This document shows, one piece after another, positions 1 through 64,000 of a stretch of DNA of 64,000 bases. The DNA lies in assembly GCF_025665335.1 (NCBI RefSeq), contig NZ_CP106869.1, positions 1,080,501-1,144,500 of the forward strand, read 5' to 3'. The translations under genes were made by a program, and so were the position numbers. Source of the DNA: Xanthomonas sp. AM6. GTDB taxonomy: Bacteria; Pseudomonadota; Gammaproteobacteria; Xanthomonadales; Xanthomonadaceae. The notes beneath the pieces are model-generated. The model worked only from the letters and a program-made list of their open reading frames with translations. It was not told the origin of the DNA and made no database searches. Within the stretch, counting starts at the first letter, position 1, and every line of letters starts with the position of its first letter.

Positions 1-69
1 CGGCATGCGGGCAGTGTAGGGCGAAGGGCCGGCGCGGCAGCGGCGGGGCGCGCCGGCTACCGGCCGTTG

Positions 70-663
70 TTACAGCGAGGCCAGTTGCCGCTTCAGCAGC
101 GCCAGCGCCTGGCCGCGGTGGCTGATCCGGTTCTTCAGCGCCAGCGGCATCTGCGCCGCGCTCTGGCCGTGTTCGGGATCGAAGAACACCGGGTCGTAGC
201 CGTGGCCGCCGTCGCCGGCGCGCGCGTGCAGGATGCGCCCGTGCCAGCTGCCTTGCACCAGCAGCGGCTGCGGGTCTTCTGCGTGCCGCAGCAGCACCAG
301 CACGCAGTGGAAGTGCGCGCTGCGCTGCGCGTCGGGGACGTCGCGCAGTTCGTGCAGCAGCTTGTCGATGTTGGCCGCGGCGTTGCCGTGTTCGCCGGCG
401 TAGCGCGCCGAATACAGGCCGGGCGCGCCGCGCAGCGCGTCCACGCAGATGCCCGAGTCGTCGGCCAGCGCCGGCAGGCCGGTGAGCTGCGCGGCGTGGC
501 GCGCCTTCAGCAGCGCGTTCTCGATGAAGGTCAGCCCGGTCTCGTCGGCGTCGCGCACGCCGAGCGCGGATTGCGCGACCAGTTCGATGCCACTGCCGTC
601 GAGCAGCGCATGCAGTTCTTCCAGCTTGCCGGCGTTGCCGCTGGCCAGGACCAGTGTCTTCAT
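70..663 (-). CDS. rdgB: RdgB/HAM1 non-canonical purine NTP pyrophosphatase
   Basis: Hydrolyses XTP, dITP and ITP to the monophosphate plus pyrophosphate, keeping deaminated purines out of DNA and RNA (family knowledge). The 197-residue product has the family landmarks: SGNAGK at residues 8-13, [15 protein letters not shown] around 41-55, LADDSG at 66-71, SARYAG at 85-90 and GYDPVFF near the C-terminus. Length matches the E. coli protein. Its ATG overlaps the stop of the upstream VOC gene in an ATGA arrangement, so the two are probably translationally coupled in an rph-VOC-rdgB operon. Confidence 0.96.
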
Positions 664-1052
664 TGCTTGGGTTCCAGCAGGTCCCACTTGGTGCCGTACA
701 GGTCGCGGAACACCGCCACCGTGCCGTAGGGTTCCGCGCGCGGGGGTTCGAGGAACTCCACGCCCTGCGCCAGCATCGCGGCGTGGTCGCGGGCGAAGTC
801 GTCGGTGTACAGGAAATGGTCCACGCGCCCGCCGGTCTGGTCGCCGATCCGCGCACGCTGGGCGGCGTCGCCGGGTTCGGCCAGCAGCAGCGCGGCATCG
901 TCGCTGCCGCCCGGGCCGACCACCACCCAGCGCTTGCCGTCGCCGAGCGCCACGTCCTGCAGCAGGGCGAAGCCGAGCTTGCCGGTGTACCAGGCGATCG
1001 CCGCGTCGTAGTCGGCCACGACCAGCGTGGTCAGTGCGATCCGCCGCTTCAC
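660..1052 (-). CDS. VOC-family (glyoxalase/bleomycin-resistance fold) protein
   Basis: A 130-residue single VOC module. It opens with [20 protein letters not shown] and ends with [16 protein letters not shown], the pattern of small glyoxalase-like proteins that bind a metal or small ligand in paired beta-alpha-beta-beta-beta units. The substrate cannot be told from sequence. The start is a GTG inside a GTGA overlap with the rph stop codon, and the stop overlaps the rdgB start, so it sits tightly between two nucleotide/RNA-metabolism genes. Confidence 0.85.
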
Positions 1053-1774
1053 CGTGCCAGCGCCTCGCGCTGGGCGGCCAGCAGCTGGCCGATGCCGGTC
1101 TCGGCCAGCGCCAGCAGCGCGTCGAGCTCGTCGCGGCGGAACGCATGGCCCTCGGCGGTGCCCTGGATCTCGATGAAGCCGCCGCCGTCGTTCATCACCA
1201 CGTTCATGTCGGTGTCGCAGTCGCTGTCCTCGGCGTAGTCCAGGTCCAGCACCGGGGTGCCGCGGTAGACGCCGACCGAGACCGCGGCGACCGCGCCCAG
1301 CACCACCGGCTTCTTCAGGTCGCCGCGCTTCTGCAGCCAGTTCACCGCGTCCATCAGCGCCACGTAGGCACCGGTGATCGCCGCGGTGCGGGTGCCGCCA
1401 TCGGCCTGCAGCACGTCGCAGTCCAGGGTGATGGTGCGCTCGCCGAGCGCGTTGCGGTCCACGCAGGCGCGCAGCGCGCGGCCGATCAGGCGCTGGATCT
1501 CCAGCGTGCGCCCGCCCTGCTTGCCGCGCGCGGCCTCGCGGTCGGAGCGCGAATGGGTGGCGCGCGGCAGCATGCCGTACTCGGCGGTGACCCAGCCTTC
1601 GCCCTTGCCGCGCAGGAAGCCCGGCACGCGGTTCTCGACGCTGGCGGTGCACAGCACGCGGGTGTCGCCGAAGCTGACCAGCACCGAGCCTTCGGCGTGG
1701 CGGGTGAAGGCGCGTTCGATGCGCACCGGGCGCAGCTGATCGGCCGTGCGGCCACTGGGACGGGAAAAGGACAT
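1049..1774 (-). CDS. rph: Ribonuclease PH
   Basis: A phosphorolytic 3'-5' exoribonuclease that trims tRNA precursors and structured RNA ends (family knowledge). The 241-residue protein is the normal length. It shows the RNase PH fold signatures: [16 protein letters not shown] near residues 36-51, [20 protein letters not shown] in the central arginine-rich phosphate/tRNA-binding region, and [20 protein letters not shown]. The ATG at 1774 is the only methionine fitting the conserved N-terminus MSFSRPSGR. It leads a three-gene run with overlapping codons and is divergent from yicC across about 100 bases. Confidence 0.97.
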
Positions 1775-1873
1775 GGGATCGATCCGGAGGTGGCGTGGGG
1801 CCGGGCGCGGCGTGGGGCCGGGCCGGTGGGGCGCTAGGGTACCATTCGCGCTTTGCACGCACCGGAACACCGC

Positions 1874-2737
1874 ATGATCCGCAGCATGACCGCCTTCGCC
1901 GGCGCCGAGCGCATCACTCCCTGGGGCACGCTGGGCTGCGAACTGCGCTCGGTCAACCACCGCTTCCTGGAAGTGGGCGTGCGCCTGCCGGAGGAACTGC
2001 GCGCGCTGGAGCCGCAGTTGCGCGAACGCCTGGCCGCGCGGATCAGCCGCGGCAAGCTGGACCTGATGCTGCGCCTGCGCGCGCCCGAGGCCAATGCGCA
2101 GTCGCTGGCGGTGAACGAGCCGCTGGTCGAGCAGCTGGCGGTGCTCGCGCAGCGGCTCGGCGCGCGCTTCCCGCAGCTGCAGGTGCAGTTCGCCGACCTG
2201 CTGCAACTGCCCGGCGTGCTGCAGGGGCAGGCGGTGGACCCGGCCGCGCTGCAGGCGCAGGCGCTGGATCTGCTGGACGACGTGGTGGCCGAGTTCGTCG
2301 CCGCGCGCGAGCGCGAGGGCGGCAAGCTGGCCGCGGCCATCGTCGAGCGGGTCGACGCGGTGGAGCGCATCGCCGGCGAGGTGAAGGAACTGATCCCGGC
2401 CATCCGCGAAGGCCAGCGCGCCAAGCTGGCCGCGCGCCTGGCCGACCTGCCGCATCCGGTCGATCCCGGCCGCGCCGAGCAGGAACTGGTGCTGTGGCTG
2501 CAGAAGCTCGACGTGGACGAGGAACTGGACCGGCTCGGCAGCCACATCAAGGAGATCCGCCGCGTGTTGCGCCAGCCCGAGCCGGCCGGCCGGCGCCTGG
2601 ATTTCCTGTTGCAGGAATTCAACCGCGAGGCCAACACCCTGGGTTCCAAGTCGGTGGACAGCCGCACCTCCAACGCGGCGGTGGAGCTGAAGGTGCTGAT
2701 CGACCAGATCCGCGAGCAGGTGCAGAACCTGGAGTAG
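1874..2737 (+). CDS. yicC: YicC-family endoribonuclease
   Basis: The 287-residue product has exactly the E. coli YicC length. It starts [12 protein letters not shown], carries the YicC N-terminal domain over about residues 1-155 and the DUF1732 C-terminal domain ending [15 protein letters not shown]. Family members are stress-associated RNA endonucleases. The conserved start MIRSMTAF is chosen over an in-frame ATG seven codons upstream. It is divergent from rph and convergent with tonB; a short GC stem with a TTCG loop at 2745-2758 lies between them. Confidence 0.93.
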
Positions 2738-2783
2738 CGCTCCGCGCACTTCGGTGCGGCGCGATCGAACCGGCGCGGCCGCG

Positions 2784-3518
2784 TCAGCGGTCGCGCAGAA
2801 AGAAGTCCACCGGCACCACCACCTGTACCGGGTCGCCTTCGATCTCCGGCGGCGGCGCCGGCAACGGGCTGGCGCGCTGCACCGTCGCCAGCGTCTCGCT
2901 GTCCAGCGCGTCGTGGCCGCTGCCCTGGACGATGCGGATCGCGCTGGCATGGCCGTGCCGGTCCACCGCGAACTGGACCTGTACCACGCCTTCCTGCCTG
3001 CGCCGTTGCGCCGGCCGCGGGTAGCGCTTGTAGCGCTGCAGATGGCCCAGCACCTGCGCCTGCCAGGTGGCGCGCAGCTGTTGCGCCGCGCCGGAGAGCG
3101 ACTGCGCCGCGGCATAGCGGCTGGCCGGCGGCGCCGCCACGCTGGGCGGGGCGCTGGCCTGCGCGGTGCTGGCCGCTTGCGGTTGCTCCTGCGCCGGCGC
3201 CGACGGCTGCGGTGCTTCCGGGTCGGCATGCAGCGGTTGCGGCAGCGGGGGCGCCGGCAGCGGCGCGCGCACGCGCGGGGCCTGGCGCTGCTCCTGCCGC
3301 GGCGGGCCCGGCGGCAGATCGGTCGGTGGCGCCGGCGGCGCGGTCGGGGCCGGCGCCAGCTCCAGCATGAGCGCCTGCGCCGGAGCGACGGGCGGCGGCG
3401 CCCGATCGCGCGCCGGCCAGCACAGCAGCGCGGCGAGGAGCGCCGCATGCGCCGCCAGCACGCCACCCAGGCTGAGCAGCCAGCGGCGCAGCGCCCGCGC
3501 CTGCGGCCCCGCGCTCAT
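2784..3518 (-). CDS. tonB: TonB energy transducer (heme cluster)
   Basis: TonB couples the inner-membrane proton-motive force to outer-membrane receptors. The 244-residue protein has an N-terminal membrane anchor at about residues 12-34, a Pro/Ala-rich periplasm-spanning stretch at about 40-150, and a TonB C-terminal domain from about 155 with [18 protein letters not shown] and VDFFLRDR at the end. Its start overlaps the exbD stop by four bases. As the last gene of the exbB-exbD-tonB set behind the hemophore genes, it probably serves the dedicated heme receptor at 8521-11658. Confidence 0.93.
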
Positions 3519-3940
3519 CGATCGGCCGGCTCCAGCCCGACCAGCGCGACCTTCAAGTAGCCCGCGTCGCGCAGCGCGTCCATCGTCCGCATCAGCTCGC
3601 CGTAGGCCACCGCGCGGTCGGCGCGCAGGAAGATGCGCTGCGCGCGGTCGCCTTGGGTCAGCCGGTCCAGCGCCGGCTGCAGCGCATCGCGCTCGATCCG
3701 GGTGTCGCCGAGGCGCAGGCTCAGGTCCTTGCCCAGGGTCAGGTAGACCGGGTCGCGGTCCCTGGGCTGCGGCGCCGCGGTGCTGGCGGGCAGTTCCACC
3801 GGCACCTGCACCGTGGCCAGCGGCGCGGCGACCATGAAGACGATCAGCAGCACCAGCATCACGTCGATCAGTGGGGTGACGTTGATCGCGTGGTTCTCGT
3901 CCAGCGCATCGTCGTCGTCTCGGTCGGTGCGGATCGCCAT
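3515..3940 (-). CDS. exbD: ExbD biopolymer transport protein
   Basis: A 141-residue single-span protein of the ExbD/TolR family. After an acidic cytoplasmic start comes INVTPLIDVMLVLLIVFMVA, in which Asp26 is the conserved ion-carrying residue of the channel. The periplasmic domain follows and ends DAGYLKVALVGLEP. It forms the stator with ExbB and energises TonB. It overlaps tonB by four bases and follows exbB after a 10-base gap. Confidence 0.95.
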   Translation of the reverse strand: MAIRTDRDDDDALDENHAINVTPLIDVMLVLLIVFMVAAPLATVQVPVELPASTAAPQPRDRDPVYLTLGKDLSLRLGDTRIERDALQPALDRLTQGDRAQRIFLRADRAVAYGELMRTMDALRDAGYLKVALVGLEPADR

Positions 3941-3950
3941 GCCGGTGGCC

Positions 3951-4742
3951 TCACCGCATGCCGGCCAGGGGCGCGCCTTGCGACGCGGGCCTGGATGCCC
4001 GATCGCGGTCCAGGTCGCGCGACACCAGCTGCTGCACGCCGGCCGACAGATCGCCCAGTTGCTGGCGCAGGCCGCCCAGCGTGCGCGCGAAATGGTTGTA
4101 GACCACCACCGCCGGAATCGCGGCGACCAGGCCCAGCGCGGTCGCGAGCAATGCCTCGGCGATGCCGGGCGCGACCACCGCCAGGTTGGTGGTGTTGGCC
4201 CGGGCGATGCCGACGAAGCTGTTCATGATGCCCCACACGGTGCCGAACAGGCCGACGAACGGCGCGGTGGCGCCGATCGTGGCGAGCAGGCCGGTGCCCT
4301 TGCGCAGTTGTCGCGCATGGCCCAGTTCGATCCGTTCCAGGCGCGAGGCCAGCCGTTCCTTGATCCCGCCCGTGTCCTCCAGGCCGCTGGAAAGCTGCAG
4401 TTCGGCGCGGGCCTCGTGCAGCAGCAGCTGCGCCGCAGGCGCCGCCAGCGGCGGGCGGCGCTCGGCATCGGCCAGGTCCTGCGCTTGCGACAGCGCCGTG
4501 CGCGCGGCCTGCAGCGCCTGCCCGAGCCGCGCCAGTTCCCAGCTCTTGGCCACCAGCACCGTCCAAGTGGCGACCGAGGCGATGGCCAGGCCGACCATCA
4601 CCGCCTGCACCACCACGTCGGCGTGCAGGAACATCTGCCAGGGCCCCAGGTCGGGCGGCAGCACGGAGGGCGGGGCGATGTCGGCATGCATGGGCGTCAT
4701 CCAGCGGATCGGAACGAGGGCGGAAGTGTGTGTTTGCGTCAT
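3951..4742 (-). CDS. exbB: ExbB/TolQ/MotA-type proton channel
   Basis: A 263-residue MotA/TolQ/ExbB-family protein. The first membrane segment lies near residues 45-65 (VVVQAVMVGLAIASVATWTV). The hallmark TM2-TM3 block follows: LLATIGATAPFVGLFGTVWG, then IAEALLATALGLVAAIPAVV. The ATG at 4742 gives the N-terminus MTQTHTSALVPIRW; later methionines at residues 15 and 18 are possible starts. It begins the exbB-exbD-tonB run. Confidence 0.93.
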   Translation of the reverse strand: MTQTHTSALVPIRWMTPMHADIAPPSVLPPDLGPWQMFLHADVVVQAVMVGLAIASVATWTVLVAKSWELARLGQALQAARTALSQAQDLADAERRPPLAAPAAQLLLHEARAELQLSSGLEDTGGIKERLASRLERIELGHARQLRKGTGLLATIGATAPFVGLFGTVWGIMNSFVGIARANTTNLAVVAPGIAEALLATALGLVAAIPAVVVYNHFARTLGGLRQQLGDLSAGVQQLVSRDLDRDRASRPASQGAPLAGMR

Positions 4743-4977
4743 GGCGCGGGCGGGCGGCGCGCCCGGCAGCAGGCCGGCCGATTGCAGGCAGGACCAGCAC
4801 CCGGGACCAGGCCGATGCCGCGGTCGCGCGGCCGCGTCGCGCGCGGCGGCATGCAGGTGCCGCAGCATCGGCCGGCGTGCGCGCTGGGCACCTGCCGTGC
4901 CAGCCACGGCGCCGTCAGGCGTGCCGAGGCAGCGTCCAACCCGGCGCCGCGCCGCCGCGCGCGGATCCCGCCCGTCA

Positions 4978-5373
4978 TCACGGCGCTCCCTGCGCATCGG
5001 CGGCGTGGCGCGGTGCCGGACGCGACAGCACGTAGGCGGCGCTGCCGGCGAAGAACAGGCCCACGCCCACCGCCAGCTTCCAGCCCGGATGCGCGCCGCA
5101 CCAGAACAGCGCGTAGCCCATGCCCATGCCGGCGCCGGCGAAGCACTTGCCGCGGCGCGTGATCGCGCCCTGTTCGCGCCACAGCCGCAAGGCGGCGCCG
5201 TAGCGGGGATGCTGCAGCAGCCATGCCTCCAGGCGCGGCGAGGAGCGCGAGAAGCACCACGCCGCCAGGATCAGGAAGATCGTGGTCGGCATCACCGGCA
5301 GCACCGCGCCGATCAGGCCCAGCGCAAGCATCAGCAGGCCCAGGCAGCGCCACGCGCCGCGGCTCAGCGCCAT
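4978..5373 (-). CDS. DUF454 (YbaN-type) inner-membrane protein
   Basis: A 131-residue membrane protein of the DUF454/YbaN family, with [20 protein letters not shown] as first span, the family's [20 protein letters not shown] segment, and two further hydrophobic stretches. The ATG at 5373 is chosen because GAGGAG lies eight bases upstream; an earlier ATG at 5412 would overlap the heme oxygenase gene and lacks a ribosome-binding site. Function is unknown for the family. Its place between hemO and exbB suggests a role tied to heme or iron uptake, which is inference. Confidence 0.85.
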
Positions 5374-5398
5374 CGCCGGAACTCCTCGCGGCACGGCC

Positions 5399-6004
5399 TC
5401 ATCGCGCGCCATCGGCAAGATAGGCGTCGACATGGGCGTACACACGATCGAACGCGGCGCACGCCGCATCGATCACCGCCTGCTCCTGCGCCGGATCCAG
5501 CGGCACGCTGTCGAGCGCGGCGGTGAACTGGCGCCAATGCCGCGCGCGCCCGTCGGGATGGCCGGCGAGATGGCGCGCACCGAACTGCTCGTGCAGTCCC
5601 AGTTTGGCGGCCAGCTTGGCCAGGATCGCCGCGCCCAGGCTGGACCCTTCGGCCACGTACAGCCAGCCCAGCGCGTTGACCTGCTTTTCGTAGTAGCGGC
5701 CGTCCGGCGCCGGCGCCGGGCGCATGGCGGGGACCGCCACGCCCAGGTCGGCCAGGTCGGCCACCATCTGCGGCAGGCGCCGCCGCTGCGCCAGTTCGGG
5801 CACCACGCTGGCCAGCACCGGGTTGCGGTACACGCTCTCCATGTCGCAGTGGAAGCAGTACTGCGCCTGCACGAAGCGCGTGTAGTTGGCGCGCGATGCG
5901 AACGGCTGCGCGGCCATGATGCGTTGGTCCAGGCGCGCGTGCGCGGCGTGGGTGGCGGCCTTCAGGCGCTGGCTGCGGGTGGCGTCGACGAGGGTCTGGT
6001 TCAT
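5399..6004 (-). CDS. hemO: Bacterial heme oxygenase (HemO/PigA type)
   Basis: Cleaves heme to biliverdin, CO and iron in the cytoplasm. The 201-residue protein has the N-terminal proximal-histidine helix [13 protein letters not shown], with His22 at the ligand position (four after Thr18), and the distal helix [18 protein letters not shown] where glycines leave room for oxygen. Length and layout match the bacterial HemO/BphO group. No bacteriophytochrome gene is adjacent. Its neighbours are a Slam exporter and hemophore on one side and the TonB system on the other, so the job is iron release from imported heme rather than chromophore synthesis. Confidence 0.93.
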
Positions 6005-6077
6005 GGCGCAGGCTCGATGGCGAAAGGGAAGGAAGGCGGCGCGCTTGGCACGGGCGCCGATCGCAACGACACTTGGG

Positions 6078-7577
6078 TCACAGCGTCCGCTCCAGCTTCA
6101 GACTGACCGTGTTCCTGTCGTAGCTGTACAGCCAGTCGACGTTGCTGCGGACATGGCTGCGGCGCAGCGCCAGCAGCGGCACGAAGCCGGCGACGGCCAG
6201 GCGCGGCGCGCGCAGGACCAGGCTGTAGCCCTGCTCGGCGTCGTCGCGCCGCGCACCGAGCACGGCGCTGAAGGCGCCGTAGTCGCGGCGTCGGTAGGAA
6301 GCGAACAGCGTGCCGCTGAAGCCATTCGGCCACTGCAGCGAGCCGCCCAGGCGAACGCCCTTCTGCAGGAAGGACTCCACCGGTTGCGTGGCGGCGCTGT
6401 CGGTCAGGTCGGCGCCGGCGAAGACGGTCCAGCGCGTGCCGAGACTGCGGAAATAGGTGGCGTACGCGCTGCGCACCACTCCGTCGTAGCTGCCGGCGTA
6501 GTCGCCGCGGCGATAGCGCACGTCCTTCCAGTCGCCTTCCAGCTTGAGCAGCGCGCGCGGCGAGAGCGTCCAGCTCCATTCCGCATGCGCGCCCCAGGCT
6601 CCGTACAGCGCGTCGTTGCCCAGTGCGTAGTATTCGAACGAGGGCGCCAGCGCCAGCGTGTGCCGTCCGCTGCGATAGCTGTAGCCGGCCTGGCTGGTCG
6701 AGGTCAGTTCGTTGTAGGCGCCGTTGTCGCGGTAGCCCTGGCCGAACAGCAGCGAGCGCAGGTACAGCCCGTGGTGCCCGCGCAGCGGCAGGCGCCGGTC
6801 GACGCTGGCATCGTAGTCGTAGCCGGCGGCGCCGATCGCGTCGGGCGTGCTGCGGCTGAAGAAGCAGCGTCCGTCCATCAGCAGCAGGCAGACCGAGCTG
6901 GCCGAGGTGCGATTGACGTTGTCGCTCCATGCCGGTCCCAGCGCGAACGCGCCGTTCCAGCCGCGGCGCCCGGCCAGGGCCCGACGGAAGCTGGCGACGC
7001 TGCCGCGCACGCCCTCGGTCTTGGGATCGCTGGCATCGATCGAGGCCTCGATCGCCGCGAACGCCTGCTCGGCCTCGCGATCCTGCTGGTCCTCGAACAG
7101 TACCCGCGCCAGTTCCAGCCGGCCCGGCAGGAAGTCCGGTCGCAGCGCCAGCACTGCCCGGTACTCGCGTTCGGCCTCGCGGTAGCGGCCGCCGTTGCGC
7201 GCCACCGCGCCCTGCGCGTAGTGGATCAGCAGCGGATCGCGATCGGCCAGGGTCAGGTATTCCTGCAGGAAACGCTGCACCGCCGGCCATTGCCGGTTCT
7301 GCAGCGACAGGTACAGCGCGCGGCCGACGTCGTTGGCGGTGTGCGCGACGATGTAGGACTTGCCGTCGACGCTGATGGTCGGTCGCTCGGCGTCCGCTTC
7401 GTCCTTGAGCAGCGCGCGCTCGCGCTCGGCCGCCTGGCCCTGGCTGCGTTGGTCCAGCATGCGCCGCATGTCGTCCTGCGACTGCGCCGGCACGCAGGCG
7501 CAAACGGCCATGGCCATGCATCCCAGCAGGAACGCCGTGGTGCGCGGACGCCGCCGCGCAGAAGGAATGGAATGCAT
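6078..7577 (-). CDS. Slam-like outer-membrane hemophore exporter (TPR + DUF560 barrel)
   Basis: A 499-residue protein with a probable signal peptide ending near residue 33, a TPR-rich periplasmic domain at about 70-205 (GRYREAEREYRAVLALRPDF is a TPR-type helix pair), and a C-terminal barrel from about 215 rich in alternating aromatic strands, ending DRNTVSLKLERTL. This is the Slam (surface lipoprotein assembly modulator, DUF560) architecture. Slams move specific substrates with a TbpB-type barrel across the outer membrane. The gene directly downstream of a TbpB-barrel hemophore is its expected partner, as in the Acinetobacter hemophilin system. Confidence 0.88.
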   Translation of the reverse strand: MHSIPSARRRPRTTAFLLGCMAMAVCACVPAQSQDDMRRMLDQRSQGQAAERERALLKDEADAERPTISVDGKSYIVAHTANDVGRALYLSLQNRQWPAVQRFLQEYLTLADRDPLLIHYAQGAVARNGGRYREAEREYRAVLALRPDFLPGRLELARVLFEDQQDREAEQAFAAIEASIDASDPKTEGVRGSVASFRRALAGRRGWNGAFALGPAWSDNVNRTSASSVCLLLMDGRCFFSRSTPDAIGAAGYDYDASVDRRLPLRGHHGLYLRSLLFGQGYRDNGAYNELTSTSQAGYSYRSGRHTLALAPSFEYYALGNDALYGAWGAHAEWSWTLSPRALLKLEGDWKDVRYRRGDYAGSYDGVVRSAYATYFRSLGTRWTVFAGADLTDSAATQPVESFLQKGVRLGGSLQWPNGFSGTLFASYRRRDYGAFSAVLGARRDDAEQGYSLVLRAPRLAVAGFVPLLALRRSHVRSNVDWLYSYDRNTVSLKLERTL

Positions 7578-7601
7578 CGATGCGCCGTGGAAATGAGGGA
7601 A

Positions 7602-7659
7602 GCAGGACTGGCTTGGCCTTGGCTTGTCCTGCGTGAAGTGGCTCGGAGGAACGCGAGCC
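7602..7659 (-). other. Paired hairpins between hemophore and Slam genes
   Basis: Two inverted repeats lie just after the hemophore stop: GGCTCG at 7640-7645 pairing with CGAGCC at 7654-7659, and GCAGGAC at 7602-7608 pairing with GTCCTGC at 7625-7631. Neither is followed by a T-run on the transcribed strand, so they look more like message-processing or stability hairpins than terminators. They could let the hemophore be made in excess of its exporter. Confidence 0.4.
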
Positions 7660-7675
7660 GGGGAAGCGCTTGCGG

Positions 7676-8440
7676 TTACTGCTTGGCGCCGCCGAACGCG
7701 GTGTCGTAGGCGACGCCGGCGAAATCGGCGATGCCCGCCAGCGCGGTCTGGTTGGCGTAGAACTGGCCGGAGACCGCGCCGTTGGACGCCACCAGGGTGC
7801 CCGACTGCCGCGCCGTGGCGTTGCTGCCGGAGATGCTGGCGTTGCCGTTGATGGTGGCCGTGCCGATGTTGACCGCGAAGCCGGCGCCGTTCTGGATCGA
7901 GCCGGTCAGCCTGGCGGTGCCGAAGTTGGCGCTGAAGGTGCCGGTCAGCTGGTTGCCGGCGCTGTAGTTGTTGAGGCCGACCACGCTGTAGCTGGCCGTG
8001 CCCGAGGTCGGGACGCTGCTATCGGGCTTGTCGCCGATGAAGTACACCGTGTGCGTGCCCAGCCCGTCGGTGGTGTCCTTGCGCGAGTACCACTCGCCGA
8101 ACCACACGTCCTGGCTGCCCACCTGGGCGAAGGCGAACACGCCCAGGTTGTCGTGGCTGCTCGGCGCGCCGCTGTAGGGGAAGTTCAGCACCTTCACCGA
8201 GCCGACGCCGCCGTAGGTGGCCAGCCCCTTGAAATCCACCGGATTGTTCAGCCCGGTCGAGTTCACCGCGATGCCGGCGAATCCGGCCTGGTGCGGCCCG
8301 CCGTTGACCGTGGATTCGCCGACCTTGACGTAGGCCTCGTTGCTCGATTTGCCGACGAACGGAGCGGCGTGCGCGCTGCCCAGCATGCCGGCCACGGCCA
8401 GGCCCAGGACGGCGGCGATGCGTGTGTTTTTCGTGTTCAT
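7676..8440 (-). CDS. Hemophilin-like secreted hemophore (TbpB-barrel protein)
   Basis: A 254-residue secreted protein. The signal peptide ends ...GSAHA at residue 25 with a signal-peptidase I site and no lipobox cysteine, so it should be soluble rather than surface-anchored. Residues about 26-140 form the handle-like domain with DVWFGEW at 111-117 and HTVYFIGD at 130-137, a pattern of hemophilin/HphA proteins. Residues about 165-254 form a TbpB-type C-terminal barrel (GTFSANFGTARLTGSI, ending FGGAKQ), the part read by Slam exporters. Mature-chain histidines available as heme ligands are His50, His96 and His130. It sits between receptor and Slam genes. Heme binding itself is inferred. Confidence 0.85.
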   Translation of the reverse strand: MNTKNTRIAAVLGLAVAGMLGSAHAAPFVGKSSNEAYVKVGESTVNGGPHQAGFAGIAVNSTGLNNPVDFKGLATYGGVGSVKVLNFPYSGAPSSHDNLGVFAFAQVGSQDVWFGEWYSRKDTTDGLGTHTVYFIGDKPDSSVPTSGTASYSVVGLNNYSAGNQLTGTFSANFGTARLTGSIQNGAGFAVNIGTATINGNASISGSNATARQSGTLVASNGAVSGQFYANQTALAGIADFAGVAYDTAFGGAKQ

Positions 8441-8520
8441 GCGATGTATCCCTATGGTTGGATTGGAACGACGAGGACGTCCGTGTCCGGAACAGGCCAC
8501 ACTCCTTGATGCGTCCGGGC

Positions 8521-11500
8521 TCAGAACCTCCCGGTCAAACTGAGTTTCAGCGTCCGTCCCGGCGCCGCCACGGTCGAGCGCGTGGCGGGGTCGACGTAGT
8601 AGCGGTCGGTGAGGTTGGTGGCGGTCAGCTCCACGTCCAGGTTCTCGCGCAGCCGGTAGCGGGCGTAGGCATCCAGCAGCAGCGTCCTGCCCCAGGAGAA
8701 GGGAACGTTGAAGGTGTAGACCAGCCGCCCGTCCTGGTTCTGGATCGAGTTTTCGCGGAACCATTCCAGGTCCGGGTTCCGGTACTGCCGGTAGTACGTG
8801 ACCCGGCTGCCCAGCTCCAGGCGCCGCTGCAGCAGGCGCGTTCCCAGCGACCACGTCGCCGACAGCTCCGGCGTGCTCTGGGTCAACAGGTAGCCGCCGA
8901 CGAATCCGTAGTCGACGCAGGTCGGCACGATCTGGCCGCTGCCGATGACGTAGCCGTTGGTGCTGGACAGCAGCGCCGCGGTGGTCTCGTCGCAGACCTC
9001 GTTCTCCAGGCTGTAGTTGACGCCCAGGTCGGTGAACAGCCGTCCGTCGTCGTAGCGGCCCTGCAACTCGAGGCCGCGGATGGTCTGCTTTTCGATGTTG
9101 TCGAACTTGAAGCCGGGATCGCGTTCGATCACGTCGCGCGTCTTGTTGACGTAGTAGGCCAGCTTGACGTCGGCGCTCGCGTCGGCGCCGAGCAGCGGGC
9201 TCAGGTCGTGGACGTAGGCCAGCTCCCAGTTGTAGGCATGCTCGGGCCGCACGCCCCAGGGGTTGAGCGAGGCGGAGAACGCCACCGTGCTCTCGAACAT
9301 GCTGGGATAGCGCAGGGTCTCGCCGTAGCGGAAATAGACGCGGCTGTAGTCGCCGAAATTCACCGTGGCCGAGAGGAACGGCACCCAGCCATGGTCCTTG
9401 CGCTTGCGCGCCGTGGCGTCGAGGGTCTCGGTCACGGCGCTGGCCAGGCAGGTCTGGCCCGCCGTTCCGGGCAGGCCGTCCAGCGAGCCGTTGAGGCAGG
9501 CGTTGCCGGCCTTGGTGTAGTCGCCGTTGGCATCCGGTCGCCACGGCACCCGGTGCTGCACCTGGTAGCTGCTAGGCACGTTCTGCAGCAGGGCGGCGGC
9601 GATCTCGTCGTACTCCTGCCGGGTGATGATCTCCAGTTCCAGCAGTTCCAGGTTGCCGGCGAGCTGGTCGGCGATCAGCGCCTCGCGCTGCTGCTGGGTA
9701 TAGGTTTCGGTCGTGCGGTAGCTGATCTCGTAGCCGGTCACCACGGACTGCCTGATCTGGCCGGCGTGCGCGTCCAGGAAGTCGTCGAAGGCCCAGTACG
9801 AGGCGTAGCGCGCACCGGCAGTGAGGGTCAGGAAGTCGAACGGCCGCCATTCGAAGTTGAAATGGGCCTGCCATTCCTCGCGCCGGCCGGCGCGCGGGTA
9901 CATGCGCCAGCCGTCGCTGACGCCGAAATAGGCATCGTCCGAGCGCAGCGTCTCGTGCTGGATGTTGCCGCCCAGGGTCAGGTCGAGGCGATCGGCGAGG
10001 CGGATCCTGTTGCTCAGGGTGATGCCGTTGCGCGCGTTGCGCGCATTGGCGAGCGCGGTGTTCTTCAGCAGCGGGGCGTCGATGCCCTGCGCGTAGTTCG
10101 GAAAGCCGCCGGCGGTGTAGGTGTCGCTGACCGTCTGGGTACGCCACAGGTTGGCGTGCAGATCGATCCAGCGGCTGTCCGCCGGTTGCCACTGGTACTC
10201 CAGGTTCCACGCCTTCGCATCGACCCGGCTCGACGGCCACTGGATGGCGGCGCGGTCCTCCGACTCGATGATGCGCGATGGCATCACCTCGCCGTAGTGC
10301 GACAGGCTGTCGCGGTAGCCCAGCTGCAGCGCCTGTTCGTCGGTGGGGCGCCAGCTGGCCTTGAACAGCCAGGATTCCATCTGGCTCGACGTGTTGGTCA
10401 CCTCGTTGCCGGGCAGCCAGTAGTTGGCCATCGACAGGATGTAGTCGTCGGCGGAAGAGCTTCTCGACTTGCTGTAGTAGCCGGCGCCGCGCTTGCCGGC
10501 GTAGTAGTTGCCGCGTTCGCGATAGGCATAGGCGGCCAGCAGGTCGAGGCTTTCGGCCGGCCGCCAGCCCAGCGCGAGCCGGTAGGCGTAGTCGTCGCCG
10601 TCGAGGACGTTGTAGCCTCCGCCTCCGCTGCGCGGCGTCACCAGCAGGGTGCGATCGGTGTAGGGGATGTTCGGCGTGGCCTGCGGGAAGCCCTCGACCG
10701 TGCGGTAGTCCTCGCCGGTGTGCAGGGTCGGCAGCCGCGGCGAGGTCGCGTTGCTGCTGCCTTCGAGCCTGAATTCGCCGCCGAAGCGCCGGCCGGGCTC
10801 GACGACGTCGTCCACGTCCAGGGTGTCGACGACCATCGCGCCGCCGATGCCGGTGGCGACGTCGCGGGTCAGCGAAGGGCCCTTGAGGATCCGGATGCCG
10901 CCGATCAGGAACGGGTCGATGTAGTTGCGGTTGCTGGCGCCGTTGTAGCCGCGCCAGACCGTCAGCGCCTGCTCGGTGCCGTCGATCGTCACCGGCACGC
11001 GGCCGGGGCCCTGGATGCCGCGGACGTTGAGGTCCAGCGCGCCGCTGTTGCGGGCGTCGCCGCTGAACACGCCGGCCACGCCGTTGAGCAGGTCCGATGG
11101 CGTCGCGCCCTTGTAGCGTTCGACCTCGGTGCGGCCGATGTAGGAACTGGACAGGTCCAGGTCGTAGACGTCGTCGTGACCCTGCGCATCGCGCGCGCTG
11201 CCGGTGGCGGTGCCGCGCGCGGCACCGGCCACGCGCAAGGTGTCGGTGACGATCGCCGGCTCGCGTCCGGCCTGGGCAGAGCGATGCGCGGCGGTCTCCA
11301 GGGTGACCGCATTGGCGCCGGTCCGCCGCGGCACCAGGCCGCTGCCCTGCAGCAGCTGCTGCAGGGCCTGCTCGGCGCTGTAGTCGCCCTTCACCGCGGG
11401 AGCGACCAGGCCGTAGGGTTCCTGCCGGCTGTACAGCACCTGCAATCCGGTCTGTGCGGACAGTTTCACCAGCGCGTCGGGCAGCGGCTGGGCGTCCAGG

Positions 11501-11658
11501 TCGATGGCGTAGCGCGCTGGCTGCGCGCCGACCGCGGGGATCGGCGACTGCGCATGCGCAAGGCCGGCGATGCCGAACAGGGTCGCCGCGAGGGCGCTGG
11601 AGAGCAGGGTGCGGCGGGCGCGTGAGCGGCCCTGGCGCAGGGCGGTGGCGATGGACAT
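8521..11658 (-). CDS. TonB-dependent heme/hemophore receptor with STN signalling domain
   Basis: A 1045-residue outer-membrane receptor. A signal peptide ends ...GLAHA near residue 36. A secretin/TonB N-terminal (STN) signalling domain follows at about 45-118 (ARYAIDLDAQPLPDALVKLS), then a plug domain at about 155-300 (TPSDLLNGVAGVFSGDARNS) and a 22-strand barrel ending TLKLSLTGRF. The STN domain is that of FecA-type receptors that signal to a FecR/FecI pair, and fecR-fecI lie immediately upstream. With the hemophilin-like gene downstream, its ligand is most likely heme delivered by that hemophore. Siderophore or citrate specificity cannot be fully excluded from sequence. Confidence 0.92.
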   Translation of the reverse strand: MSIATALRQGRSRARRTLLSSALAATLFGIAGLAHAQSPIPAVGAQPARYAIDLDAQPLPDALVKLSAQTGLQVLYSRQEPYGLVAPAVKGDYSAEQALQQLLQGSGLVPRRTGANAVTLETAAHRSAQAGREPAIVTDTLRVAGAARGTATGSARDAQGHDDVYDLDLSSSYIGRTEVERYKGATPSDLLNGVAGVFSGDARNSGALDLNVRGIQGPGRVPVTIDGTEQALTVWRGYNGASNRNYIDPFLIGGIRILKGPSLTRDVATGIGGAMVVDTLDVDDVVEPGRRFGGEFRLEGSSNATSPRLPTLHTGEDYRTVEGFPQATPNIPYTDRTLLVTPRSGGGGYNVLDGDDYAYRLALGWRPAESLDLLAAYAYRERGNYYAGKRGAGYYSKSRSSSADDYILSMANYWLPGNEVTNTSSQMESWLFKASWRPTDEQALQLGYRDSLSHYGEVMPSRIIESEDRAAIQWPSSRVDAKAWNLEYQWQPADSRWIDLHANLWRTQTVSDTYTAGGFPNYAQGIDAPLLKNTALANARNARNGITLSNRIRLADRLDLTLGGNIQHETLRSDDAYFGVSDGWRMYPRAGRREEWQAHFNFEWRPFDFLTLTAGARYASYWAFDDFLDAHAGQIRQSVVTGYEISYRTTETYTQQQREALIADQLAGNLELLELEIITRQEYDEIAAALLQNVPSSYQVQHRVPWRPDANGDYTKAGNACLNGSLDGLPGTAGQTCLASAVTETLDATARKRKDHGWVPFLSATVNFGDYSRVYFRYGETLRYPSMFESTVAFSASLNPWGVRPEHAYNWELAYVHDLSPLLGADASADVKLAYYVNKTRDVIERDPGFKFDNIEKQTIRGLELQGRYDDGRLFTDLGVNYSLENEVCDETTAALLSSTNGYVIGSGQIVPTCVDYGFVGGYLLTQSTPELSATWSLGTRLLQRRLELGSRVTYYRQYRNPDLEWFRENSIQNQDGRLVYTFNVPFSWGRTLLLDAYARYRLRENLDVELTATNLTDRYYVDPATRSTVAAPGRTLKLSLTGRF

Positions 11659-11691
11659 GGATTCGGGTATCGGGAAGAAGGTATGCGATGC

Positions 11692-11711
11692 GAACGAAAA
11701 TCATTACGTTC
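11692..11711. promoter_or_regulatory. GAACG-N10-CGTTC dyad upstream of the heme receptor gene
   Basis: A perfect 5-base inverted repeat, GAACG then ten AT-rich bases then CGTTC, lies 34-53 bases before the receptor start in an otherwise GC-rich 139-base gap. On the transcribed strand GGAAG sits directly before it, at a place where an iron-starvation ECF sigma factor would be expected to bind. Assignment as the FecI target promoter is inference. Confidence 0.35.
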
Positions 11712-11797
11712 TTCCTGTTGACACGGGTTCGGCCTGGCCGACTACCCAGTCCAGTCGCGGACGATGTGCCGCTGCGCCGCTTTTGTTTACGTTTTGT

Positions 11798-12835
11798 TCA
11801 TTTTTTCTGCGGCACCGGCGCCGGCCGGTACACGAAGGTCGCCCATCCCAGGTGCACCGCGTCCAGCTGCAGGCTGTCCAGCAGCACCTGCAGGCCGGCG
11901 TCCGGGTCGGCGATGTTGAACGCGCCGGAGACCGGAAGGGCGCCTACGTCGCCGCGCAACCGGATCACGCCGTGGCGGTAGCGCGAGAGCTCGCGGACCA
12001 CCTGCGACAACGGCGTGTTGTAGAAGACCAGCTGTTGCCGCCGCCATGCGGCCACCGCGAACGGATCGACCCCGGTTTCGCGGCGCACGGTGCTTCCGGC
12101 CAGCCACGCGCTCTGCCCGGCGCCGAGCACCGTGCCGGTTGCGCCGGCCGGCGCGCGGACGGCGACGCGGCCTTCCACCACGCTCACCCGGGCAGCGCCG
12201 TCGTCGAGATGGACATTGAACGCGGTGCCGAGCACGCGCGCGCTGCCGCCGACGCTGTCCACGACGAACGGGCGGCGTGGATCGTGCGCGACCTGGAAGA
12301 AGGCTTCGCCGCGCAGCAGCCGCACCGCGCGCGTGCCTTCGCGCATGCGCACCGCGATGGCGCTGTCGGTGTTGAGGGTGACCACGCTGCCGTCCTCCAG
12401 CTGCAGCCGCCGCATCGCGCCGACCTCGGTGTAGGCATCGCTGCGCAAACGGTCCAGGCCGCCGGCGCCCAGCCAGGTGCCGGCGCCGATCGCCAGGACG
12501 AGCGCGGCGGCCACCGCCTGCCAGCGCCGTGGCGGTCGGCGCGGGCGCCGCTGCGTAACCGCCGGCGCGACCGCCGCGACCGCCGCAGGCGGCGATGGCG
12601 CCGGCTGCCGCGGAGCGATGCCGAGTTCGTCGCCGACCTCGGCGGCGGGACGCTGCAGCATGCCCAGCAGCGCACGCGCCGCCGCTACCGCCTGCGCGCG
12701 CGCGTCCGGGGCGGCGGCCAGCCAGTCCCGGTACCGCCGCAAGGTGTCCGCATCGCGGGGCGCTTCGTCCAGGCGCAGGATCCAGCGGACGGCTTGGTCG
12801 AACAGGTCGTCGTCGACGGGGGAGTTGTCGGGCAT
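11798..12835 (-). CDS. fecR: FecR-family anti-sigma/sigma regulator
   Basis: An inner-membrane protein that relays the receptor signal to the ECF sigma factor. The 345-residue product has an N-terminal DUF4880 cytoplasmic segment (FDQAVRWILRL...WLAAAPDARA), one membrane span near residues 110-130 (WQAVAAALVLAIGAGTWLGA), the FecR domain (LEDGSVVTLNTDSAIAVR; GEAFFQVAHD), and a DUF4974 C-terminal domain related to STN (PLSQVVRELSRY; VSGAFNIADPDAGLQVLLDS). It begins 104 bases after the fecI stop on the same strand and precedes the STN receptor, the standard order of cell-surface signalling systems. Confidence 0.93.
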   Translation of the reverse strand: MPDNSPVDDDLFDQAVRWILRLDEAPRDADTLRRYRDWLAAAPDARAQAVAAARALLGMLQRPAAEVGDELGIAPRQPAPSPPAAVAAVAPAVTQRRPRRPPRRWQAVAAALVLAIGAGTWLGAGGLDRLRSDAYTEVGAMRRLQLEDGSVVTLNTDSAIAVRMREGTRAVRLLRGEAFFQVAHDPRRPFVVDSVGGSARVLGTAFNVHLDDGAARVSVVEGRVAVRAPAGATGTVLGAGQSAWLAGSTVRRETGVDPFAVAAWRRQQLVFYNTPLSQVVRELSRYRHGVIRLRGDVGALPVSGAFNIADPDAGLQVLLDSLQLDAVHLGWATFVYRPAPVPQKK

Positions 12836-12939
12836 CGTCTGCCTATCCGCTAAGGAATGGGGTTGTCGTCCGCGGCGAAGGGAAGCCGCGGGCCACTGAG
12901 GAGCATGACGGGTCCAGCGCTGCCGATCCCGTAGCCGCG

Positions 12940-13485
12940 CTAGATGTCCCGGCCGGCCTCCTGCAGCCGCCGCCGGCAGTGGGCGAGCGCGACGGCGATG
13001 TGCTTTTCCACGGTGCGCGGCGAGATGCCCAGCTGCGCGGCGATCTGCGCCATGCTCAGGTTGCGGCCGCGGAACAGGACGAAGACGCGCCGCGCCTGCG
13101 CGGGCAGGTCGCGGATCGCCTGCAGCAGCACCGCGTATTCCTGCTGGCCCAGGGTCGTCTCGTAGGGCGAGGGCCAGGGGCTGGGAACCTCGTCCTGCGG
13201 GTCCGCGGCGGCGGCGAAGCGGTTGCGCGACGCGGCCAGCCGATGCCGGTCCACCGCGACATTGTCGACCACCCGGCGCAGATAGGTCAGCGGGTCGCGG
13301 ACGCTGTGCTGGCCGGGCTCGCCGCCGGCGCCGGCGCGCGATGCCAGGCGGATCCAGGCATCGTGCACGATGTCGCCCGCCGCGCCGGCGTACTTGCGCG
13401 TCGCATAGCGGTGCAGTTCCGCGTAGCTGCTTTCCAGTTCGTCCGCCAGCGAGACGGGCGTGGCGGGGGTGGGAGGAGTGGACAT
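12940..13485 (-). CDS. fecI: ECF sigma factor, FecI-like
   Basis: A 181-residue extracytoplasmic-function sigma factor. Region 2 runs from SSYAELHRYATRKYAGAAGD through DIVHDAWIRLASR and DPLTYLRRVVDNVAVDRHRL. Region 4 is ARRVFVLFRGRNLSMAQIAA then LGISPRTVEKHIAVAL. The ATG at 13485 is preferred: an upstream in-frame TTG at 13545 would place the start inside the Fur-like site. It probably directs transcription of the heme receptor operon on signal from the receptor. Confidence 0.92.
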   Translation of the reverse strand: MSTPPTPATPVSLADELESSYAELHRYATRKYAGAAGDIVHDAWIRLASRAGAGGEPGQHSVRDPLTYLRRVVDNVAVDRHRLAASRNRFAAAADPQDEVPSPWPSPYETTLGQQEYAVLLQAIRDLPAQARRVFVLFRGRNLSMAQIAAQLGISPRTVEKHIAVALAHCRRRLQEAGRDI

Positions 13486-13529
13486 GGCATCCGTCCAGGA
13501 CCACGGGGAGGACAGCAGTGTAGTGCGGA

Positions 13530-13544
13530 TGAGAGTTATTCTCA
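13530..13544. promoter_or_regulatory. Candidate Fur box upstream of fecI
   Basis: The 15 bases read TGAGAATAACTCTCA on the fecI strand. This matches the 7-1-7 Fur pattern TGATAAT-N-ATTATCA at 11 of 14 defined positions and is itself an imperfect palindrome. It lies 45-59 bases before the chosen fecI start, where a promoter is expected, so iron would repress the whole heme cascade. Fur binding is inferred. Confidence 0.65.
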
Positions 13545-13545
13545 A

Positions 13546-13873
13546 TTAAGCCGGGCGCTCGGCGCGATCCGTCCTGCGCGGCCTGCGGGCGGACGTCGTG
13601 CGCTTTCCGTTGCCGGGCGCCGCATCGGATCCGGCGCAGCGCTCGCCGATCCGCGCCGTCGCCAGCGGCCGACGGACGTGCTGGCGATGCGGTAGGCGCG
13701 TCGATCGTTCAGGAAAAGCGTTTGCTGATCATGGCGTTAAGCCCGGCGGCCGGGGCCGGCGGCAAGCGCGCGCGCCGCTGCGCGGCAGGCATCGGGACAC
13801 CCTGTCGCTTGCGGTCGCGGCTGGGGCTGGTATCGTGCGCCGCCCGACTTCAATCGACGGCGAGACCTGAGCG
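13546..13873. other. Intergenic region between fecI and gmk
   Basis: About 330 bases separate the divergent fecI and gmk genes. No coding signal is seen in the region. Near its right end TTGCGG at 13809-13814 and TATCGT at 13831-13836, 16 bases apart, could be the gmk promoter. The left end holds the edge of the fecI regulatory region. Nothing else was recognised. Confidence 0.5.
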
Positions 13874-14503
13874 ATGCGCGGCACTCTCTACATCGTTGCG
13901 GCGCCCTCCGGCGCCGGCAAGAGCAGCATCGTCAACGCCACCCTGGCGCGCGATCCGCAGATCGCCCTGTCGATCTCGTTCACCTCGCGCGCGCCGCGGC
14001 CGGGCGAGCGCCACGCCGAGCACTACCACTTCGTGTCCGCCGACGCGTTCCAGGGCATGATCGATGCCGGCGACTTCTTCGAGTACGCCCGCGTCCACGG
14101 CGACTGGAAGGGCACCGCGCGGCAATCGGTGGAGCCGCAGCTGGCCGCCGGCCGCGACGTGCTGCTGGAGATCGACTGGCAGGGTGCGCGCCAGGTGCGG
14201 GCCAAGGTGCCCGATGCGGTCAGCGTGTTCATCCTGCCGCCGTCGCGGGCGGCGCTGGAGCAGCGCATGCGCAAGCGCGGCCAGGACAGCGAGGCGGTGA
14301 TCGCGCAGCGGCTGGCCGCCGCGCGCGAGGAGATGTCGCATTACGCCGACTTCGACTACGTGATCGTCAACGAGGACTTCGACACCGCGGTGGACGAGAT
14401 GTGCGCGATCTTCGTCGCCAGCCGCCTGCGCCGGCTGCCGCAGCAGCAGCGCCACGCCGCGCTGATCGCGGCGCTGCTCGAGCCGGATCAGCCAACTGGC
14501 TGA
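13874..14503 (+). CDS. gmk: Guanylate kinase
   Basis: Phosphorylates GMP to GDP with ATP. The 209-residue protein has the P-loop APSGAGKSS at residues 10-18, the GMP-binding SISFTSRAPRPGE segment and HYHFVSADAFQGMIDAGDFF. The length is normal. It precedes rpoZ and spoT, the order common in gammaproteobacteria, placing GTP and ppGpp metabolism genes side by side. Confidence 0.97.
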   Translation: MRGTLYIVAAPSGAGKSSIVNATLARDPQIALSISFTSRAPRPGERHAEHYHFVSADAFQGMIDAGDFFEYARVHGDWKGTARQSVEPQLAAGRDVLLEIDWQGARQVRAKVPDAVSVFILPPSRAALEQRMRKRGQDSEAVIAQRLAAAREEMSHYADFDYVIVNEDFDTAVDEMCAIFVASRLRRLPQQQRHAALIAALLEPDQPTG

Positions 14504-14530
14504 TTCCAAAGGAAACCGGATGCTGGCGGG

Positions 14531-14559
14531 TTGATTTCGGCCGGCGCGCGGCCTACAAT
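14531..14559 (+). promoter_or_regulatory. Sigma-70 type promoter for rpoZ
   Basis: TTGATT at 14531-14536 and TACAAT at 14554-14559 are separated by an ideal 17-base spacer and lie 57 bases before the rpoZ ATG. Confidence 0.7.
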
Positions 14560-14615
14560 CGCCGCCCTTTCCCTCATTCGAGCGCGCGGCCGTCGCCGGC
14601 CCGCCGGGAGCCCGC

Positions 14616-14915
14616 ATGGCCCGCATCACCGTAGAAGATTGCCTGGAAGTCGTTAACAACCGTTTCGAGCTGGTCATGATGGCGTCCAAGCGCGCCCGCC
14701 AGCTGGCCAACGGCGTGCAGGCCACGCTCGACAACACCGAATCGGCCGACAAGCCGACGGTGCTGGCGCTGCGCGAGATCGCCGCGCGCAAGATCGACAA
14801 TGCGCTGATCGACGAAGTCGAGAAGGCCGAACGCGAGCGCGCCGAGCGCGAAGCGCTGGAGTGGGCTGCGGCCGAGGTCGTCGCCGACGAGGACATGTCC
14901 AAGAACGACGACTGA
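14616..14915 (+). CDS. rpoZ: RNA polymerase omega subunit
   Basis: A 99-residue omega subunit that assists assembly of the beta' subunit and takes part in ppGpp binding. It begins [20 protein letters not shown] followed by [10 protein letters not shown] and [10 protein letters not shown], the conserved core, and ends in an acidic tail. A GGGAG ribosome-binding site sits seven bases before the ATG. It precedes spoT by about 100 bases. Confidence 0.97.
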
Positions 14916-14944
14916 TCTCGTCCACGTAAGGCCATGGTTCGCCG

Positions 14945-14968
14945 AACAGCCCGCATCCGCGGGCTGTT
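14945..14968 (+). terminator. Hairpin after rpoZ
   Basis: A perfect 10-base stem AACAGCCCGC/GCGGGCTGTT with loop ATCC, followed by a short T-rich stretch (TTCGCTTT). It lies between rpoZ and spoT and may act as a weak or partial terminator. Confidence 0.6.
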
Positions 14969-15017
14969 TCGCTTTGGCGGGTTTGCCGTCCTCGCGCCGC
15001 TGGCATAGTCTTCGCGC

Positions 15018-17189
15018 ATGAACCCAGGCCCTTCCGCCCAGGTCGCCACCGCCGCGCTGTCGCCGGCCAGCGAGGCGATCCCCGACTACGTCCTGCAACT
15101 CGAGCGCAGCGCCAGCTATCTGCCGGCCGAGCAGATCCCGCTGCTGCGGCGCGCGTGGGAAGTGGGCGCGGCCGCGCACGCCGGGCAGACCCGCAAGTCG
15201 GGCGAGCCGTACATCACCCATCCGGTGGCGGTGGCCGGCGTGCTGGCCGAACTGGGCCTGGACGTGGAGGCGCTGATCGCCGCGATCCTGCACGACACCA
15301 TCGAAGACACGCCACTGACCCGCGCCGAGCTGGCCGCCGAATTCGGCGAAGCGGTCGCCGAACTGGTGGACGGCGTCACCAAGCTGGACAAGCTCAAGTT
15401 CCGCGACCGCCAGGAAGCGGCGGCCGAGAGCTTCCGCAAGATGCTGCTGGCGATGTCGCGCGACCTGCGCGTGATCATGATCAAGCTCGCCGACCGCCTG
15501 CACAACATGCGCACGCTCGGCGCGCAGAGCGCGGAGGCGCGCAGCCGCATCGCCCGCGAGACGCTGGAGATCTACGCGCCGATCGCCCAGCGCCTGGGCA
15601 TGAGCCTGATGAAGTCCGAGCTGCAGAACCTCGGCTTCCGCGCGCTGCACCCGTGGCGCCACGCGATCATCGAAAAGCACATCCGCAGCCAGCCGGTGGT
15701 GCGCCGCGAGTCGATGGCGCAGGTGGAGGTGCAGCTGTCGCAGCGGCTGGCCAAGGAAGGGCTGGAGCACCGCCTGGTCAGCCGGATCAAGACCCCGTGG
15801 AGCATCTACAACAAGATGCGCGACGAGAACAAATCCTTCGACCAGGTGATGGACGTGTTCGGCTTCCGCCTGGTGGTGCGCGGGGTGCCGGACTGCTACC
15901 ACGCCCTCGGCGCGGTGCACGCCACGTTCAAGCCGCTGGACGCGCGCTTCCGCGACTTCATCGCCATCCCCAAGGCCAACGGCTACCAGTCGCTGCACAC
16001 GGTGCTGTTCGGGCCCTACGGCTCGCCGATCGAGGTGCAGATCCGCACCGAGGAAATGGACCTGATCGCCGAGCGCGGCGTGGCCGCGCACTGGACCTAC
16101 AAGTTCGGCGGCGACTCGCCCAACAGCGCGCAGAGCCGCGCGCATGCGTGGATCGTCGAACTGATCGAGTCGCAGCGCGCCGCCGGCTCGTCGCTGGAAT
16201 TCCTGGACAACGTCAAGGTCGACCTGTTCCCCGACGAGGTCTACCTGTTCACCCCGAAGGGCAAGATCCTGGCGCTGCCGCGCAACTCCACCGCGCTGGA
16301 CTTCGCCTATGCGGTGCATACCGACGTCGGCAACCGCGCAGTGGCCTCGCGGGTGGACAAGAAGCTGGTGCCGCTGCGCACCAAGCTGGTCAGCGGGCAG
16401 ACCGTGGAAGTGATCACCGCGCGCTCGGCCACGCCCAAGCCGCAGTGGCTGGAGTTCGTGGTCAGCAGCAAGGCGCGCACCGCGATCCGCCACCAGCTCA
16501 AGCAGCTCGAGCACGAGGACGCGGTGCAGCTCGGCCACCGCATGCTCGACCGCGCGTTGGAGGCGATGGACAGTGCGCTGGAGCGGCTGCCGAAGGGACG
16601 CCTGGATTCGTTCCTCAGCGAGCACCGCTATCCGCGCCTGGAGGCGCTGCTGGCCGACATCGCGCTGGGCAACTGGATGCCGAACCAGGCCGCGCAGGCG
16701 CTGATGGCCTATGCGGAACTGCGCGGCGGCGGCCATTCCAAGCATTCGCAGGAAAAGATCCTGATCAACGGCACCGAGCGCGGCGTGGTCAGCTTCGCCA
16801 ACTGCTGCCAGCCGATCCCCGGCGACGACATCATGGGCTACCACACCGCCGGCAAGGGCATCGTCGTGCACCGGCTGGACTGCCCGAACCTGGCCGAGCT
16901 GCGCAAGTCGCCCGAGCGCTGGGTGCCGATCGGCTGGGACACCAGCGTCATCGGCGACTACGACACCGCGCTGGTGGTGGACGTGGAGAACCGCACCGGC
17001 GTGCTGGCGCAACTGGCCGCGGCGATCGCGCAGAGCCAGTCCAACATCGAGCGCGTGGACTACCTGGACCGCGACTTCAACGCCGCGGTGCTGCGCTTCA
17101 ACATCCAGGTGCGCGACCGCAACCACCTGGCCGAGGTGATGCGCCGGCTGCGGCGGCTGACGGCGGTGCAGAGTGTGCGGCGGCAGTGA
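15018..17189 (+). CDS. spoT: Bifunctional (p)ppGpp synthase/hydrolase SpoT
   Basis: A 723-residue RelA/SpoT-family enzyme. The N-terminal HD hydrolase domain has THPVAVAGVLAELGLDVEAL and AILHDTIEDT at about residues 60-100. The synthetase domain follows with FRDFIAIPKANGYQSLHTVL near 315 and VEVQIRTEEMD. Then come the TGS domain (DEVYLFTPKGKILALPRNST) and a C-terminal ACT domain (VVDVENRTGVLAQLAAAIAQ). Intact HD residues fit the bifunctional SpoT/Rel group rather than synthase-only RelA. Confidence 0.95.
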   Translation: MNPGPSAQVATAALSPASEAIPDYVLQLERSASYLPAEQIPLLRRAWEVGAAAHAGQTRKSGEPYITHPVAVAGVLAELGLDVEALIAAILHDTIEDTPLTRAELAAEFGEAVAELVDGVTKLDKLKFRDRQEAAAESFRKMLLAMSRDLRVIMIKLADRLHNMRTLGAQSAEARSRIARETLEIYAPIAQRLGMSLMKSELQNLGFRALHPWRHAIIEKHIRSQPVVRRESMAQVEVQLSQRLAKEGLEHRLVSRIKTPWSIYNKMRDENKSFDQVMDVFGFRLVVRGVPDCYHALGAVHATFKPLDARFRDFIAIPKANGYQSLHTVLFGPYGSPIEVQIRTEEMDLIAERGVAAHWTYKFGGDSPNSAQSRAHAWIVELIESQRAAGSSLEFLDNVKVDLFPDEVYLFTPKGKILALPRNSTALDFAYAVHTDVGNRAVASRVDKKLVPLRTKLVSGQTVEVITARSATPKPQWLEFVVSSKARTAIRHQLKQLEHEDAVQLGHRMLDRALEAMDSALERLPKGRLDSFLSEHRYPRLEALLADIALGNWMPNQAAQALMAYAELRGGGHSKHSQEKILINGTERGVVSFANCCQPIPGDDIMGYHTAGKGIVVHRLDCPNLAELRKSPERWVPIGWDTSVIGDYDTALVVDVENRTGVLAQLAAAIAQSQSNIERVDYLDRDFNAAVLRFNIQVRDRNHLAEVMRRLRRLTAVQSVRRQ

Positions 17190-17656
17190 GGCCGGGATTG
17201 GGGATTCGGGATTGGGGATTGGCAAGGGCGCGGTAGCTGCGCTTGTGCGAGGGGCTTCAGCCCCGACGCCTTACCGATAGCGTTGGGGCTCAAGCCCCTC
17301 CTGCAAAGGCGTTTGCGCCGGAGCCTGAAAAAAGGGCCTTTTTGCATCAGGCCGCTTGACAGCGATTTGCCCCACGGCAGCATCCTGCCGTCCCGAGTCC
17401 CGAGTCCCGAGTCCCGAGTCCCGAGTCCCGAGTCCCGAGTCCCGAGTCCCGAGTCCCGAGTCCCGAGTCCCGAGTCCCGAGTCCCGAGTCCCGAGTCCCG
17501 AGTCCCGAGTCCCGAGTCCCGAGTCCCGAGTCCCGAGTCCCGAGTCCCGAGTCCCGAGTCCCGAGTCCCGAGTCCCAAGTCCCGAGTCCCGAGTCCCGAG
17601 TCCCGAGTCCCGAGTCCCGAGTAAAATACCCATTCCCTATTTCCGTTGGAGCCGCC
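17190..17656. repeat. Composite heptamer / REP palindrome / heptamer region upstream of ridA
   Basis: The gap between spoT and ridA holds no gene. From left to right: GGGATTG/GGGATTC heptamers at about 17193-17220; a GGGG-core REP twin palindrome at 17249-17304; a hairpin with AAAAAGG/CCTTTTT at about 17325-17345; the spacer CGCTTGACAGCG near 17352; and the 33-copy TCCCGAG array. The same order occurs at 42045-42315, so this is a repeated element rather than random debris. Confidence 0.8.
17391..17621 (+). repeat. 33-copy heptamer tandem array (TCCCGAG)
   Basis: Exactly 33 tandem copies of the seven-base unit TCCCGAG (231 bases), uniform except unit 27 at 17573-17579, which reads TCCCAAG. 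A unit not divisible by three and near-perfect identity indicate a young, slippage-prone array. It ends 35 bases before the ridA ATG and directly abuts TAAAAT at 17622-17627, a possible ridA -10 box. Confidence 0.97.
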
Positions 17657-18040
17657 ATGTCCCGCCAGATCATCCACACCGAGCAGGCGCCGGCCGCGAT
17701 CGGGCCGTATTCGCAGGCGGTGCGCGCCGGCAACACGGTGTACTTCTCCGGCCAGATCCCGCTGGACCCGGCCACCGGCGAGATCGTGCCCGGCGACATC
17801 GGCGCGCAGGCGCGCCGCGCCTTCGACAACCTCAAGGCGGTGGCCGAGGCGGCCGGCGGTTCGCTCGACCGGATCGTGCGGCTGGGCCTGTACCTGACCG
17901 ACCTGTCCCAGTTCGCCCAGGTCAACGCGGTGATGCAGGACTATTTCCAGGCGCCGTTCCCCGCGCGTTCCACCATCGAAGTGTCCGGCCTGCCGAAGGG
18001 CGCCGGTTTCGAGGTCGATGCGGTGATGGTGCTCGACTGA
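17657..18040 (+). CDS. ridA: RidA-family enamine/imine deaminase
   Basis: Hydrolyses reactive enamine/imine intermediates released by PLP enzymes such as threonine dehydratase. The 127-residue product is full length with AIGPYSQAVRAGNTVYFSGQ, the RNL-like FDNLKAVAEAAGG helix, and PARSTIEVSGLPKGAGFEVD carrying the active-site arginine and glutamate region. A ribosome-binding site (TTGGAG) precedes the ATG. It is followed nine bases later by recG. Confidence 0.95.
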   Translation: MSRQIIHTEQAPAAIGPYSQAVRAGNTVYFSGQIPLDPATGEIVPGDIGAQARRAFDNLKAVAEAAGGSLDRIVRLGLYLTDLSQFAQVNAVMQDYFQAPFPARSTIEVSGLPKGAGFEVDAVMVLD

Positions 18041-18049
18041 CCGTCGCCC

Positions 18050-20206
18050 GTGCCGCGCGTGCAGGTTCCGGCGCCGGCGCTGTCGGCGGCAGGCGAGGCG
18101 CCGTTGTCGGCGCTGCCGGGCGTCGGCCCCAAGCTCGCCGAGAAGTTCGCCGCGCGCGGCCTGCTGACCCTGCAGGACCTGTGGCTGCACCTGCCGCTGC
18201 GCTATGAGGACCGCACCCGGCTGACCCCGGTGGCGGCGCTGCAGCCGGGCATCCCGGCGCAGGTGGAAGTGCGGGTGGAGGCGGTGGACCGCGGTTTCCG
18301 CTACCGGCCGATGCTGCGCGTGGCGGTGGCCGACGACTCGCGCGGCACGCTGGTGCTGCGCTTCTTCCAGTTCCGCGCCGCGCAGGTGGCGCAGTTCGCG
18401 GTGGGCGCGCGGCTGCGCGCGTTCGGCACGCCCAAGCCCGGCCAGCACGGGCTGGAGATCGTGCATCCGAGCTACCAGATCCTCGGCGGCGACGAAGCCG
18501 CCGGCCTGGACGACAGTCTGGACCCGGTGTATCCGGCGGTCGAGGGCATCGGCCCGGCGACGCTGCGCAAGCTGATCGGGCAGGCGCTGGACCGGCTGCC
18601 GGCCGAGGCGTCGCTGGAGCTGCTGCCGGCGGCGATGCTGGCCGAACTGGGCCTGCCGTCGCTGCGCAGCGCGCTGCTGGTCGCGCACCGGCCGCCGCCG
18701 CAGGCCGACCTGGGCGCGCTCGCCGCCGGCCTGCATCCGGCGCAGCAGCGGCTGGCGTTGGAAGAGCTGCTGGCGCACCACCTGAGCCTGCGCCGCCAGC
18801 GCATCGCCCTGCAGCGCCAGCGTTCGCCGTCGCTGCGCGGGCGCGGCCTGCTGGCCAGGCGCCTGCAGCAGTCGCTGCCGTTCCAGCTCACCGGCGCGCA
18901 GCAGCGGGTGTTCGCGCAGATCCGCGCCGACCTGGAGAAGCCCTCGCCGATGCTGCGCCTGGTGCAGGGCGACGTCGGCAGCGGCAAGACCGTGGTCGCG
19001 GCGCTGGCGGCGATGCTGGCGGTGGACAAGGGCAAGCAGGCGGCGCTGGCGGCGCCGACCGAACTGCTCGCCGAGCAGCACCTGGCGAACCTGCGCGCGT
19101 GGCTGGAGCCGCTGGGCATCCGCGTCGCCTGGCTGGCCGGCAAGGTCACCGGCAAGGCGCGCGCCGCGGTGCTGGCGCAGATCGCCTCGGGCGAGGCGCA
19201 GGTGGTGGTCGGCACGCACGCGTTGATGCAGGCCGCGGTGGCCTTCCACGACCTGGCCCTGGCCATCGTCGACGAGCAGCACCGCTTCGGCGTGCACCAG
19301 CGCCTGGCCTTGCGCGACAAGGGCGCCACCGGCGCCGGCGTGCCGCACCAGCTGGTGATGACCGCCACGCCGATCCCGCGCACGCTGGCGATGGCCGCCT
19401 ATGCCGACCTGGACGTGTCGGCGATCGACGAACTGCCGCCTGGGCGCACCCCGGTGCAGACCATCGTGCTCAGCGCCGAACGGCGCCCGGAACTGGTGCA
19501 GCGCATCCGCGCGGCCTGCGCCGAAGGCCGCCAGGCGTACTGGGTGTGCACCCTGATCGACGAAGCCGAGGAGGGCGACAAGCCGGCGCAGGGGCGGGGC
19601 GGCGGGGCGGGCGGCCGCATCGACGCCACCGCCGCGCAGGCCACCTTCGAGGCGCTGTCGGCGCAGCTGCCCGAGCTGAAGGTGGGCCTGGTGCATGGGC
19701 GCATGAAGGGCGCCGAGAAGCAGGCGGCGATGCGCGCGTTCAAGCAGGGCGAGATCGACCTGCTGGTCGCCACCACGGTGATCGAGGTCGGCGTCGACGT
19801 GCCCAACGCCTCGCTGATGATCATCGAGAACGCCGAGCGCCTGGGCCTGGCGCAGTTGCACCAGTTGCGCGGCCGGGTCGGGCGCGGCGCGGCCGCCTCC
19901 AGCTGCGTCCTGATGTACCAGGCGCCGCTGTCGGCGATGGCGCGGCAGCGGCTGCAGACCATGCGCCAGACCAACGACGGTTTCGTCATCGCCGAGAAGG
20001 ACCTGGAACTGCGCGGCCCCGGCGAACTGCTCGGCACCCGCCAGACCGGCCTGGCTGCGTTCCGCGTCGCCGACCTGGCGCGCGACGCCGGCCTGCTGCC
20101 GCGGGTGCACGGGCTGGCCGAGCGGTTGCTGGCCGACTCGCCGGCCCTGGCCGACCGCATCGTCGCGCGCTGGGTGGGCGGCGCGGCGCGGTTCGCGGGG
20201 GCGTAG
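18050..20206 (+). CDS. recG: ATP-dependent DNA helicase RecG
   Basis: Remodels stalled replication forks and Holliday junctions. The 718-residue protein has LPGVGPKLAEKF in the N-terminal wedge region, Walker A QGDVGSGKTVVA at about residue 306, the RecG-type box II DEQHRFGVHQ, TATPIPRTLAM, and the C-terminal helicase domain with VATTVIEVGVDVPNASLMII and QLRGRVGRG. The start is a GTG at 18050, nine bases after ridA; no upstream in-frame ATG gives a better N-terminus. A small Gly-rich insert (GRGGGAGGR) near residue 520 is a local oddity. Confidence 0.95.
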   Translation: MPRVQVPAPALSAAGEAPLSALPGVGPKLAEKFAARGLLTLQDLWLHLPLRYEDRTRLTPVAALQPGIPAQVEVRVEAVDRGFRYRPMLRVAVADDSRGTLVLRFFQFRAAQVAQFAVGARLRAFGTPKPGQHGLEIVHPSYQILGGDEAAGLDDSLDPVYPAVEGIGPATLRKLIGQALDRLPAEASLELLPAAMLAELGLPSLRSALLVAHRPPPQADLGALAAGLHPAQQRLALEELLAHHLSLRRQRIALQRQRSPSLRGRGLLARRLQQSLPFQLTGAQQRVFAQIRADLEKPSPMLRLVQGDVGSGKTVVAALAAMLAVDKGKQAALAAPTELLAEQHLANLRAWLEPLGIRVAWLAGKVTGKARAAVLAQIASGEAQVVVGTHALMQAAVAFHDLALAIVDEQHRFGVHQRLALRDKGATGAGVPHQLVMTATPIPRTLAMAAYADLDVSAIDELPPGRTPVQTIVLSAERRPELVQRIRAACAEGRQAYWVCTLIDEAEEGDKPAQGRGGGAGGRIDATAAQATFEALSAQLPELKVGLVHGRMKGAEKQAAMRAFKQGEIDLLVATTVIEVGVDVPNASLMIIENAERLGLAQLHQLRGRVGRGAAASSCVLMYQAPLSAMARQRLQTMRQTNDGFVIAEKDLELRGPGELLGTRQTGLAAFRVADLARDAGLLPRVHGLAERLLADSPALADRIVARWVGGAARFAGA

Positions 20207-20215
20207 GGCGTAGGG

Positions 20216-20289
20216 GCCGGGATTCGGGATTCGGGATTCGCAAGGCTGTCGCTTTCACCGATCCCGAATCCCCAATCCCCAATCCCGGC
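20216..20289. repeat. Inverted heptamer hairpin between recG and the nucleoside hydrolase
   Basis: GGGATTC copies read rightward at about 20219-20240 face GAATCCC/CAATCCC copies at about 20264-20286. They enclose a short unique loop and are bounded by GCCGGG and CCCGGC. The two arms can pair into a long stem, so it may stop recG transcripts. It looks like the outer ends of the larger composite elements at 17190 and 42045 without their inner palindrome. Confidence 0.75.
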
Positions 20290-20350
20290 TTTCCACCGCC
20301 ACGTTGCGGTGCCAGACTCGGCGGCCGAACGGACGAATGAAGAATCGCGC

Positions 20351-21289
20351 ATGAGCGACAAGATTCCCCTGCTGATCGACACCGATCCCGGTGTGGACGA
20401 TGCCCTGGCCCTGCTGATGGCCTTCGCCGACGACCGCCACGACGTGGTCGGCCTGACCATCGCCGCCGGCAACGTCGGCCTGCAGCACACCGTGCGCAAT
20501 GCGCTGAAGCTGTGCGAAGTGGCCGGACGCGAGGACGTGCCGGTGTTCGCCGGCTGCGCCGATCCGCTGCTGCATCCGGCGGTGGACGCCGCCCACGTGC
20601 ACGGCCTGGACGGCTTCGGCGACATCGGCCTGGCGCCGGCGGCGCGCGTTGCCGAGCGCGAGCACGCGGCGCTGGCGATCCTGCGCCTGTCGCACCAGTA
20701 CGCGGGCGCGCTGCTGCTGGTCGCGCTCGGCCCGCTGACCAACATCGCGCTGGCGCTGAAGCTGGATCCGACCCTGCCGCAGCGGGTGCGCCGCTTCGTG
20801 GTGATGGGCGGGGCGATCACCTGCCACGGCAACATCACCCCGGCCGCCGAATTCAACATCGCCTTCGATCCGGAGGCGGCGCATATCGTGTTTTCCGGAT
20901 TTCCGCACGTCGAGGTCGCCGACTGGGAGGCCACCGTCGCGCACGGCCTGCCGCACCGCGAGGTCGAGCAGTGGCTGGCGGCGGACGCCGACAAGGCGCG
21001 CTTCTACGAGCAGATCTCGCGCAAGACCCGGCTGTGGTCGGAGGATTCGCGCGGCGAGCACTGGTATGCCGCCGATGCGCTGGCGATGGCCTGGGCGCTG
21101 CAGCCCGACGGCGCGCTGGAGGTGCAGGCGCGGCCGCTGCAGGTCGAGCTGGCCGGGGTGCACAGCCGCGGCGCCACCCTGGTCGACTGGAACCGCCAGC
21201 TCGGCCTGGCCGACAACGCGGCGATGCTGATCCGCTACGACCAGGCCCGCTTCCAGGCGCTGGCGCGCGCGGCGGTCGGCGCCGGCTGA
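20351..21289 (+). CDS. Inosine/uridine-preferring nucleoside hydrolase
   Basis: Cleaves the N-glycosidic bond of ribonucleosides for salvage. The 312-residue protein starts [20 protein letters not shown], with the calcium-binding aspartate cluster at Asp10, Asp12, Asp16 and Asp17. It later has [20 protein letters not shown] followed by [10 protein letters not shown], the family's substrate loop, and [12 protein letters not shown] near the C-terminus. Exact nucleoside preference cannot be read. The ATG at 20351 is used; an in-frame ATG 14 codons upstream lacks family similarity. Confidence 0.93.
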
Positions 21290-21373
21290 AGCCGGGCCTG
21301 TCGACCCGGGCCGGCAGCCTGCCCGGGCGTCGACCGGGGGCGGACGCAGGGGATTGCCGGGAAAGTGGCCCCC

Positions 21374-21401
21374 GGCCGCGGCGCTTTTCCGCGCCGCGGC
21401 C
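21374..21401 (+). terminator. GC hairpin after nucleoside hydrolase
   Basis: A perfect 11-base stem GGCCGCGGCGC/GCGCCGCGGCC with loop TTTTCC lies about 85 bases after the hydrolase stop. It has no T-run, so termination is possible but not certain. Confidence 0.4.
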
Positions 21402-21431
21402 GCGGCAGTGCGGATTCGGTGCAGGTTGTTG

Positions 21432-21461
21432 TTGCGCGAGGGCCAGGGGAGTTGGTATAGT
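21432..21461 (+). promoter_or_regulatory. Promoter for rpmE2
   Basis: TTGCGC at 21432-21437 and TATAGT at 21456-21461 with an 18-base spacer lie 38 bases before the L31 ATG. Confidence 0.5.
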
Positions 21462-21498
21462 TTCCCTCTTGTCCAGCAGCCCCCTACGGTGCGAGCCC

Positions 21499-21741
21499 AT
21501 GAAGGCCGACATCCATCCCCAGTACCGCGACGTCGTGTTCCACGATGTCACCTCCGATTTCAAGATCCTGACCCGTTCGACCATGTCCTCGAAAGAGACG
21601 GTCAAGTGGGAGGACGGCGAAGAGTATCCGTTGATCAAGGTCGAAATCTCCTCGGCTTCGCACCCGTTCTACACGGGCAAGCACAAGGTCATCGACACCA
21701 GCGGCCGCATCGACAAGTTCCAGAAGCGCTACGCGCGCTGA
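21499..21741 (+). CDS. rpmE2: 50S ribosomal protein L31, type B
   Basis: An 80-residue large-subunit protein starting [20 protein letters not shown]. It lacks the two CxxC zinc motifs of type A L31, which marks it as the zinc-free type B paralogue that often replaces the zinc form when zinc is scarce. It has its own promoter and a strong terminator and is therefore a single-gene unit before gltA. Confidence 0.95.
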
Positions 21742-21761
21742 TCGAGCGGTCGAAGTGGTAA

Positions 21762-21792
21762 GAAGACGGCCGCGCCCTGCGCGGCCGTCTTC
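21762..21792 (+). terminator. Terminator after rpmE2
   Basis: A perfect 13-base stem GAAGACGGCCGCG/CGCGGCCGTCTTC with a 5-base loop begins 20 bases after the L31 stop and is followed by GTTTGG. Confidence 0.8.
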
Positions 21793-22034
21793 GTTTGGCG
21801 CCCCCCGATTCGTCGATTCCCGGCATGCAGCGCCGGCGTAGATTCTCCCGTCCCTGCGGCGGCGAGGATGCAACGCTGTGTCGCCGCCGCACCCTCGCTC
21901 TACGACTTCAGTACGAGCGACTACTCAAATGTTGCTGTGCGATAATGGCGCGATCCGTGGTAATTGCCGTGGACTTCCTTCACGCGTCTGTTCGCAAAGC
22001 ACGGGCAGGCGCCTTCCACTGAGGAGCGCACACT

Positions 22035-23324
<1,290 letters not shown>

Positions 23325-23350
23325 TCGCGCTGCCGCTGGTCCGTTGCAAG

Positions 23351-23380
23351 AACGCCCCGCTGTGCGGGGCGTTTTTTTTT
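23351..23380 (+). terminator. Rho-independent terminator of gltA
   Basis: Stem AACGCCCCGC/GCGGGGCGTT with loop TGT, followed by seven more T residues; starts 26 bases after the gltA stop. Confidence 0.95.
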
Positions 23381-23417
23381 GCGGCGCGGACCAGGGGCGG
23401 TGGTTCCGGCTTCGCTC

Positions 23418-23443
23418 GTCGCGACTGAAGCCGCTCCCACAGA
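23418..23443 (-). repeat. Single REP half-unit (CGGC-core)
   Basis: GTCGCGACTGAAGCCGCTCC plus CACAGA matches one arm of the twin palindromes at 44471 and 61690. No second arm is present, so this is a lone or decayed copy between gltA and the DMP19-family gene. Confidence 0.65.
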
Positions 23444-23505
23444 AGTCGTTGCCGCAGAAGCGCCGCCGCAAGGGCGGCAGCGTCCGTGCCAGGCGCGATC
23501 GGCGC

Positions 23506-24324
23506 CTACAGCTCGGCCGGCGCCTCGGTCTGCACGACCAGCGCGTGGCTGTCGGCGTCGTGCATGCGCGCGATGCCGTCCAGGTCGAGCAGGTAGAAAT
23601 GGCCGCGATCGGTCAGGAAATGCCAGGCCAGCACCTGGCCGCCGTTGTGTGCGTGGCTGGGATCGCCGGCGGTGACCCCCTCCAGCGTGTGCCCGCTGGC
23701 GGCGCACAGGCGGCGGATCAGCTTCATGTAGCGCGGTTCGTTCTCCAGCGCCGCGGCAATGCGCGCGTGGCGATCGGGCAGGGCGGCGGCGCGGCGCTCG
23801 ACCTCGGCCTGCATCTCCGCGATCGACAGCACCACCAGCTGCGGATGCGCGCGCAGCCAGGCCGAATTCAAGGCGATCAGGTCTTCCTGCTCCGCCAGCG
23901 CATGGAACGCGTCGCCATGCCGGTCGAGCGCGTCGCGCGCCGGGTTGTCGCCGAAATAGTCGCCATCCATGAACGCCTGCAGCGTGTCGTCGTCCATCTG
24001 CTCCAGCAGTGCGCGGCTGGCCGCGTACAGCGCCGCATGCCGCGGCGCCTGCATCGCCTCCAGCCCGCGCCCGACCTGGTCCAGCACCACCGGGTCGGCA
24101 TTGCAGTTGTAGACGAACTGGGCGAAGCCGCCGTTTTCCACCTGCGCCACGTAGAAATCAACGTAGTAGCTGCACATCGCCTCGGCGGCGATCTCGTCCG
24201 GGCGCAGCCATTGGTCGAGCTGGGCGTTGATGAAGCTGATGTTGGACTGGATCGGCGCGTACGCATCGTCGCTGTCGAAGCTGTTGCGCGAGATGACGAT
24301 GGCGGTGGACGGGATGGCGGGCAT
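23506..24324 (-). CDS. DMP19/DUF4375-family protein
   Basis: A 272-residue protein whose N-terminal half reads EAMCSYYVDFYVAQVENGGF then AQFVYN, the signature of the DMP19/DUF4375 family named after the Neisseria DNA-mimic protein. It is acidic at its centre (MDDDTLQAFMDGDYFGDNPA). The C-terminal part, ending DADSHALVVQTEAPAEL, is less recognisable. Whether this member mimics DNA is unknown. Start ATG at 24324. Confidence 0.75.
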   Translation of the reverse strand: MPAIPSTAIVISRNSFDSDDAYAPIQSNISFINAQLDQWLRPDEIAAEAMCSYYVDFYVAQVENGGFAQFVYNCNADPVVLDQVGRGLEAMQAPRHAALYAASRALLEQMDDDTLQAFMDGDYFGDNPARDALDRHGDAFHALAEQEDLIALNSAWLRAHPQLVVLSIAEMQAEVERRAAALPDRHARIAAALENEPRYMKLIRRLCAASGHTLEGVTAGDPSHAHNGGQVLAWHFLTDRGHFYLLDLDGIARMHDADSHALVVQTEAPAEL

Positions 24325-24374
24325 GCAGTGGTCCGTTGGCGGAAGAGGAGGCGCGCAAGATGCGCGGCAAGGCG

Positions 24375-25022
24375 TCAGCGCCGCTGCTGGTAGTCGGCGA
24401 TGTCCTGCTCGGTCAGCAGTTGCCGCAGTTGGCTTGCCGAGGCGCGCCGCATCGGCTTTTCGTCGACCTGCGACAGCGGCGCCTGGCGCAGCGCGTCGTA
24501 GGGCAGCACGGTGAGGTCGAAGGTCAGTTCCTCGGCGGCGAACAGCCACGCCGGGAATTCCTCGCTGCGTTCGCGGTCCAGGCGCAGCCGGCGCGTGCGC
24601 GATTCGGCCGGGATCCGGTGTTCCTCGAGGAAGCGCGCCACCGCGTCCGCGTCGTCGCTGTGCAGGTGCAGCTGCACCGGGCTGTTCGCATCGGCGGTGC
24701 CGTCGTGCACCGGGCCGACCAGGCGCGGTGCGAACGCATGCAGGAAGTCCATCGCGCGCAAGGCCGCCTCGCGCCGCAGGCGCAGGCCGCCGGCGTGGTC
24801 GGGCCCGGCGAACAGACGCTGGTATTCGCGCAGCGCATCCTCGATCTCGCGGTTGCGCGGCAGCGAGGCGTCGTCGTGGATGCCGAGCCGCTCGGCGGCC
24901 TTCAGCTTGGCCTGGTGGAAGTCGCGGATGCCGCCCTCGGCCATCAGCCGGGCGGCTTCGTGGGCCAGCCGCCGGCGGCGTTCGTGCGTGCGGGTCTGGG
25001 CATGTTGCCGAGCGTGGTGCAT
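24375..25022 (-). CDS. Conserved hypothetical protein
   Basis: A 215-residue cytoplasmic protein with no signal peptide or membrane span. It opens with a basic helix-rich region (HERRRRLAHEAARLMAEGGI then RDFHQAKLKAAERLG), continues with LREYQRLFAGPD and ends DEKPMRRASASQLRQLLTEQ. I do not recognise a function. It lies between a DMP19-family gene and ponA on the same strand. The ATG at 25022 is the first reasonable start. Confidence 0.75.
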   Translation of the reverse strand: MHHARQHAQTRTHERRRRLAHEAARLMAEGGIRDFHQAKLKAAERLGIHDDASLPRNREIEDALREYQRLFAGPDHAGGLRLRREAALRAMDFLHAFAPRLVGPVHDGTADANSPVQLHLHSDDADAVARFLEEHRIPAESRTRRLRLDRERSEEFPAWLFAAEELTFDLTVLPYDALRQAPLSQVDEKPMRRASASQLRQLLTEQDIADYQQRR

Positions 25023-25221
25023 GGGGCCGCCTCCCTCAAAGCCTGCCCCGACTGTACAACAGCGCCGTGACATCGGCATGCAGTGCACCAAGGCGCCGGC
25101 AGCGAACATCCCTGGAGCCGCGCCGGCCAAATGCGATGCCGCATCGGAGGGCTGGCGGCATCGCAGCCAGCGCCACCGGTGCCGGGACTCGACGAGTCCC
25201 GAGTCCCCGGTTCCGAACCGA

Positions 25222-27657
25222 TCAGAAAATATCGAACGCCGCGTCGTCGGTCTTCTGGTCCTGCAGGCCGTAGTCGAACTCCTGGATGCGATCCATGTCC
25301 TCGACCTTGACCCACTCGGTGGCGCCGTTGAGCGAGGCCTGGACCATGCCGGCCGGCGGGTCGTTGCTGGCGATCGGCTTGTCCTTCAGCGCCACGCGCA
25401 TGTACTCGATCCAGATCGGCAGCGCGGCCTTGCCGCCGTACTCGCGGTAGCCGAGCGAGCGGAAGTCGTCGCGGCCGACCCACACGGTGGTCACGTAGGG
25501 GCCGCCGAAGCCGGAGAACCAGGCGTCGCGGTGGTCGTTGGTGGAGCCGGTCTTGCCGCCGACGTCCTCGCGGCCCAGCACCTTGGCCGCGGTGCCGGTG
25601 CCGCGCTGGACCACGTCGCGCATCATCGAGACCAGCTGGTAGGCGGTGCGCTCGTCGATCGCGCGCGGCGCCACCTTGGCCTCGGGGTCGGGCGCCGGCG
25701 CGGTCTCGGCCGCAGCCGGGGTCGCGGCGGCGGTGGCCGCAGGCTTGGGCGCCGGCGGCGGGGTGGCCGCGCCGAAGTTGAAGCCGTCGACCACCTGGCT
25801 GGCCGGGGTGGCGCTGCCGCCGACGCTGCCGCAGCTGCGGCAGGCGGTCGGCGGGTGCTCCTGGAACAGCACGTTGCCGTCGCGGTCGGTGACCTTGTCG
25901 ATGATCCAGGTGTCCACCCGCGAGCCGCCGTTGGCGAACACCGCGTAGCCGCGCGCCACCGACAGCGGGGTCAGCGAGGCGGTGCCCAGCGACATCGACA
26001 GGTTGGGCGGCAGTTCGGCCTCCTGGAAGCCGAACTGGCTGATGTACTTGCGCGCGAAGTCCACGCCGATGCTGTCGAGCAGGCGCACCGAGACCAGATT
26101 GCGCGACTGCACCAGCGCCTCGCGCAGGCGCATCGGGCCGCGGAAGCCGCCGCCGTCGTTCTGCGGCGACCAGGTCTTGCCGCGGCGGTCGCGGAACACC
26201 ACCGGCGCGTCGAGCACGATCGAGGCCGGGTTGAAGCCCTTCTCGAACGCGGCCGCGTACAGGAACGGCTTGAAGCTGGAGCCCGGCTGGCGCCGCGCCT
26301 GGGTGGCGCGGTTGAACTTGTTGCCGGCATAGCTGAAGCCGCCGACCAAGGCGCGCAGCGCGCCGTTGTTGGCGTCCAGCGAGACCAGCGCCGACTGCCC
26401 GCGCGGCAGCTGGGTGATCTCCCATTCGCCCGGCTTGTCGCCGGCCTGGATCCGCACCAGGTCGCCGCGCTTGAGCAGGGTCGCCGGGCTGCGCCCGGTC
26501 CAGCGGCTGGAGGCGGCCGGCAGCACCAGTTCGGTCTTGTTGGCCAGCACCACGGTGGCGCTGCCGTCGCTGCCGGTGGCGGCGACGATGCTCGGCAGCA
26601 TGCCGCCCTGCGCATTGATGCCGGCCAGGTGGGTGGCCAGCGCGGCCGCGTCGGCGTCGGCGGGCACGTCGAAATGCTGCTCCACGCCGTGCCAGCCGTG
26701 GCGCCGGTCGTAGATCACCAGGCCCTGGCGCACCGCGTGGTTGGCCGCGGCCTGCAGTTCGGTGTCGATGGTGGTGGTGACGTGGTAGCCCTTGTCGACC
26801 ACGTCGCCGCCGAAGCGCGCGATCATTTCCTGGCGCACCAGCTCGGCCACGTACGGCGACTCCACCTCGACCGGGCGCTCGTGCGGGGTCGCGTGCATCG
26901 GCACCGCCTTGGCCGCGTCGGCCTCGGCCTGGGTGATGAAGCCCAGCGCGGCCATGCGGCTGAGCACGTAGTTGTCGCGGCGCTGCTTGGCGCGCTCGGG
27001 ATTGCTGATCGGGTTGCCGCTGGACGGGAACTTGGGGATGCCGGACAGCGAGGCCATCTCGTCCAGGCTCAGTTCGTTGAGCTTCTTGCCGTAGTAGTAC
27101 TCGGCCGCGGCCGCGACGCCGTAGGCGCGGTTGCCGAAGAAGCTCTTGTTGAGGTACAGCTCGAAGATCTCGTCCTTGCTCAGCTCGGCCTCGATCTTGC
27201 GCGCCAGCAGGATCTCGGCCAGCTTGCGGGTATAGCTGTATTCCGAGCTCAGGAAGAACTGGCGGGCGACCTGCTGGGTGATGGTCGAGCCGCCCGGCAC
27301 GCGCTTGTCGCTGGTGGTGGCCAGCAGCCACACCGCGCGGGCGATGCCTTTGTAGTCGACCCCGCCATGCTGGTAGAAGCGCGCATCCTCGGTGGCCAGG
27401 AACGCCTGCTTCAGCCGCTCCGGCACGTCCTTCATGGTGATCGGATAGCGCCGGGTCTCGCCGAACAGCGCCATCAGCTTGCCGTCGCTGGCATAGACGT
27501 ACATGGGCTCCTGCAGCTCCACCTGGCGCAGCGTCTGCACGTCGGGAAGCTTGGAGGACACGACGTAATACAGCCCGCCGGCGGCGGCGGCTCCGACCAG
27601 GACGAGGACGACAAACGTGACCAGCGCCCAGCGCAGCCAACGACGAAAACGGGGCAT
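25222..27657 (-). CDS. mrcA: Penicillin-binding protein 1A (bifunctional class A PBP)
   Basis: Polymerises and cross-links peptidoglycan. The 811-residue protein has a TM anchor at about residues 8-28 and a GT51 glycosyltransferase domain with the catalytic [10 protein letters not shown] near residue 90 and [13 protein letters not shown]. The transpeptidase domain has SxxK in [13 protein letters not shown], an SxN equivalent in [11 protein letters not shown] and [15 protein letters not shown]. An Ala/Pro-rich insert preceded by CRSCG lies near residues 610-670. The start at 27657 ([10 protein letters not shown]) puts the TM where expected. It is divergent from pilM, as in many gammaproteobacteria. 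Confidence 0.96.
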
Positions 27658-27693
27658 CGACAGAGATTCCGATTGCAGATTTCTTGGGCGCAG

Positions 27694-27699
27694 AGTATA
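27694..27699 (-). promoter_or_regulatory. Likely -10 box of the PBP1A gene
   Basis: TATACT on the minus strand, 37 bases before the chosen ATG; no clear -35 box is visible upstream. Confidence 0.4.
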
Positions 27700-27770
27700 G
27701 AGTACGCCGGGGAACGGCTGGGGCCGGTTCCGGGGATGCGAAGGGTTTGCCGCCACAGGACATGCCGTGA

Positions 27771-28933
<1,163 letters not shown>

Positions 28934-28934
<1 letters not shown>

Positions 28935-29704
28935 TGGCAAGAATCAACCTGCTGCCCTGGCGGGCGGAGCGGCGCAAGCAGCGCGAGCGCGAGTTCTACT
29001 CGATGCTGGGCTTGGCCGCATTGGCCGGGGTGCTGCTGGCGGCGCTGATCTGGTTCTACTACGACCGCCAGATCACCGGGCAGAACGAGCGCAACGCCTA
29101 TCTGCAGACCGAGATCGAGAAGGTCCAGGCGCAGAACAAGGAAATCGACAAGCTCGACGAGCAGAAGCGGCGCCTGCTGGCGCGCAAGCGCGTGATCGAG
29201 GAACTGCAGGCCAAGCGCTCGCAGATGGTGCACCTGTTCGACTCGCTGGTGCGCACCATCCCCGACGGCGTGGTGTTGACCGCGGTCAAGCAGGAAGGCG
29301 ACATCCTGACCCTGGAAGGACGCTCGCAATCCAACGCGCGGGTCAGCGCCTACATGCGCAACCTCGAAGGCTCGGGCTGGATGACCAATCCGGAGCTGTC
29401 GGTGATCGAGGCCAAGGCGCAGGACAAGGACGTCAAGGGGCCGATCGTCGACGCCAAGGCCTTGCCGTACGTGTTCACGCTGAAGGTCAAGCTGCCGGTG
29501 CCGGGCGACGCCGCCGAAGCGGTGCCGGGCACTGGTACGCCGGCGCCCGGCACGCCTGCCGCGCCGCCCGCAGCAGGAGCCCCCGCAACGCCGGCGCCCG
29601 CTGCCCCGTCCACGCCCGCTGCACCGACCGCACCCGCGACGCCGCCGGCCGCCCCGCCGGCCGCGCCTGCCGCCACGCCAGCGCAACAGGGACCGGCGTC
29701 ATGA
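28934..29704 (+). CDS. pilN: Type IV pilus inner-membrane protein PilN
   Basis: The 256-residue protein starts MARINLLPWRAERRKQRERE, the conserved tail that binds PilM. A TM span follows at about 24-44, then a coiled coil at about 50-95 and a ferredoxin-like periplasmic domain ending near residue 195. The last 60 residues are almost only Pro, Ala, Gly and Thr, a low-complexity tail longer than in most PilN proteins. It overlaps pilM by one base and pilO by four. Confidence 0.95.
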
Positions 29705-30375
29705 GCAAGAAAGTCAACCTGAAAGACCTGGACTTCAACAACATCGGCAACTGGCCGCAGCAGGCCAAGATCGGTTTCTGCGTGCTGCTCGCGCTGTTCA
29801 TCCTGATCCTGTCGTGGTTCCTGCTGATCAGCGACAAGCGCGACGAGCTGGGCTCGCTGGAGCAGAAGGAAACCGAGCTGCGCGCCTCGTTCGAGAAGGA
29901 GCAGAGCCGCGCGGTCAACCTGCAGCCGCTGAAGCAGCAACTGGCGCAGATGGAGCAGGTGCTGCAGCAGATGCTGCGGCAGCTGCCGAGCAGGACCGAG
30001 ATGCCGGACCTGATCATCGACATCTCGCAGACCGCGCTGTCCAGCGGCCTGGCCAACGAGCTGTTCCAGCCGGGGCCGGAGTCGCCGAAGGAGTTCTACG
30101 CGGAGAAGCCGATCGCGCTGCGCATGGTCGGCAGCTACCACCAGTTCGGCGCCTTCGTCAGTGGCGTGGCGTCGCTGCCGCGGGTGGTGATCCTGACCAT
30201 GCACGACATCAATCTCCAGCCCAAGGACAAGAGGGCCGGGATCACCACGCGCGGCGAGCTGGAACTGTCCGGCACGGTCAAGACCTATCGCTACCTGGAC
30301 GACAAGGAAATGGCGGACCAGGAGAAGGCGGCGGCCGCGGCGAAGAAGGCTTCCAAGCAAGGCGGTGGCGCATGA
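29701..30375 (+). CDS. pilO: Type IV pilus inner-membrane protein PilO
   Basis: A 224-residue partner of PilN. It has a short cytoplasmic start (MSKKVNLKDLDFNNIGNWPQ), a membrane span at about 23-43, a coiled coil at about 50-95 and a periplasmic alpha/beta domain with LRMVGSYHQFGAFVSGVASL. It ends in a Lys/Ala-rich tail. The start overlaps pilN in an ATGA and its stop overlaps pilP likewise, so all are translated together. Confidence 0.95.
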   Translation: MSKKVNLKDLDFNNIGNWPQQAKIGFCVLLALFILILSWFLLISDKRDELGSLEQKETELRASFEKEQSRAVNLQPLKQQLAQMEQVLQQMLRQLPSRTEMPDLIIDISQTALSSGLANELFQPGPESPKEFYAEKPIALRMVGSYHQFGAFVSGVASLPRVVILTMHDINLQPKDKRAGITTRGELELSGTVKTYRYLDDKEMADQEKAAAAAKKASKQGGGA

Positions 30376-30911
30376 AGCGGCGGACCAGGGCATTGCAGTG
30401 CTTGGCCGGGCTGGCGCTGGTGGCGTTGCTCGGCGGCTGTGGCCGCGACGTGACCAGCACGCCGGGCGATGCGCCGAACCTGGAGAACTGGGTGAAGGAA
30501 GTGCGCGCGCGGCCGGCGCAGCCGCTGGAGCCGTTGCCGGTGATGCAGCAGTTCGAGACCTTCGAATATGCGGCGCAGGGCCTGCGCGATCCCTTCAGCG
30601 ATGCCTGGACCAACCCGGACGGCAACAACGGCCTGCGCCCGGATCCGAACCGGCGCAAGGAACCGCTGGAGCAGTTCCCGCTGGACAGCCTGAACATGGT
30701 CGGCACGCTGGGCAACGGCGCGGGCCTGGTGGCACTGGTGATGGCGCCGGACAAGGTGACCTACCGGGTCCGGCCCGGCATCTACATGGGGCAGAGCGAT
30801 GGCCGCGTGACCGGGGTGCACGAGGATCGCATCGATTTGATTGAACTGGTGCCGGATGGCGCTGGCGGTTGGCTGGAACGTCCGGCCGCCGTGGCGCTGG
30901 ACGATCAATGA
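30372..30911 (+). CDS. pilP: Type IV pilus pilotin-like lipoprotein PilP
   Basis: A 179-residue lipoprotein with lipobox LLGGC at residues 19-23, followed by an extended region and the PilP beta-sandwich (LDSLNMVGTLGNGAGLVALV; YRVRPGIYMGQSDGRVTGVH). It links the PilNO inner-membrane complex to the PilQ secretin. Overlaps pilO by four bases. Confidence 0.95.
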   Translation: MKRRTRALQCLAGLALVALLGGCGRDVTSTPGDAPNLENWVKEVRARPAQPLEPLPVMQQFETFEYAAQGLRDPFSDAWTNPDGNNGLRPDPNRRKEPLEQFPLDSLNMVGTLGNGAGLVALVMAPDKVTYRVRPGIYMGQSDGRVTGVHEDRIDLIELVPDGAGGWLERPAAVALDDQ

Positions 30912-30931
30912 TTGATTATGGGGATAGCACG

Positions 30932-32836
30932 ATGACTTTTTCCAAAGCCCTGAGCCTGCGTCCCATCCGGCGCCACGCGACGGTGCGGCTATGCGCATTG
31001 GGGTTGGCGGCGATGCTGGGGAGCTCGGCCGTGATGGGTGCTGCGCTGGCGGCGACGCCGGCACCGGGTCCGGCGCTGGCCGCGCCGCAGGCGCCGGCCA
31101 AGCTCGCGGTGTCGAAGATCGATTTCAAGCGCGGCGACGGCGACGCGGGGCGGCTGATCCTGCACTTCAGCGGCGCCGGCGCCAGCCCCGACCTGCGCAC
31201 CCAGGGCAACACCGTTGTGGTCGACGTCGGCAACGCGTCGCTGCCGGCGGAGCTGCAGCGTCCGCTCAACGTCACCGATTTCGCCACGCCGGTACAGCGC
31301 ATCGACGCCAAGCCGTACGCCGGCGGCGCGCAGCTGGTGCTGAGCACCAACGGCGCGTTCGAGTCGCTGGCCTACCAGTCCGGCAACGAGTACGTGGTGG
31401 AGATCTCGCCGCGGACCTCGGCGCCGGCAGTGGGCGCGGTCAGCGCGGCCACGGTCAGCCAGGCGGCGGCGCAGGTCGCCGCGCGCGGCTACAGCGGCCG
31501 CCCGGTGACGTTCAACTTCCAGGACGTGCCGGTGCGCACCGTGCTGCAGCTGATCGCCGAGGAATCCAACCTCAACATCGTCGCCTCCGACACCGTGCAG
31601 GGCAACGTCACCCTGCGCCTGGTCAACGTGCCGTGGGACCAGGCGCTGGACATCGTGCTGCGCGCCAAGGGCCTGGACAAGCGCCGCGACGGCGCCGTGG
31701 TCTGGGTCGCGCCGCAGCAGGAACTGGCCAAGTTCGAGCAGGACAAGGAAGACGCGCGCATCGCGATCGAGAACCGCGAGGACCTGGCCACCGACTACAT
31801 CCAGATCAACTACCACAGCGCCAACACCATCTTCAAAGCGCTGACCGAGGCCAAGGGCATCGGTGGCGGTTCCGGTGGCGGCGGTGGCGGTGGTAGTGGT
31901 GGCAGCGGCCAGACCGACAACGGCTTCCTGTCGCCGCGCGGCCGCATCGTCGCCGACGAACGCACCAACACGCTGATGATCAGCGACATCCCGAAGAAGA
32001 TCGCGCAGATGCGCGAGCTGATCAACGTGATCGACCGTCCGGTCGACCAGGTGCTGATCGAGGGCCGCATCGTCATCGCCACCGACACCTTCGCCCGCGA
32101 CCTGGGCGCCAAGTTCGGCATCGGCGGCACCCATACCTACGGCGACAACACCGCCACCGTCGGCAGTGGCGCGACCGGCGGCGGCGCCGCGGCCACGCGC
32201 GGGCTCAATGTCGACCTCGGCGGCACCACCTTCACCAACGCGACGACGCTGCCGAGCCTGGCCTATACCCTGCTCGGATCGAACTTCAACCTGGACCTGG
32301 AGCTGTCGGCGCTGCAGGAAGAGGGCCGTGGCGAGGTGATCTCCAACCCGCGCATCGTGACCTCCAACCAGCGCGAGGCGGTGATCAAGCAGGGCAAGGA
32401 AATCGGCTACGTCACCATCACCGGCGGCACCGCCGGTACCGCGGCGACGCCGAACGTGCAGTTCAAGGAAGTGTTGCTGGAACTGAAGGTCACCCCGACC
32501 ATCACCGACGACAACCGCGTCTTCCTGAACATGAACGTGAAGAAGGACGAAGTCGACCAGTACCGCGTGCTCGAAGGCTACGGCACCATCCCGGAAATCA
32601 ACCGCCGCGAAATCAACACCGCGGTGCTGGTGGACGACGGCCAGACCGTGGTGATCGGCGGCGTGTACGAGTTCACCGACCGCAACAGCATTTCCAAGGT
32701 GCCGTTCCTGGGCGACATCCCGTTCCTGGGCAATCTGTTCAAGAAGCGCGGCCGCAGCAAGAGCAAGGCCGAGCTGCTGATCTTCGTGACCCCGAAGGTG
32801 ATGCGCGTGGCCAAGCGGGCGCCGGCCGCGGGCTGA
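30932..32836 (+). CDS. pilQ: Type IV pilus secretin PilQ
   Basis: The outer-membrane pore through which the pilus passes. The 634-residue protein has a signal peptide, an AMIN domain at about 65-165 (KLAVSKIDFKRGDGDAGRLI), an STN/N0 domain (VTFNFQDVPVRTVLQLIAEE), an N1 domain interrupted by a glycine/serine tract near residue 311, and the secretin core (GRGEVISNPRIVTSNQREAV; VPFLGDIPFLGNLFKKRGRS). The ATG at 30932 is used; an ATG at 30908 overlapping the pilP stop is also possible but gives an unusual leader. Confidence 0.95.
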   Translation: MTFSKALSLRPIRRHATVRLCALGLAAMLGSSAVMGAALAATPAPGPALAAPQAPAKLAVSKIDFKRGDGDAGRLILHFSGAGASPDLRTQGNTVVVDVGNASLPAELQRPLNVTDFATPVQRIDAKPYAGGAQLVLSTNGAFESLAYQSGNEYVVEISPRTSAPAVGAVSAATVSQAAAQVAARGYSGRPVTFNFQDVPVRTVLQLIAEESNLNIVASDTVQGNVTLRLVNVPWDQALDIVLRAKGLDKRRDGAVVWVAPQQELAKFEQDKEDARIAIENREDLATDYIQINYHSANTIFKALTEAKGIGGGSGGGGGGGSGGSGQTDNGFLSPRGRIVADERTNTLMISDIPKKIAQMRELINVIDRPVDQVLIEGRIVIATDTFARDLGAKFGIGGTHTYGDNTATVGSGATGGGAAATRGLNVDLGGTTFTNATTLPSLAYTLLGSNFNLDLELSALQEEGRGEVISNPRIVTSNQREAVIKQGKEIGYVTITGGTAGTAATPNVQFKEVLLELKVTPTITDDNRVFLNMNVKKDEVDQYRVLEGYGTIPEINRREINTAVLVDDGQTVVIGGVYEFTDRNSISKVPFLGDIPFLGNLFKKRGRSKSKAELLIFVTPKVMRVAKRAPAAG

Positions 32837-32868
32837 TCCAGGTCTGCTGAAGTACCGTTGCGCTGACG

Positions 32869-32905
32869 AGACGGGAGAGGCATTGGCTTCTCCCGTCTTC
32901 GTTTT
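32869..32905 (+). terminator. Terminator of the pil operon
   Basis: Stem AGACGGGAGA/TCTCCCGTCT with a 10-base loop followed by TCGTTTT, 32 bases after the pilQ stop. Confidence 0.85.
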
Positions 32906-32994
32906 GGGGCGGCGGATGAGGAAAATCTGAATTCGCGGCCGATTCCTGGCGCAGGGGCAGAACCATTTCACCGCCGATAGGTCAAACTCGGCGC

Positions 32995-34014
32995 ATGAAC
33001 ACCACGCCCTCGAGCTTCGATCCTTCTCCCGCCGCGTCCGAGCAGCAGCGTTTGCACGCGGCCTTCCTTGCCCTGCGCGACGGCCTGTCCGCGACCATCG
33101 TCGGCCAGTCCGCGCTGGTGGAGCGGCTGCTGATCGCGCTGCTCGCCGACGGCCATCTGCTGGTCGAAGGTGCGCCCGGTCTGGCCAAGACCACCGCGAT
33201 CCGCGCGCTGGCGGCGCGGCTGGAAGCGGAGTTCGCCCGCGTCCAGTTCACCCCCGACCTGCTGCCGGCCGACCTGACCGGGACCGAGGTGTGGCGGCCG
33301 CAGGAGAGCCGCTTCGAGTTCCTGCCCGGGCCGATCTTCCATCCCATCCTGCTCGCCGACGAGATCAACCGCGCGCCGGCGAAGGTGCAGTCGGCGCTGC
33401 TCGAGGCGATGGGCGAGCGCCAGGTCACCGTTGGCCGTCACACCTATGCGCTGCCGAAGCTGTTCCTGGTGATGGCGACGCAGAACCCGATCGAGCAGGA
33501 AGGCACCTTCCCGCTGCCGGAGGCGCAGCTGGACCGGTTCCTGATGCACGTGCGGATCGGCTATCCGGAAGCCGCCGCCGAAGCCGAGATCCTGCGCCTG
33601 GCGCGCGAGCGCGCCCGCGAGACCCTGGAGCACGGCGAGGCGGCGCCGCCGCGCCTGCCGCTGGAGGACGTGTTCGCCGCGCGGCGCGCGGTGCTGTCGC
33701 TGCACATGGCGCCGCCGCTGGAGCGCTATCTGATCGAACTGGTGCTGGCCTCGCGCGATGCCAGCGGCTACGACCCGGCGCTGGCGCGGCGCATCGCCTG
33801 GGGAGCCAGCCCGCGCGGCTCGATCGCGCTGGAGCGCTGCGCGCGCGCGCGCGCCTGGCTGGCGGGCCGCGACTTCGTGACCCCGGACGACGTGCGCGCG
33901 GTCGCGCCGGACGTGCTGCGCCATCGCGTGCTGCCCAGCTACGAGGCCACGGCCGAGGGCTGGGACGGCGATCGCCTGGTCGCCGCGCTGCTGGACAAGG
34001 TGCCGCCGCCTTGA
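32995..34014 (+). CDS. MoxR-family AAA+ ATPase
   Basis: A 339-residue AAA_3 ATPase with Walker A EGAPGLAKTT near residues 57-66, Walker B and sensor LLADEINRAPAKVQSALLEA near 118, and MATQNPIEQEGTFPLPEAQL. MoxR ATPases act as chaperones for partners with VWA domains, and two such partners are encoded downstream. It heads the MoxR-DUF58-DUF4381-BatA-BatB-BatD cluster. The 102 bases to the next gene hold nothing recognisable. Confidence 0.94.
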   Translation: MNTTPSSFDPSPAASEQQRLHAAFLALRDGLSATIVGQSALVERLLIALLADGHLLVEGAPGLAKTTAIRALAARLEAEFARVQFTPDLLPADLTGTEVWRPQESRFEFLPGPIFHPILLADEINRAPAKVQSALLEAMGERQVTVGRHTYALPKLFLVMATQNPIEQEGTFPLPEAQLDRFLMHVRIGYPEAAAEAEILRLARERARETLEHGEAAPPRLPLEDVFAARRAVLSLHMAPPLERYLIELVLASRDASGYDPALARRIAWGASPRGSIALERCARARAWLAGRDFVTPDDVRAVAPDVLRHRVLPSYEATAEGWDGDRLVAALLDKVPPP

Positions 34015-34116
34015 CCGAGCGGCAGCGCGAACGGGAACGGCGGCGGGGCCGGGCACGAGCGTGTCGCGCCGGCCTGCGCCGTGCCGGCGCCGCCGCGCCG
34101 CGGGCGAGGTAGCGCG

Positions 34117-35043
34117 ATGGCCGTGCAGACGATGCCGCCGCAGGCGCCACGCGCCGACGGCGTGCGCCCGACCCTGGCCGAGCTGGTGGCGCTGCGCGCG
34201 GCCGTGGCGCGGGTGCCGCCGCCGCGGCGCGGCCGTCACGGCCTCAGCGGCAGCGCGCCGGCGGCGCAGCGCGGCCGCGGCATGGAGTACGCCGAGTCGC
34301 GCGAGTACGTGGCCGGCGACGACGTGCGCCACATCGACTGGCGGCTCACCGCGCGCAGCGGCCGCACCCATACCAAGCTGTTCCAGGCCGAGCGCGAGCG
34401 GCTCAGCCTGATCGTGGCCGATACCGCGCCGACGCTGTATTTCGGCACCCGCGTGCGCTTCAAGTCGGTGCAGGCGGCACGCGCCGGCGCGGTCGCGGCC
34501 TGGACCGCGCAGCGCCAGGGCGACCGCCTGGCCGCGTTGCGCGGCAGCCGCAGCGAAGCACCGGTGCCGCCGGCGGCCGGACCGCGCGGCGCGTTGCGCG
34601 TGCTCGACGCGCTGGCGCGCTGGTATGCGCAGCCGCCGCAGGACGACGCCGGCCTCGGCGTGGCGCTGGAGCACGCGGCCAAGCTGCTGCGGCCGGGTTC
34701 GCGACTGGTGGTGCTGGCCGACCCGGGCAGCGCCAACGCGATTCCTGCGGCGCGCTGGGCCGGGCTGGCGCTGCACAACGACGTGGTACTGCTGTTGTTA
34801 GCCGACGCGCTGGAACTACAGCCGCCGCGCGCGGCGCTGCCGTTCTGGAGCGGCGGTCGCCGGGTGGAAGTCGATCTGCTGGCGGCGAGCGCGCACCAGC
34901 GCTGGCACGAACAGTTCGTCGCACCGCTGGAAACCCTGGCCGCCGAACTGCCCGGCCGCGGCGTGCAGGTGCGCGTGCTGCGCAGCGATGCGGCCAGCGA
35001 ATCCTGGCTGCTGCCGGCGCCGGGCGGGAGCGCGGCGCGATGA
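34117..35043 (+). CDS. DUF58 domain protein
   Basis: A 308-residue protein containing the DUF58 core with RGMEYAESREYVAGDDVRHI then DWRLTARSGRTHTKLFQAER, the invariant family block, and a VWA-like beta sheet (LVVLADPGSANAIPAARWAG). No membrane segment is seen. DUF58 proteins are regularly encoded between MoxR and BatA. The ATG at 34117 is preceded by GAGG at eight bases. Its stop overlaps the next start. Confidence 0.92.
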   Translation: MAVQTMPPQAPRADGVRPTLAELVALRAAVARVPPPRRGRHGLSGSAPAAQRGRGMEYAESREYVAGDDVRHIDWRLTARSGRTHTKLFQAERERLSLIVADTAPTLYFGTRVRFKSVQAARAGAVAAWTAQRQGDRLAALRGSRSEAPVPPAAGPRGALRVLDALARWYAQPPQDDAGLGVALEHAAKLLRPGSRLVVLADPGSANAIPAARWAGLALHNDVVLLLLADALELQPPRAALPFWSGGRRVEVDLLAASAHQRWHEQFVAPLETLAAELPGRGVQVRVLRSDAASESWLLPAPGGSAAR

Positions 35044-35489
35044 CCCCGCAACAGCTGCCGCTGCGCGACGTGCACCTGCCGCCGGCGCCGCCGTGGTGGC
35101 CGCCGGCACCGGGCTGGTGGCTGCTGGGCGCGGCGCTGCTGCTGGCGCTGGGCGTCGCGTTCGGCCTGTGGGCGTGGCGGCGCGCGCGGCTGCGCCGCTG
35201 GCAGCGCCAGTTCGACGCGGCGCTGGCCGGCGGCGATGCGCCGGCGCAGGTGGCGGCGGTATCGGAACTGCTGCGCCGCGCGGCGCGCCGCCGCGACCCC
35301 GCCGCCGCGGCCTTGCAGGGCGAGCCGTGGCTGCGCTTCCTCGACGGCGGCAAGCGCCAGGATTTCTCCGCCGGACCGGGCCGGGTGCTGCTCGACGGCG
35401 GCTATCGGCGCGCATTGGACCATGCGCACCTGCAGGCCTTGCTGCCGCTGGCGCGGCGCCGCTTCCTCGAGCTGATGGGCGGGCGCTGA
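35040..35489 (+). CDS. DUF4381 membrane protein
   Basis: A 149-residue single-span protein. LPLRDVHLPPAPPWWPPAPG leads into a TM at about residues 27-47 (WWLLGAALLLALGVAFGLWA). A cytoplasmic helical part follows with SELLRRAARRRDPAAAALQG and EPWLRFLDGG, typical of DUF4381. It sits in the usual slot between the DUF58 and BatA genes, overlapping the former by four bases. Confidence 0.9.
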   Translation: MTPQQLPLRDVHLPPAPPWWPPAPGWWLLGAALLLALGVAFGLWAWRRARLRRWQRQFDAALAGGDAPAQVAAVSELLRRAARRRDPAAAALQGEPWLRFLDGGKRQDFSAGPGRVLLDGGYRRALDHAHLQALLPLARRRFLELMGGR

Positions 35490-35491
35490 GC

Positions 35492-36523
35492 ATGGCGGCG
35501 GTCGGCATGTTCTCGCAGCATTGGCAGAGCCTCAGCGACCTGCTGGCCGGCTTCGCCTGGCCGTGGATGTGGCTGGCGATGCCGCTGCCGCTGCTGGCGC
35601 GGCTGCTGCTGCCGGCGCGGCGCGGCAGCGCGCCGGCCCTGCGCGTGCCGTACGGCGCGCAGTTGCAGGCGGTGGCAGCGGCGCCCGCGCGCGGCGGCCT
35701 GTGGCGCGTCGGCCTGTGGCTGGCATGGCTGGCTTGGTTCTGCCTGTGCGGCGCGGCGGCGCGGCCGCTGCAGTTGGGCGAGCCGATCGCGCCGCCGCAG
35801 CAGGCGCGGCAGCTGATGCTGGCGGTGGACCTGTCCGGCAGCATGAGCGAGCCGGACATGACCCTGGGCGGACGCGTGGTGGACCGGCTGACCGCGGCCA
35901 AGGCGGTGCTGGCCGACTTCCTCGACCGCCGCGACGGCGACCGCATCGGGCTGCTGGTGTTCGGCCAGCAGGCGTATGCGCTGACGCCGCTGACCGCCGA
36001 CTTGGCCACGGTGCGCGACCAGCTGCGCGACAGCGTGGTCGGCCTGGCCGGGCGCGAGACCGCGCTGGGCGATGCGATCGCGCTGTCGGTCAAGCGCCTG
36101 CGCGAACAGCCGCAGGGCGACCGGGTGCTGATCGTGCTGACCGACGGCGTCAACACCGCCGGCGTGCTGGAGCCGGCCAAGGCGGCAGAACTGGCCAAGG
36201 CCGAACACGTGCGCGTGTACACGATCGCCTTCGGCGGCGCCGGCGGCTATTCGCTGTTCGGCTTGCCGATTCCCGCCGGCGGCGGCGACGACCAGGTCGA
36301 CGAGGACACCTTGCGCAAGATCGCGCAGGACACCGGCGGCCGCTTCTTCCGCGCCCGCGACACCGACGAACTGGTCTCGATCTACGCCGAGCTGGAGCGG
36401 CTGGAACCGGTGCGTTCGGCCGGGCCGGCGGTGCGCCCGCGCATCGAGCGCTACGCCTGGCCGCTGGCGGCGGCGCTGCTGCTGGGACTGCTCTCCTTCG
36501 TGTGGCCATGGAGGCGGCAATGA
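35492..36523 (+). CDS. BatA-like VWA-domain membrane protein
   Basis: A 343-residue protein with two N-terminal TM segments (about 20-40 and 70-90), a VWA domain with an intact MIDAS motif DLSGS at residues 113-117 and LTDGVNTAG further on, and a C-terminal TM (WPLAAALLLGLLSFVWPW). The domain lies on the periplasmic side in this topology. It follows DUF4381 by two bases and overlaps the next gene in ATGA. Cluster role: Bat-type stress tolerance, known only loosely. Confidence 0.93.
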   Translation: MAAVGMFSQHWQSLSDLLAGFAWPWMWLAMPLPLLARLLLPARRGSAPALRVPYGAQLQAVAAAPARGGLWRVGLWLAWLAWFCLCGAAARPLQLGEPIAPPQQARQLMLAVDLSGSMSEPDMTLGGRVVDRLTAAKAVLADFLDRRDGDRIGLLVFGQQAYALTPLTADLATVRDQLRDSVVGLAGRETALGDAIALSVKRLREQPQGDRVLIVLTDGVNTAGVLEPAKAAELAKAEHVRVYTIAFGGAGGYSLFGLPIPAGGGDDQVDEDTLRKIAQDTGGRFFRARDTDELVSIYAELERLEPVRSAGPAVRPRIERYAWPLAAALLLGLLSFVWPWRRQ

Positions 36524-38346
36524 ACGCCGTGCTCGGGTTCCTGGACGCGCTGCACCTGCTGCGCCCGCAGTGGCTGTGGGCGCTGCTGTTGCTGCCGCTG
36601 CTGGGCTGGAGCTGGCTGCGCCGGCGCCGGCGCCGCAACGTGTGGCGGCGCGCGGTGGACGCGCACCTGCTGCCGCATCTGCTGGCGAAGGAAGACGGCC
36701 GGCGGTCGCTGTCCGGGCTGTGGCTGGCCGCGCTCGGCTACACGCTGGCGGTGCTGGCGCTGTCCGGGCCGAGCTGGCGCCAGGAACAGCAGCCGCTGTG
36801 GCAGTCGCGCACGCCGTTGGTGATCGCGCTGGACCTGTCGCCGCGGATCGAGGCCGGCGACCTGCCGCCCTCGCGGCTGCTGCAGGCGCGCGCCAAGCTG
36901 GCGGCGCTGCTGCGCGCGCGCGCCGGCGGCGAAGTCGCGCTGCTGGCCTACGCCGGCGAGCCCTACACCGTCGCGCCGCTGACCGACGACGCGGCCAACG
37001 TGGCCTTGTTCCTGGACGCGCTGTCGCCGCAGGTGATGCCGGTGCCCGGGCAGCGCAGCGACCTGGCCATCGACTGGGCGGCGCAGTTGCTGCGCCAGGC
37101 CGGTTTCACCCGCGGCGACATCCTGCTGCTCAGCGACCAGGCCGACGCGCAGGCGCAACAGGCCGCGGCGCGCGCGGCCGCGCAGGGTTACCGCGTGTCG
37201 GCACTGGGGCTGGGAACCGCGCAGGGCGCGGCGTATCGCGACGGCCAGGGCGGGGTCGGCCACGCGCAGCTGGATGCCGGTGCGCTGCGCGCGCTGGCCG
37301 CCGCCGGCAACGGCCGCTACGCCGCGCTGGCGCCCAACGATGCCGACCTGCGCGCGCTGGGCGTGCTGCAACCGGCGCAGCAGCAGGACGCGACGGCCGC
37401 CGGCGCGGACGGCGGCCGGGTCTGGCTGGACCAGGGCTACTGGCTGTTGCCGCCGCTGTTGCTGCTGGCGCTGTTCGCATTCCGCCGTCGCGGTGGCGCC
37501 GCGCTGCTGCTGGTGTTGCTGTTGCCGCTGGCGATGCCGCCGCCGGCGCATGCGGCGGCCGGCGGCGCGGACGGCGCCGCTGCCGGCGGCAACTGGTGGC
37601 GGCGTCCCGACCAGGTGCGCCAGCAGCGCCTGGACGCGGGCGTACAGGCCTATCGCAAGGGCGATTTCGCCGCCGCGCAGCAACAGTTCGAAGGCATCGA
37701 CAGCGACCAGGGCTGGTACAACCTGGGCAATGCGCTGGCCCGCCAGGGCCGCTACGACGAGGCGATCGACGCCTACGACAAGGCGCTGCAGCAGCATCCG
37801 CAGATGGCCGATGCCATCGCCAACCGCGCTGCCGTCGATGCCGCGCGCAAGCGCCAGTCCGGGCAGAACCCCTCCGGGCAGAACAAGCCCGGGCAGCAGG
37901 GCAAGCCGCAGCAGAACCAGAAGGGCCAGCCGCAGCCGGGCGCAGGCGGCGCGCCCAACAACGGCCAGGACCCGGCGCAGGCCAAGGCGCCGCCGCAGTC
38001 CGGTGCGCAGGGCCAGCCGGGGCAGAAGGACGGGCAGTCGCCGTCGCCGGCATCGCCGAAGGACGCACAGCCGCCGGCGCCGCCGAAGCCGGGCGATGCG
38101 CAGGCGCAGCAGCAGGCCGATGCGGCGCAACGCCAGCAGATGCAGCAGGCGATGGCGGCGCAGCAGGGCGCGGCGGGCAAGCAGGCGGCCGCGCGCGCCG
38201 CCGCGGCCGCGGCGGAAACCCCGCAGCAGCGCGAACAGCGCCAGGCGGTGGAGGCCTGGCTGCGGCGGGTGCCGGACGATCCGGGCAACCTGCTGCGCGC
38301 CAAATTCAAGCTCGAACACGAACGCAGGCAGCGGGAAGGACCATGA
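36520..38346 (+). CDS. BatB/BatC-like fused VWA-TPR membrane protein
   Basis: A 608-residue protein with two N-terminal TM spans (about 17-33 and 66-83), a VWA domain whose MIDAS reads DLSPR at residues 105-109, so the second serine is replaced by arginine, and TM segments near 310-350. A TPR pair follows (GWYNLGNALARQGRYDEAID), then a long Gln/Pro/Lys-rich tail at about 445-565, and LRRVPDDPGNLLRAKFKLEH at the end. The ATG at 36520 has GGAGG five bases upstream. The fusion joins what are separate BatB and BatC proteins in other bacteria. Confidence 0.92.
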   Translation: MNAVLGFLDALHLLRPQWLWALLLLPLLGWSWLRRRRRRNVWRRAVDAHLLPHLLAKEDGRRSLSGLWLAALGYTLAVLALSGPSWRQEQQPLWQSRTPLVIALDLSPRIEAGDLPPSRLLQARAKLAALLRARAGGEVALLAYAGEPYTVAPLTDDAANVALFLDALSPQVMPVPGQRSDLAIDWAAQLLRQAGFTRGDILLLSDQADAQAQQAAARAAAQGYRVSALGLGTAQGAAYRDGQGGVGHAQLDAGALRALAAAGNGRYAALAPNDADLRALGVLQPAQQQDATAAGADGGRVWLDQGYWLLPPLLLLALFAFRRRGGAALLLVLLLPLAMPPPAHAAAGGADGAAAGGNWWRRPDQVRQQRLDAGVQAYRKGDFAAAQQQFEGIDSDQGWYNLGNALARQGRYDEAIDAYDKALQQHPQMADAIANRAAVDAARKRQSGQNPSGQNKPGQQGKPQQNQKGQPQPGAGGAPNNGQDPAQAKAPPQSGAQGQPGQKDGQSPSPASPKDAQPPAPPKPGDAQAQQQADAAQRQQMQQAMAAQQGAAGKQAAARAAAAAAETPQQREQRQAVEAWLRRVPDDPGNLLRAKFKLEHERRQREGP

Positions 38347-40109
38347 TCGAACGCACGCAACGCCGCTGGCGCGGGTCCGCCACGCCGATGCGGCCGGCAA
38401 GACGGGCGCTGTCGGCCACGCTGATGCTGTTGGCCGCGCTGGCGCTGCCGGCCGCGGCCGCCACCCGCGCGTGGCTGGACCGCGACAGCATCGGCGCCGG
38501 CGAGAGCGTCACCCTCAACATCGAGACCGACCAGGGCCTGGCGACGCCGGAGTATGCGCCGCTGCGCGCGCAGTTCGCGCTCAGCGACGAGGTCAACAGC
38601 CGGCAGATGCAGGTGGTCAACGGCCAGGTCACCGCGAAGTCGCTGTTCGGCGTGGCGCTGACGCCGCGCAGCACCGGCACGCTGGAGATCCCGTCGCTGC
38701 GGGTCGGCAACGAGCGCACCGCACCGCTGCGGCTGCAGGTCGGCGCGGCCGCACCGGCGCCGGCCGGCAGCACCCGTGCCGGCGATCCGGCGCAGATCGG
38801 CGACGCCGACGTGTTCGTGCAGACCGTCGCCGACGACGCGCAGCCGTACGTGCAGCAGAGCGTCGGCGTGGTGGTGCGGCTGTACCTGGGGGTGCCGCTG
38901 AGCTCGGGCGAACTGGACCTGGATCCGCCCACCGGCGCGGCGCTGCAGCGCATCGGCGACGACGTCCAGAGCCGGCGCGAGATCGACGGGCGCATGTTCA
39001 CCATCGTCGAGCGCCGCTTCCTGCTGGTGCCCGAGCGCAGCGGTCCGCTGACCCTGCCCGGGGCGCGCTTCAGCGGACGCGGCCCCAGCGGCTTCTTCGA
39101 CGACTATTTCGGCCGTGGCGGCGACCTCAGCGCGCGCAGCGCGGCGCAGACGCTGCAGGTGCGCGCGCAACCGGCCAACGCGCCGCAGCCGTGGTTGCCG
39201 CTGCACGACCTGCGCCTGCGCTACACCGCCACGCCGCAGCGCGCGGCGGTGGGCGAGGCGGCCGACATCGTGGTCGAGGCCAACGCGCGCGGCGCCACCC
39301 AGGCGCAGTTCCCGGAACTGCCCACGCCCAGCGTCGATGGCGCGCAGGTGTTCGCCGAGCCGCCGCAGTTCGACGAGAAGTTCGTCGACGGCAGCCCGCA
39401 ACTGAAGATCACCCGGCGCTATTCGATCGTGCCGCAGGCCGCGGGGCCGTTGCGCGTGAGCGGGCTGCGCATGCCGTGGTGGGACGTGGCCGCGGGCAAC
39501 GCGCGCGAGGCCACCTTGCCCGACCTGACCCTGCAGGTGCTGCCTGGGCGCAGCGCGCCGGCAGCGCCAGCGGCGCCGGCCAGCGCGCCGACACCGAGTG
39601 CGGAGGCGGCGCCGGCCGGCAATGCGGTGACGCCGACCCAGGCCGGATCCGGATGGCGCGGTTCGGTGCCGCTGTGGATGGCGCTCGCCGCGCTGTTCGC
39701 ACTGCTGTGGCTGGCGACGCTGGTCTGGGCCTGGCGCCGCAGTCGCGGTGCGCGCGCGCCGGCGGCGGTGGCGGCCGTGTACGCGCCGGCGTCCGCTGCG
39801 CCACGTTCGCGCTACGGTCTGCCCGACCTGCGCAAGGCGCTGGATGCCGGTGGTCTGGACGAGGTCGCGGCGATCCTGTGCGCGCAGGCCGGCGTCGCCG
39901 ACCTCGATGCGCTGCTGGCCCGGCTGGACGACCCGGCGCAGCGCGAGGCGGTGCTGCGCATGCAGCGCGCGCGCTGGGGCGGCGCCGGCGACGTGTCCGG
40001 CGCCCGCGCCGCGCTGCGCGCCGCGTTCTGGGCCGGGCCGCGCTGGCGCGACGCGCCGCGCAAGCCCTCCAACGACGAACTGCCGCCGTTGTATCCGCGC
40101 GACGCATGA
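38343..40109 (+). CDS. BatD family protein
   Basis: A 588-residue envelope protein: signal peptide ending near residue 40 (ALALPAAAA), then several Ig-like beta domains of the BatD family (ATRAWLDRDSIGAGESVTLN; VVVRLYLGVPLSSGELDLDP; RRFLLVPERSGPLTLPGARF). A TM lies near residues 440-460 (SVPLWMALAALFALLWLATL), with a cytoplasmic helical tail. Its start overlaps the preceding stop. It closes the MoxR-Bat operon. Confidence 0.93.
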   Translation: MIERTQRRWRGSATPMRPARRALSATLMLLAALALPAAAATRAWLDRDSIGAGESVTLNIETDQGLATPEYAPLRAQFALSDEVNSRQMQVVNGQVTAKSLFGVALTPRSTGTLEIPSLRVGNERTAPLRLQVGAAAPAPAGSTRAGDPAQIGDADVFVQTVADDAQPYVQQSVGVVVRLYLGVPLSSGELDLDPPTGAALQRIGDDVQSRREIDGRMFTIVERRFLLVPERSGPLTLPGARFSGRGPSGFFDDYFGRGGDLSARSAAQTLQVRAQPANAPQPWLPLHDLRLRYTATPQRAAVGEAADIVVEANARGATQAQFPELPTPSVDGAQVFAEPPQFDEKFVDGSPQLKITRRYSIVPQAAGPLRVSGLRMPWWDVAAGNAREATLPDLTLQVLPGRSAPAAPAAPASAPTPSAEAAPAGNAVTPTQAGSGWRGSVPLWMALAALFALLWLATLVWAWRRSRGARAPAAVAAVYAPASAAPRSRYGLPDLRKALDAGGLDEVAAILCAQAGVADLDALLARLDDPAQREAVLRMQRARWGGAGDVSGARAALRAAFWAGPRWRDAPRKPSNDELPPLYPRDA

Positions 40110-40142
40110 GGCGGCGCGCGGCCGCGCGGGCACATCGAGGGA

Positions 40143-40170
40143 AACGGATGCGTCGCGCGGCGCATCCGTT
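40143..40170. terminator. Bidirectional hairpin between batD-like gene and fosA
   Basis: Stem AACGGATGCG/CGCATCCGTT (10 bases) with an 8-base loop lies between the two convergent genes, with AAA on the left and a few T on the right. Confidence 0.6.
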
Positions 40171-40173
40171 GCG

Positions 40174-40584
40174 TCAGTCGAAGAACCGCATCCCTGCGTA
40201 CGGGTTGACCCGGCACGCCGCCAGCCGCGACTGCAGATCGCCGACATGCGCCTCCAGGCGGTGGCCGTCGGGATCGAGGAAGTACACCGAATCGCCCTCG
40301 CTGGCGTCCTGCTTCCACAGCGGTACGCCCTGCGCATGCAGGCGTTGCGCGAACTCGGCGAACGCCTGCTGGGCGATGGAGAACGCGTAGTGGGTGTAGT
40401 CCGGCAGCGATGGCGGGCGGCGTTGCGGGTCCAGTGACAGGCACAGCCACAGCGTGCCCAGGGTCAGGTAAGCGCCGCGATCCCAGCACGCCTTCGGCGC
40501 GAACCCCAGCGTGTCGCGGTAGAACGCGAGGCTGCGCGGCAGGTCGTGCACGGCGAGGGTGAGATGGTTGAGACCGGTCAGCAT
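40174..40584 (-). CDS. fosA: FosA-type fosfomycin glutathione transferase
   Basis: A 136-residue VOC protein that reads [20 protein letters not shown] at the start and [20 protein letters not shown] at the end, very like Pseudomonas FosA. The Mn ligands are in place: His7, His65 and Glu111. Thr9, Lys91, Ser95, Ser99, Tyr101 and Arg120 match the fosfomycin and potassium sites known in FosA. It therefore probably adds glutathione to fosfomycin. There is no mobile element beside it, so it appears to be an intrinsic chromosomal gene. Confidence 0.88.
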
Positions 40585-40743
40585 GGCGGATTCTGCGCAG
40601 TGGACGACATGGCCGAACTCTAGAGCATGGGCCGGCGCTGCCGCACCGCGCTCCGACGTCCCGTCCGGCGCCGCCTGCGCAGGCTTGCCGGCCACCGGCG
40701 GGGGTTTGTTAAGCTCGCCGTTCTTTCCTGCAAGGCACACAGC

Positions 40744-42039
40744 ATGACCGACACCCCCGTGAAGGCCAAGACCGGCATGCCCTTGCATTGGAAGATGGCG
40801 ATCGGTTTCGTGCTCGGGCTGGTGCTGGGCCTGGCCGTGCACATGAGCGTCGGCGGCGATGCGGCCTGGGTACAGACGCTGACCAAGTACCTGACCACGC
40901 CGCTGTCCAAGCTGTTCCTCAGCCTGATCTTCATGCTGATCGTGCCGCTGCTGTTCTCGGCGCTGGTGATGGGCATTTCCGAGATGGGCGACATCCGCGC
41001 GCTGGGCCGGATCGGCTGGAAGACGCTGGGCTATACGGTGGTGCTGTCCGGCATCGCGGTGCTGCTCGGGCTGGTGCTGGTCAACGTGCTCAAGCCGGGC
41101 ATGGGCGTGGACCACGCACTGGCGCAGCAGCTGCTGCAGCAGAATGCGGAGCGCGCCGCGCAGATCGTCGACCAGAGCAAGCAGCAGCCGCGCGGCATGG
41201 ACATGCTGCTGTCGATCGTGCCCGACAACGTGGTCGCCGCCGCCTCCAGCAACGGCGCGATCCTGTCGCTGATGTTCTTCGCGGTGATGTTCGGCGTGGG
41301 CATGGTGCTCAGCGACGACGCCAAGGTGGCGACGCTGCGGCGCGGCATCGAGGGCATCTTCGAGATCTCGATGACGCTGATCGGGCTGGTGATCCGGCTG
41401 GCGCCGTACGCGGTGGCCTGCTTCATGTTCAACCTGGCGGCGCTGTTCGGCTTCGAACTGCTGATCCGGCTCGGCGCCTACGTCGGCGTGGTGGTGCTGG
41501 CGCTGGGCCTGCACATGGTGGTGACCTACGGGCTGGCGGTGAAGTTCGCCGGGCGCTCGCCGCTGGCGTTCTTCCGCGCCACCCGCGAGGCCACGGTGAT
41601 GGCGTTCTCCACCGCCTCCAGCAACGCCACGCTGCCGACCGCGCTGCGCGTGGCCGACGAGATGGGCCTGCCGAACAAGGTCTCGCGCTTCGTGCTGACC
41701 GTCGGCGCCACCGCCAACCAGAACGGCACCGCGCTGTTCGAGGGCGTGACGGTGATCTTCCTGGCGCAGTTCTTCGGCGTGGAGCTGAGCATCGCCCAGC
41801 AGTTCATGGTGATGCTGGTGTGCATCCTCGGCGGCATCGGCACCGCCGGCGTGCCGTCCGGCTCGCTGCCGGTGGTGGCGCTGATCTGCGCGATGGTCGG
41901 GGTGGACCCGGTCGGCATCGGCATGATCCTGGGCGTCAACCATTTCCTGGACATGTGCCGGACGGCGCTGAACGTGACCGGCGATCTGGCGCTGACCACG
42001 TTGGTGGCGAAGGGCGAGGGTGATGCGCGGGACTCGTGA
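40744..42039 (+). CDS. Dicarboxylate/amino acid:cation symporter (DAACS family)
   Basis: A 431-residue SLC1-type transporter with about eight TM helices and two re-entrant hairpins. HP1 has the serine-rich [18 protein letters not shown]7 has [20 protein letters not shown] (where NMDGT is usual, here NQNGT), HP2 has [18 protein letters not shown], and TM8 has [19 protein letters not shown] with the substrate-binding Asp and Arg. The substrate is a dicarboxylate or acidic/neutral amino acid. It stands alone, followed by a repeat region. Confidence 0.92.
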
Positions 42040-42376
42040 TGCCGGGATTGGGGAGGCCGGGATTCGGGATTGGTGATTCGGGATTCGCAAGTGCGCTGCA
42101 TGCGGTGTTTCTGTGGGAGGGGCTTCAGCCCCGACGCGTTACCGGCGAGGCGCCGGGGCTGAAGCCCCTCCTGCAGAACCCGTGAGGCTGAATCGCAAGG
42201 AAACCTCGTTCCGCGATGGCGATACGTTCCACCGGATCGCTTGACCGCGATCGGCTCGGCGACACCCTGTCCCGAGTCCCGAGTCCCGAGTCCCAATCCC
42301 CAATCCCCAATCCCGGCATGTGGGACAATGATGGACCCGACGCCCCCGCGCCCGCTCACGGTCCAATAGAACCCAC
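42040..42376. repeat. Composite heptamer / REP palindrome / heptamer element upstream of tkt
   Basis: No gene lies in these 337 bases. GGGATTG/GGGATTC heptamers at about 42052-42087 end in GATTCGCAAG. A GGGG-core REP twin palindrome follows at 42113-42174. After unique sequence containing CGCTTGACCGCGATCGGCTC come opposed heptamers (TCCCGAG three times, then TCCCAA/TCCCCAA units) ending AATCCCGGC near 42316. Order, spacer words and ends match 17190-17640. GACAAT near 42325 may be the tkt -10 box. Confidence 0.8.
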
Positions 42377-44377
42377 ATGACGACGCCTACTCGCCGCCAG
42401 CTCGCCAACGCGATCCGTTTCCTCGCCGCCGATGCGGTCGAGGCCGCCAAGTCCGGCCACCCCGGCATGCCGATGGGCATGGCCGACATCGCCGAAGTGC
42501 TGTGGAACGACTTCCTCAGCCACAACCCGAACAATCCGAAGTGGTTCAACCGCGACCGCTTCGTGCTCTCCAACGGCCACGGTTCGATGCTGCAGTACGC
42601 GCTGCTGCACCTGTCCGGCTACGACCTGCCGCTGGAAGAACTCAAGCGCTTCCGCCAGCTGCACAGCCGCACCGCCGGCCACCCCGAGCGCAGCGAAACC
42701 CCCGGCGTGGAGACCACCACCGGTCCGCTCGGCCAGGGCTTCGCCAACGCGGTCGGCTTCGCGCTGGCCGAGAAGCTGCTGGCGCAGCGCTTCAACCGTC
42801 CCGAGCACCAGATCGTCGACCACCGCACCTGGGTGTTCATGGGCGACGGCTGCATGATGGAAGGCATCTCGCACGAGGCCGCGTCGCTGGCCGGCACCTG
42901 GGGCCTGGGCAAGCTGGTCGCGTTCTGGGACAACAACCATATCTCCATCGACGGCAACACCGCCGGCTGGTTCAGCGACGACACCCCGGCGCGCTTCGAG
43001 GCCTATGGCTGGCACGTGCTGCGCGATGTCGACGGCCAGGACGCCGATGCGATCAAGGCCGCGATCGAGGCCGCCATCGCCGAAAGCGACAAGCCGACCC
43101 TGATCTGCTGCCGCACCACGATCGGCTTCGGTGCGCCGAGCAAGGCCGGCAAGGAGTCCTCGCACGGCGCGCCGCTGGGCAAGGAAGAACTGGAAGGCGC
43201 GCGCAAGGCGCTGGGCTGGCCGTACGGCCCGTTCGAGATCCCGCAGGAGATCTACGACGGCTGGCGCGCCGGTGGCGCCGGCACGCTGCGCCAGGCCGAG
43301 TGGGAGCAGGCGTTCGACAAGTACGCCAAGCAGTTCCCGGCCGAGGCCGCGGAGCTGACCCGCCGCTCGCACGGCGAGCTGCCGGAGGATTTCATCGCCC
43401 AGGCCGACGCCTACATCGCCAAGCAGGCGAGCGAGGCGCAGACCATCGCCTCGCGCAAGGCCTCGCAGATGGCGATCGAGGCGTTCGCGCCGCTGCTGCC
43501 GGAACTGGTCGGCGGTTCGGCCGACCTGGCGCATTCCAACCTGACCCTGTGGAAGGCCAGCAAGTCGGTCGCCAGCACCGACCCGAACGCCAATTACGTG
43601 TACTACGGCGTGCGCGAGTTCGGCATGACCGCGATCGCCAACGGCCTGGCGCTGCACGGCGGCTTCATCCCGTTCGACGCCACCTTCCTGGTGTTCAGCG
43701 ACTACGCGCGCAACGGCGTGCGCATGAGCGCGCTGAACCCGGCGCATGCGATCCACGTCTACACCCACGATTCGATCGGCCTGGGCGAGGACGGCCCGAC
43801 CCACCAGCCGGTCGAGCACCTGGCCTCGCTGCGCTACATCCCCAACAACGACGTGTGGCGCCCGTGCGACACGGTGGAGTCGGCGGTGTGCTGGAAGGCC
43901 GCGATCACCCGCCAGGACGGCCCGAGCTGCCTGGTGTTCAGCCGCCAGAACCTGCCGTTCCAGGTACGCAGCGACGCGCAGATCAAGCAGATCGAGCGCG
44001 GCGGCTACGTGCTGGCCGACGCCGAGGGCGGCGCGCCGGACGTGATCCTGATCGGCACCGGCTCGGAAGTGGGCCTGGCCGTGGAAGCGAAGAAGACGCT
44101 CGACGCCGCGGGCCTGAAGACCCGCGTGGTGTCGATGCCCTGCACTGACGTGTTCGACCGCCAGGACGCGGCCTACCGCGAATCGGTGCTGCCGAACGCG
44201 GTGCGCAAGCGCGTGGCGGTGGAGGCCGGCGTCACCGGCTTCTGGCGCAAGTACGTGGGTCTGGATGGCGCGGTGGTCGGCATCGACACGTTCGGCGCCT
44301 CGGCTCCGGCCGACGAACTGTACAAGTACTTCGAGATCACCGCAGAGCACGTGGTCGCGGCGGCGAAGGCGTTGTAA
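42377..44377 (+). CDS. tkt: Transketolase
   Basis: A thiamine-diphosphate enzyme of the pentose phosphate pathway that transfers two-carbon units. The 666-residue protein is the E. coli size. Landmarks: [20 protein letters not shown] near the start, [20 protein letters not shown], the ThDP motif [20 protein letters not shown], then [20 protein letters not shown] and [20 protein letters not shown] in the pyrimidine domain. It is a single transcription unit with its own terminator. Confidence 0.97.
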
Positions 44378-44401
44378 CGCGCGTCTCCCGCGGGAACGGA
44401 A

Positions 44402-44430
44402 AAGGCCGGCGCAAGCCGGCCTTTTTCTTG
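44402..44430 (+). terminator. Terminator of tkt
   Basis: Stem AAGGCCGGC/GCCGGCCTT with GCAA loop, then TTTCTTG, 25 bases after the stop. Confidence 0.9.
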
Positions 44431-44470
44431 TGCGTGTGCCTGCGCCGTCGCGGAATCCAGATGCACCTCC

Positions 44471-44538
44471 TGTGGGAGCGGCTTCAGCCGCGACAGGCGT
44501 CACCGGTAAGGCCTGTCGCGGCTGAAGCCGCTCCTACA
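44471..44538. repeat. REP twin palindrome (CGGC-core subfamily)
   Basis: TGTGGGAGCGGCTTCAGCCG leads the left arm and the right arm is its near-exact reverse complement ending CTCCTACA, around a short centre. Lies between the convergent tkt and DUF2894 genes. Same family as 61690-61756. Confidence 0.88.
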
Positions 44539-44592
44539 AGGGGCGTTGTCGTCGCTGATCGGACGGCGCACCAGGCACGTGCGACCGCGATT

Positions 44593-45264
44593 TCAGCTGC
44601 GCTTGCGCGGCTTGCCGCGCGCCGGCTTCTTGCCGATGGCGGCGCTGGGGTTTTGCCGGGTCGCGAGCACGCCGTCCTCGTGCATCCGCTCCAGCCACGA
44701 CAGCGTGTCGACGTAGGCCAGGAACTGCTGCAGGTAGCCTGGCGACAGCGTGCGCATCAGCGCCAGCGCGCGGTGCACCAGCACGCCGGAGTTCAGCGGG
44801 CCGGCGCCCGATGGCGCTTGCTGCAACGACTGCCGCAGTTGGCTGCGGCTGCGCAACTCGGTCCACAGCTTGCGCGCATCGTCGAGCGCGGGCACCGGCG
44901 CGGATGCGATCGGTGCAGCGGAGGCGGCGGTGTTCGGTGCGGCGTCTGCGAACAGTTCCAGCAGCTCGCCGAGCGGGCCGCGCGGGGCGGCCGGTGTGGC
45001 GCCAGCGTGCTTGGCGTTGGTATCGGTATCGGCGCCGCCATCGGCACCAACCGCCGCCGCCGGCATCCCGGCCATGTCGGCAGCGTAGGCGTCGAGCAGC
45101 GCGGACAGCTTCTGGTCGAGCAGGCGCCGCGCCTGGCCCTGGTGGGCGTCGGCGCGCCGCGCCAGCGCCTCGATGAAGCGCAGGCGCAGCGGATCCACGC
45201 GCGCGCCATGCTGCGCGCGCCATGCCGCGATCCGCGCGCTCGCCGTTGTCGGGTCAGCGCGCAT
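44593..45264 (-). CDS. DUF2894 domain protein of the DUF802 motor-like operon
   Basis: A 223-residue cytoplasmic protein of the DUF2894 family. The N-terminal helix region reads RIAAWRAQHGARVDPLRLRF then IEALARRADAHQGQARRLLD. A low-complexity Ala/Gly linker spans about 65-125. The C-terminal helical part has SPGYLQQFLAYVDTLSWLER and a basic end (KKPARGKPRKRS). No enzymatic motif is visible. It overlaps the upstream OmpA-domain gene by 11 bases. It is found with DUF3348/DUF802/OmpA genes, so it is probably a cytoplasmic part of that complex. Confidence 0.85.
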   Translation of the reverse strand: MRADPTTASARIAAWRAQHGARVDPLRLRFIEALARRADAHQGQARRLLDQKLSALLDAYAADMAGMPAAAVGADGGADTDTNAKHAGATPAAPRGPLGELLELFADAAPNTAASAAPIASAPVPALDDARKLWTELRSRSQLRQSLQQAPSGAGPLNSGVLVHRALALMRTLSPGYLQQFLAYVDTLSWLERMHEDGVLATRQNPSAAIGKKPARGKPRKRS

Positions 45265-45904
45265 GCGGGATCGGGGCGGACTTGGACAGCTTGGGCAGCG
45301 GCGCCATTTCCACGCGCCGGTTGCTGGCGCGCCCGGCTTCGTCGACGTTCGGGCTCACCGGTTGCTGCGAACCGAACGCGGCGGCGAACACCGCGTCGGC
45401 CGGCACGCCTTCGTCGATCAGCGCACGGGTCACGGTCAGCGCGCGCTGCGCCGACAGTTCCCAGTTGTCGGCGAACTGGCGGTTGCTGTCGCGCACCTGG
45501 CGGTCGTCGGTGAAGCCGCTCACCATCAGGATCTCGCCGCGCGCCTTCAGGTAGCCGGCCAGCGGCGCGGCCAGGCTGTTCAGCAGCTCGCGCCCTTCGG
45601 GCTGCAACTGGTCGGAGTTCAGCGCGAACAGCACGCTGCCGCGGATGCCGATGCGGCCATCGACCAGGGTCACCCGGCCGGCCGCCAGCGGCGCGGCCAG
45701 CGCCTGTTCCAGGGTCTTGCGTTGCCGCGCCTCGGCCTGGCGCTGGCGGACTTCCTCGTCCAGCTTGTGCGACAGCTGCAGCTGCACGCCGATCACGCCG
45801 ATCAGGATCAGCACGAAGGCGCCCAGCAGCACCGACATCAGGTCGCCGAACACGGCCCAGATCGGCGCGCCGGCCTCGGCGTCGATTTCCAGCTCGTCGC
45901 TCAT
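45254..45904 (-). CDS. MotB/ZorB-like OmpA-domain stator protein
   Basis: A 216-residue protein with a short acidic N-terminus and one TM, IWAVFGDLMSVLLGAFVLIL. Asp21 in that span occupies the position of the ion-carrying aspartate in MotB-type proteins (aYaDFMTAMMAFF). A short coiled linker (KLDEEVRQRQAEARQRKTLE) and an OmpA-type peptidoglycan-binding domain follow (SVLFALNSDQLQPEGRELLN; SAQRALTVTRALIDEGVPAD; SNRRVEM). Its start overlaps the DUF802 gene stop by four bases. It is the natural partner of that MotA-like protein. Confidence 0.9.
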   Translation of the reverse strand: MSDELEIDAEAGAPIWAVFGDLMSVLLGAFVLILIGVIGVQLQLSHKLDEEVRQRQAEARQRKTLEQALAAPLAAGRVTLVDGRIGIRGSVLFALNSDQLQPEGRELLNSLAAPLAGYLKARGEILMVSGFTDDRQVRDSNRQFADNWELSAQRALTVTRALIDEGVPADAVFAAAFGSQQPVSPNVDEAGRASNRRVEMAPLPKLSKSAPIPHAR

Positions 45905-48237
45905 GCCGCTTCGGCCCCGCCATGCGCGGGCCCTGCCGGCAGCTGGCGCAGTTCCTCGATGATCTGCTTCTGCGACAGCATGCTCAGGTCGATGACCTCG
46001 CGTGCCTGGGCCACGTAATAAGCCAACTGCTCGTCGCTGCGCGCCAGCGATTTGTCCAGCGCCTGCTCGATGCCGTGCAGGCGTTCCAGCAGCGCCGCGT
46101 TCGCCTGGCCGAAGGCCTCCACCGCGCCGCCGAAGGCATCGCCCAGGCTCGCCACTTCGGTGGCGCCGACCGCGACCTGCGCGGCGACCGATTCGAGCTT
46201 GCCGGTCTCGGCCTGGATGTGGTCGGTGAAGCGCGCGCCGACGCGATCGAGCAGGTCCGCCAAGGTGGTGACCAGCGCGTCCACCGCCGTGCGTTGCTCG
46301 GTGGAGGCGTGGTTCACCGCGTCGAGCAGGGTGTGCAGCGTGTCCAGCAGGCGGCTGCGCTCGTCCAGCATGGCGGTGTCGCGGACCATGCTCTCGGAGA
46401 GTTTCTGGCGCAGTTCGGCGACCACGTCGGCGGCGGCCTTCGGCGCTTCGGAGGCGGTCTGCACCAGCCGCGAGATCTCGGCGATGGTCTCGCTGGCGTG
46501 CGCCTGGGTCTGCGCCGCGATCGCCCCTGCGCTGCGTTCGAGCGTGTCGCAGATGTCCTGCTGGCGCTGCGCGATGCGGTCGCCGCTCTGTTCCCAGTGC
46601 GCGTTCACCGCGGCGGCCATCGCGGCGAACGTGTCGGTCCACGCGGCCAGGCGCGCCTGGTCGCGCGCCTGCAGCGCGTCCTGCAGTTGCGCGTGCGATT
46701 GCTGCATGACCGCGACCAGCGCCGCCGCGCGCGCTTCCAGCGTGGTGGCGGCCGCGCCGAGCGCCTGTTCGTTGCGTGCCGCCAGCCCCGCGTTGACCTC
46801 CTCCTGGCGCGCCAACGCATCGCGCCACGCCTGCTGCGCGCCGTCCGCGGTGGCGTCCAGGCGCACCGCGATCGCGTCCAGCGCCTGCGCGTTGCGCGTG
46901 GCCAATTGCGCGTTGAGTTCCTGCTGGCGCGACAGCGCATCGTTCCAGGCCTGCTGCGCCGCGTCCGCGGTGGCGTCCAGGCGTGCGGCGACCGCCTCCA
47001 GCGCCTGCGCATTGCGCGCCGCCAGGCGGTCGTTGAGGTCTTCCTGTCGCGCCAGCGCATCGTTCCAGGCGTGCCTGGCGGCATCCGCCGTGGCGTCCAG
47101 GCGCGTCGACACGGCGTCCAGCAGGCCGTTCGAGCGCGTCGCGAAGCCGTCGCCGAACCCGTCCAGCGCGCCGCGCAGGTCCTGCACCAGGGCCTCGTTG
47201 CTGCTTCGCTGTTCCGCCAGCGCGGCGTCCCAGCTTTGCGCGGCGCGCGCGGCGGCGTTTTCGAAGCCGGCGGCCAGGCCGTCCAGCTGCCGCTGCACGG
47301 CCTGGCCGACCTGCTCGTGCAGCGCGGCGGTCTCGCGCGCCAGGCCGGCCAGCGTGGCCTGCACCACCGGCTGCAGCGCGGCGCCCAGCGCGCGCGCGTT
47401 CTCGGCGACGCCGGCCTGCAGCGACTGCTCCACCGCGCCGGCCAGGCGCGTGTAGGCGGCCTCGGTCCGGGCATGGAAGGCGTCCTGGTGGCTCGCGAGC
47501 CGGTCGCCGCTGGCCGCGCCCTGTTGCTCGACGCTCGCCGCCATCGCCTGCAGCCGGTCGATCAGCGCCGGCATCAGCTCGGTCTGCCGCTGCAGCAGCT
47601 TGAACGCTTCGCTGCGCTGGAAGGCCTGCGAATAGGGGTGCAGGGTGGTGGCGATCTGCAGGTCGAGCAGTTGCACCGCCTGCAGGCGCTCGCGCCGGCA
47701 CAGCGCGGCGAGCAGGCCGAGCATCGCCGAGCTGGCCACGCCGGCGATCGAGGTGCCGAAGGCGAAGCCCAGGCCCTTGACCGGCGCGGCCAGCGAGTCG
47801 CGGATCGCCTGCAGGTCGGTCGCGCTCTCCAGCGCCAGGCCGGTGCCGCGCAGGGTCGCCATCATGCCCAGGAAGGTGCCGAGCATGCCCAGCAGCACCA
47901 GCAGGCCGACCAGGTACGGGGTCAGGCCCGGCGCCGGCAGGGCGATGCGCTCGCCGTCGATGCGCAGGCGCACCGCGTTGCGCAGGCTCGGATCCAGCCG
48001 CTGCAGCCAGCCGCCCAGGTCGGACTGCGCCGCATCGGCCTCGTTCACCGCGCGGACCAGGCTGGCGGTGGCCTGCCGGTAGCGGTACAGCTCCAGCGCG
48101 CCGGCCACGTAGCACGCGCCGATCAGCAGCGCGAAGCTCACGCCCAGCGGGTTGGTGCCGAGGTAGCCGGCACCGATCCAGCCCACGGCGGCGAGGCCGG
48201 CAAGGAACACGACGGAATGGAAGATGGTCTTGGACAT
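45901..48237 (-). CDS. DUF802 protein: MotA/ZorA-like channel with very long repeat tail
   Basis: A 778-residue protein. TM1 (about 8-26) and TM2 (about 33-50) are followed by a cytoplasmic stretch. TM3 is LTPYLVGLLVLLGMLGTFLG at 105-124 and TM4 is FAFGTSIAGVASSAMLGLLA at 159-178. Gly-Thr-Phe-Leu-Gly in TM3 and Ala-Phe-Gly-Thr-Ser in TM4 are the marks of the MotA/ExbB/ZorA superfamily. Residues from about 185 to the end form a long helical tail with three 40-residue DUF802 repeats at 380-499. The tail should project far into the cytoplasm. Function is unproven; a motor or force-transducing role is inferred. Confidence 0.88.
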   Translation of the reverse strand: MSKTIFHSVVFLAGLAAVGWIGAGYLGTNPLGVSFALLIGACYVAGALELYRYRQATASLVRAVNEADAAQSDLGGWLQRLDPSLRNAVRLRIDGERIALPAPGLTPYLVGLLVLLGMLGTFLGMMATLRGTGLALESATDLQAIRDSLAAPVKGLGFAFGTSIAGVASSAMLGLLAALCRRERLQAVQLLDLQIATTLHPYSQAFQRSEAFKLLQRQTELMPALIDRLQAMAASVEQQGAASGDRLASHQDAFHARTEAAYTRLAGAVEQSLQAGVAENARALGAALQPVVQATLAGLARETAALHEQVGQAVQRQLDGLAAGFENAAARAAQSWDAALAEQRSSNEALVQDLRGALDGFGDGFATRSNGLLDAVSTRLDATADAARHAWNDALARQEDLNDRLAARNAQALEAVAARLDATADAAQQAWNDALSRQQELNAQLATRNAQALDAIAVRLDATADGAQQAWRDALARQEEVNAGLAARNEQALGAAATTLEARAAALVAVMQQSHAQLQDALQARDQARLAAWTDTFAAMAAAVNAHWEQSGDRIAQRQQDICDTLERSAGAIAAQTQAHASETIAEISRLVQTASEAPKAAADVVAELRQKLSESMVRDTAMLDERSRLLDTLHTLLDAVNHASTEQRTAVDALVTTLADLLDRVGARFTDHIQAETGKLESVAAQVAVGATEVASLGDAFGGAVEAFGQANAALLERLHGIEQALDKSLARSDEQLAYYVAQAREVIDLSMLSQKQIIEELRQLPAGPAHGGAEAA
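46741..47100 (-). repeat. Three 120-base in-frame repeats in the DUF802 gene
   Basis: Codons 380-419, 420-459 and 460-499 encode three 40-residue units, each starting LDATADxAxxAW(N/R)DAL, then ARQE or SRQQ, and later (L/V)NxxLAxRNxQAL. Older, diverged units are visible before them (for example SWDAALAEQRSSNEAL near 335-350). Confidence 0.9.
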
Positions 48238-48247
48238 GATGTCTCGG

Positions 48248-48982
48248 TCAGCGGGTGCGAAGCGCTGCGAGCAGCGCCTCGATGGGATGGAAGCGGACGT
48301 CCAGCTCGGCGCGCAGCACGCTGCGCATGTCCTGGCGGAACACGTCCAGCCAGGCGCCGGCGCCGGCCGCCGGTGGGGCGTCCGCCGGTTGCGCGGCGGC
48401 CGGCACGGTGTGCGCGGCCTCGCGCAGGCGTTCGAAATGCTGGCCCAGCAGCGCCGGGACGGCGGACAGCAGGGTCTGCTCGCGCGGGCTCAGGGTCGAT
48501 TCCATGACCGCGTCCAGCTCCGCCAGCCGCGCCATGTCCGGCGAGGACCGCGCCAGCGTGTCGCGCAGCTGGCCGCGCAGGCGGCCGGTGGCGGTCAGCA
48601 TCGCCCGCTGCAGCGACAGGTAGCGCTCGCGGAACGGCGCGTAGTCGGCTGCCGCGTTCGCGTCGGCGCCCTCGCCTTGCGCAGTGGCCCGTGGCCGGCC
48701 GGTGCCTGCGGCGGGATCGGCGCAGATGGCCTCCTCCAGCGCAGTGCGTGCGCGCGCGCATTCGTCCTCGTCCACGCCCGCGGCGGGCGCCTCGTCGTCG
48801 AGGGCGGGCAGCTTGCCGTCCAGGGCCCTGGACACGGCGACGGCGCGCGTCCAGTCGATCCACTGGCCGAGGCGGTCGGCCAGCGCCGGGCTGGACGGCG
48901 CCATGTCGGCGTCGCTGAGACGTGCGAGGAGGCGAATGAACGCCGGGCCCGGGACAGGCGGCCGTGGAGGAGCTTTCGCCAT
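48248..48982 (-). CDS. DUF3348 domain protein, first gene of the DUF802 operon
   Basis: A 244-residue cytoplasmic protein of the DUF3348 family: PGPAFIRLLARLSDADMAPS and RLGQWIDWTRAVAVSRALDG at the N-terminus, an acidic middle, FRERYLSLQRAMLTATGRLR, and DVFRQDMRSVLRAELDVRFH near the end. No catalytic motif is recognised. It precedes the DUF802 gene by 10 bases. The ATG at 48982 is preferred over one seven codons upstream. It probably contacts the motor-like DUF802/OmpA pair, which is inferred from conserved gene order. Confidence 0.85.
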   Translation of the reverse strand: MAKAPPRPPVPGPAFIRLLARLSDADMAPSSPALADRLGQWIDWTRAVAVSRALDGKLPALDDEAPAAGVDEDECARARTALEEAICADPAAGTGRPRATAQGEGADANAAADYAPFRERYLSLQRAMLTATGRLRGQLRDTLARSSPDMARLAELDAVMESTLSPREQTLLSAVPALLGQHFERLREAAHTVPAAAQPADAPPAAGAGAWLDVFRQDMRSVLRAELDVRFHPIEALLAALRTR

Positions 48983-49003
48983 GCTTCTGCGCAAAGCGCG
49001 CAA

Positions 49004-49453
49004 TTTTACACGCGAATGACATCCGGGGCCGGGAACGCCCTAGCGGCGGGCCGAAAACCCCGCCGGCCGGACCGTTGCGGCTCAAAGGCACCCGGTGTGG
49101 AGGCGCCAACCGGTCGTGGACCGCATGCTGCAGCCCGGTGCCGCGCGCGTAGCGGGCCGGATGCATCGGGTCAGTTTGGGATGCGGACATCGGCTGCAGG
49201 CGCGGTCGCGGGCTCGCGTGGCTTGGTGGAAAGGGCGCCTGATCCGCGGCGCCAACATGAGTTCGGAATGGCCCGATTCTGGGTTTTGGGCTCAGGCCGG
49301 ACCACGGACTGGCGCTAGATGGCCTCGGGAGCGTCGTTCGGACGGCACCGGCCAGGGCGCGCGTTTCCGACCCTGCGGGCCGCTACTGCGCCGCAGGCAA
49401 GCTCCCAGTGGCCTGCGCGCCGTGTCCAGGCCGCGACTTCGCCGCGGCTGCGC
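49004..49453. other. Intergenic region before the DUF802 operon
   Basis: About 450 bases between the DUF3348 start and the M23 peptidase stop. Several short open frames exist but none has a family resemblance or ribosome-binding site. The part nearest 49000-49020 (CAATTTTACACGCGAATGAC) is AT-richer and may hold the operon promoter. Nothing else was recognised. Confidence 0.5.
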
Positions 49454-50161
49454 CTACAACTGCTGCTCCCCGCGCAGCAGCGGATACGGGTTGAGCGATT
49501 CCCCCTTCCACCATTGCCGTTCCGGGCCGAGCCGGTGGATCTCGAAATGCAGGTGCGGCGCGCCGGGGTCGGCGTTGCCGGTGCTGCCGACGTAGCCGAT
49601 CACCTGGCCGCGGCGGATCGCCTGCTTCTCGGCCAGCCCGTCCGCGTAGCGCTGCAGGTGCGCGTAGTAGTACGCGTAACGGCCGCCGGGTTCGAACTGG
49701 TACACGGTGAGCCCGCCGCGTTCGCTGTCGAACAGCTTTTCCACGCTGCCGTCGGCGACCGCCAGCACCGGCGTGCCGGCCGGCGCCAGGATGTCGATCG
49801 CGTCGTGGCGGCGGCCCTGGCTGCGGGCGTCGGTGAAGGTGTCCTGCAACTGGTCCCGGGTCACGCCCTGCACCGGGATCAGCAGGCCGTCGGAGGCGCT
49901 GGCAGGGACCGTGGCGGCGCCTGCCGCCGGCGCCGGCTGCGTTTGCGCAGTGTCCGGCGCGGCCGGCGCAGGCACTGCCGCCGCGGCCGCGGGTTGCGCC
50001 TTCGCGGCACCGGGAGCGGCGTCCGCCACCGGCGTGGCGGCAGTGGCGACGGCGGCCGACGGCGCCGGGCTGGGGCGCACCTGCACCAGGTCGCCGTGCA
50101 GCAGCCAGTAGCCCAGCGCCGCCGCCGCGATCAGCACTGCCATGCCGAGCACGATCCGCAT
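49454..50161 (-). CDS. M23 (LytM-type) metallopeptidase
   Basis: A 235-residue secreted or membrane-anchored cell-wall endopeptidase. A hydrophobic anchor lies at residues 3-20, followed by a long Ala/Pro-rich linker to about residue 90 and the LytM domain. The zinc and catalytic residues are visible: His119 and Asp123 in RRHDAID, His168 in YYYAHLQ, and His203/His205 in PHLHFE. An intact catalytic set suggests an active enzyme. It lies just behind an L,D-transpeptidase gene with a four-base gap, so both likely act on peptidoglycan. Confidence 0.92.
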   Translation of the reverse strand: MRIVLGMAVLIAAAALGYWLLHGDLVQVRPSPAPSAAVATAATPVADAAPGAAKAQPAAAAAVPAPAAPDTAQTQPAPAAGAATVPASASDGLLIPVQGVTRDQLQDTFTDARSQGRRHDAIDILAPAGTPVLAVADGSVEKLFDSERGGLTVYQFEPGGRYAYYYAHLQRYADGLAEKQAIRRGQVIGYVGSTGNADPGAPHLHFEIHRLGPERQWWKGESLNPYPLLRGEQQL

Positions 50162-50165
50162 GCGC

Positions 50166-51122
50166 TCACTCCTGCATGGTGACCGGCACCGACGCGTTCA
50201 CCGCGGCGGCCACGGTCAGCGCGTCCCAGTTGGTCAGGCGCACGCAACCATGCGATTGCGCCTTGCCGACCCGCGCCGGATCCGGCGTGCCGTGCAGGCC
50301 GTAGTGGTCCTTGGACAGGTCGATCCACACCTCGCCGACCGGGTTGTTCGGGCCCGCCGCCAGCGTCGCCTTCTTGTCGGTCTTGTCGGCGTCCCAGAAC
50401 AGCTTGGGGTTGTAGTGGAAGGTCGGCTGCCGCACCACGCCCTTGATCTTCCACTCGCCGATCGGCAGCGGATCGTGCTCGCTGCCGGTGGAGGCGGGGA
50501 ACTGCGCCAGGATCGCGCCGTTGGCGTCGAGCAGGCGCACGGTGGAATCGGATTTGTCGACCAGCAGCTTGGCCGCCTTGGGCAGCGCGGCGGTGCCGAG
50601 CACGTTCGGCACCTGCACGCTGGCGCCGGCCTGGCTGAAGTCGGTCGATGGATTCAGCGCGCGCAGCAGCGCCGGCGCGGCGTGGAAGCGCTCGCCCAGG
50701 CGCTCTTCCACCGAGGTGTAGCCCAGCGCCGGCAGCTTGGCCTTTTCCGCGGTGTCCTCGGGGATCTTGGGGAACGGACCGGCCACGTCCTCGGCGGTGA
50801 GCGTGTAGGCGACCAGGGCCGGCGCGGCGTCCTGCGCCAGCGCCTGCCAGGTGGCGTCGTCGAGTTCGCCGCTGGCGGTCAGGCCGCGTGCGGCCTGGAA
50901 ACCGGACACGGCGCGGCGCTGGTTGGATCCCGCCTGGCCGTCGATCTCGCCCGGCGAGAAGTGCGCGCGGTCCAGCAACACCTGCGCACGCAGCAGCGAG
51001 CGCTCGCCGCTGTCCGGCGCCGGCGTGGCGGCGGCCTTGGCGGGCGGCTGCGCCGCCGCGCTGCCGGCCGCGTTCGCGAACAGCACGGCGAGGCAGGCGA
51101 GTGGAAGCGATAGACGGGACAT
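50166..51122 (-). CDS. L,D-transpeptidase (YkuD) with peptidoglycan-binding domain
   Basis: A 318-residue periplasmic protein with a signal peptide ([20 protein letters not shown]), a PG_binding_1 domain at about 43-95 ([20 protein letters not shown]) and a YkuD domain ending in the catalytic motif [15 protein letters not shown], where His and Cys are the active residues. It probably forms 3-3 cross-links or attaches proteins to the wall. The ATG at 51122 gives a proper leader. Confidence 0.93.
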
Positions 51123-51298
51123 CGACGGCTCCAGCAGGGATTTCGCCCACCATGCCCAGGCGCGGCGACTAGCCCGCGTGAAATGGCTGGCTGCCGGATG
51201 ACCGGAGGTGATTGCGGCCTTGCAGCGGTGCGCTCGAGTCCTGCTGCCTGCGGTCTCGGCATGGGAACTACAGGGCGCACGGATGCACCGCCGCGACT

Positions 51299-53251
51299 TC
51301 ACCCCGCCGCAGTCCGCCGCAGCGCGTAGGCCAGCAGGCGCGCCTGCACCTGTTCGCCGAGGCCGCGCGGCGCCTCCAGCGCCATGCGCTGCATGCATGC
51401 CGCGTCGGCGGGTTCGCGCGACAGCAGCGCGCGCGCCACGGTCGCGAGCTTCGCGCCGGTGCCGGCGGTATTGCGCTTCAGCCAGGCCAGCGCGCGCAGC
51501 AGGCGCTGCTCGACCTCGGTGAAGTCGCTGCCCAGCGGATAGTCGGGCAGGGTGCCGTCGCCGCGGAACGGCGCCAGCGCAGCGCGCACCCGCTCGGCGC
51601 GGTTGCGCTGCCACTGCGGCGGGGCGACGAAATCGGCGCCGAGTTTGCGCGCCTGCCTGGCCTGTTGCAGCAGCGCCGGCTGGAATGCCACGTCGGCAAG
51701 CCCGGTCATCGCCACCACGCAGTCCTCGTCGGTCATGCCGCGCAGGTCGGCGATGCCGTATTCGTTGAGGTAGATGTCGCGCAGGTGGCGCGGGATGGTG
51801 GTGTGGCCGTAATTCCAGCGCAGGTTGGACTGCAGCGCTCCCGCCTCGCCGCGGGTGGCGCGGAACATCAGCACGCTGCGCGCGTCCTCCAGCGCGTGCG
51901 CCATCGCCACGAAGTTGTACTGGCCGCCGACCCCGGACACCACGCGGCCATCGTCCAGCGCATCGGACACCGCCGCGCCGAGCGCGGTGGCCATCATGCA
52001 CGAGTTGAAGAAGCGCGCCTCGCGCCGTTGCAGGCGGCGCAGCGTCTCGCCGCCGTAGAGCTGGTTGATCTCGCTGATGCGGCGCATGCCGATCGCGGCG
52101 CGCGCCTGCGGCGGCATCTCGCGCAGCCAGGCGTAGAACTCGGGCGAGCCGAGATAGAACGCGCCCTGCAGGTATTCGCCGTCGCGCTGCAGCCGCGCCT
52201 GGTCGTCGGCATCGGCGCTGCCGTCGGCTACGCGCTGCATCAGCTGCGCATCGTCGAGCACCTTGCGCCGGATCACGCCGCACTGAACCAACTGGCGGAA
52301 GCCTTCGTTGAGCATCTCGCTGCAGCCGAACAGGCCGACCGAGAACGGCGCCAGCCCGCCGCATTCCTGGACTGCCGGGTGCGCTTCCAGCGCCGGGTCC
52401 AGCGCCGCCAGCACCTGCCGGTAGCGCGCGTTGTCGGTGTGCCGCAGCACCAGCGCGTGGCACAGCGCATCGGCCAGCGTACCGATGCCGATCTGCAGCG
52501 TGCCGCCGTCGCGCACCAGCGCGCTCGCGTACAGGCCGATCGCGTAGTCGGCATCGGCCACCGGCTGCCGCGGCAGCCCGAACAGGCGCGGGTACGGGCC
52601 CGGCGGTGTCGCAACCACGTCGAAGAACGATGGCTCCACCGCCGCGCTGCCGCCGATCCACGGCAGCTGCGGATCGACCTCGGCCACCAGCAGCGGCCGC
52701 GGCAGGCCGCGCCGGCGCACCGCGTCCAGCGTGTCCTGGGTGATGTCGTTGTTGCACGAGAACGACAGCCGGGTGCCGCCGGGTTCGCGCGCCACCTTCT
52801 GCACGATCAGGTTCGGCGCGCGCTGCGCCACCGCGTCGGCGGCATGGGTGTAGTTGAGGCTGGTGTAGCCGCGCTGTGCCTGCGCCGAGTGCAGCAGCGC
52901 GCCGGACTGCATGTAGAACTCCTCGACCTGGATGTGCGCCGGCAAGGCGTCGCGCTGCAACGCCTGCACGTACTTGAGCGCAGGGAAATCCTCGCCGAAA
53001 TGGCGCTGCACGAACGGCCGCACGAAGCGGCCTTCCAGCCCGCTGCCGGCCGGCGGCGGATTCAGCGACAGCGCGGTGTAGAGCTGCATCGGCCGTTGCG
53101 GATCGGCGGCGACGCGGTCGTACAGCGCGTTGAGCAGGCGATGCGGCTTGCCGATGCCCAGCGGCGCGCCGATGCGCAGCGTGCCGGGGATGCGTTGCAG
53201 GATCAGGTCGGCGACGGCGTCGAGGTCTTCGAGGTGTTCGGTCATCGGCAT
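51299..53251 (-). CDS. Acetyl-CoA hydrolase/transferase family protein
   Basis: A 650-residue cytoplasmic protein of the acetyl-CoA hydrolase/transferase superfamily. The N-terminal part has [20 protein letters not shown]. The C-terminal part carries [40 protein letters not shown] and [20 protein letters not shown], typical of the family's C-terminal domain. The active-site glutamate and the acyl donor cannot be fixed from sequence. It is longer than standard members (about 500), because of inserts in the middle ([17 protein letters not shown]). It is divergent from blaI. Confidence 0.85.
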
Positions 53252-53301
53252 AGCTTAGGCGAGCCCTGCGGTCGCATGTTTCGGCGACCTGCGATCGGCG
53301 C

Positions 53302-53330
53302 TTGACACGGCGTTCGTTTACCCGTGTAAT
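53302..53330 (+). promoter_or_regulatory. Promoter of the blaI-blaR1-like operon
   Basis: A perfect -35 TTGACA at 53302-53307, a 17-base spacer and TGTAAT at 53325-53330. Its -10 box lies within the left arm of the operator dyad. Confidence 0.85.
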
Positions 53331-53353
53331 CGATAAAAATTACAGGCGTAAAC
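53316..53353. promoter_or_regulatory. Operator dyad over the blaI promoter
   Basis: Left arm GTTTACCCGTGTAAT (53316-53330) and right arm ATTACAGGCGTAAAC (53339-53353) are inverted repeats matching at 13 of 15 positions around the 8-base centre CGATAAAA. TGTA/TACA cores are those used by BlaI/MecI repressors. It covers the -10 box and ends three bases before the blaI ATG, the expected place for autorepression. Confidence 0.88.
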
Positions 53354-53356
53354 GCT

Positions 53357-53725
53357 ATGTCGATCAGCGATGCGGAAGCGGTGGTGATGGAGGTGCTGTG
53401 GAACCGGCATCCGCTTGCGGCCGAGGAGGTGTTCGAAGCCCTGGCCGGGCATGGCGGCTGGGCCGAGCCCACGGTCAAGACCCTGCTCAACCGGCTGCTC
53501 AACAAGGGCGCGATCCGCGCCGACAAACAGGGCCGCCGCTATCTGTACGCGCCGCTGCTGCAGCGCGAGCAGTGGGTGCAGCAACAGAGCGAAGGCCTGC
53601 TCGAACGCCTGTTCGGCGGCCGCATCGCGCCGCTGGTGGCGCACTTCAGCGAACGCGGCAAGCTCAGCGACGCCGATATCGCCGAACTCAAACGACTGAT
53701 CCAGGAGCTGGACGATGAGCGTTGA
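53357..53725 (+). CDS. blaI: BlaI/MecI/CopY-family repressor
   Basis: A 122-residue winged-helix repressor: SISDAEAVVMEVLWNRHPLA, then EPTVKTLLNRLLNKGAIRAD with the recognition helix, and DKQGRRYLYAPLLQREQW in the wing, followed by a helical dimerisation/cleavage region. Such proteins are inactivated when their membrane partner protease is triggered. That partner follows, overlapping by 11 bases. No beta-lactamase gene is in the window, so the target genes are elsewhere or the pair senses something other than beta-lactams. Confidence 0.92.
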   Translation: MSISDAEAVVMEVLWNRHPLAAEEVFEALAGHGGWAEPTVKTLLNRLLNKGAIRADKQGRRYLYAPLLQREQWVQQQSEGLLERLFGGRIAPLVAHFSERGKLSDADIAELKRLIQELDDER

Positions 53726-55247
53726 ACACTTCGTAGCGGGAATATGGGCGACGGCGCTGGCCGGCAGCGCGGCGATCGTGGCGGTGCTGGCGCTGCGCGC
53801 GCCGGTGCGGCGGATGTTCGGCGCCAGCGTCGCCTACGCATTGTGGAGCGTGGTGCCGCTGGCGATGCTGGCGGTGCTGCTGCCTGGCGATCTGCGCCCG
53901 GCGCTGCCCGCGGTGCGGGCGCTGGCGCTGCCGCAGGTGTGGGTGGGCGCGTCGCAGGCGTCGGCTGGCGCCGACGGTGCGCTGTCGGCCGCAGGCAACC
54001 AGGCCGCGCTCTGGCTGGCTGCGCTGTGGCTGCTGGGCGCCGCGACGATGGCCGTCGCGCTGTGGCGGCAGCAGCGGCGCTACCGGCGCAGCCTGGGGCG
54101 GCTGTCGCAGGGCGCCGATGGCGTGCTGTACGCGCAGCACGCGGTGCACGGTCCGCTGGTGCTCGGCGCCTGGCGGCCGCGCGTGGTGCTGCCGCTGGAT
54201 TTCGCCCAGCGCTATCCGGCCGCGCAGGCGGAACTGGTGCTGGCGCACGAGCGCATGCATATCGCCCGCGGCGATACCCGCTGCAACCTGCTGCTGGCGG
54301 CGTTGCGCTGCGTGTACTGGTTCAATTCGGTGCTGCACTGGGCCGCGCCGCGGTTCCGCTTCGACCAGGAACTGGCCTGCGATGCGGCGGTGCTGGCGCG
54401 GCATCCGGCCTCGCGCCGCAGCTATGCCGAGGCGATGCTGCAGACCCAGCTGGATGCGATCGCGCTGCCGGTCGGCTGCCATTGGCAGGCCGGGCAGACC
54501 TTGCGGCAACGGATCGCAATGCTGCATCGGCCGGCGGTGACCGGCTGGCGGCGGCGTGCCGGCATCGCCGTGGTGGCGATGGCGGCGCTATGCGGCGGCG
54601 CTTCGGCCTGGGCGTTGCAGCCGCCGCGGCCTTCCGCGCTGGCGGCGAGCGGCAATGCGCCTGCGAATGCGCAAGCCGCGGATGCGGATGCGCTGGCGGG
54701 GAACGCAGCTGCGCTGGGCGCTGCGCCGGCAAGCAGCGGAAAGCGCTTGCCGATGACGCTCGCGGCCGCAACCGGCGCCGCGGACATGGCCGCCAAGCGC
54801 GCGACCACGCCTGCCAAGCCAGTGATGCTGCTGCCGCCGCGCTATCCGCGAGCAGCGCTGCGCGAAGGCGCTTCGGGAAATGTGATGTTGTTGGTCGACG
54901 TGGATGAAGCCGGTACGGCCAGCGATGTGCGCTTGCTGGGTCGCGGCAGCGGCAATGCGGCACTGGACCAGGCGGCCATCGCGGCCGCCCGGCAGTGGCG
55001 CTTCACGCCGGCGCAGGAGCACGGGCGTGCGATCCGTGGCCGGCTAAAGATTCCGGTCACGTTCGAGTCCGGGATGCATCCTGTCGCGGCGCCCGCGGGG
55101 CTGGCCGGTGCGGACGGCTACCGCTGGTATCTGCTGGATGCGGATACGCGCGATACGGGCCAGCGCATGTGCGATGTGGTCACGTCCGATGGGCAAGGGC
55201 CGGCCCGGCGCGTGTATTGCGGCGTGACCGTGGCGACACGGAGATGA
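53715..55247 (+). CDS. BlaR1/MecR1-like M56 protease fused to a TonB C-terminal domain
   Basis: A 510-residue membrane protein. Hydrophobic spans occur near residues 8-27, 40-57 and 97-117. The M56 zinc site is LAHERMHIARGD (HExxH at 178-182) with Glu219 in FDQELACDAAVLARH. Residues from about 285 run through a TM (AGIAVVAMAALCGGASAWAL) and an Ala-rich linker into a TonB-type C-terminal domain at about 375-450 (PPRYPRAALREGASGNVMLL; AIAAARQWRFTPAQEHGRAI). It lacks the penicillin-binding sensor domain of BlaR1, so the TonB-like part may be the periplasmic sensor. Start overlaps blaI. Confidence 0.9.
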   Translation: MSVEHFVAGIWATALAGSAAIVAVLALRAPVRRMFGASVAYALWSVVPLAMLAVLLPGDLRPALPAVRALALPQVWVGASQASAGADGALSAAGNQAALWLAALWLLGAATMAVALWRQQRRYRRSLGRLSQGADGVLYAQHAVHGPLVLGAWRPRVVLPLDFAQRYPAAQAELVLAHERMHIARGDTRCNLLLAALRCVYWFNSVLHWAAPRFRFDQELACDAAVLARHPASRRSYAEAMLQTQLDAIALPVGCHWQAGQTLRQRIAMLHRPAVTGWRRRAGIAVVAMAALCGGASAWALQPPRPSALAASGNAPANAQAADADALAGNAAALGAAPASSGKRLPMTLAAATGAADMAAKRATTPAKPVMLLPPRYPRAALREGASGNVMLLVDVDEAGTASDVRLLGRGSGNAALDQAAIAAARQWRFTPAQEHGRAIRGRLKIPVTFESGMHPVAAPAGLAGADGYRWYLLDADTRDTGQRMCDVVTSDGQGPARRVYCGVTVATRR

Positions 55248-55834
55248 GCGTGCGCCGGATCGGTTCGGCAGGTCTGTGCCTGTGCCTGGTGGCCTGTGCC
55301 GGCCAACCGCCGCGCGAGCAGGCGCAGCGGTTGGACTCGGTCGACCAGCGCCTGCTCGCGCCGCGTGGCGATGGCGCACCGGGCGGCGCCATCGCGGCCT
55401 ATGCGATGCAGCCGCAGCAGGTGTTCCGCATGCCGCAGCCGGTGCAGGCGGCAACGCCGCAGCTGCCGGCCGATTCGCCGCGGCGCACGCTGGCGCCGAC
55501 CACGGTGTGCGTGCGCGTGATCCTGTCCGCGCTAGGCGAGGTCCAGCGCAGCGAGCCCTTGCGCGATCGCGAGGAATGCGGCGCCGGCGCGCTGGCCGAC
55601 AATGCCGACCTGCTGCAGGCGGTACAGCAGGGCGTGGCGCGCTGGCGTTTCGTGCCCGCGGCGATCTGCACCTATGCCGATCCGGCGCAGCGGCCGGCAG
55701 TGGAGGGACGCTGCGACGATGCCGTGTCGGTGGAAGAGGTACCGGTGACGCTGGCCTACGCGTTCACATTCGAGGTGCGCGAGGGCAAGGCCAGCGTGCA
55801 GGCCGGGCGGGTGGGTGGCCGCGGCGGGCGTTGA
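55244..55834 (+). CDS. Small lipoprotein of the blaI operon
   Basis: A 196-residue protein with a lipoprotein signal peptide, LCLCLVACAGQ, where the Cys of LVAC at about residue 18 would be lipidated. The mature part has TTVCVRVILSALGEVQRSEP and LLQAVQQGVARWRFVPAAIC, which recalls a TonB-C-like fold (beta strand, then ARxWRF helix). Four further cysteines may form disulfides. It overlaps the M56 gene by four bases, so it probably works with that sensor. Function unknown. Confidence 0.8.
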   Translation: MSVRRIGSAGLCLCLVACAGQPPREQAQRLDSVDQRLLAPRGDGAPGGAIAAYAMQPQQVFRMPQPVQAATPQLPADSPRRTLAPTTVCVRVILSALGEVQRSEPLRDREECGAGALADNADLLQAVQQGVARWRFVPAAICTYADPAQRPAVEGRCDDAVSVEEVPVTLAYAFTFEVREGKASVQAGRVGGRGGR

Positions 55835-55951
55835 GTGCGCGCCGAGCTGGTGCGCGCCCGGGTCCGTGACTGGTTTTTCTCTCCTGATTGCAGATCGCGG
55901 AGCGAGTCCTGGTTTCGCCATGGGCTTTTGCGATAGGCGTTGCTGGTGAAG

Positions 55952-55980
55952 GCTGTCGCGACTGAAGTCGCTCCTACAAG
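55952..55980 (-). repeat. Single REP half-unit (CGGC-core)
   Basis: GTCGCGACTGAAGTCGCTCC plus TACAAG is one arm of the REP family, in the 211-base convergent gap between the lipoprotein and flavin reductase genes. The opposite arm is absent. Confidence 0.65.
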
Positions 55981-56045
55981 GGGGCGGCGCGTGGGTAGTG
56001 GCACTGCATGCATCGCGGCAGCATCGCTCTCGCGGTGTCGGCGCG

Positions 56046-56603
56046 CTACAGCATCTCCGGCTTGAACAGCCGCCGCCGCGAGACTTCCGCGCCGGACAAC
56101 ATGAACTTGCCGTCGCCGCGGTAGTGCAGGGTCCTGGGCAGTTTCGGCGAGGTGGCGACGTGCGCCTTGACCACTTCCCAGACGAACAGGTTGTGCCTGG
56201 CGATCTGGCGGCCGTCGTGCAGGCGGCACTCGAAGCTGGCGTAGCACTCGGCGATCGACGGCGCATCGACCTGCGTGCCGGGCACCGCGGTCAGGCCGAA
56301 CTGCGCGAATTTGTCGCAGTGCGCGCCGCTGCTGTTGCCGATGCCGACCACGGTGTCGAGCAGGTCCGCGGTGGGCAGGTTGATCGTGCATTGCCTGCTG
56401 CGCCGGACCAGTTCGAAGCTGTGGTTGGCGCTGGAGATGCAGCAGGCGATCAGCGACGGCGAGAACTCCAGCACCATGTGCCAGCCCATGGTCATGATGT
56501 CGCGCTGGCCCTTCCAGGCCGAACCGACCAACACCACCGGGCCGGGTTCGAGGAACCGGCGCACCTGGTCGAGCGGAAAGTCGTGCTTGCGGTAACGGCG
56601 CAT
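56046..56603 (-). CDS. Flavin reductase-like FMN-binding protein
   Basis: A 185-residue split-barrel protein of the flavin reductase/NADH:FMN oxidoreductase family. It has VVLVGSAWKGQRDIMTMGWH then MVLEFSPSLIACCISSANHS, where the flavin-binding strand and phosphate loop sit, and RQCTINLPTADLLDTVVGIG. Its partner oxygenase is unknown; no monooxygenase is adjacent. It lies downstream of modC on the same strand by about 90 bases. Confidence 0.87.
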   Translation of the reverse strand: MRRYRKHDFPLDQVRRFLEPGPVVLVGSAWKGQRDIMTMGWHMVLEFSPSLIACCISSANHSFELVRRSRQCTINLPTADLLDTVVGIGNSSGAHCDKFAQFGLTAVPGTQVDAPSIAECYASFECRLHDGRQIARHNLFVWEVVKAHVATSPKLPRTLHYRGDGKFMLSGAEVSRRRLFKPEML

Positions 56604-56694
56604 GGGCGCTGCTTCGGCGGTGGCGATGGGCCCAGTCTGGCCATCGGCAGTGAATGCGGCGTCGGCGCGGCCTGGCCCGGGCGCCGCGCCAGGC

Positions 56695-57312
56695 CTAATC
56701 CAGCCGATGGATCGCGTCGGCGATGCGTTCCACTTCCTCGGCCTGGTGGCTGACGTAGAGCATCGGCAGGCGCACTTCGTCGCGCACGCGCTGCAGGTAC
56801 GGGATCAGTTCGCCGCGGCGCTGCGCGTCCAGCGCCGATAGCGGTTCGTCGAACAGCAGGATCGCCGGCTGTGACAGCAGCGCGCGGCCGATCGCCACGC
56901 GCTGCGCCTCGCCGCCGGACAGGTTGCCCGGGCGCCGCGCCAGCAGCGGCGCGATGCCGAGCAGCTCCACCACCGCATCGAAGCCGAAGCGCTCGGCGCG
57001 GCCGCGGCCGTGGCGGCCGTAGCCGAGGTTGCGGCGCACGTCCATGTGCGGGAACAGCCGCGCGTCCTGGAACACGTAGCCGATCCGGCGCCGGTGGGTG
57101 GGCACGTCGATGCCGGCGTCGCTGTCGTAGAGCACGCGCTGGTCGATGGCGATGCGTCCGCTGCGCGGCCGCAGCACGCCGGCGATGGCGTTGAGCATGC
57201 TGGTCTTGCCGGCGCCGGACGGGCCGACCAGCGCGACCACGCGCGCCTGTTCCTCGACCCGCAAGCGGCGCTGGAAACGGCCGCGCTGCACCTCGATGTC
57301 GATGCTCAGCAT
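56695..57312 (-). CDS. modC: Molybdate ABC transporter ATP-binding protein (short ModC)
   Basis: A 205-residue ABC ATPase with Walker A GPSGAGKTSML near residue 31, signature LSGGEAQRVAIGRAL at about 131 and Walker B ILLFDEPLSALD. Standard ModC proteins are near 350 residues and carry a C-terminal TOBE molybdate-binding domain, which is absent here. The stop codon is clean and no TOBE remnant is seen downstream. It lies 64 bases after modB, in the modABC order. Confidence 0.9.
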   Translation of the reverse strand: MLSIDIEVQRGRFQRRLRVEEQARVVALVGPSGAGKTSMLNAIAGVLRPRSGRIAIDQRVLYDSDAGIDVPTHRRRIGYVFQDARLFPHMDVRRNLGYGRHGRGRAERFGFDAVVELLGIAPLLARRPGNLSGGEAQRVAIGRALLSQPAILLFDEPLSALDAQRRGELIPYLQRVRDEVRLPMLYVSHQAEEVERIADAIHRLD

Positions 57313-57376
57313 CGGCGCGCGCTCCCGTGCCGCGAACGCGGTGCGCGCCGGATGCGCGCTGCGGCGCCGGGCTGGC

Positions 57377-58078
57377 TCATGCGTCCGCCTCCGGCCCGCG
57401 CTGGCGCCGCACCAGCCATTCGGACAGCAGCAGCGCGGCCAGCGAGATCGCCAGCGCCACCGCCGCCAGTCGCCAGATCCCGGCTTCGCCGCCGGGCACC
57501 TGCAGCAGGCCGTAGATCGCCGCCGACAGGGTCTGGGTTTCCCCCGGAATGTTCGATACGAAGGTGATGGTGGCGCCGAATTCGCCCAGCGCTTTGGCGA
57601 AGGCGAGTGCGGTGCCGGCGACCAGCCCCGGCCAGGCCAGCGGCAGGGTGATGCTGAAGAACACCCGCCATGGCCCGGCGCCGAGCGTGGCCGCGGCCGC
57701 CTCCAGGCGCCGGTCGGTGGACTCCAGCGCCAGGCGGATCGCGCGCACCATCAGCGGGAATCCCATCACCGCGCTGGCCAGTGCCGCGCCGGTCCAGCGG
57801 AACGCGACCTGCACGCCCAGATGCTCCAGCAGCCAGGCGCCGACCGGCCCGCGCGTGCCGAACACGATCAACAGCACGTAACCGGTGACCACCGGCGGCA
57901 TCACCAGCGGCAGGTGCAGCAACGCATCCAGCAGCGACTTGCCGGGAAAACGGCGCCGCGCCAGCAGCCAGCCGCAGGCCACGCCGAACGGCAGGCTGCC
58001 CAGCGCCGCGACCAGCGCGACCTTGACGCTGAGCGCGATCGCGGTGAGTTCCTGCGGGGTGAAGGCGAACAACGGCAA
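57377..58078 (-). CDS. modB: Molybdate ABC transporter permease
   Basis: A 233-residue membrane permease with five to six TM segments, including VKVALVAALGSLPFGVACGW and LPLVMPPVVTGYVLLIVFGT. The ABC-coupling EAA-type loop reads EAAAATLGAGPWRVFFSITL. No ATG fits; the start is taken as the TTG at 58078 (another TTG is at 58072), giving LPLFAFTPQELTAIALSVKV. It begins a few bases before the modA stop would end, so coupling to modA translation is likely. Confidence 0.88.
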   Translation of the reverse strand: MPLFAFTPQELTAIALSVKVALVAALGSLPFGVACGWLLARRRFPGKSLLDALLHLPLVMPPVVTGYVLLIVFGTRGPVGAWLLEHLGVQVAFRWTGAALASAVMGFPLMVRAIRLALESTDRRLEAAAATLGAGPWRVFFSITLPLAWPGLVAGTALAFAKALGEFGATITFVSNIPGETQTLSAAIYGLLQVPGGEAGIWRLAAVALAISLAALLLSEWLVRRQRGPEADA

Positions 58079-58082
58079 GGGC

Positions 58083-58859
58083 TCAGGGCGCGAGCGAGAA
58101 ACCGCGGCGCTGGAAGATCGCCTGCGCAGGCTTCGTACCCAGCCAGCGCACGAAGCCGGCCGCGGCCGGATGCCTGCTCGCGCGCAGCGCCGCCACCGGA
58201 TACACGATCGGCGCGTGGCTGTCGGCGGGGAACACCGCCACCACCCGCACCTTCGGTTCGGCCTTGGCATCGGAGCCGTAGACGATGCCCAGCGGCGCTT
58301 CGCCGCGCGCGACCAGCATCAGCGCGGCGCGCACGCTGTCCGATTCGGCCAGGCGCGCCTGCACGCCGTCCCACTGGCCGAGCTTGCGCAGCGCGGCGCG
58401 CGCGTACTTGCCGGCCGGCACGCTGTTGGTCTGGCCGACCGCAAGCCGGCCTTGCGTGCCGAGCGCGGCGGCGAGCGCGCCGGGCGTGCGCAGATCGACC
58501 TTGGCGGCGCTGGACGCCGGTGCGACCAGCACCAGCGTGTTGCCCAGAAGATTGCGCCGCTGCGCCGGGTCGACGAGCTGGCGCTGTTGCAGGTAGTCCA
58601 TCCATTCCAGGTCGGCGGAGACGAACACGTCCGCCGGCGCGCCCTGTTCCAGCTGCCGCGCCAGCGCCGAGCTGGCCGCGTACGACACCTGCACCGGCGT
58701 GCCGCTGGACTGCTGGTAGGCCGCGGCGGCCTCGTCCAGCGATTCCTTCAGGCTGGCGGCGGCGAACACGGTCAACGGCGCCTGCGCCAGGGCCGGCGGC
58801 ATCGCCATGGCGACGGTGAGCGAGAGCAGGTACAGCAGGCTGCGAAGCGTACGGGACAT
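58083..58859 (-). CDS. modA: Molybdate-binding periplasmic protein
   Basis: A 258-residue substrate-binding protein: signal peptide ending ...PPALAQA near residue 27, then [20 protein letters not shown] with the serine that contacts molybdate, [16 protein letters not shown], and [24 protein letters not shown] lies eight bases before the ATG. First gene of modABC. Confidence 0.94.
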
Positions 58860-58975
58860 GGGGGATGCTCCGGGGACATCAGGGAAACGGCCGGCGATCG
58901 CGGATCTGGCGCACGCAGCGCAGGCCGCTGGTGCTGCAGCGCGAACGCGCGGCGCATGTCCGCATCCTAACGCCT

Positions 58976-59809
58976 TCAGCGTGGCGCGGCGTGCAGATCG
59001 TCGGTGCGGCCGGCCTGGATGTTGGCGCGCACCGAGGGCTGCATCAGCCGCGGCGCGGCCAGCGTCGCATCGCGCGCCTGGCGCAGCGCGACGAACGCGG
59101 CTTCGTCGACGCCGTCGCGCACGTGGATGTTGCCGCGGCGCTGCGCACCGATGCTGGTTTCGCAGGCGACCGCGCGGCCGCCGGCGCCGTAGTCGTGGCA
59201 GACGAACACGCGGGTGGATTCGGGCAGCGCGTAGAGCCTGTGGATCGAACGGAACAGCGTCGCCGCGTTGCCGCCGGGGAAATCGCAGCGCGCGGTGCCG
59301 CTGTCGGGCATGAACAGCGAATCGCCGGGGAACAGCGCATCGCCGATCAGGTAGGCGATGCTGTCGTCGGTATGCCCGGGCACCGCGATCACCTGCGCGG
59401 CCAGCGTGCCGATCGCGAAGCGCTCGCCGTCGGCGAACAGATGGTCGAAGCCGCAGCGCGTGTCGCCGCTGTCCGCGGCCAGGCCGAACTGCGGCGCGAA
59501 GCGCGCGCGTACCTGGCGGATGCCGGCGCCGATCGCCAGCGTCGCCTGCGGCCAGCGCCGCTTGAACCACTGCGCGGCGGAGACATGGTCGGCATGCGCG
59601 TGGGTTTCCAGGATCCAGCGCAACTGCAGGCCGCGCGCGTCCAGCCGCTCGGCCAGGCCTTGCGCCGGCGCGTCGCGCAGCGCGGCGGTGTCCGCATCGA
59701 AGTCCAGCACCGGGTCGATCACCGCGGCGTCGTGGCCGTCTTCGACCAGATAGCTCCAGGTGCCGGACCCGGCGTGGTGGAAGGGGTGGACGTTGGGAAC
59801 CTGGCTCAT
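58976..59809 (-). CDS. blh: Blh-like metallo-beta-lactamase fold persulfide dioxygenase
   Basis: A 277-residue MBL-fold protein with [14 protein letters not shown] carrying THAHADH at 69-75, [16 protein letters not shown] and the ETHE1/Blh-type [20 protein letters not shown] and HDYGAGGR blocks. ETHE1-like enzymes oxidise glutathione persulfide to sulfite using one iron. Its start overlaps the stop of the BigR-like repressor by four bases, the BigR-Blh pairing known from Xylella and Agrobacterium. It ends a rhodanese-bigR-blh operon. Confidence 0.92.
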
Positions 59810-60156
59810 GGTCCTGCCTTGGCGGGTGAGGAAGGGCCGGCGCTGCAGTAGATGCCGTGCAGGGTATCGAGGATGCGCTGCGCCGGGCCGGGGGCCAGCG
59901 AATAGTAGATGGTCTGCCCGTCGCGGCGGGTCTGCACCAGGCCGTCCTCGCGCAGCAGCGCCAGGTGCTGCGACAGCGCCGACTGGCTCAGGTCCAGGCG
60001 CGTGTTGAGCTGGCCCACCGATTGTTCGTGGTCCACCAGCAGGCACAGCAGCAGCAGCCGCTTTTCGTTGCCAAGCGCCTTCAGCAGGCGCGCGGCCTCG
60101 CCGGCATGCGCGCGTATCGCGGCCGGATCCATCGCAGGTTGCAGGCGGCGGGCCAT
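59806..60156 (-). CDS. bigR: BigR-like ArsR-family sulfide/redox repressor
   Basis: A 116-residue winged-helix ArsR repressor. The helix-turn-helix is [20 protein letters not shown] and the wing is [19 protein letters not shown]. Two cysteines, Cys38 in [10 protein letters not shown] and Cys104 in LHGIYCSAG, sit where BigR/SqrR proteins form a disulfide or polysulfide link on oxidation. The ATG at 60156 is used; one at 60132 is possible. It lies five bases behind the rhodanese gene. Confidence 0.9.
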
Positions 60157-60161
60157 CGCGC

Positions 60162-60524
60162 TCAGAAGGCGACCGGCAGGCCGGCGGCGGTCCAGCCGAG
60201 GAAGCCGCCGCTCAGCGAGCGCACCTGGCTGTAGCCGAGCTGCTGCAGGCTCAGCGCGGCCAGCGTGGAGCGGCCGCCGCTGGCGCAGTACAGCAGGATC
60301 GGCTGGTCGCGGCGGGCCAGCGCCGGATCGGCGTCCAGGCGGAATTCGAGGATGCCGCGCGGGATGTTGATCGCGTTGGGCAGGTGGCCGACGGCGAATT
60401 CGCCGGGTTCGCGCACGTCGATGATCCATTCGCCGGGCAGCGGCGTGGCGGCGGCATCGGTGGCGACTTCCTGGATCTGCGGGCGCGCCCGTTCGACCAG
60501 GGCGTGGGCGGAGGAATGGGGCAT
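60162..60524 (-). CDS. Rhodanese-like sulfurtransferase
   Basis: A 120-residue single rhodanese domain with WIIDVREPGEFAVGHLPNAI and the catalytic loop LLYCASGGRS, Cys80 being the persulfide-carrying residue. It heads the operon with bigR and blh, so it probably moves sulfane sulfur between thiosulfate, glutathione persulfide and sulfite. Small size suggests a stand-alone sulfur carrier. Confidence 0.93.
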   Translation of the reverse strand: MPHSSAHALVERARPQIQEVATDAAATPLPGEWIIDVREPGEFAVGHLPNAINIPRGILEFRLDADPALARRDQPILLYCASGGRSTLAALSLQQLGYSQVRSLSGGFLGWTAAGLPVAF

Positions 60525-60550
60525 GGGGGGCTCCGGTGATGGCAGTGCCT

Positions 60551-60580
60551 ATAATATCAGCCTGCTCTAATATAAAAAAT
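60551..60580. promoter_or_regulatory. AT-rich candidate BigR operator/promoter
   Basis: A 30-base AT-rich island in GC-rich surroundings holds two TAATAT words, at 60552-60557 and 60568-60573, 16 bases apart, ending in TAAAAAAT. It lies 27-56 bases before the rhodanese start. BigR-type repressors bind AT-rich sites at their own promoters. Confidence 0.5.
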
Positions 60581-60740
60581 CGCGATTCATCTGGCGGCCA
60601 TCTCTGTCCGCTGCGTCGACCGGCGTCGACCGGCGTCGATCGAACAGCGCGGCCTGGACGTCGATGCGCATGCGCGTCCACGCGGTCTTTGCGGCCTGGG
60701 CGTAGAGTCGGCACTCCGTTATCGACGTCCTGGACACCTC

Positions 60741-61220
60741 ATGAGCATCGGCGATCCGATCCGCGTCACCCTCGAACAGGAGGCGGACTTCGCGTTCCGC
60801 ATCCAGTTCGACGAAACCGACCTGGCGCCGTGGCTGGGCGACGAGACCGCGCCGCTGGGCCACGAGCGCGGGCCCAATCCCTCGCGCATCCTGCTGGCCA
60901 GCATCGCCAACTGCCTGGCCGCCAGCCTGCTGTTCGCGATGCGCAAGTTCAAGAACGATCCGGTCGGCGTGGTCGCGCACATCACCGCCACGCCGATGCG
61001 CAACGCGGAGGGCTTCTGGCGCATTCCGCAGGCGTCGGTGGAACTGCAGTTGCCCGACGGCAACCAGGACTACCAGCAGCTGCAGCGCATCCTCGACCAG
61101 TTCGAGCAGTTCTGCGTGGTCACCCAGAGCGTGCGCCAGGGCATCGACGTGCAGGTCACGGTCAAGGACGCGCACGGCAATGTCCTGCTTGGCGACAAGA
61201 GCATCGAGGCCGGCGCGTGA
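60741..61220 (+). CDS. OsmC-family peroxidase-like protein
   Basis: A 159-residue OsmC/Ohr-fold protein. ILLASIANCLAASLLFAMRK contains Cys58 and FEQFCVVTQSVRQGIDV contains Cys125, the two redox cysteines of the family. RGPNPSRILLAS is typical of the OsmC subgroup rather than Ohr. It likely reduces organic hydroperoxides with thiols. It is divergent from the sulfide operon and its stop overlaps the start of trxC. Confidence 0.88.
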   Translation: MSIGDPIRVTLEQEADFAFRIQFDETDLAPWLGDETAPLGHERGPNPSRILLASIANCLAASLLFAMRKFKNDPVGVVAHITATPMRNAEGFWRIPQASVELQLPDGNQDYQQLQRILDQFEQFCVVTQSVRQGIDVQVTVKDAHGNVLLGDKSIEAGA

Positions 61221-61654
61221 GCGAGCCGCTGCATATCGCCTGCCCGCACTGCCAGGCGCTGAACCGGGTGCCGGGCGAGCGCCTGGCGGCGGCGCCGCAA
61301 TGCGGGCGGTGCCACCGCGCGCTGTTCGTCGCCGCGCCGGTGGCGTTGACCGCGGACAACTTCGCCGCCCACGCCGAGCGCAGCGACATCGCGTTGCTGG
61401 TGGACTTCTGGGCGCCGTGGTGCGGGCCGTGCCGGACCATGGCGCCGCAGTTCGAGGCCGCCGCCGCGCAACTGGAGCCGCGCCTGCGCCTGGGCAAGCT
61501 GGATACCGAGGCGCAGCCGGCGCTGGCGGCCCGCTTCGGCATCCGCAGCATTCCGACCCTGGCCTTGCTGCGGCACGGCCGCGAACTGGCGCGGCAGAGT
61601 GGCGCGATCGGTACCGCCGACATCGTGCGCTGGGCGCGGGCGCACGCCGGCTAG
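61217..61654 (+). CDS. trxC: Thioredoxin 2 (zinc-binding)
   Basis: A 145-residue thioredoxin with an N-terminal zinc ribbon, CPHC at 9-12 and CGRC at 29-32, before the thioredoxin domain with the active site WCGPC (Cys69, Cys72) and the cis-proline loop RSIPTLALLRHG. The start is a GTG in a GTGA overlap with the OsmC-like gene, so the peroxidase and its probable reductant are co-translated. Confidence 0.93.
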   Translation: MSEPLHIACPHCQALNRVPGERLAAAPQCGRCHRALFVAAPVALTADNFAAHAERSDIALLVDFWAPWCGPCRTMAPQFEAAAAQLEPRLRLGKLDTEAQPALAARFGIRSIPTLALLRHGRELARQSGAIGTADIVRWARAHAG

Positions 61655-61689
61655 CTTTCCCGGCGAACCCCGGCTCTTCGCCGAACTCC

Positions 61690-61756
61690 TGTAGGAGCGG
61701 CTTCAGCCGCGACTCGGCTCTACCGGTAAAGCGTCGCGGCTGAAGCCGCTCCTACA
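61690..61756. repeat. REP twin palindrome (CGGC-core subfamily)
   Basis: TGTAGGAGCGGCTTCAGCCG leads the left arm and GGCTGAAGCCGCTCCTACA ends the right arm. They are inverted around a short centre with CTACCGGTAAAG. Lies between the convergent trxC and nuclease genes, where it may also end transcripts. Confidence 0.9.
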
Positions 61757-61824
61757 GCGGCGGCGGCTCGCGAAATCAAGGCAGCCGGCTTGCCAGCAGC
61801 GCGCACGCCGCGCCGCGGCCGCGA

Positions 61825-62637
61825 TTACTTGCCCAGCGCGGCGTTCAGCGTCACGGCGAGATCCGCGCCGGCCTGGCGCAGCTGCGCCTCGGCGACCGGG
61901 CGCCAGGTCGCCACGTAGTCCGCCGGCAGCTTGGCGCCGGGTGGGTAGAAGCCCGGGCGCAGCATGATCCGGCACGAGGCTTCGGCCCAGGCCGCGGCCG
62001 GCGGCGGCAGCGTGCTGCCCGCAGGCGACGGCGCCGGCAGCGGCTGCGCCTGCAACTGCGCCAGGTAGTGCGCCTCGTCCAGGCCGCGGCTGCGCAGCAG
62101 GCCGCTGTCCCACAGCGAATGCAGGTTGCTGCCCTTGCCCTCGAACTGGATCTGGAACGTGTTGCCGCCCTTGTCGCCGGCGTAGCCGGCGTGCAGCGGC
62201 TGCTGGATGTCGCCGGCGAAATGCACCACGAACTTCAGCGCCTGGGCGCGCGCCGCCTGCGGCTGGCTGCGGTCGGCCAGGATCGCGGCCTGGCGGCGCA
62301 GCGCTTCCACCGCGCAGTTGCCGTCGGGACAGTCGCGGGTCTGCTCGTAGTGGCACTTGTCTTCGCCGAGGTTGACGTAGTGCCAGGGGCCGGTGCGCTT
62401 GCCCAGGTCCGGGTCGTGCTCGCGCAGCTGGTCGGCCCAGTTGGCGACGCCGGCCAGGGTCGGCTCGGGTTCGCCCTGCAGCAGTTGCTGGACCTGCGCG
62501 CGCGCCTGCGGGGTGAGTTGCGCGTCGGCCAGGTCGGCGACCAGGCGATGGCCCAGCGGGCCCCAGGCGAAGGCGGCGGACGGCGCGCCGGCCATTGCCG
62601 CGGCGAGCGCGGCGGAAACGAAGAGGGAGGATTTCAT
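61825..62637 (-). CDS. S1/P1-type secreted nuclease
   Basis: A 270-residue protein with a signal peptide cleaved before WGPLGHRLVADLADAQLTPQ. The N-terminal Trp and following His are the first zinc ligands of the S1/P1 family. Further ligand motifs are VANWADQLR, GPWHYVNL, KFVVHFAGDIQQPLHAG and GNTFQIQFEGKGSNLHSLWD. It is therefore probably a three-zinc single-strand nuclease or 3'-nucleotidase acting outside the cytoplasm. Confidence 0.92.
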   Translation of the reverse strand: MKSSLFVSAALAAAMAGAPSAAFAWGPLGHRLVADLADAQLTPQARAQVQQLLQGEPEPTLAGVANWADQLREHDPDLGKRTGPWHYVNLGEDKCHYEQTRDCPDGNCAVEALRRQAAILADRSQPQAARAQALKFVVHFAGDIQQPLHAGYAGDKGGNTFQIQFEGKGSNLHSLWDSGLLRSRGLDEAHYLAQLQAQPLPAPSPAGSTLPPPAAAWAEASCRIMLRPGFYPPGAKLPADYVATWRPVAEAQLRQAGADLAVTLNAALGK

Positions 62638-62743
62638 GGCGCCGATTCTAGCCGTCGCCGATGACAGCGCCGCGGCCGCGGCGCTGCGCCGTTGCGCATC
62701 CGCTAAGCCTCGCCGGCATCGACGAGGCGGCGGACGCGGCGGA

Positions 62744-63364
62744 TCAGAAGTACATCATGTAGGCGACGCCGTAGGTGATCGGATCGAGCTTGGCTTCGCC
62801 GAGCTTGCCACTGTTCACTTCCACGTCGCTGCGCATGCTGGTCCAGCGCGCGTCCACGCGCAGCGCGCTGCGCTCGCCGACGGCGAAGTCCACGCCGGCA
62901 TGCACCGCCGGGCCGAAGCTGTCCTTGAACTTGACGTCGTCTCGGGCGAACGCGCCCTTGCCGTCGGCGCCCAGGAACGTGGTGTAGTTGAGGCCGACGC
63001 CGACGAACGGAGAGATGTCGCCGTTGCCGTTGAAGTGGTACTGCAGCGAGAACGTCGGCGACAGCGCCCAGGCGCGGCCGACATCGCCGCCCTGTTCCAG
63101 GCCGATCTTCTGCTGCCCGACCAGGGTCTGGATCTCCAGGCCGAGGTTGCCGCGGAAGAAGTATTCGTAGCTGAACGAGAGCGCCGGGGCGGTGTCGGCG
63201 CTGAAGCGCTGGTCGCTGCCGGTCAGGGTGCCGTTGGAGGACGCAGGCACCATGCCGTGGATGCCGTAGCTGGTGGTGTAGTGGCCGGCCGACTGTGCGG
63301 CGGCGGGCAGGGCGACGGCAGCGAGGGCGGCGACGGCGAGACGGCGGAACAGGCGTGGCTTCAT
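62744..63364 (-). CDS. OmpW-family outer-membrane protein (first copy)
   Basis: A 206-residue eight-strand barrel protein. The signal peptide ends ...ALPAAAQSAG, followed by strands such as LSFSYEYFFRGNLGLEIQTL, FSLQYHFNGNGDISPFVGVG, LNYTTFLG and the terminal DPITYGVAYMMYF with C-terminal Phe. OmpW barrels carry small hydrophobic molecules. The start is the ATG at 63364. A paralogue lies directly upstream on the same strand. Confidence 0.92.
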   Translation of the reverse strand: MKPRLFRRLAVAALAAVALPAAAQSAGHYTTSYGIHGMVPASSNGTLTGSDQRFSADTAPALSFSYEYFFRGNLGLEIQTLVGQQKIGLEQGGDVGRAWALSPTFSLQYHFNGNGDISPFVGVGLNYTTFLGADGKGAFARDDVKFKDSFGPAVHAGVDFAVGERSALRVDARWTSMRSDVEVNSGKLGEAKLDPITYGVAYMMYF

Positions 63365-63482
63365 TGGGGACCCCGGTGGACGACGAATGGGCGGATGCGA
63401 ATCCCAGTGTCGGCCCGGCGGCGACCGATCCACATCCTTGTGGAGCGTAGTCTGCCAGAGAAGCGCGGCGCCCGTGCAGCCC

Positions 63483-64000
63483 TCAGAACTTCATCACGTA
63501 GGCCAGGCCGTACACCAGCGGATCGATCTGCGCGGTGCCCATGCTGGCGCCGTCGACCTTGACCTTGCTGTCGATGTCGGCCCAGCGCAGGTCCACCCGC
63601 AGCGCCGACGTGTCGGTGAGCGCGACGTCCAGGCCGGCATGCAGCGCCACGCCCCATGAATCCTCGAGCTTGAGCTTGCTGCCGGCCAGCGCGCCGGTGG
63701 TGTCCTCGCTGAAGAAGGTGGTGTAGTTGATGCCGGCGCCGACGAACGGGGACAGCTTGCCGGCGCTGTTGAAGTGGTACTGCAGCGAGACCACCGGCGG
63801 CAGCTGCTTGCTGCTGCCGACCTTGCCGACGCCCTTGACCGCGATGTCGTGCTTGAACGGCAGCGCGGCCAGCACTTCGATGCCCAGGTCCGGGCGCACG
63901 AAGTATTCGAAGGTCACGGTCGGCTTGGTGTCGCTGTCCACGCTCAACGGCAAGGCGCCGCCGGCGAGCTTGCCGTTGTCGGACTTCGGGTTGACCTGGT
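63483..64000 (-). CDS. OmpW-family outer-membrane protein (second copy, cut by window end)
   Basis: Only the C-terminal 172 residues are visible; the reading frame is open to the window edge. It begins at the edge with QVNPKSDNGKLAGGALPLSV, an OmpW N-terminal loop, and continues VTFEYFVRPDLGIEVLAALP, VSLQYHFNSAGKLSPFVGAG, INYTTFFSED and DPLVYGLAYVMKF. It shares several blocks with the neighbour at 62744 but differs elsewhere, so the duplication is old. A TTG at 63953 is internal and not the start. Confidence 0.88.
   Translation of the reverse strand, partial: QVNPKSDNGKLAGGALPLSVDSDTKPTVTFEYFVRPDLGIEVLAALPFKHDIAVKGVGKVGSSKQLPPVVSLQYHFNSAGKLSPFVGAGINYTTFFSEDTTGALAGSKLKLEDSWGVALHAGLDVALTDTSALRVDLRWADIDSKVKVDGASMGTAQIDPLVYGLAYVMKF

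Follow-up and report, generated by a model that had tools for sequence, protein, structure and literature searches.

The window analysed here is a stretch of 64,000 nucleotides from Xanthomonas sp. AM6 (contig NZ_CP106869.1), and on its minus strand four closely packed genes occupy positions 44593-48982. In the order of transcription, the first (48248-48982) encodes a DUF3348 protein of 244 aa that is predicted to be all-alpha (Pfam PF11828, 3.9e-90; PADLOC PDLC00658, 4.6e-92), and the second (45901-48237) a MotA-like DUF802 protein of 778 aa (Pfam PF05650, 2.9e-35) which the ZorA3 models of PADLOC identify as ZorA of Zorya type III. Next come zorB (45254-45904), coding for a MotB/OmpA-type protein of 216 aa (PADLOC PDLC00651, 6.1e-115; NCBIfam NF006547, 378.9 bits with a cut-off of 194; Pfam PF00691, 5e-18), and a gene (44593-45264) for a DUF2894 protein of 223 aa (Pfam PF11445, 2.1e-58; PADLOC PDLC00652, 1.7e-70). 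The DUF3348 gene and zorA are separated by 10 bp, zorA and zorB overlap by 4 bp, and zorB overlaps the DUF2894 gene by 11 bp. Spacing and Pfam families both agree with the tight four-gene operon described in an earlier note on this DNA. Directly upstream on the same strand lies a peptidase M23 gene (49454-50161), which is found near the operon in only some of the loci from the same genus. Further away, a plus-strand gene (53715-55247) combines a BlaR1-type M56 peptidase domain and a TonB C-terminal domain in a single chain.

For all four proteins the best PADLOC models are those of Zorya type III, and they cover most of the length of each. ZorA matches the type III models PDLC00647-00650 with E values from 0 to 3.2e-285, one ZorA3 model spanning residues 1-776. 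Of the features that define membership of type III, those readable from sequence are present, namely the ZorA profile, a ZorB with a transmembrane Asp and an OmpA-like domain, and DUF3348 and DUF2894 genes flanking zorAB. Judged by these sequence criteria, the operon is almost certainly a Zorya type III anti-phage system (probability about 0.97). Neither ZorC nor ZorD nor ZorE was found among the four genes or the 10 flanking ORFs scanned, some of which are perhaps not true genes and none of which has a PADLOC match at E 0.01; this had also been remarked in the earlier note, and it places the operon outside types I and II. Since the papers use ZorF for DUF3348 and ZorG for DUF2894 while PADLOC-DB calls DUF2894 ZorF3 and DUF3348 ZorG3, we keep the DUF names throughout.

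The "unknown purpose" that the earlier note assigned to the operon is therefore outdated. Zorya type III was defined in 2021 with 6,401 reported loci, the gene pair being printed there as zorBC, and the type III operon of Stenotrophomonas nitritireducens DSM 12575, carried on a plasmid, reduced plaque formation on E. coli BL21-AI for at least one phage (PMC8565338). The same source proposes DUF3348 and DUF2894 as regulators of ZorAB. The classification was repeated in 2025 for the same host group (PMC11890865), and in 2026 a Ralstonia solanacearum type III Zorya was used to illustrate how highly conserved a defence system can be (PMC13064858). The operon thus adds one more copy of a known system; within the open-licence literature searched, we found no study of the type III mechanism.

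The probable motor and its partner proteins

The helices of MotA/ExbB/ZorA type that had been read from the ZorA sequence are borne out, with the motifs GTFLG at residues 120-124 and AFGTS at 159-163. Within these, T121 and S163 are identical in 84/84 aligned rows and T162 in 83 of the 84. The MotB-like character attributed to ZorB holds as well. Its Asp21 lies inside the single transmembrane helix and is kept in 83/83 rows, and in 179/179 rows of a larger, partly redundant set in which some genomes are present twice. Over the same 179 rows, the OmpA-type domain keeps D133, N147, L150, S151, R154 and R196 without exception; we take these residues to be the OmpA-type wall-binding motif, through which ZorB would attach to the wall.

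The relationship to the wider motor superfamily is less close in terms of scores. Pfam MotA_ExbB (PF01618) gives ZorA 14.8 bits, below its cut-off of 22.9 (E 0.024), and ZorB stays below the NCBIfam MotB cut-offs, for example 43.8 for NF006548 with 277 needed. The PADLOC ZorA3 models do cover TM3-TM4, in keeping with the superfamily placement proposed earlier, and so do the NCBIfam ZorA models, which match residues about 110-196 (best 2.2e-8) below their cut-offs. These matches and the conservation of Asp21 run counter to both outcomes that the earlier note named as refuting its reading. Weak matches were also obtained to the chains of the solved Shewanella type I complex 8VVN (1.1e-4 for ZorA, 0.0018 for ZorB). 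By motif, Asp21 and the Thr and Ser residues of ZorA would be placed where types I and II have an Asp and a Ser/Thr ring (PMC11890865).

The AlphaFold2 model of DUF3348 (pLDDT 82, pTM 0.78) consists of helices only; that of DUF2894 (pLDDT 76, pTM 0.42) also shows helices, with a low-confidence middle and an uncertain overall arrangement. There is no strand in either model, neither matched a solved structure with Foldseek at E 0.001, and profile searches of the PDB with the two proteins gave nothing convincing. Searches of Pfam, NCBIfam and PADLOC returned no nuclease or helicase family for any protein of the operon. Polar residues Q125, R136, R140, D157, E226 and R230 of DUF3348 are invariant over 79 sequences, and the C-terminus of DUF2894 is basic, 153 of 162 unique sequences having a net charge of at least +4 over the final 20 residues; the same charge is reached by DUF3348 in 0/163, ZorB in 35/162 and ZorA in 1/162. 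The basic tail is a hint only, because high-GC genomes favour arginine. Both features, together with the nuclease-type partners of types I and II (PMC11890865), might be taken to mean that DUF3348 or DUF2894 is an unrecognised nuclease. Against this speak the purely helical models (with the reservation made for DUF2894) and the structure and profile searches, which gave no convincing match, and we regard a hidden nuclease as very unlikely. The two proteins may be new effectors or assembly factors, as the earlier note suggested. Outside the usual hosts, PF11445 (DUF2894) scored above its cut-off in Corynebacterium glutamicum, one of 14 control genomes.

Distribution and inheritance of the operon

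The genome of strain AM6 carries one DUF3348 copy. Matches to this family were found in 20/20 genomes of the same genus and in 34/34 and 78/81 genomes of two other genera (g15 and g25). At the level of the family, 106 of 247 genomes have one, and these belong to 17 of 46 genera. Wider samples gave 8 of 370 genomes of the class (four of them from the same family) and 17 of 299 genomes of the phylum (six from the same family, one below the cut-off). Among 72,556 plasmid records there were 27 matches, every one on a plasmid larger than 360 kb, and 50,697 phage records contained no DUF3348 match.

Gene order is strongly kept. Of 83 regions bearing the operon, 82 have all four genes with unchanged order and strand (L060, which lacks zorB, is the exception), so that the arrangement is not due to chance; an 84th fetched region, L138, whose genome match was below the cut-off, has no operon. 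The same arrangement is seen in 20/20 loci of the own-genus set. Of 80 named loci, 77 show all four genes, and contig ends truncate the remaining three (L208, L232 and L234). These sets overlap, some of the records being the same genomes. In one of the 77, L223 from Pseudoxanthomonas sp. NC8, the zorA matches are scattered among several frames, which means either a frame-broken copy or assembly errors. Another locus, L226, is on a contig labelled Bacillus subtilis SK7B5 and has a type III operon with a ZorA of 749 aa, a length also seen in Dyella; the record is probably contaminated. In genome G019 of the same genus (L060:9643-12004) the DUF3348 gene is whole and zorB is missing, and a single open frame joins ZorA, which reaches no further than about residue 432 of the window copy, to DUF2894, which starts at about residue 51. 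G019 is also the sole genome of the 20 without a match to JetA (DUF3375).

The surroundings of the operon are much less constant than the operon itself. It adjoins the transketolase gene (tkt) in 19 of the 20 own-genus genomes, the 20th having no tkt within the fetched 15 kb; in the other genera examined the operon has no tkt neighbour, and the flanks vary even inside several genera. The gene families of the operon span 25 to 28 genus groups, compared with nine at most for any other flank cluster; the cluster with nine consists of opposite-strand ORFs over zorA, and the next widest has eight. In eight cases, two loci belonging to different genera have at least two flank clusters in common on one side. 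A tree built from the N-terminal part of ZorA, ZorB and DUF3348 (84 rows) needs 34 changes of label, where the minimum is 27 and shuffled labels require 64.5 on average. Judged by these labels, inheritance seems to have mostly followed the genus, with some apparent transfers.

The operon could alternatively be a housekeeping motor for the upkeep of the cell wall or envelope in xanthomonads and their relatives, phage protection from a plasmid being a by-product. The almost complete presence in three genera, the nearly constant position next to tkt within the genus, the flanking ORFs devoid of PADLOC matches and the lack of DUF3348 in phage records would all be compatible with this explanation. 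We have nevertheless rejected near-fixation as a proof of it after a control with Wadjet: JetA is found in 19/20 genomes of the same genus, and being almost equally fixed it shows that near-fixation does not set the operon apart. Moreover, fewer than half of the genomes of the family possess DUF3348, in several genera the flanks differ from genome to genome, the operon of G019 is broken and a published assay demonstrated protection (PMC8565338). On balance a housekeeping role appears unlikely.

The length-variable tail of ZorA

ZorA is composed of a motor part (residues 1 to about 200) and a long helical tail with a variable middle and a conserved distal portion. The tail comprises about 590 residues after TM4, and the earlier comparison with the long tails of ZorA proteins is upheld. 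Its hydrophobic residues recur with the spacing of a long coiled coil: for ZorA forms of 698 aa the period is 3.67 within residues 240-460 and 3.58 within 460-690, a result obtained with 35 unique sequences taken as ungapped, a few pairs of which are out of register (lowest block identity 0.05).

To compare lengths, rows more than 90% alike were thinned from 179 to 124 and the window copy was added to give 125. The ZorA and ZorB row sets leave out L060 (broken), L208 (contig end), L223 (split frames) and the duplicate entry of the window, and homologue start codons are the Met nearest the aligned start, as chosen by script. In window residue numbers, a single length predominates for 14-223 (120/125 rows), 223-290 (121/125) and 599-740 (123/124), and the mid-tail takes 24 different lengths between 336 and 533 and 15 between 533 and 599. 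All 125 rows contain P290 and Y740, which can serve as tail anchors; type III ZorA frames containing both range from 555 to 1048 aa.

P290 and Y740 lie 370 residues apart in 51 rows; these rows carry 19 group labels between them, a mixture of codes and genus names with some overlap. The remaining 74 rows show 36 distinct differences from this base length, and these cluster on whole helical turns, with a mean resultant R of 0.827 at 3.635 residues per turn. None of 5000 random integer sets scored as high when the period was scanned anew for each of them. A reduced set of 14 differences, from which multiples of smaller members had been removed, gave a best R of 0.818, and 0/3000 random sets reached it. 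Within the full set, 31 of the 36 differences lie within 0.15 turn, the exceptions being 23, 66, -66, 186 and 261. Two controls at the 3.635 period were flat, the DUF2894 linker with 0.046 and the DUF3348 loop with 0.092. A control with type I tails was dropped because the ZorA_1 model scored above its cut-off in only 2 of the 370 class genomes. This whole-turn length rule over 125 ZorA rows is a new result of the present analysis.

Within the genus, lengths differ in exact steps of 40 residues. The 20 genomes fall into ZorA classes of 698 aa (5), 738 aa (1), 778 aa (5, including the window) and 818 aa (8), plus one broken form of 533 aa. The intact classes are explained by copies of a 120-bp (40-residue) tandem repeat, which Tandem Repeats Finder places in the mid-tail of the window gene with 3.1 copies (46748-47122, minus strand) and which is marked by Trp residues at 391, 431 and 471. 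With a rise of 1.5 Å per residue in a helix, one such step would be about 6 nm. Other Trp spacings were seen in single examples, 51 in Stenotrophomonas, 62 in a g15 genome and 149 in a Burkholderiaceae record.

Since the mid-tail changes its length mostly by whole turns, the tail behaves as one continuous rod that preserves its phase from motor to tip. A kept register would be expected of any coiled coil; that the rod rotates is something we infer. The distal tail (residues about 599-760; 45958-46443, minus strand), around RSDEQLAYYVAQARE at 733-747, ranks among the most conserved parts of ZorA and is a candidate docking site for DUF3348 and DUF2894. Conservation points to a precise tip at which an effector should bind.

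Proposed mechanism and comparison with known systems

These observations can be combined in a model in which ZorA and ZorB would assemble 5:2 into an ion-driven motor of the inner membrane, as in the complexes solved for types I and II, where both the ZorA extension and the peptidoglycan domain of ZorB are required (PMC8565338, PMC11890865). The OmpA domain of ZorB, with its conserved motif, would grip the peptidoglycan. By analogy with types I and II, phage injection would disturb the cell wall, the disturbance would act on ZorB and the ion path past Asp21 would open. Force or rotation might then travel down the helical ZorA tail, the register of which is rod-like, and DUF3348 and DUF2894 might dock on its near-invariant distal part as the effectors that substitute for ZorCD or ZorE. 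As neither DUF protein has a detectable nuclease or helicase domain, any action on DNA would have to come about through the basic tail of DUF2894 or through recruitment of a nuclease encoded elsewhere.

The invariance of the ion-path residues (D21 of ZorB, T121 and S163 of ZorA) argues for the motor, and for docking of the DUF proteins at the tail tip it is conservation that provides the evidence. Several points count against the model: types I and II are described as acting through nuclease partners and none was found in the operon, the published protection assay relied on a plasmid in E. coli, five of the 36 length differences lie off the whole turns, and during infection of Burkholderia cenocepacia change was confined to the first one or two genes of Zorya I and Zorya III (PMC12584637). 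Taken as a whole, from motor through rod to tip, we would give the mechanism an even chance. A bolder version considers type III as a nuclease-free Zorya whose motor turns a rod of variable length but kept phase, the tip presenting DUF3348 and DUF2894 with the basic tail gripping DNA, so that defence would be mechanical and not enzymatic; we consider this version unlikely.

The same conserved ion path would also suit a channel, with activated ZorAB passing ions to kill or stall the infected cell and the DUF proteins acting as gates. Abortive infection driven by a proton channel was an early proposal for Zorya (restated in PMC8565338), and an operon lacking any nuclease or helicase match is in line with it. 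However, depolarisation was sought in the Zorya systems tested and none was seen (PMC11890865). A channel would in addition leave the conserved distal tail without a clear task, and we consider this explanation quite improbable.

ExbBD, TolQR and GldLM belong to the same wider group of 5:2 ion-driven motors; they are not known to possess an OmpA domain or a long tail, and the MotA_ExbB score of ZorA, below the cut-off, also sets the operon apart from them. With MotAB and PomAB it shares the transmembrane Asp of the B subunit, MotA-like TM3-TM4 helices and the OmpA-like domain, but its proteins fall short of both the NCBIfam MotB and the Pfam MotA_ExbB cut-offs and ZorA has a very long tail. 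Zorya types I and II have in common with it the ZorA/ZorB motor with transmembrane Asp and OmpA-like domain and also the long cytoplasmic extension of ZorA. They differ in that ZorC and ZorD or ZorE are replaced here by helical DUF proteins, and the size of their components is reported to be well conserved within each type (PMC11890865), in contrast to the 555 to 1048 aa of the type III ZorA frames with both tail anchors.

Compared with Zorya type III as defined (PMC8565338, PADLOC), the operon has the same four genes in the same host group (PMC11890865), and nothing distinguishes it as a system; we found no mention of the 40-residue steps within the genus in the published descriptions consulted. 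What makes it interesting is the effector question and the whole-turn rule for tail length, rather than the discovery of a new system. The rule provides sequence evidence for a continuous helical rod with kept phase. Type III is the Zorya type without a recognisable DNA-cutting partner, and for this reason it puts to the test the suggestion that every Zorya type recruits a nuclease-like complex (PMC11890865).
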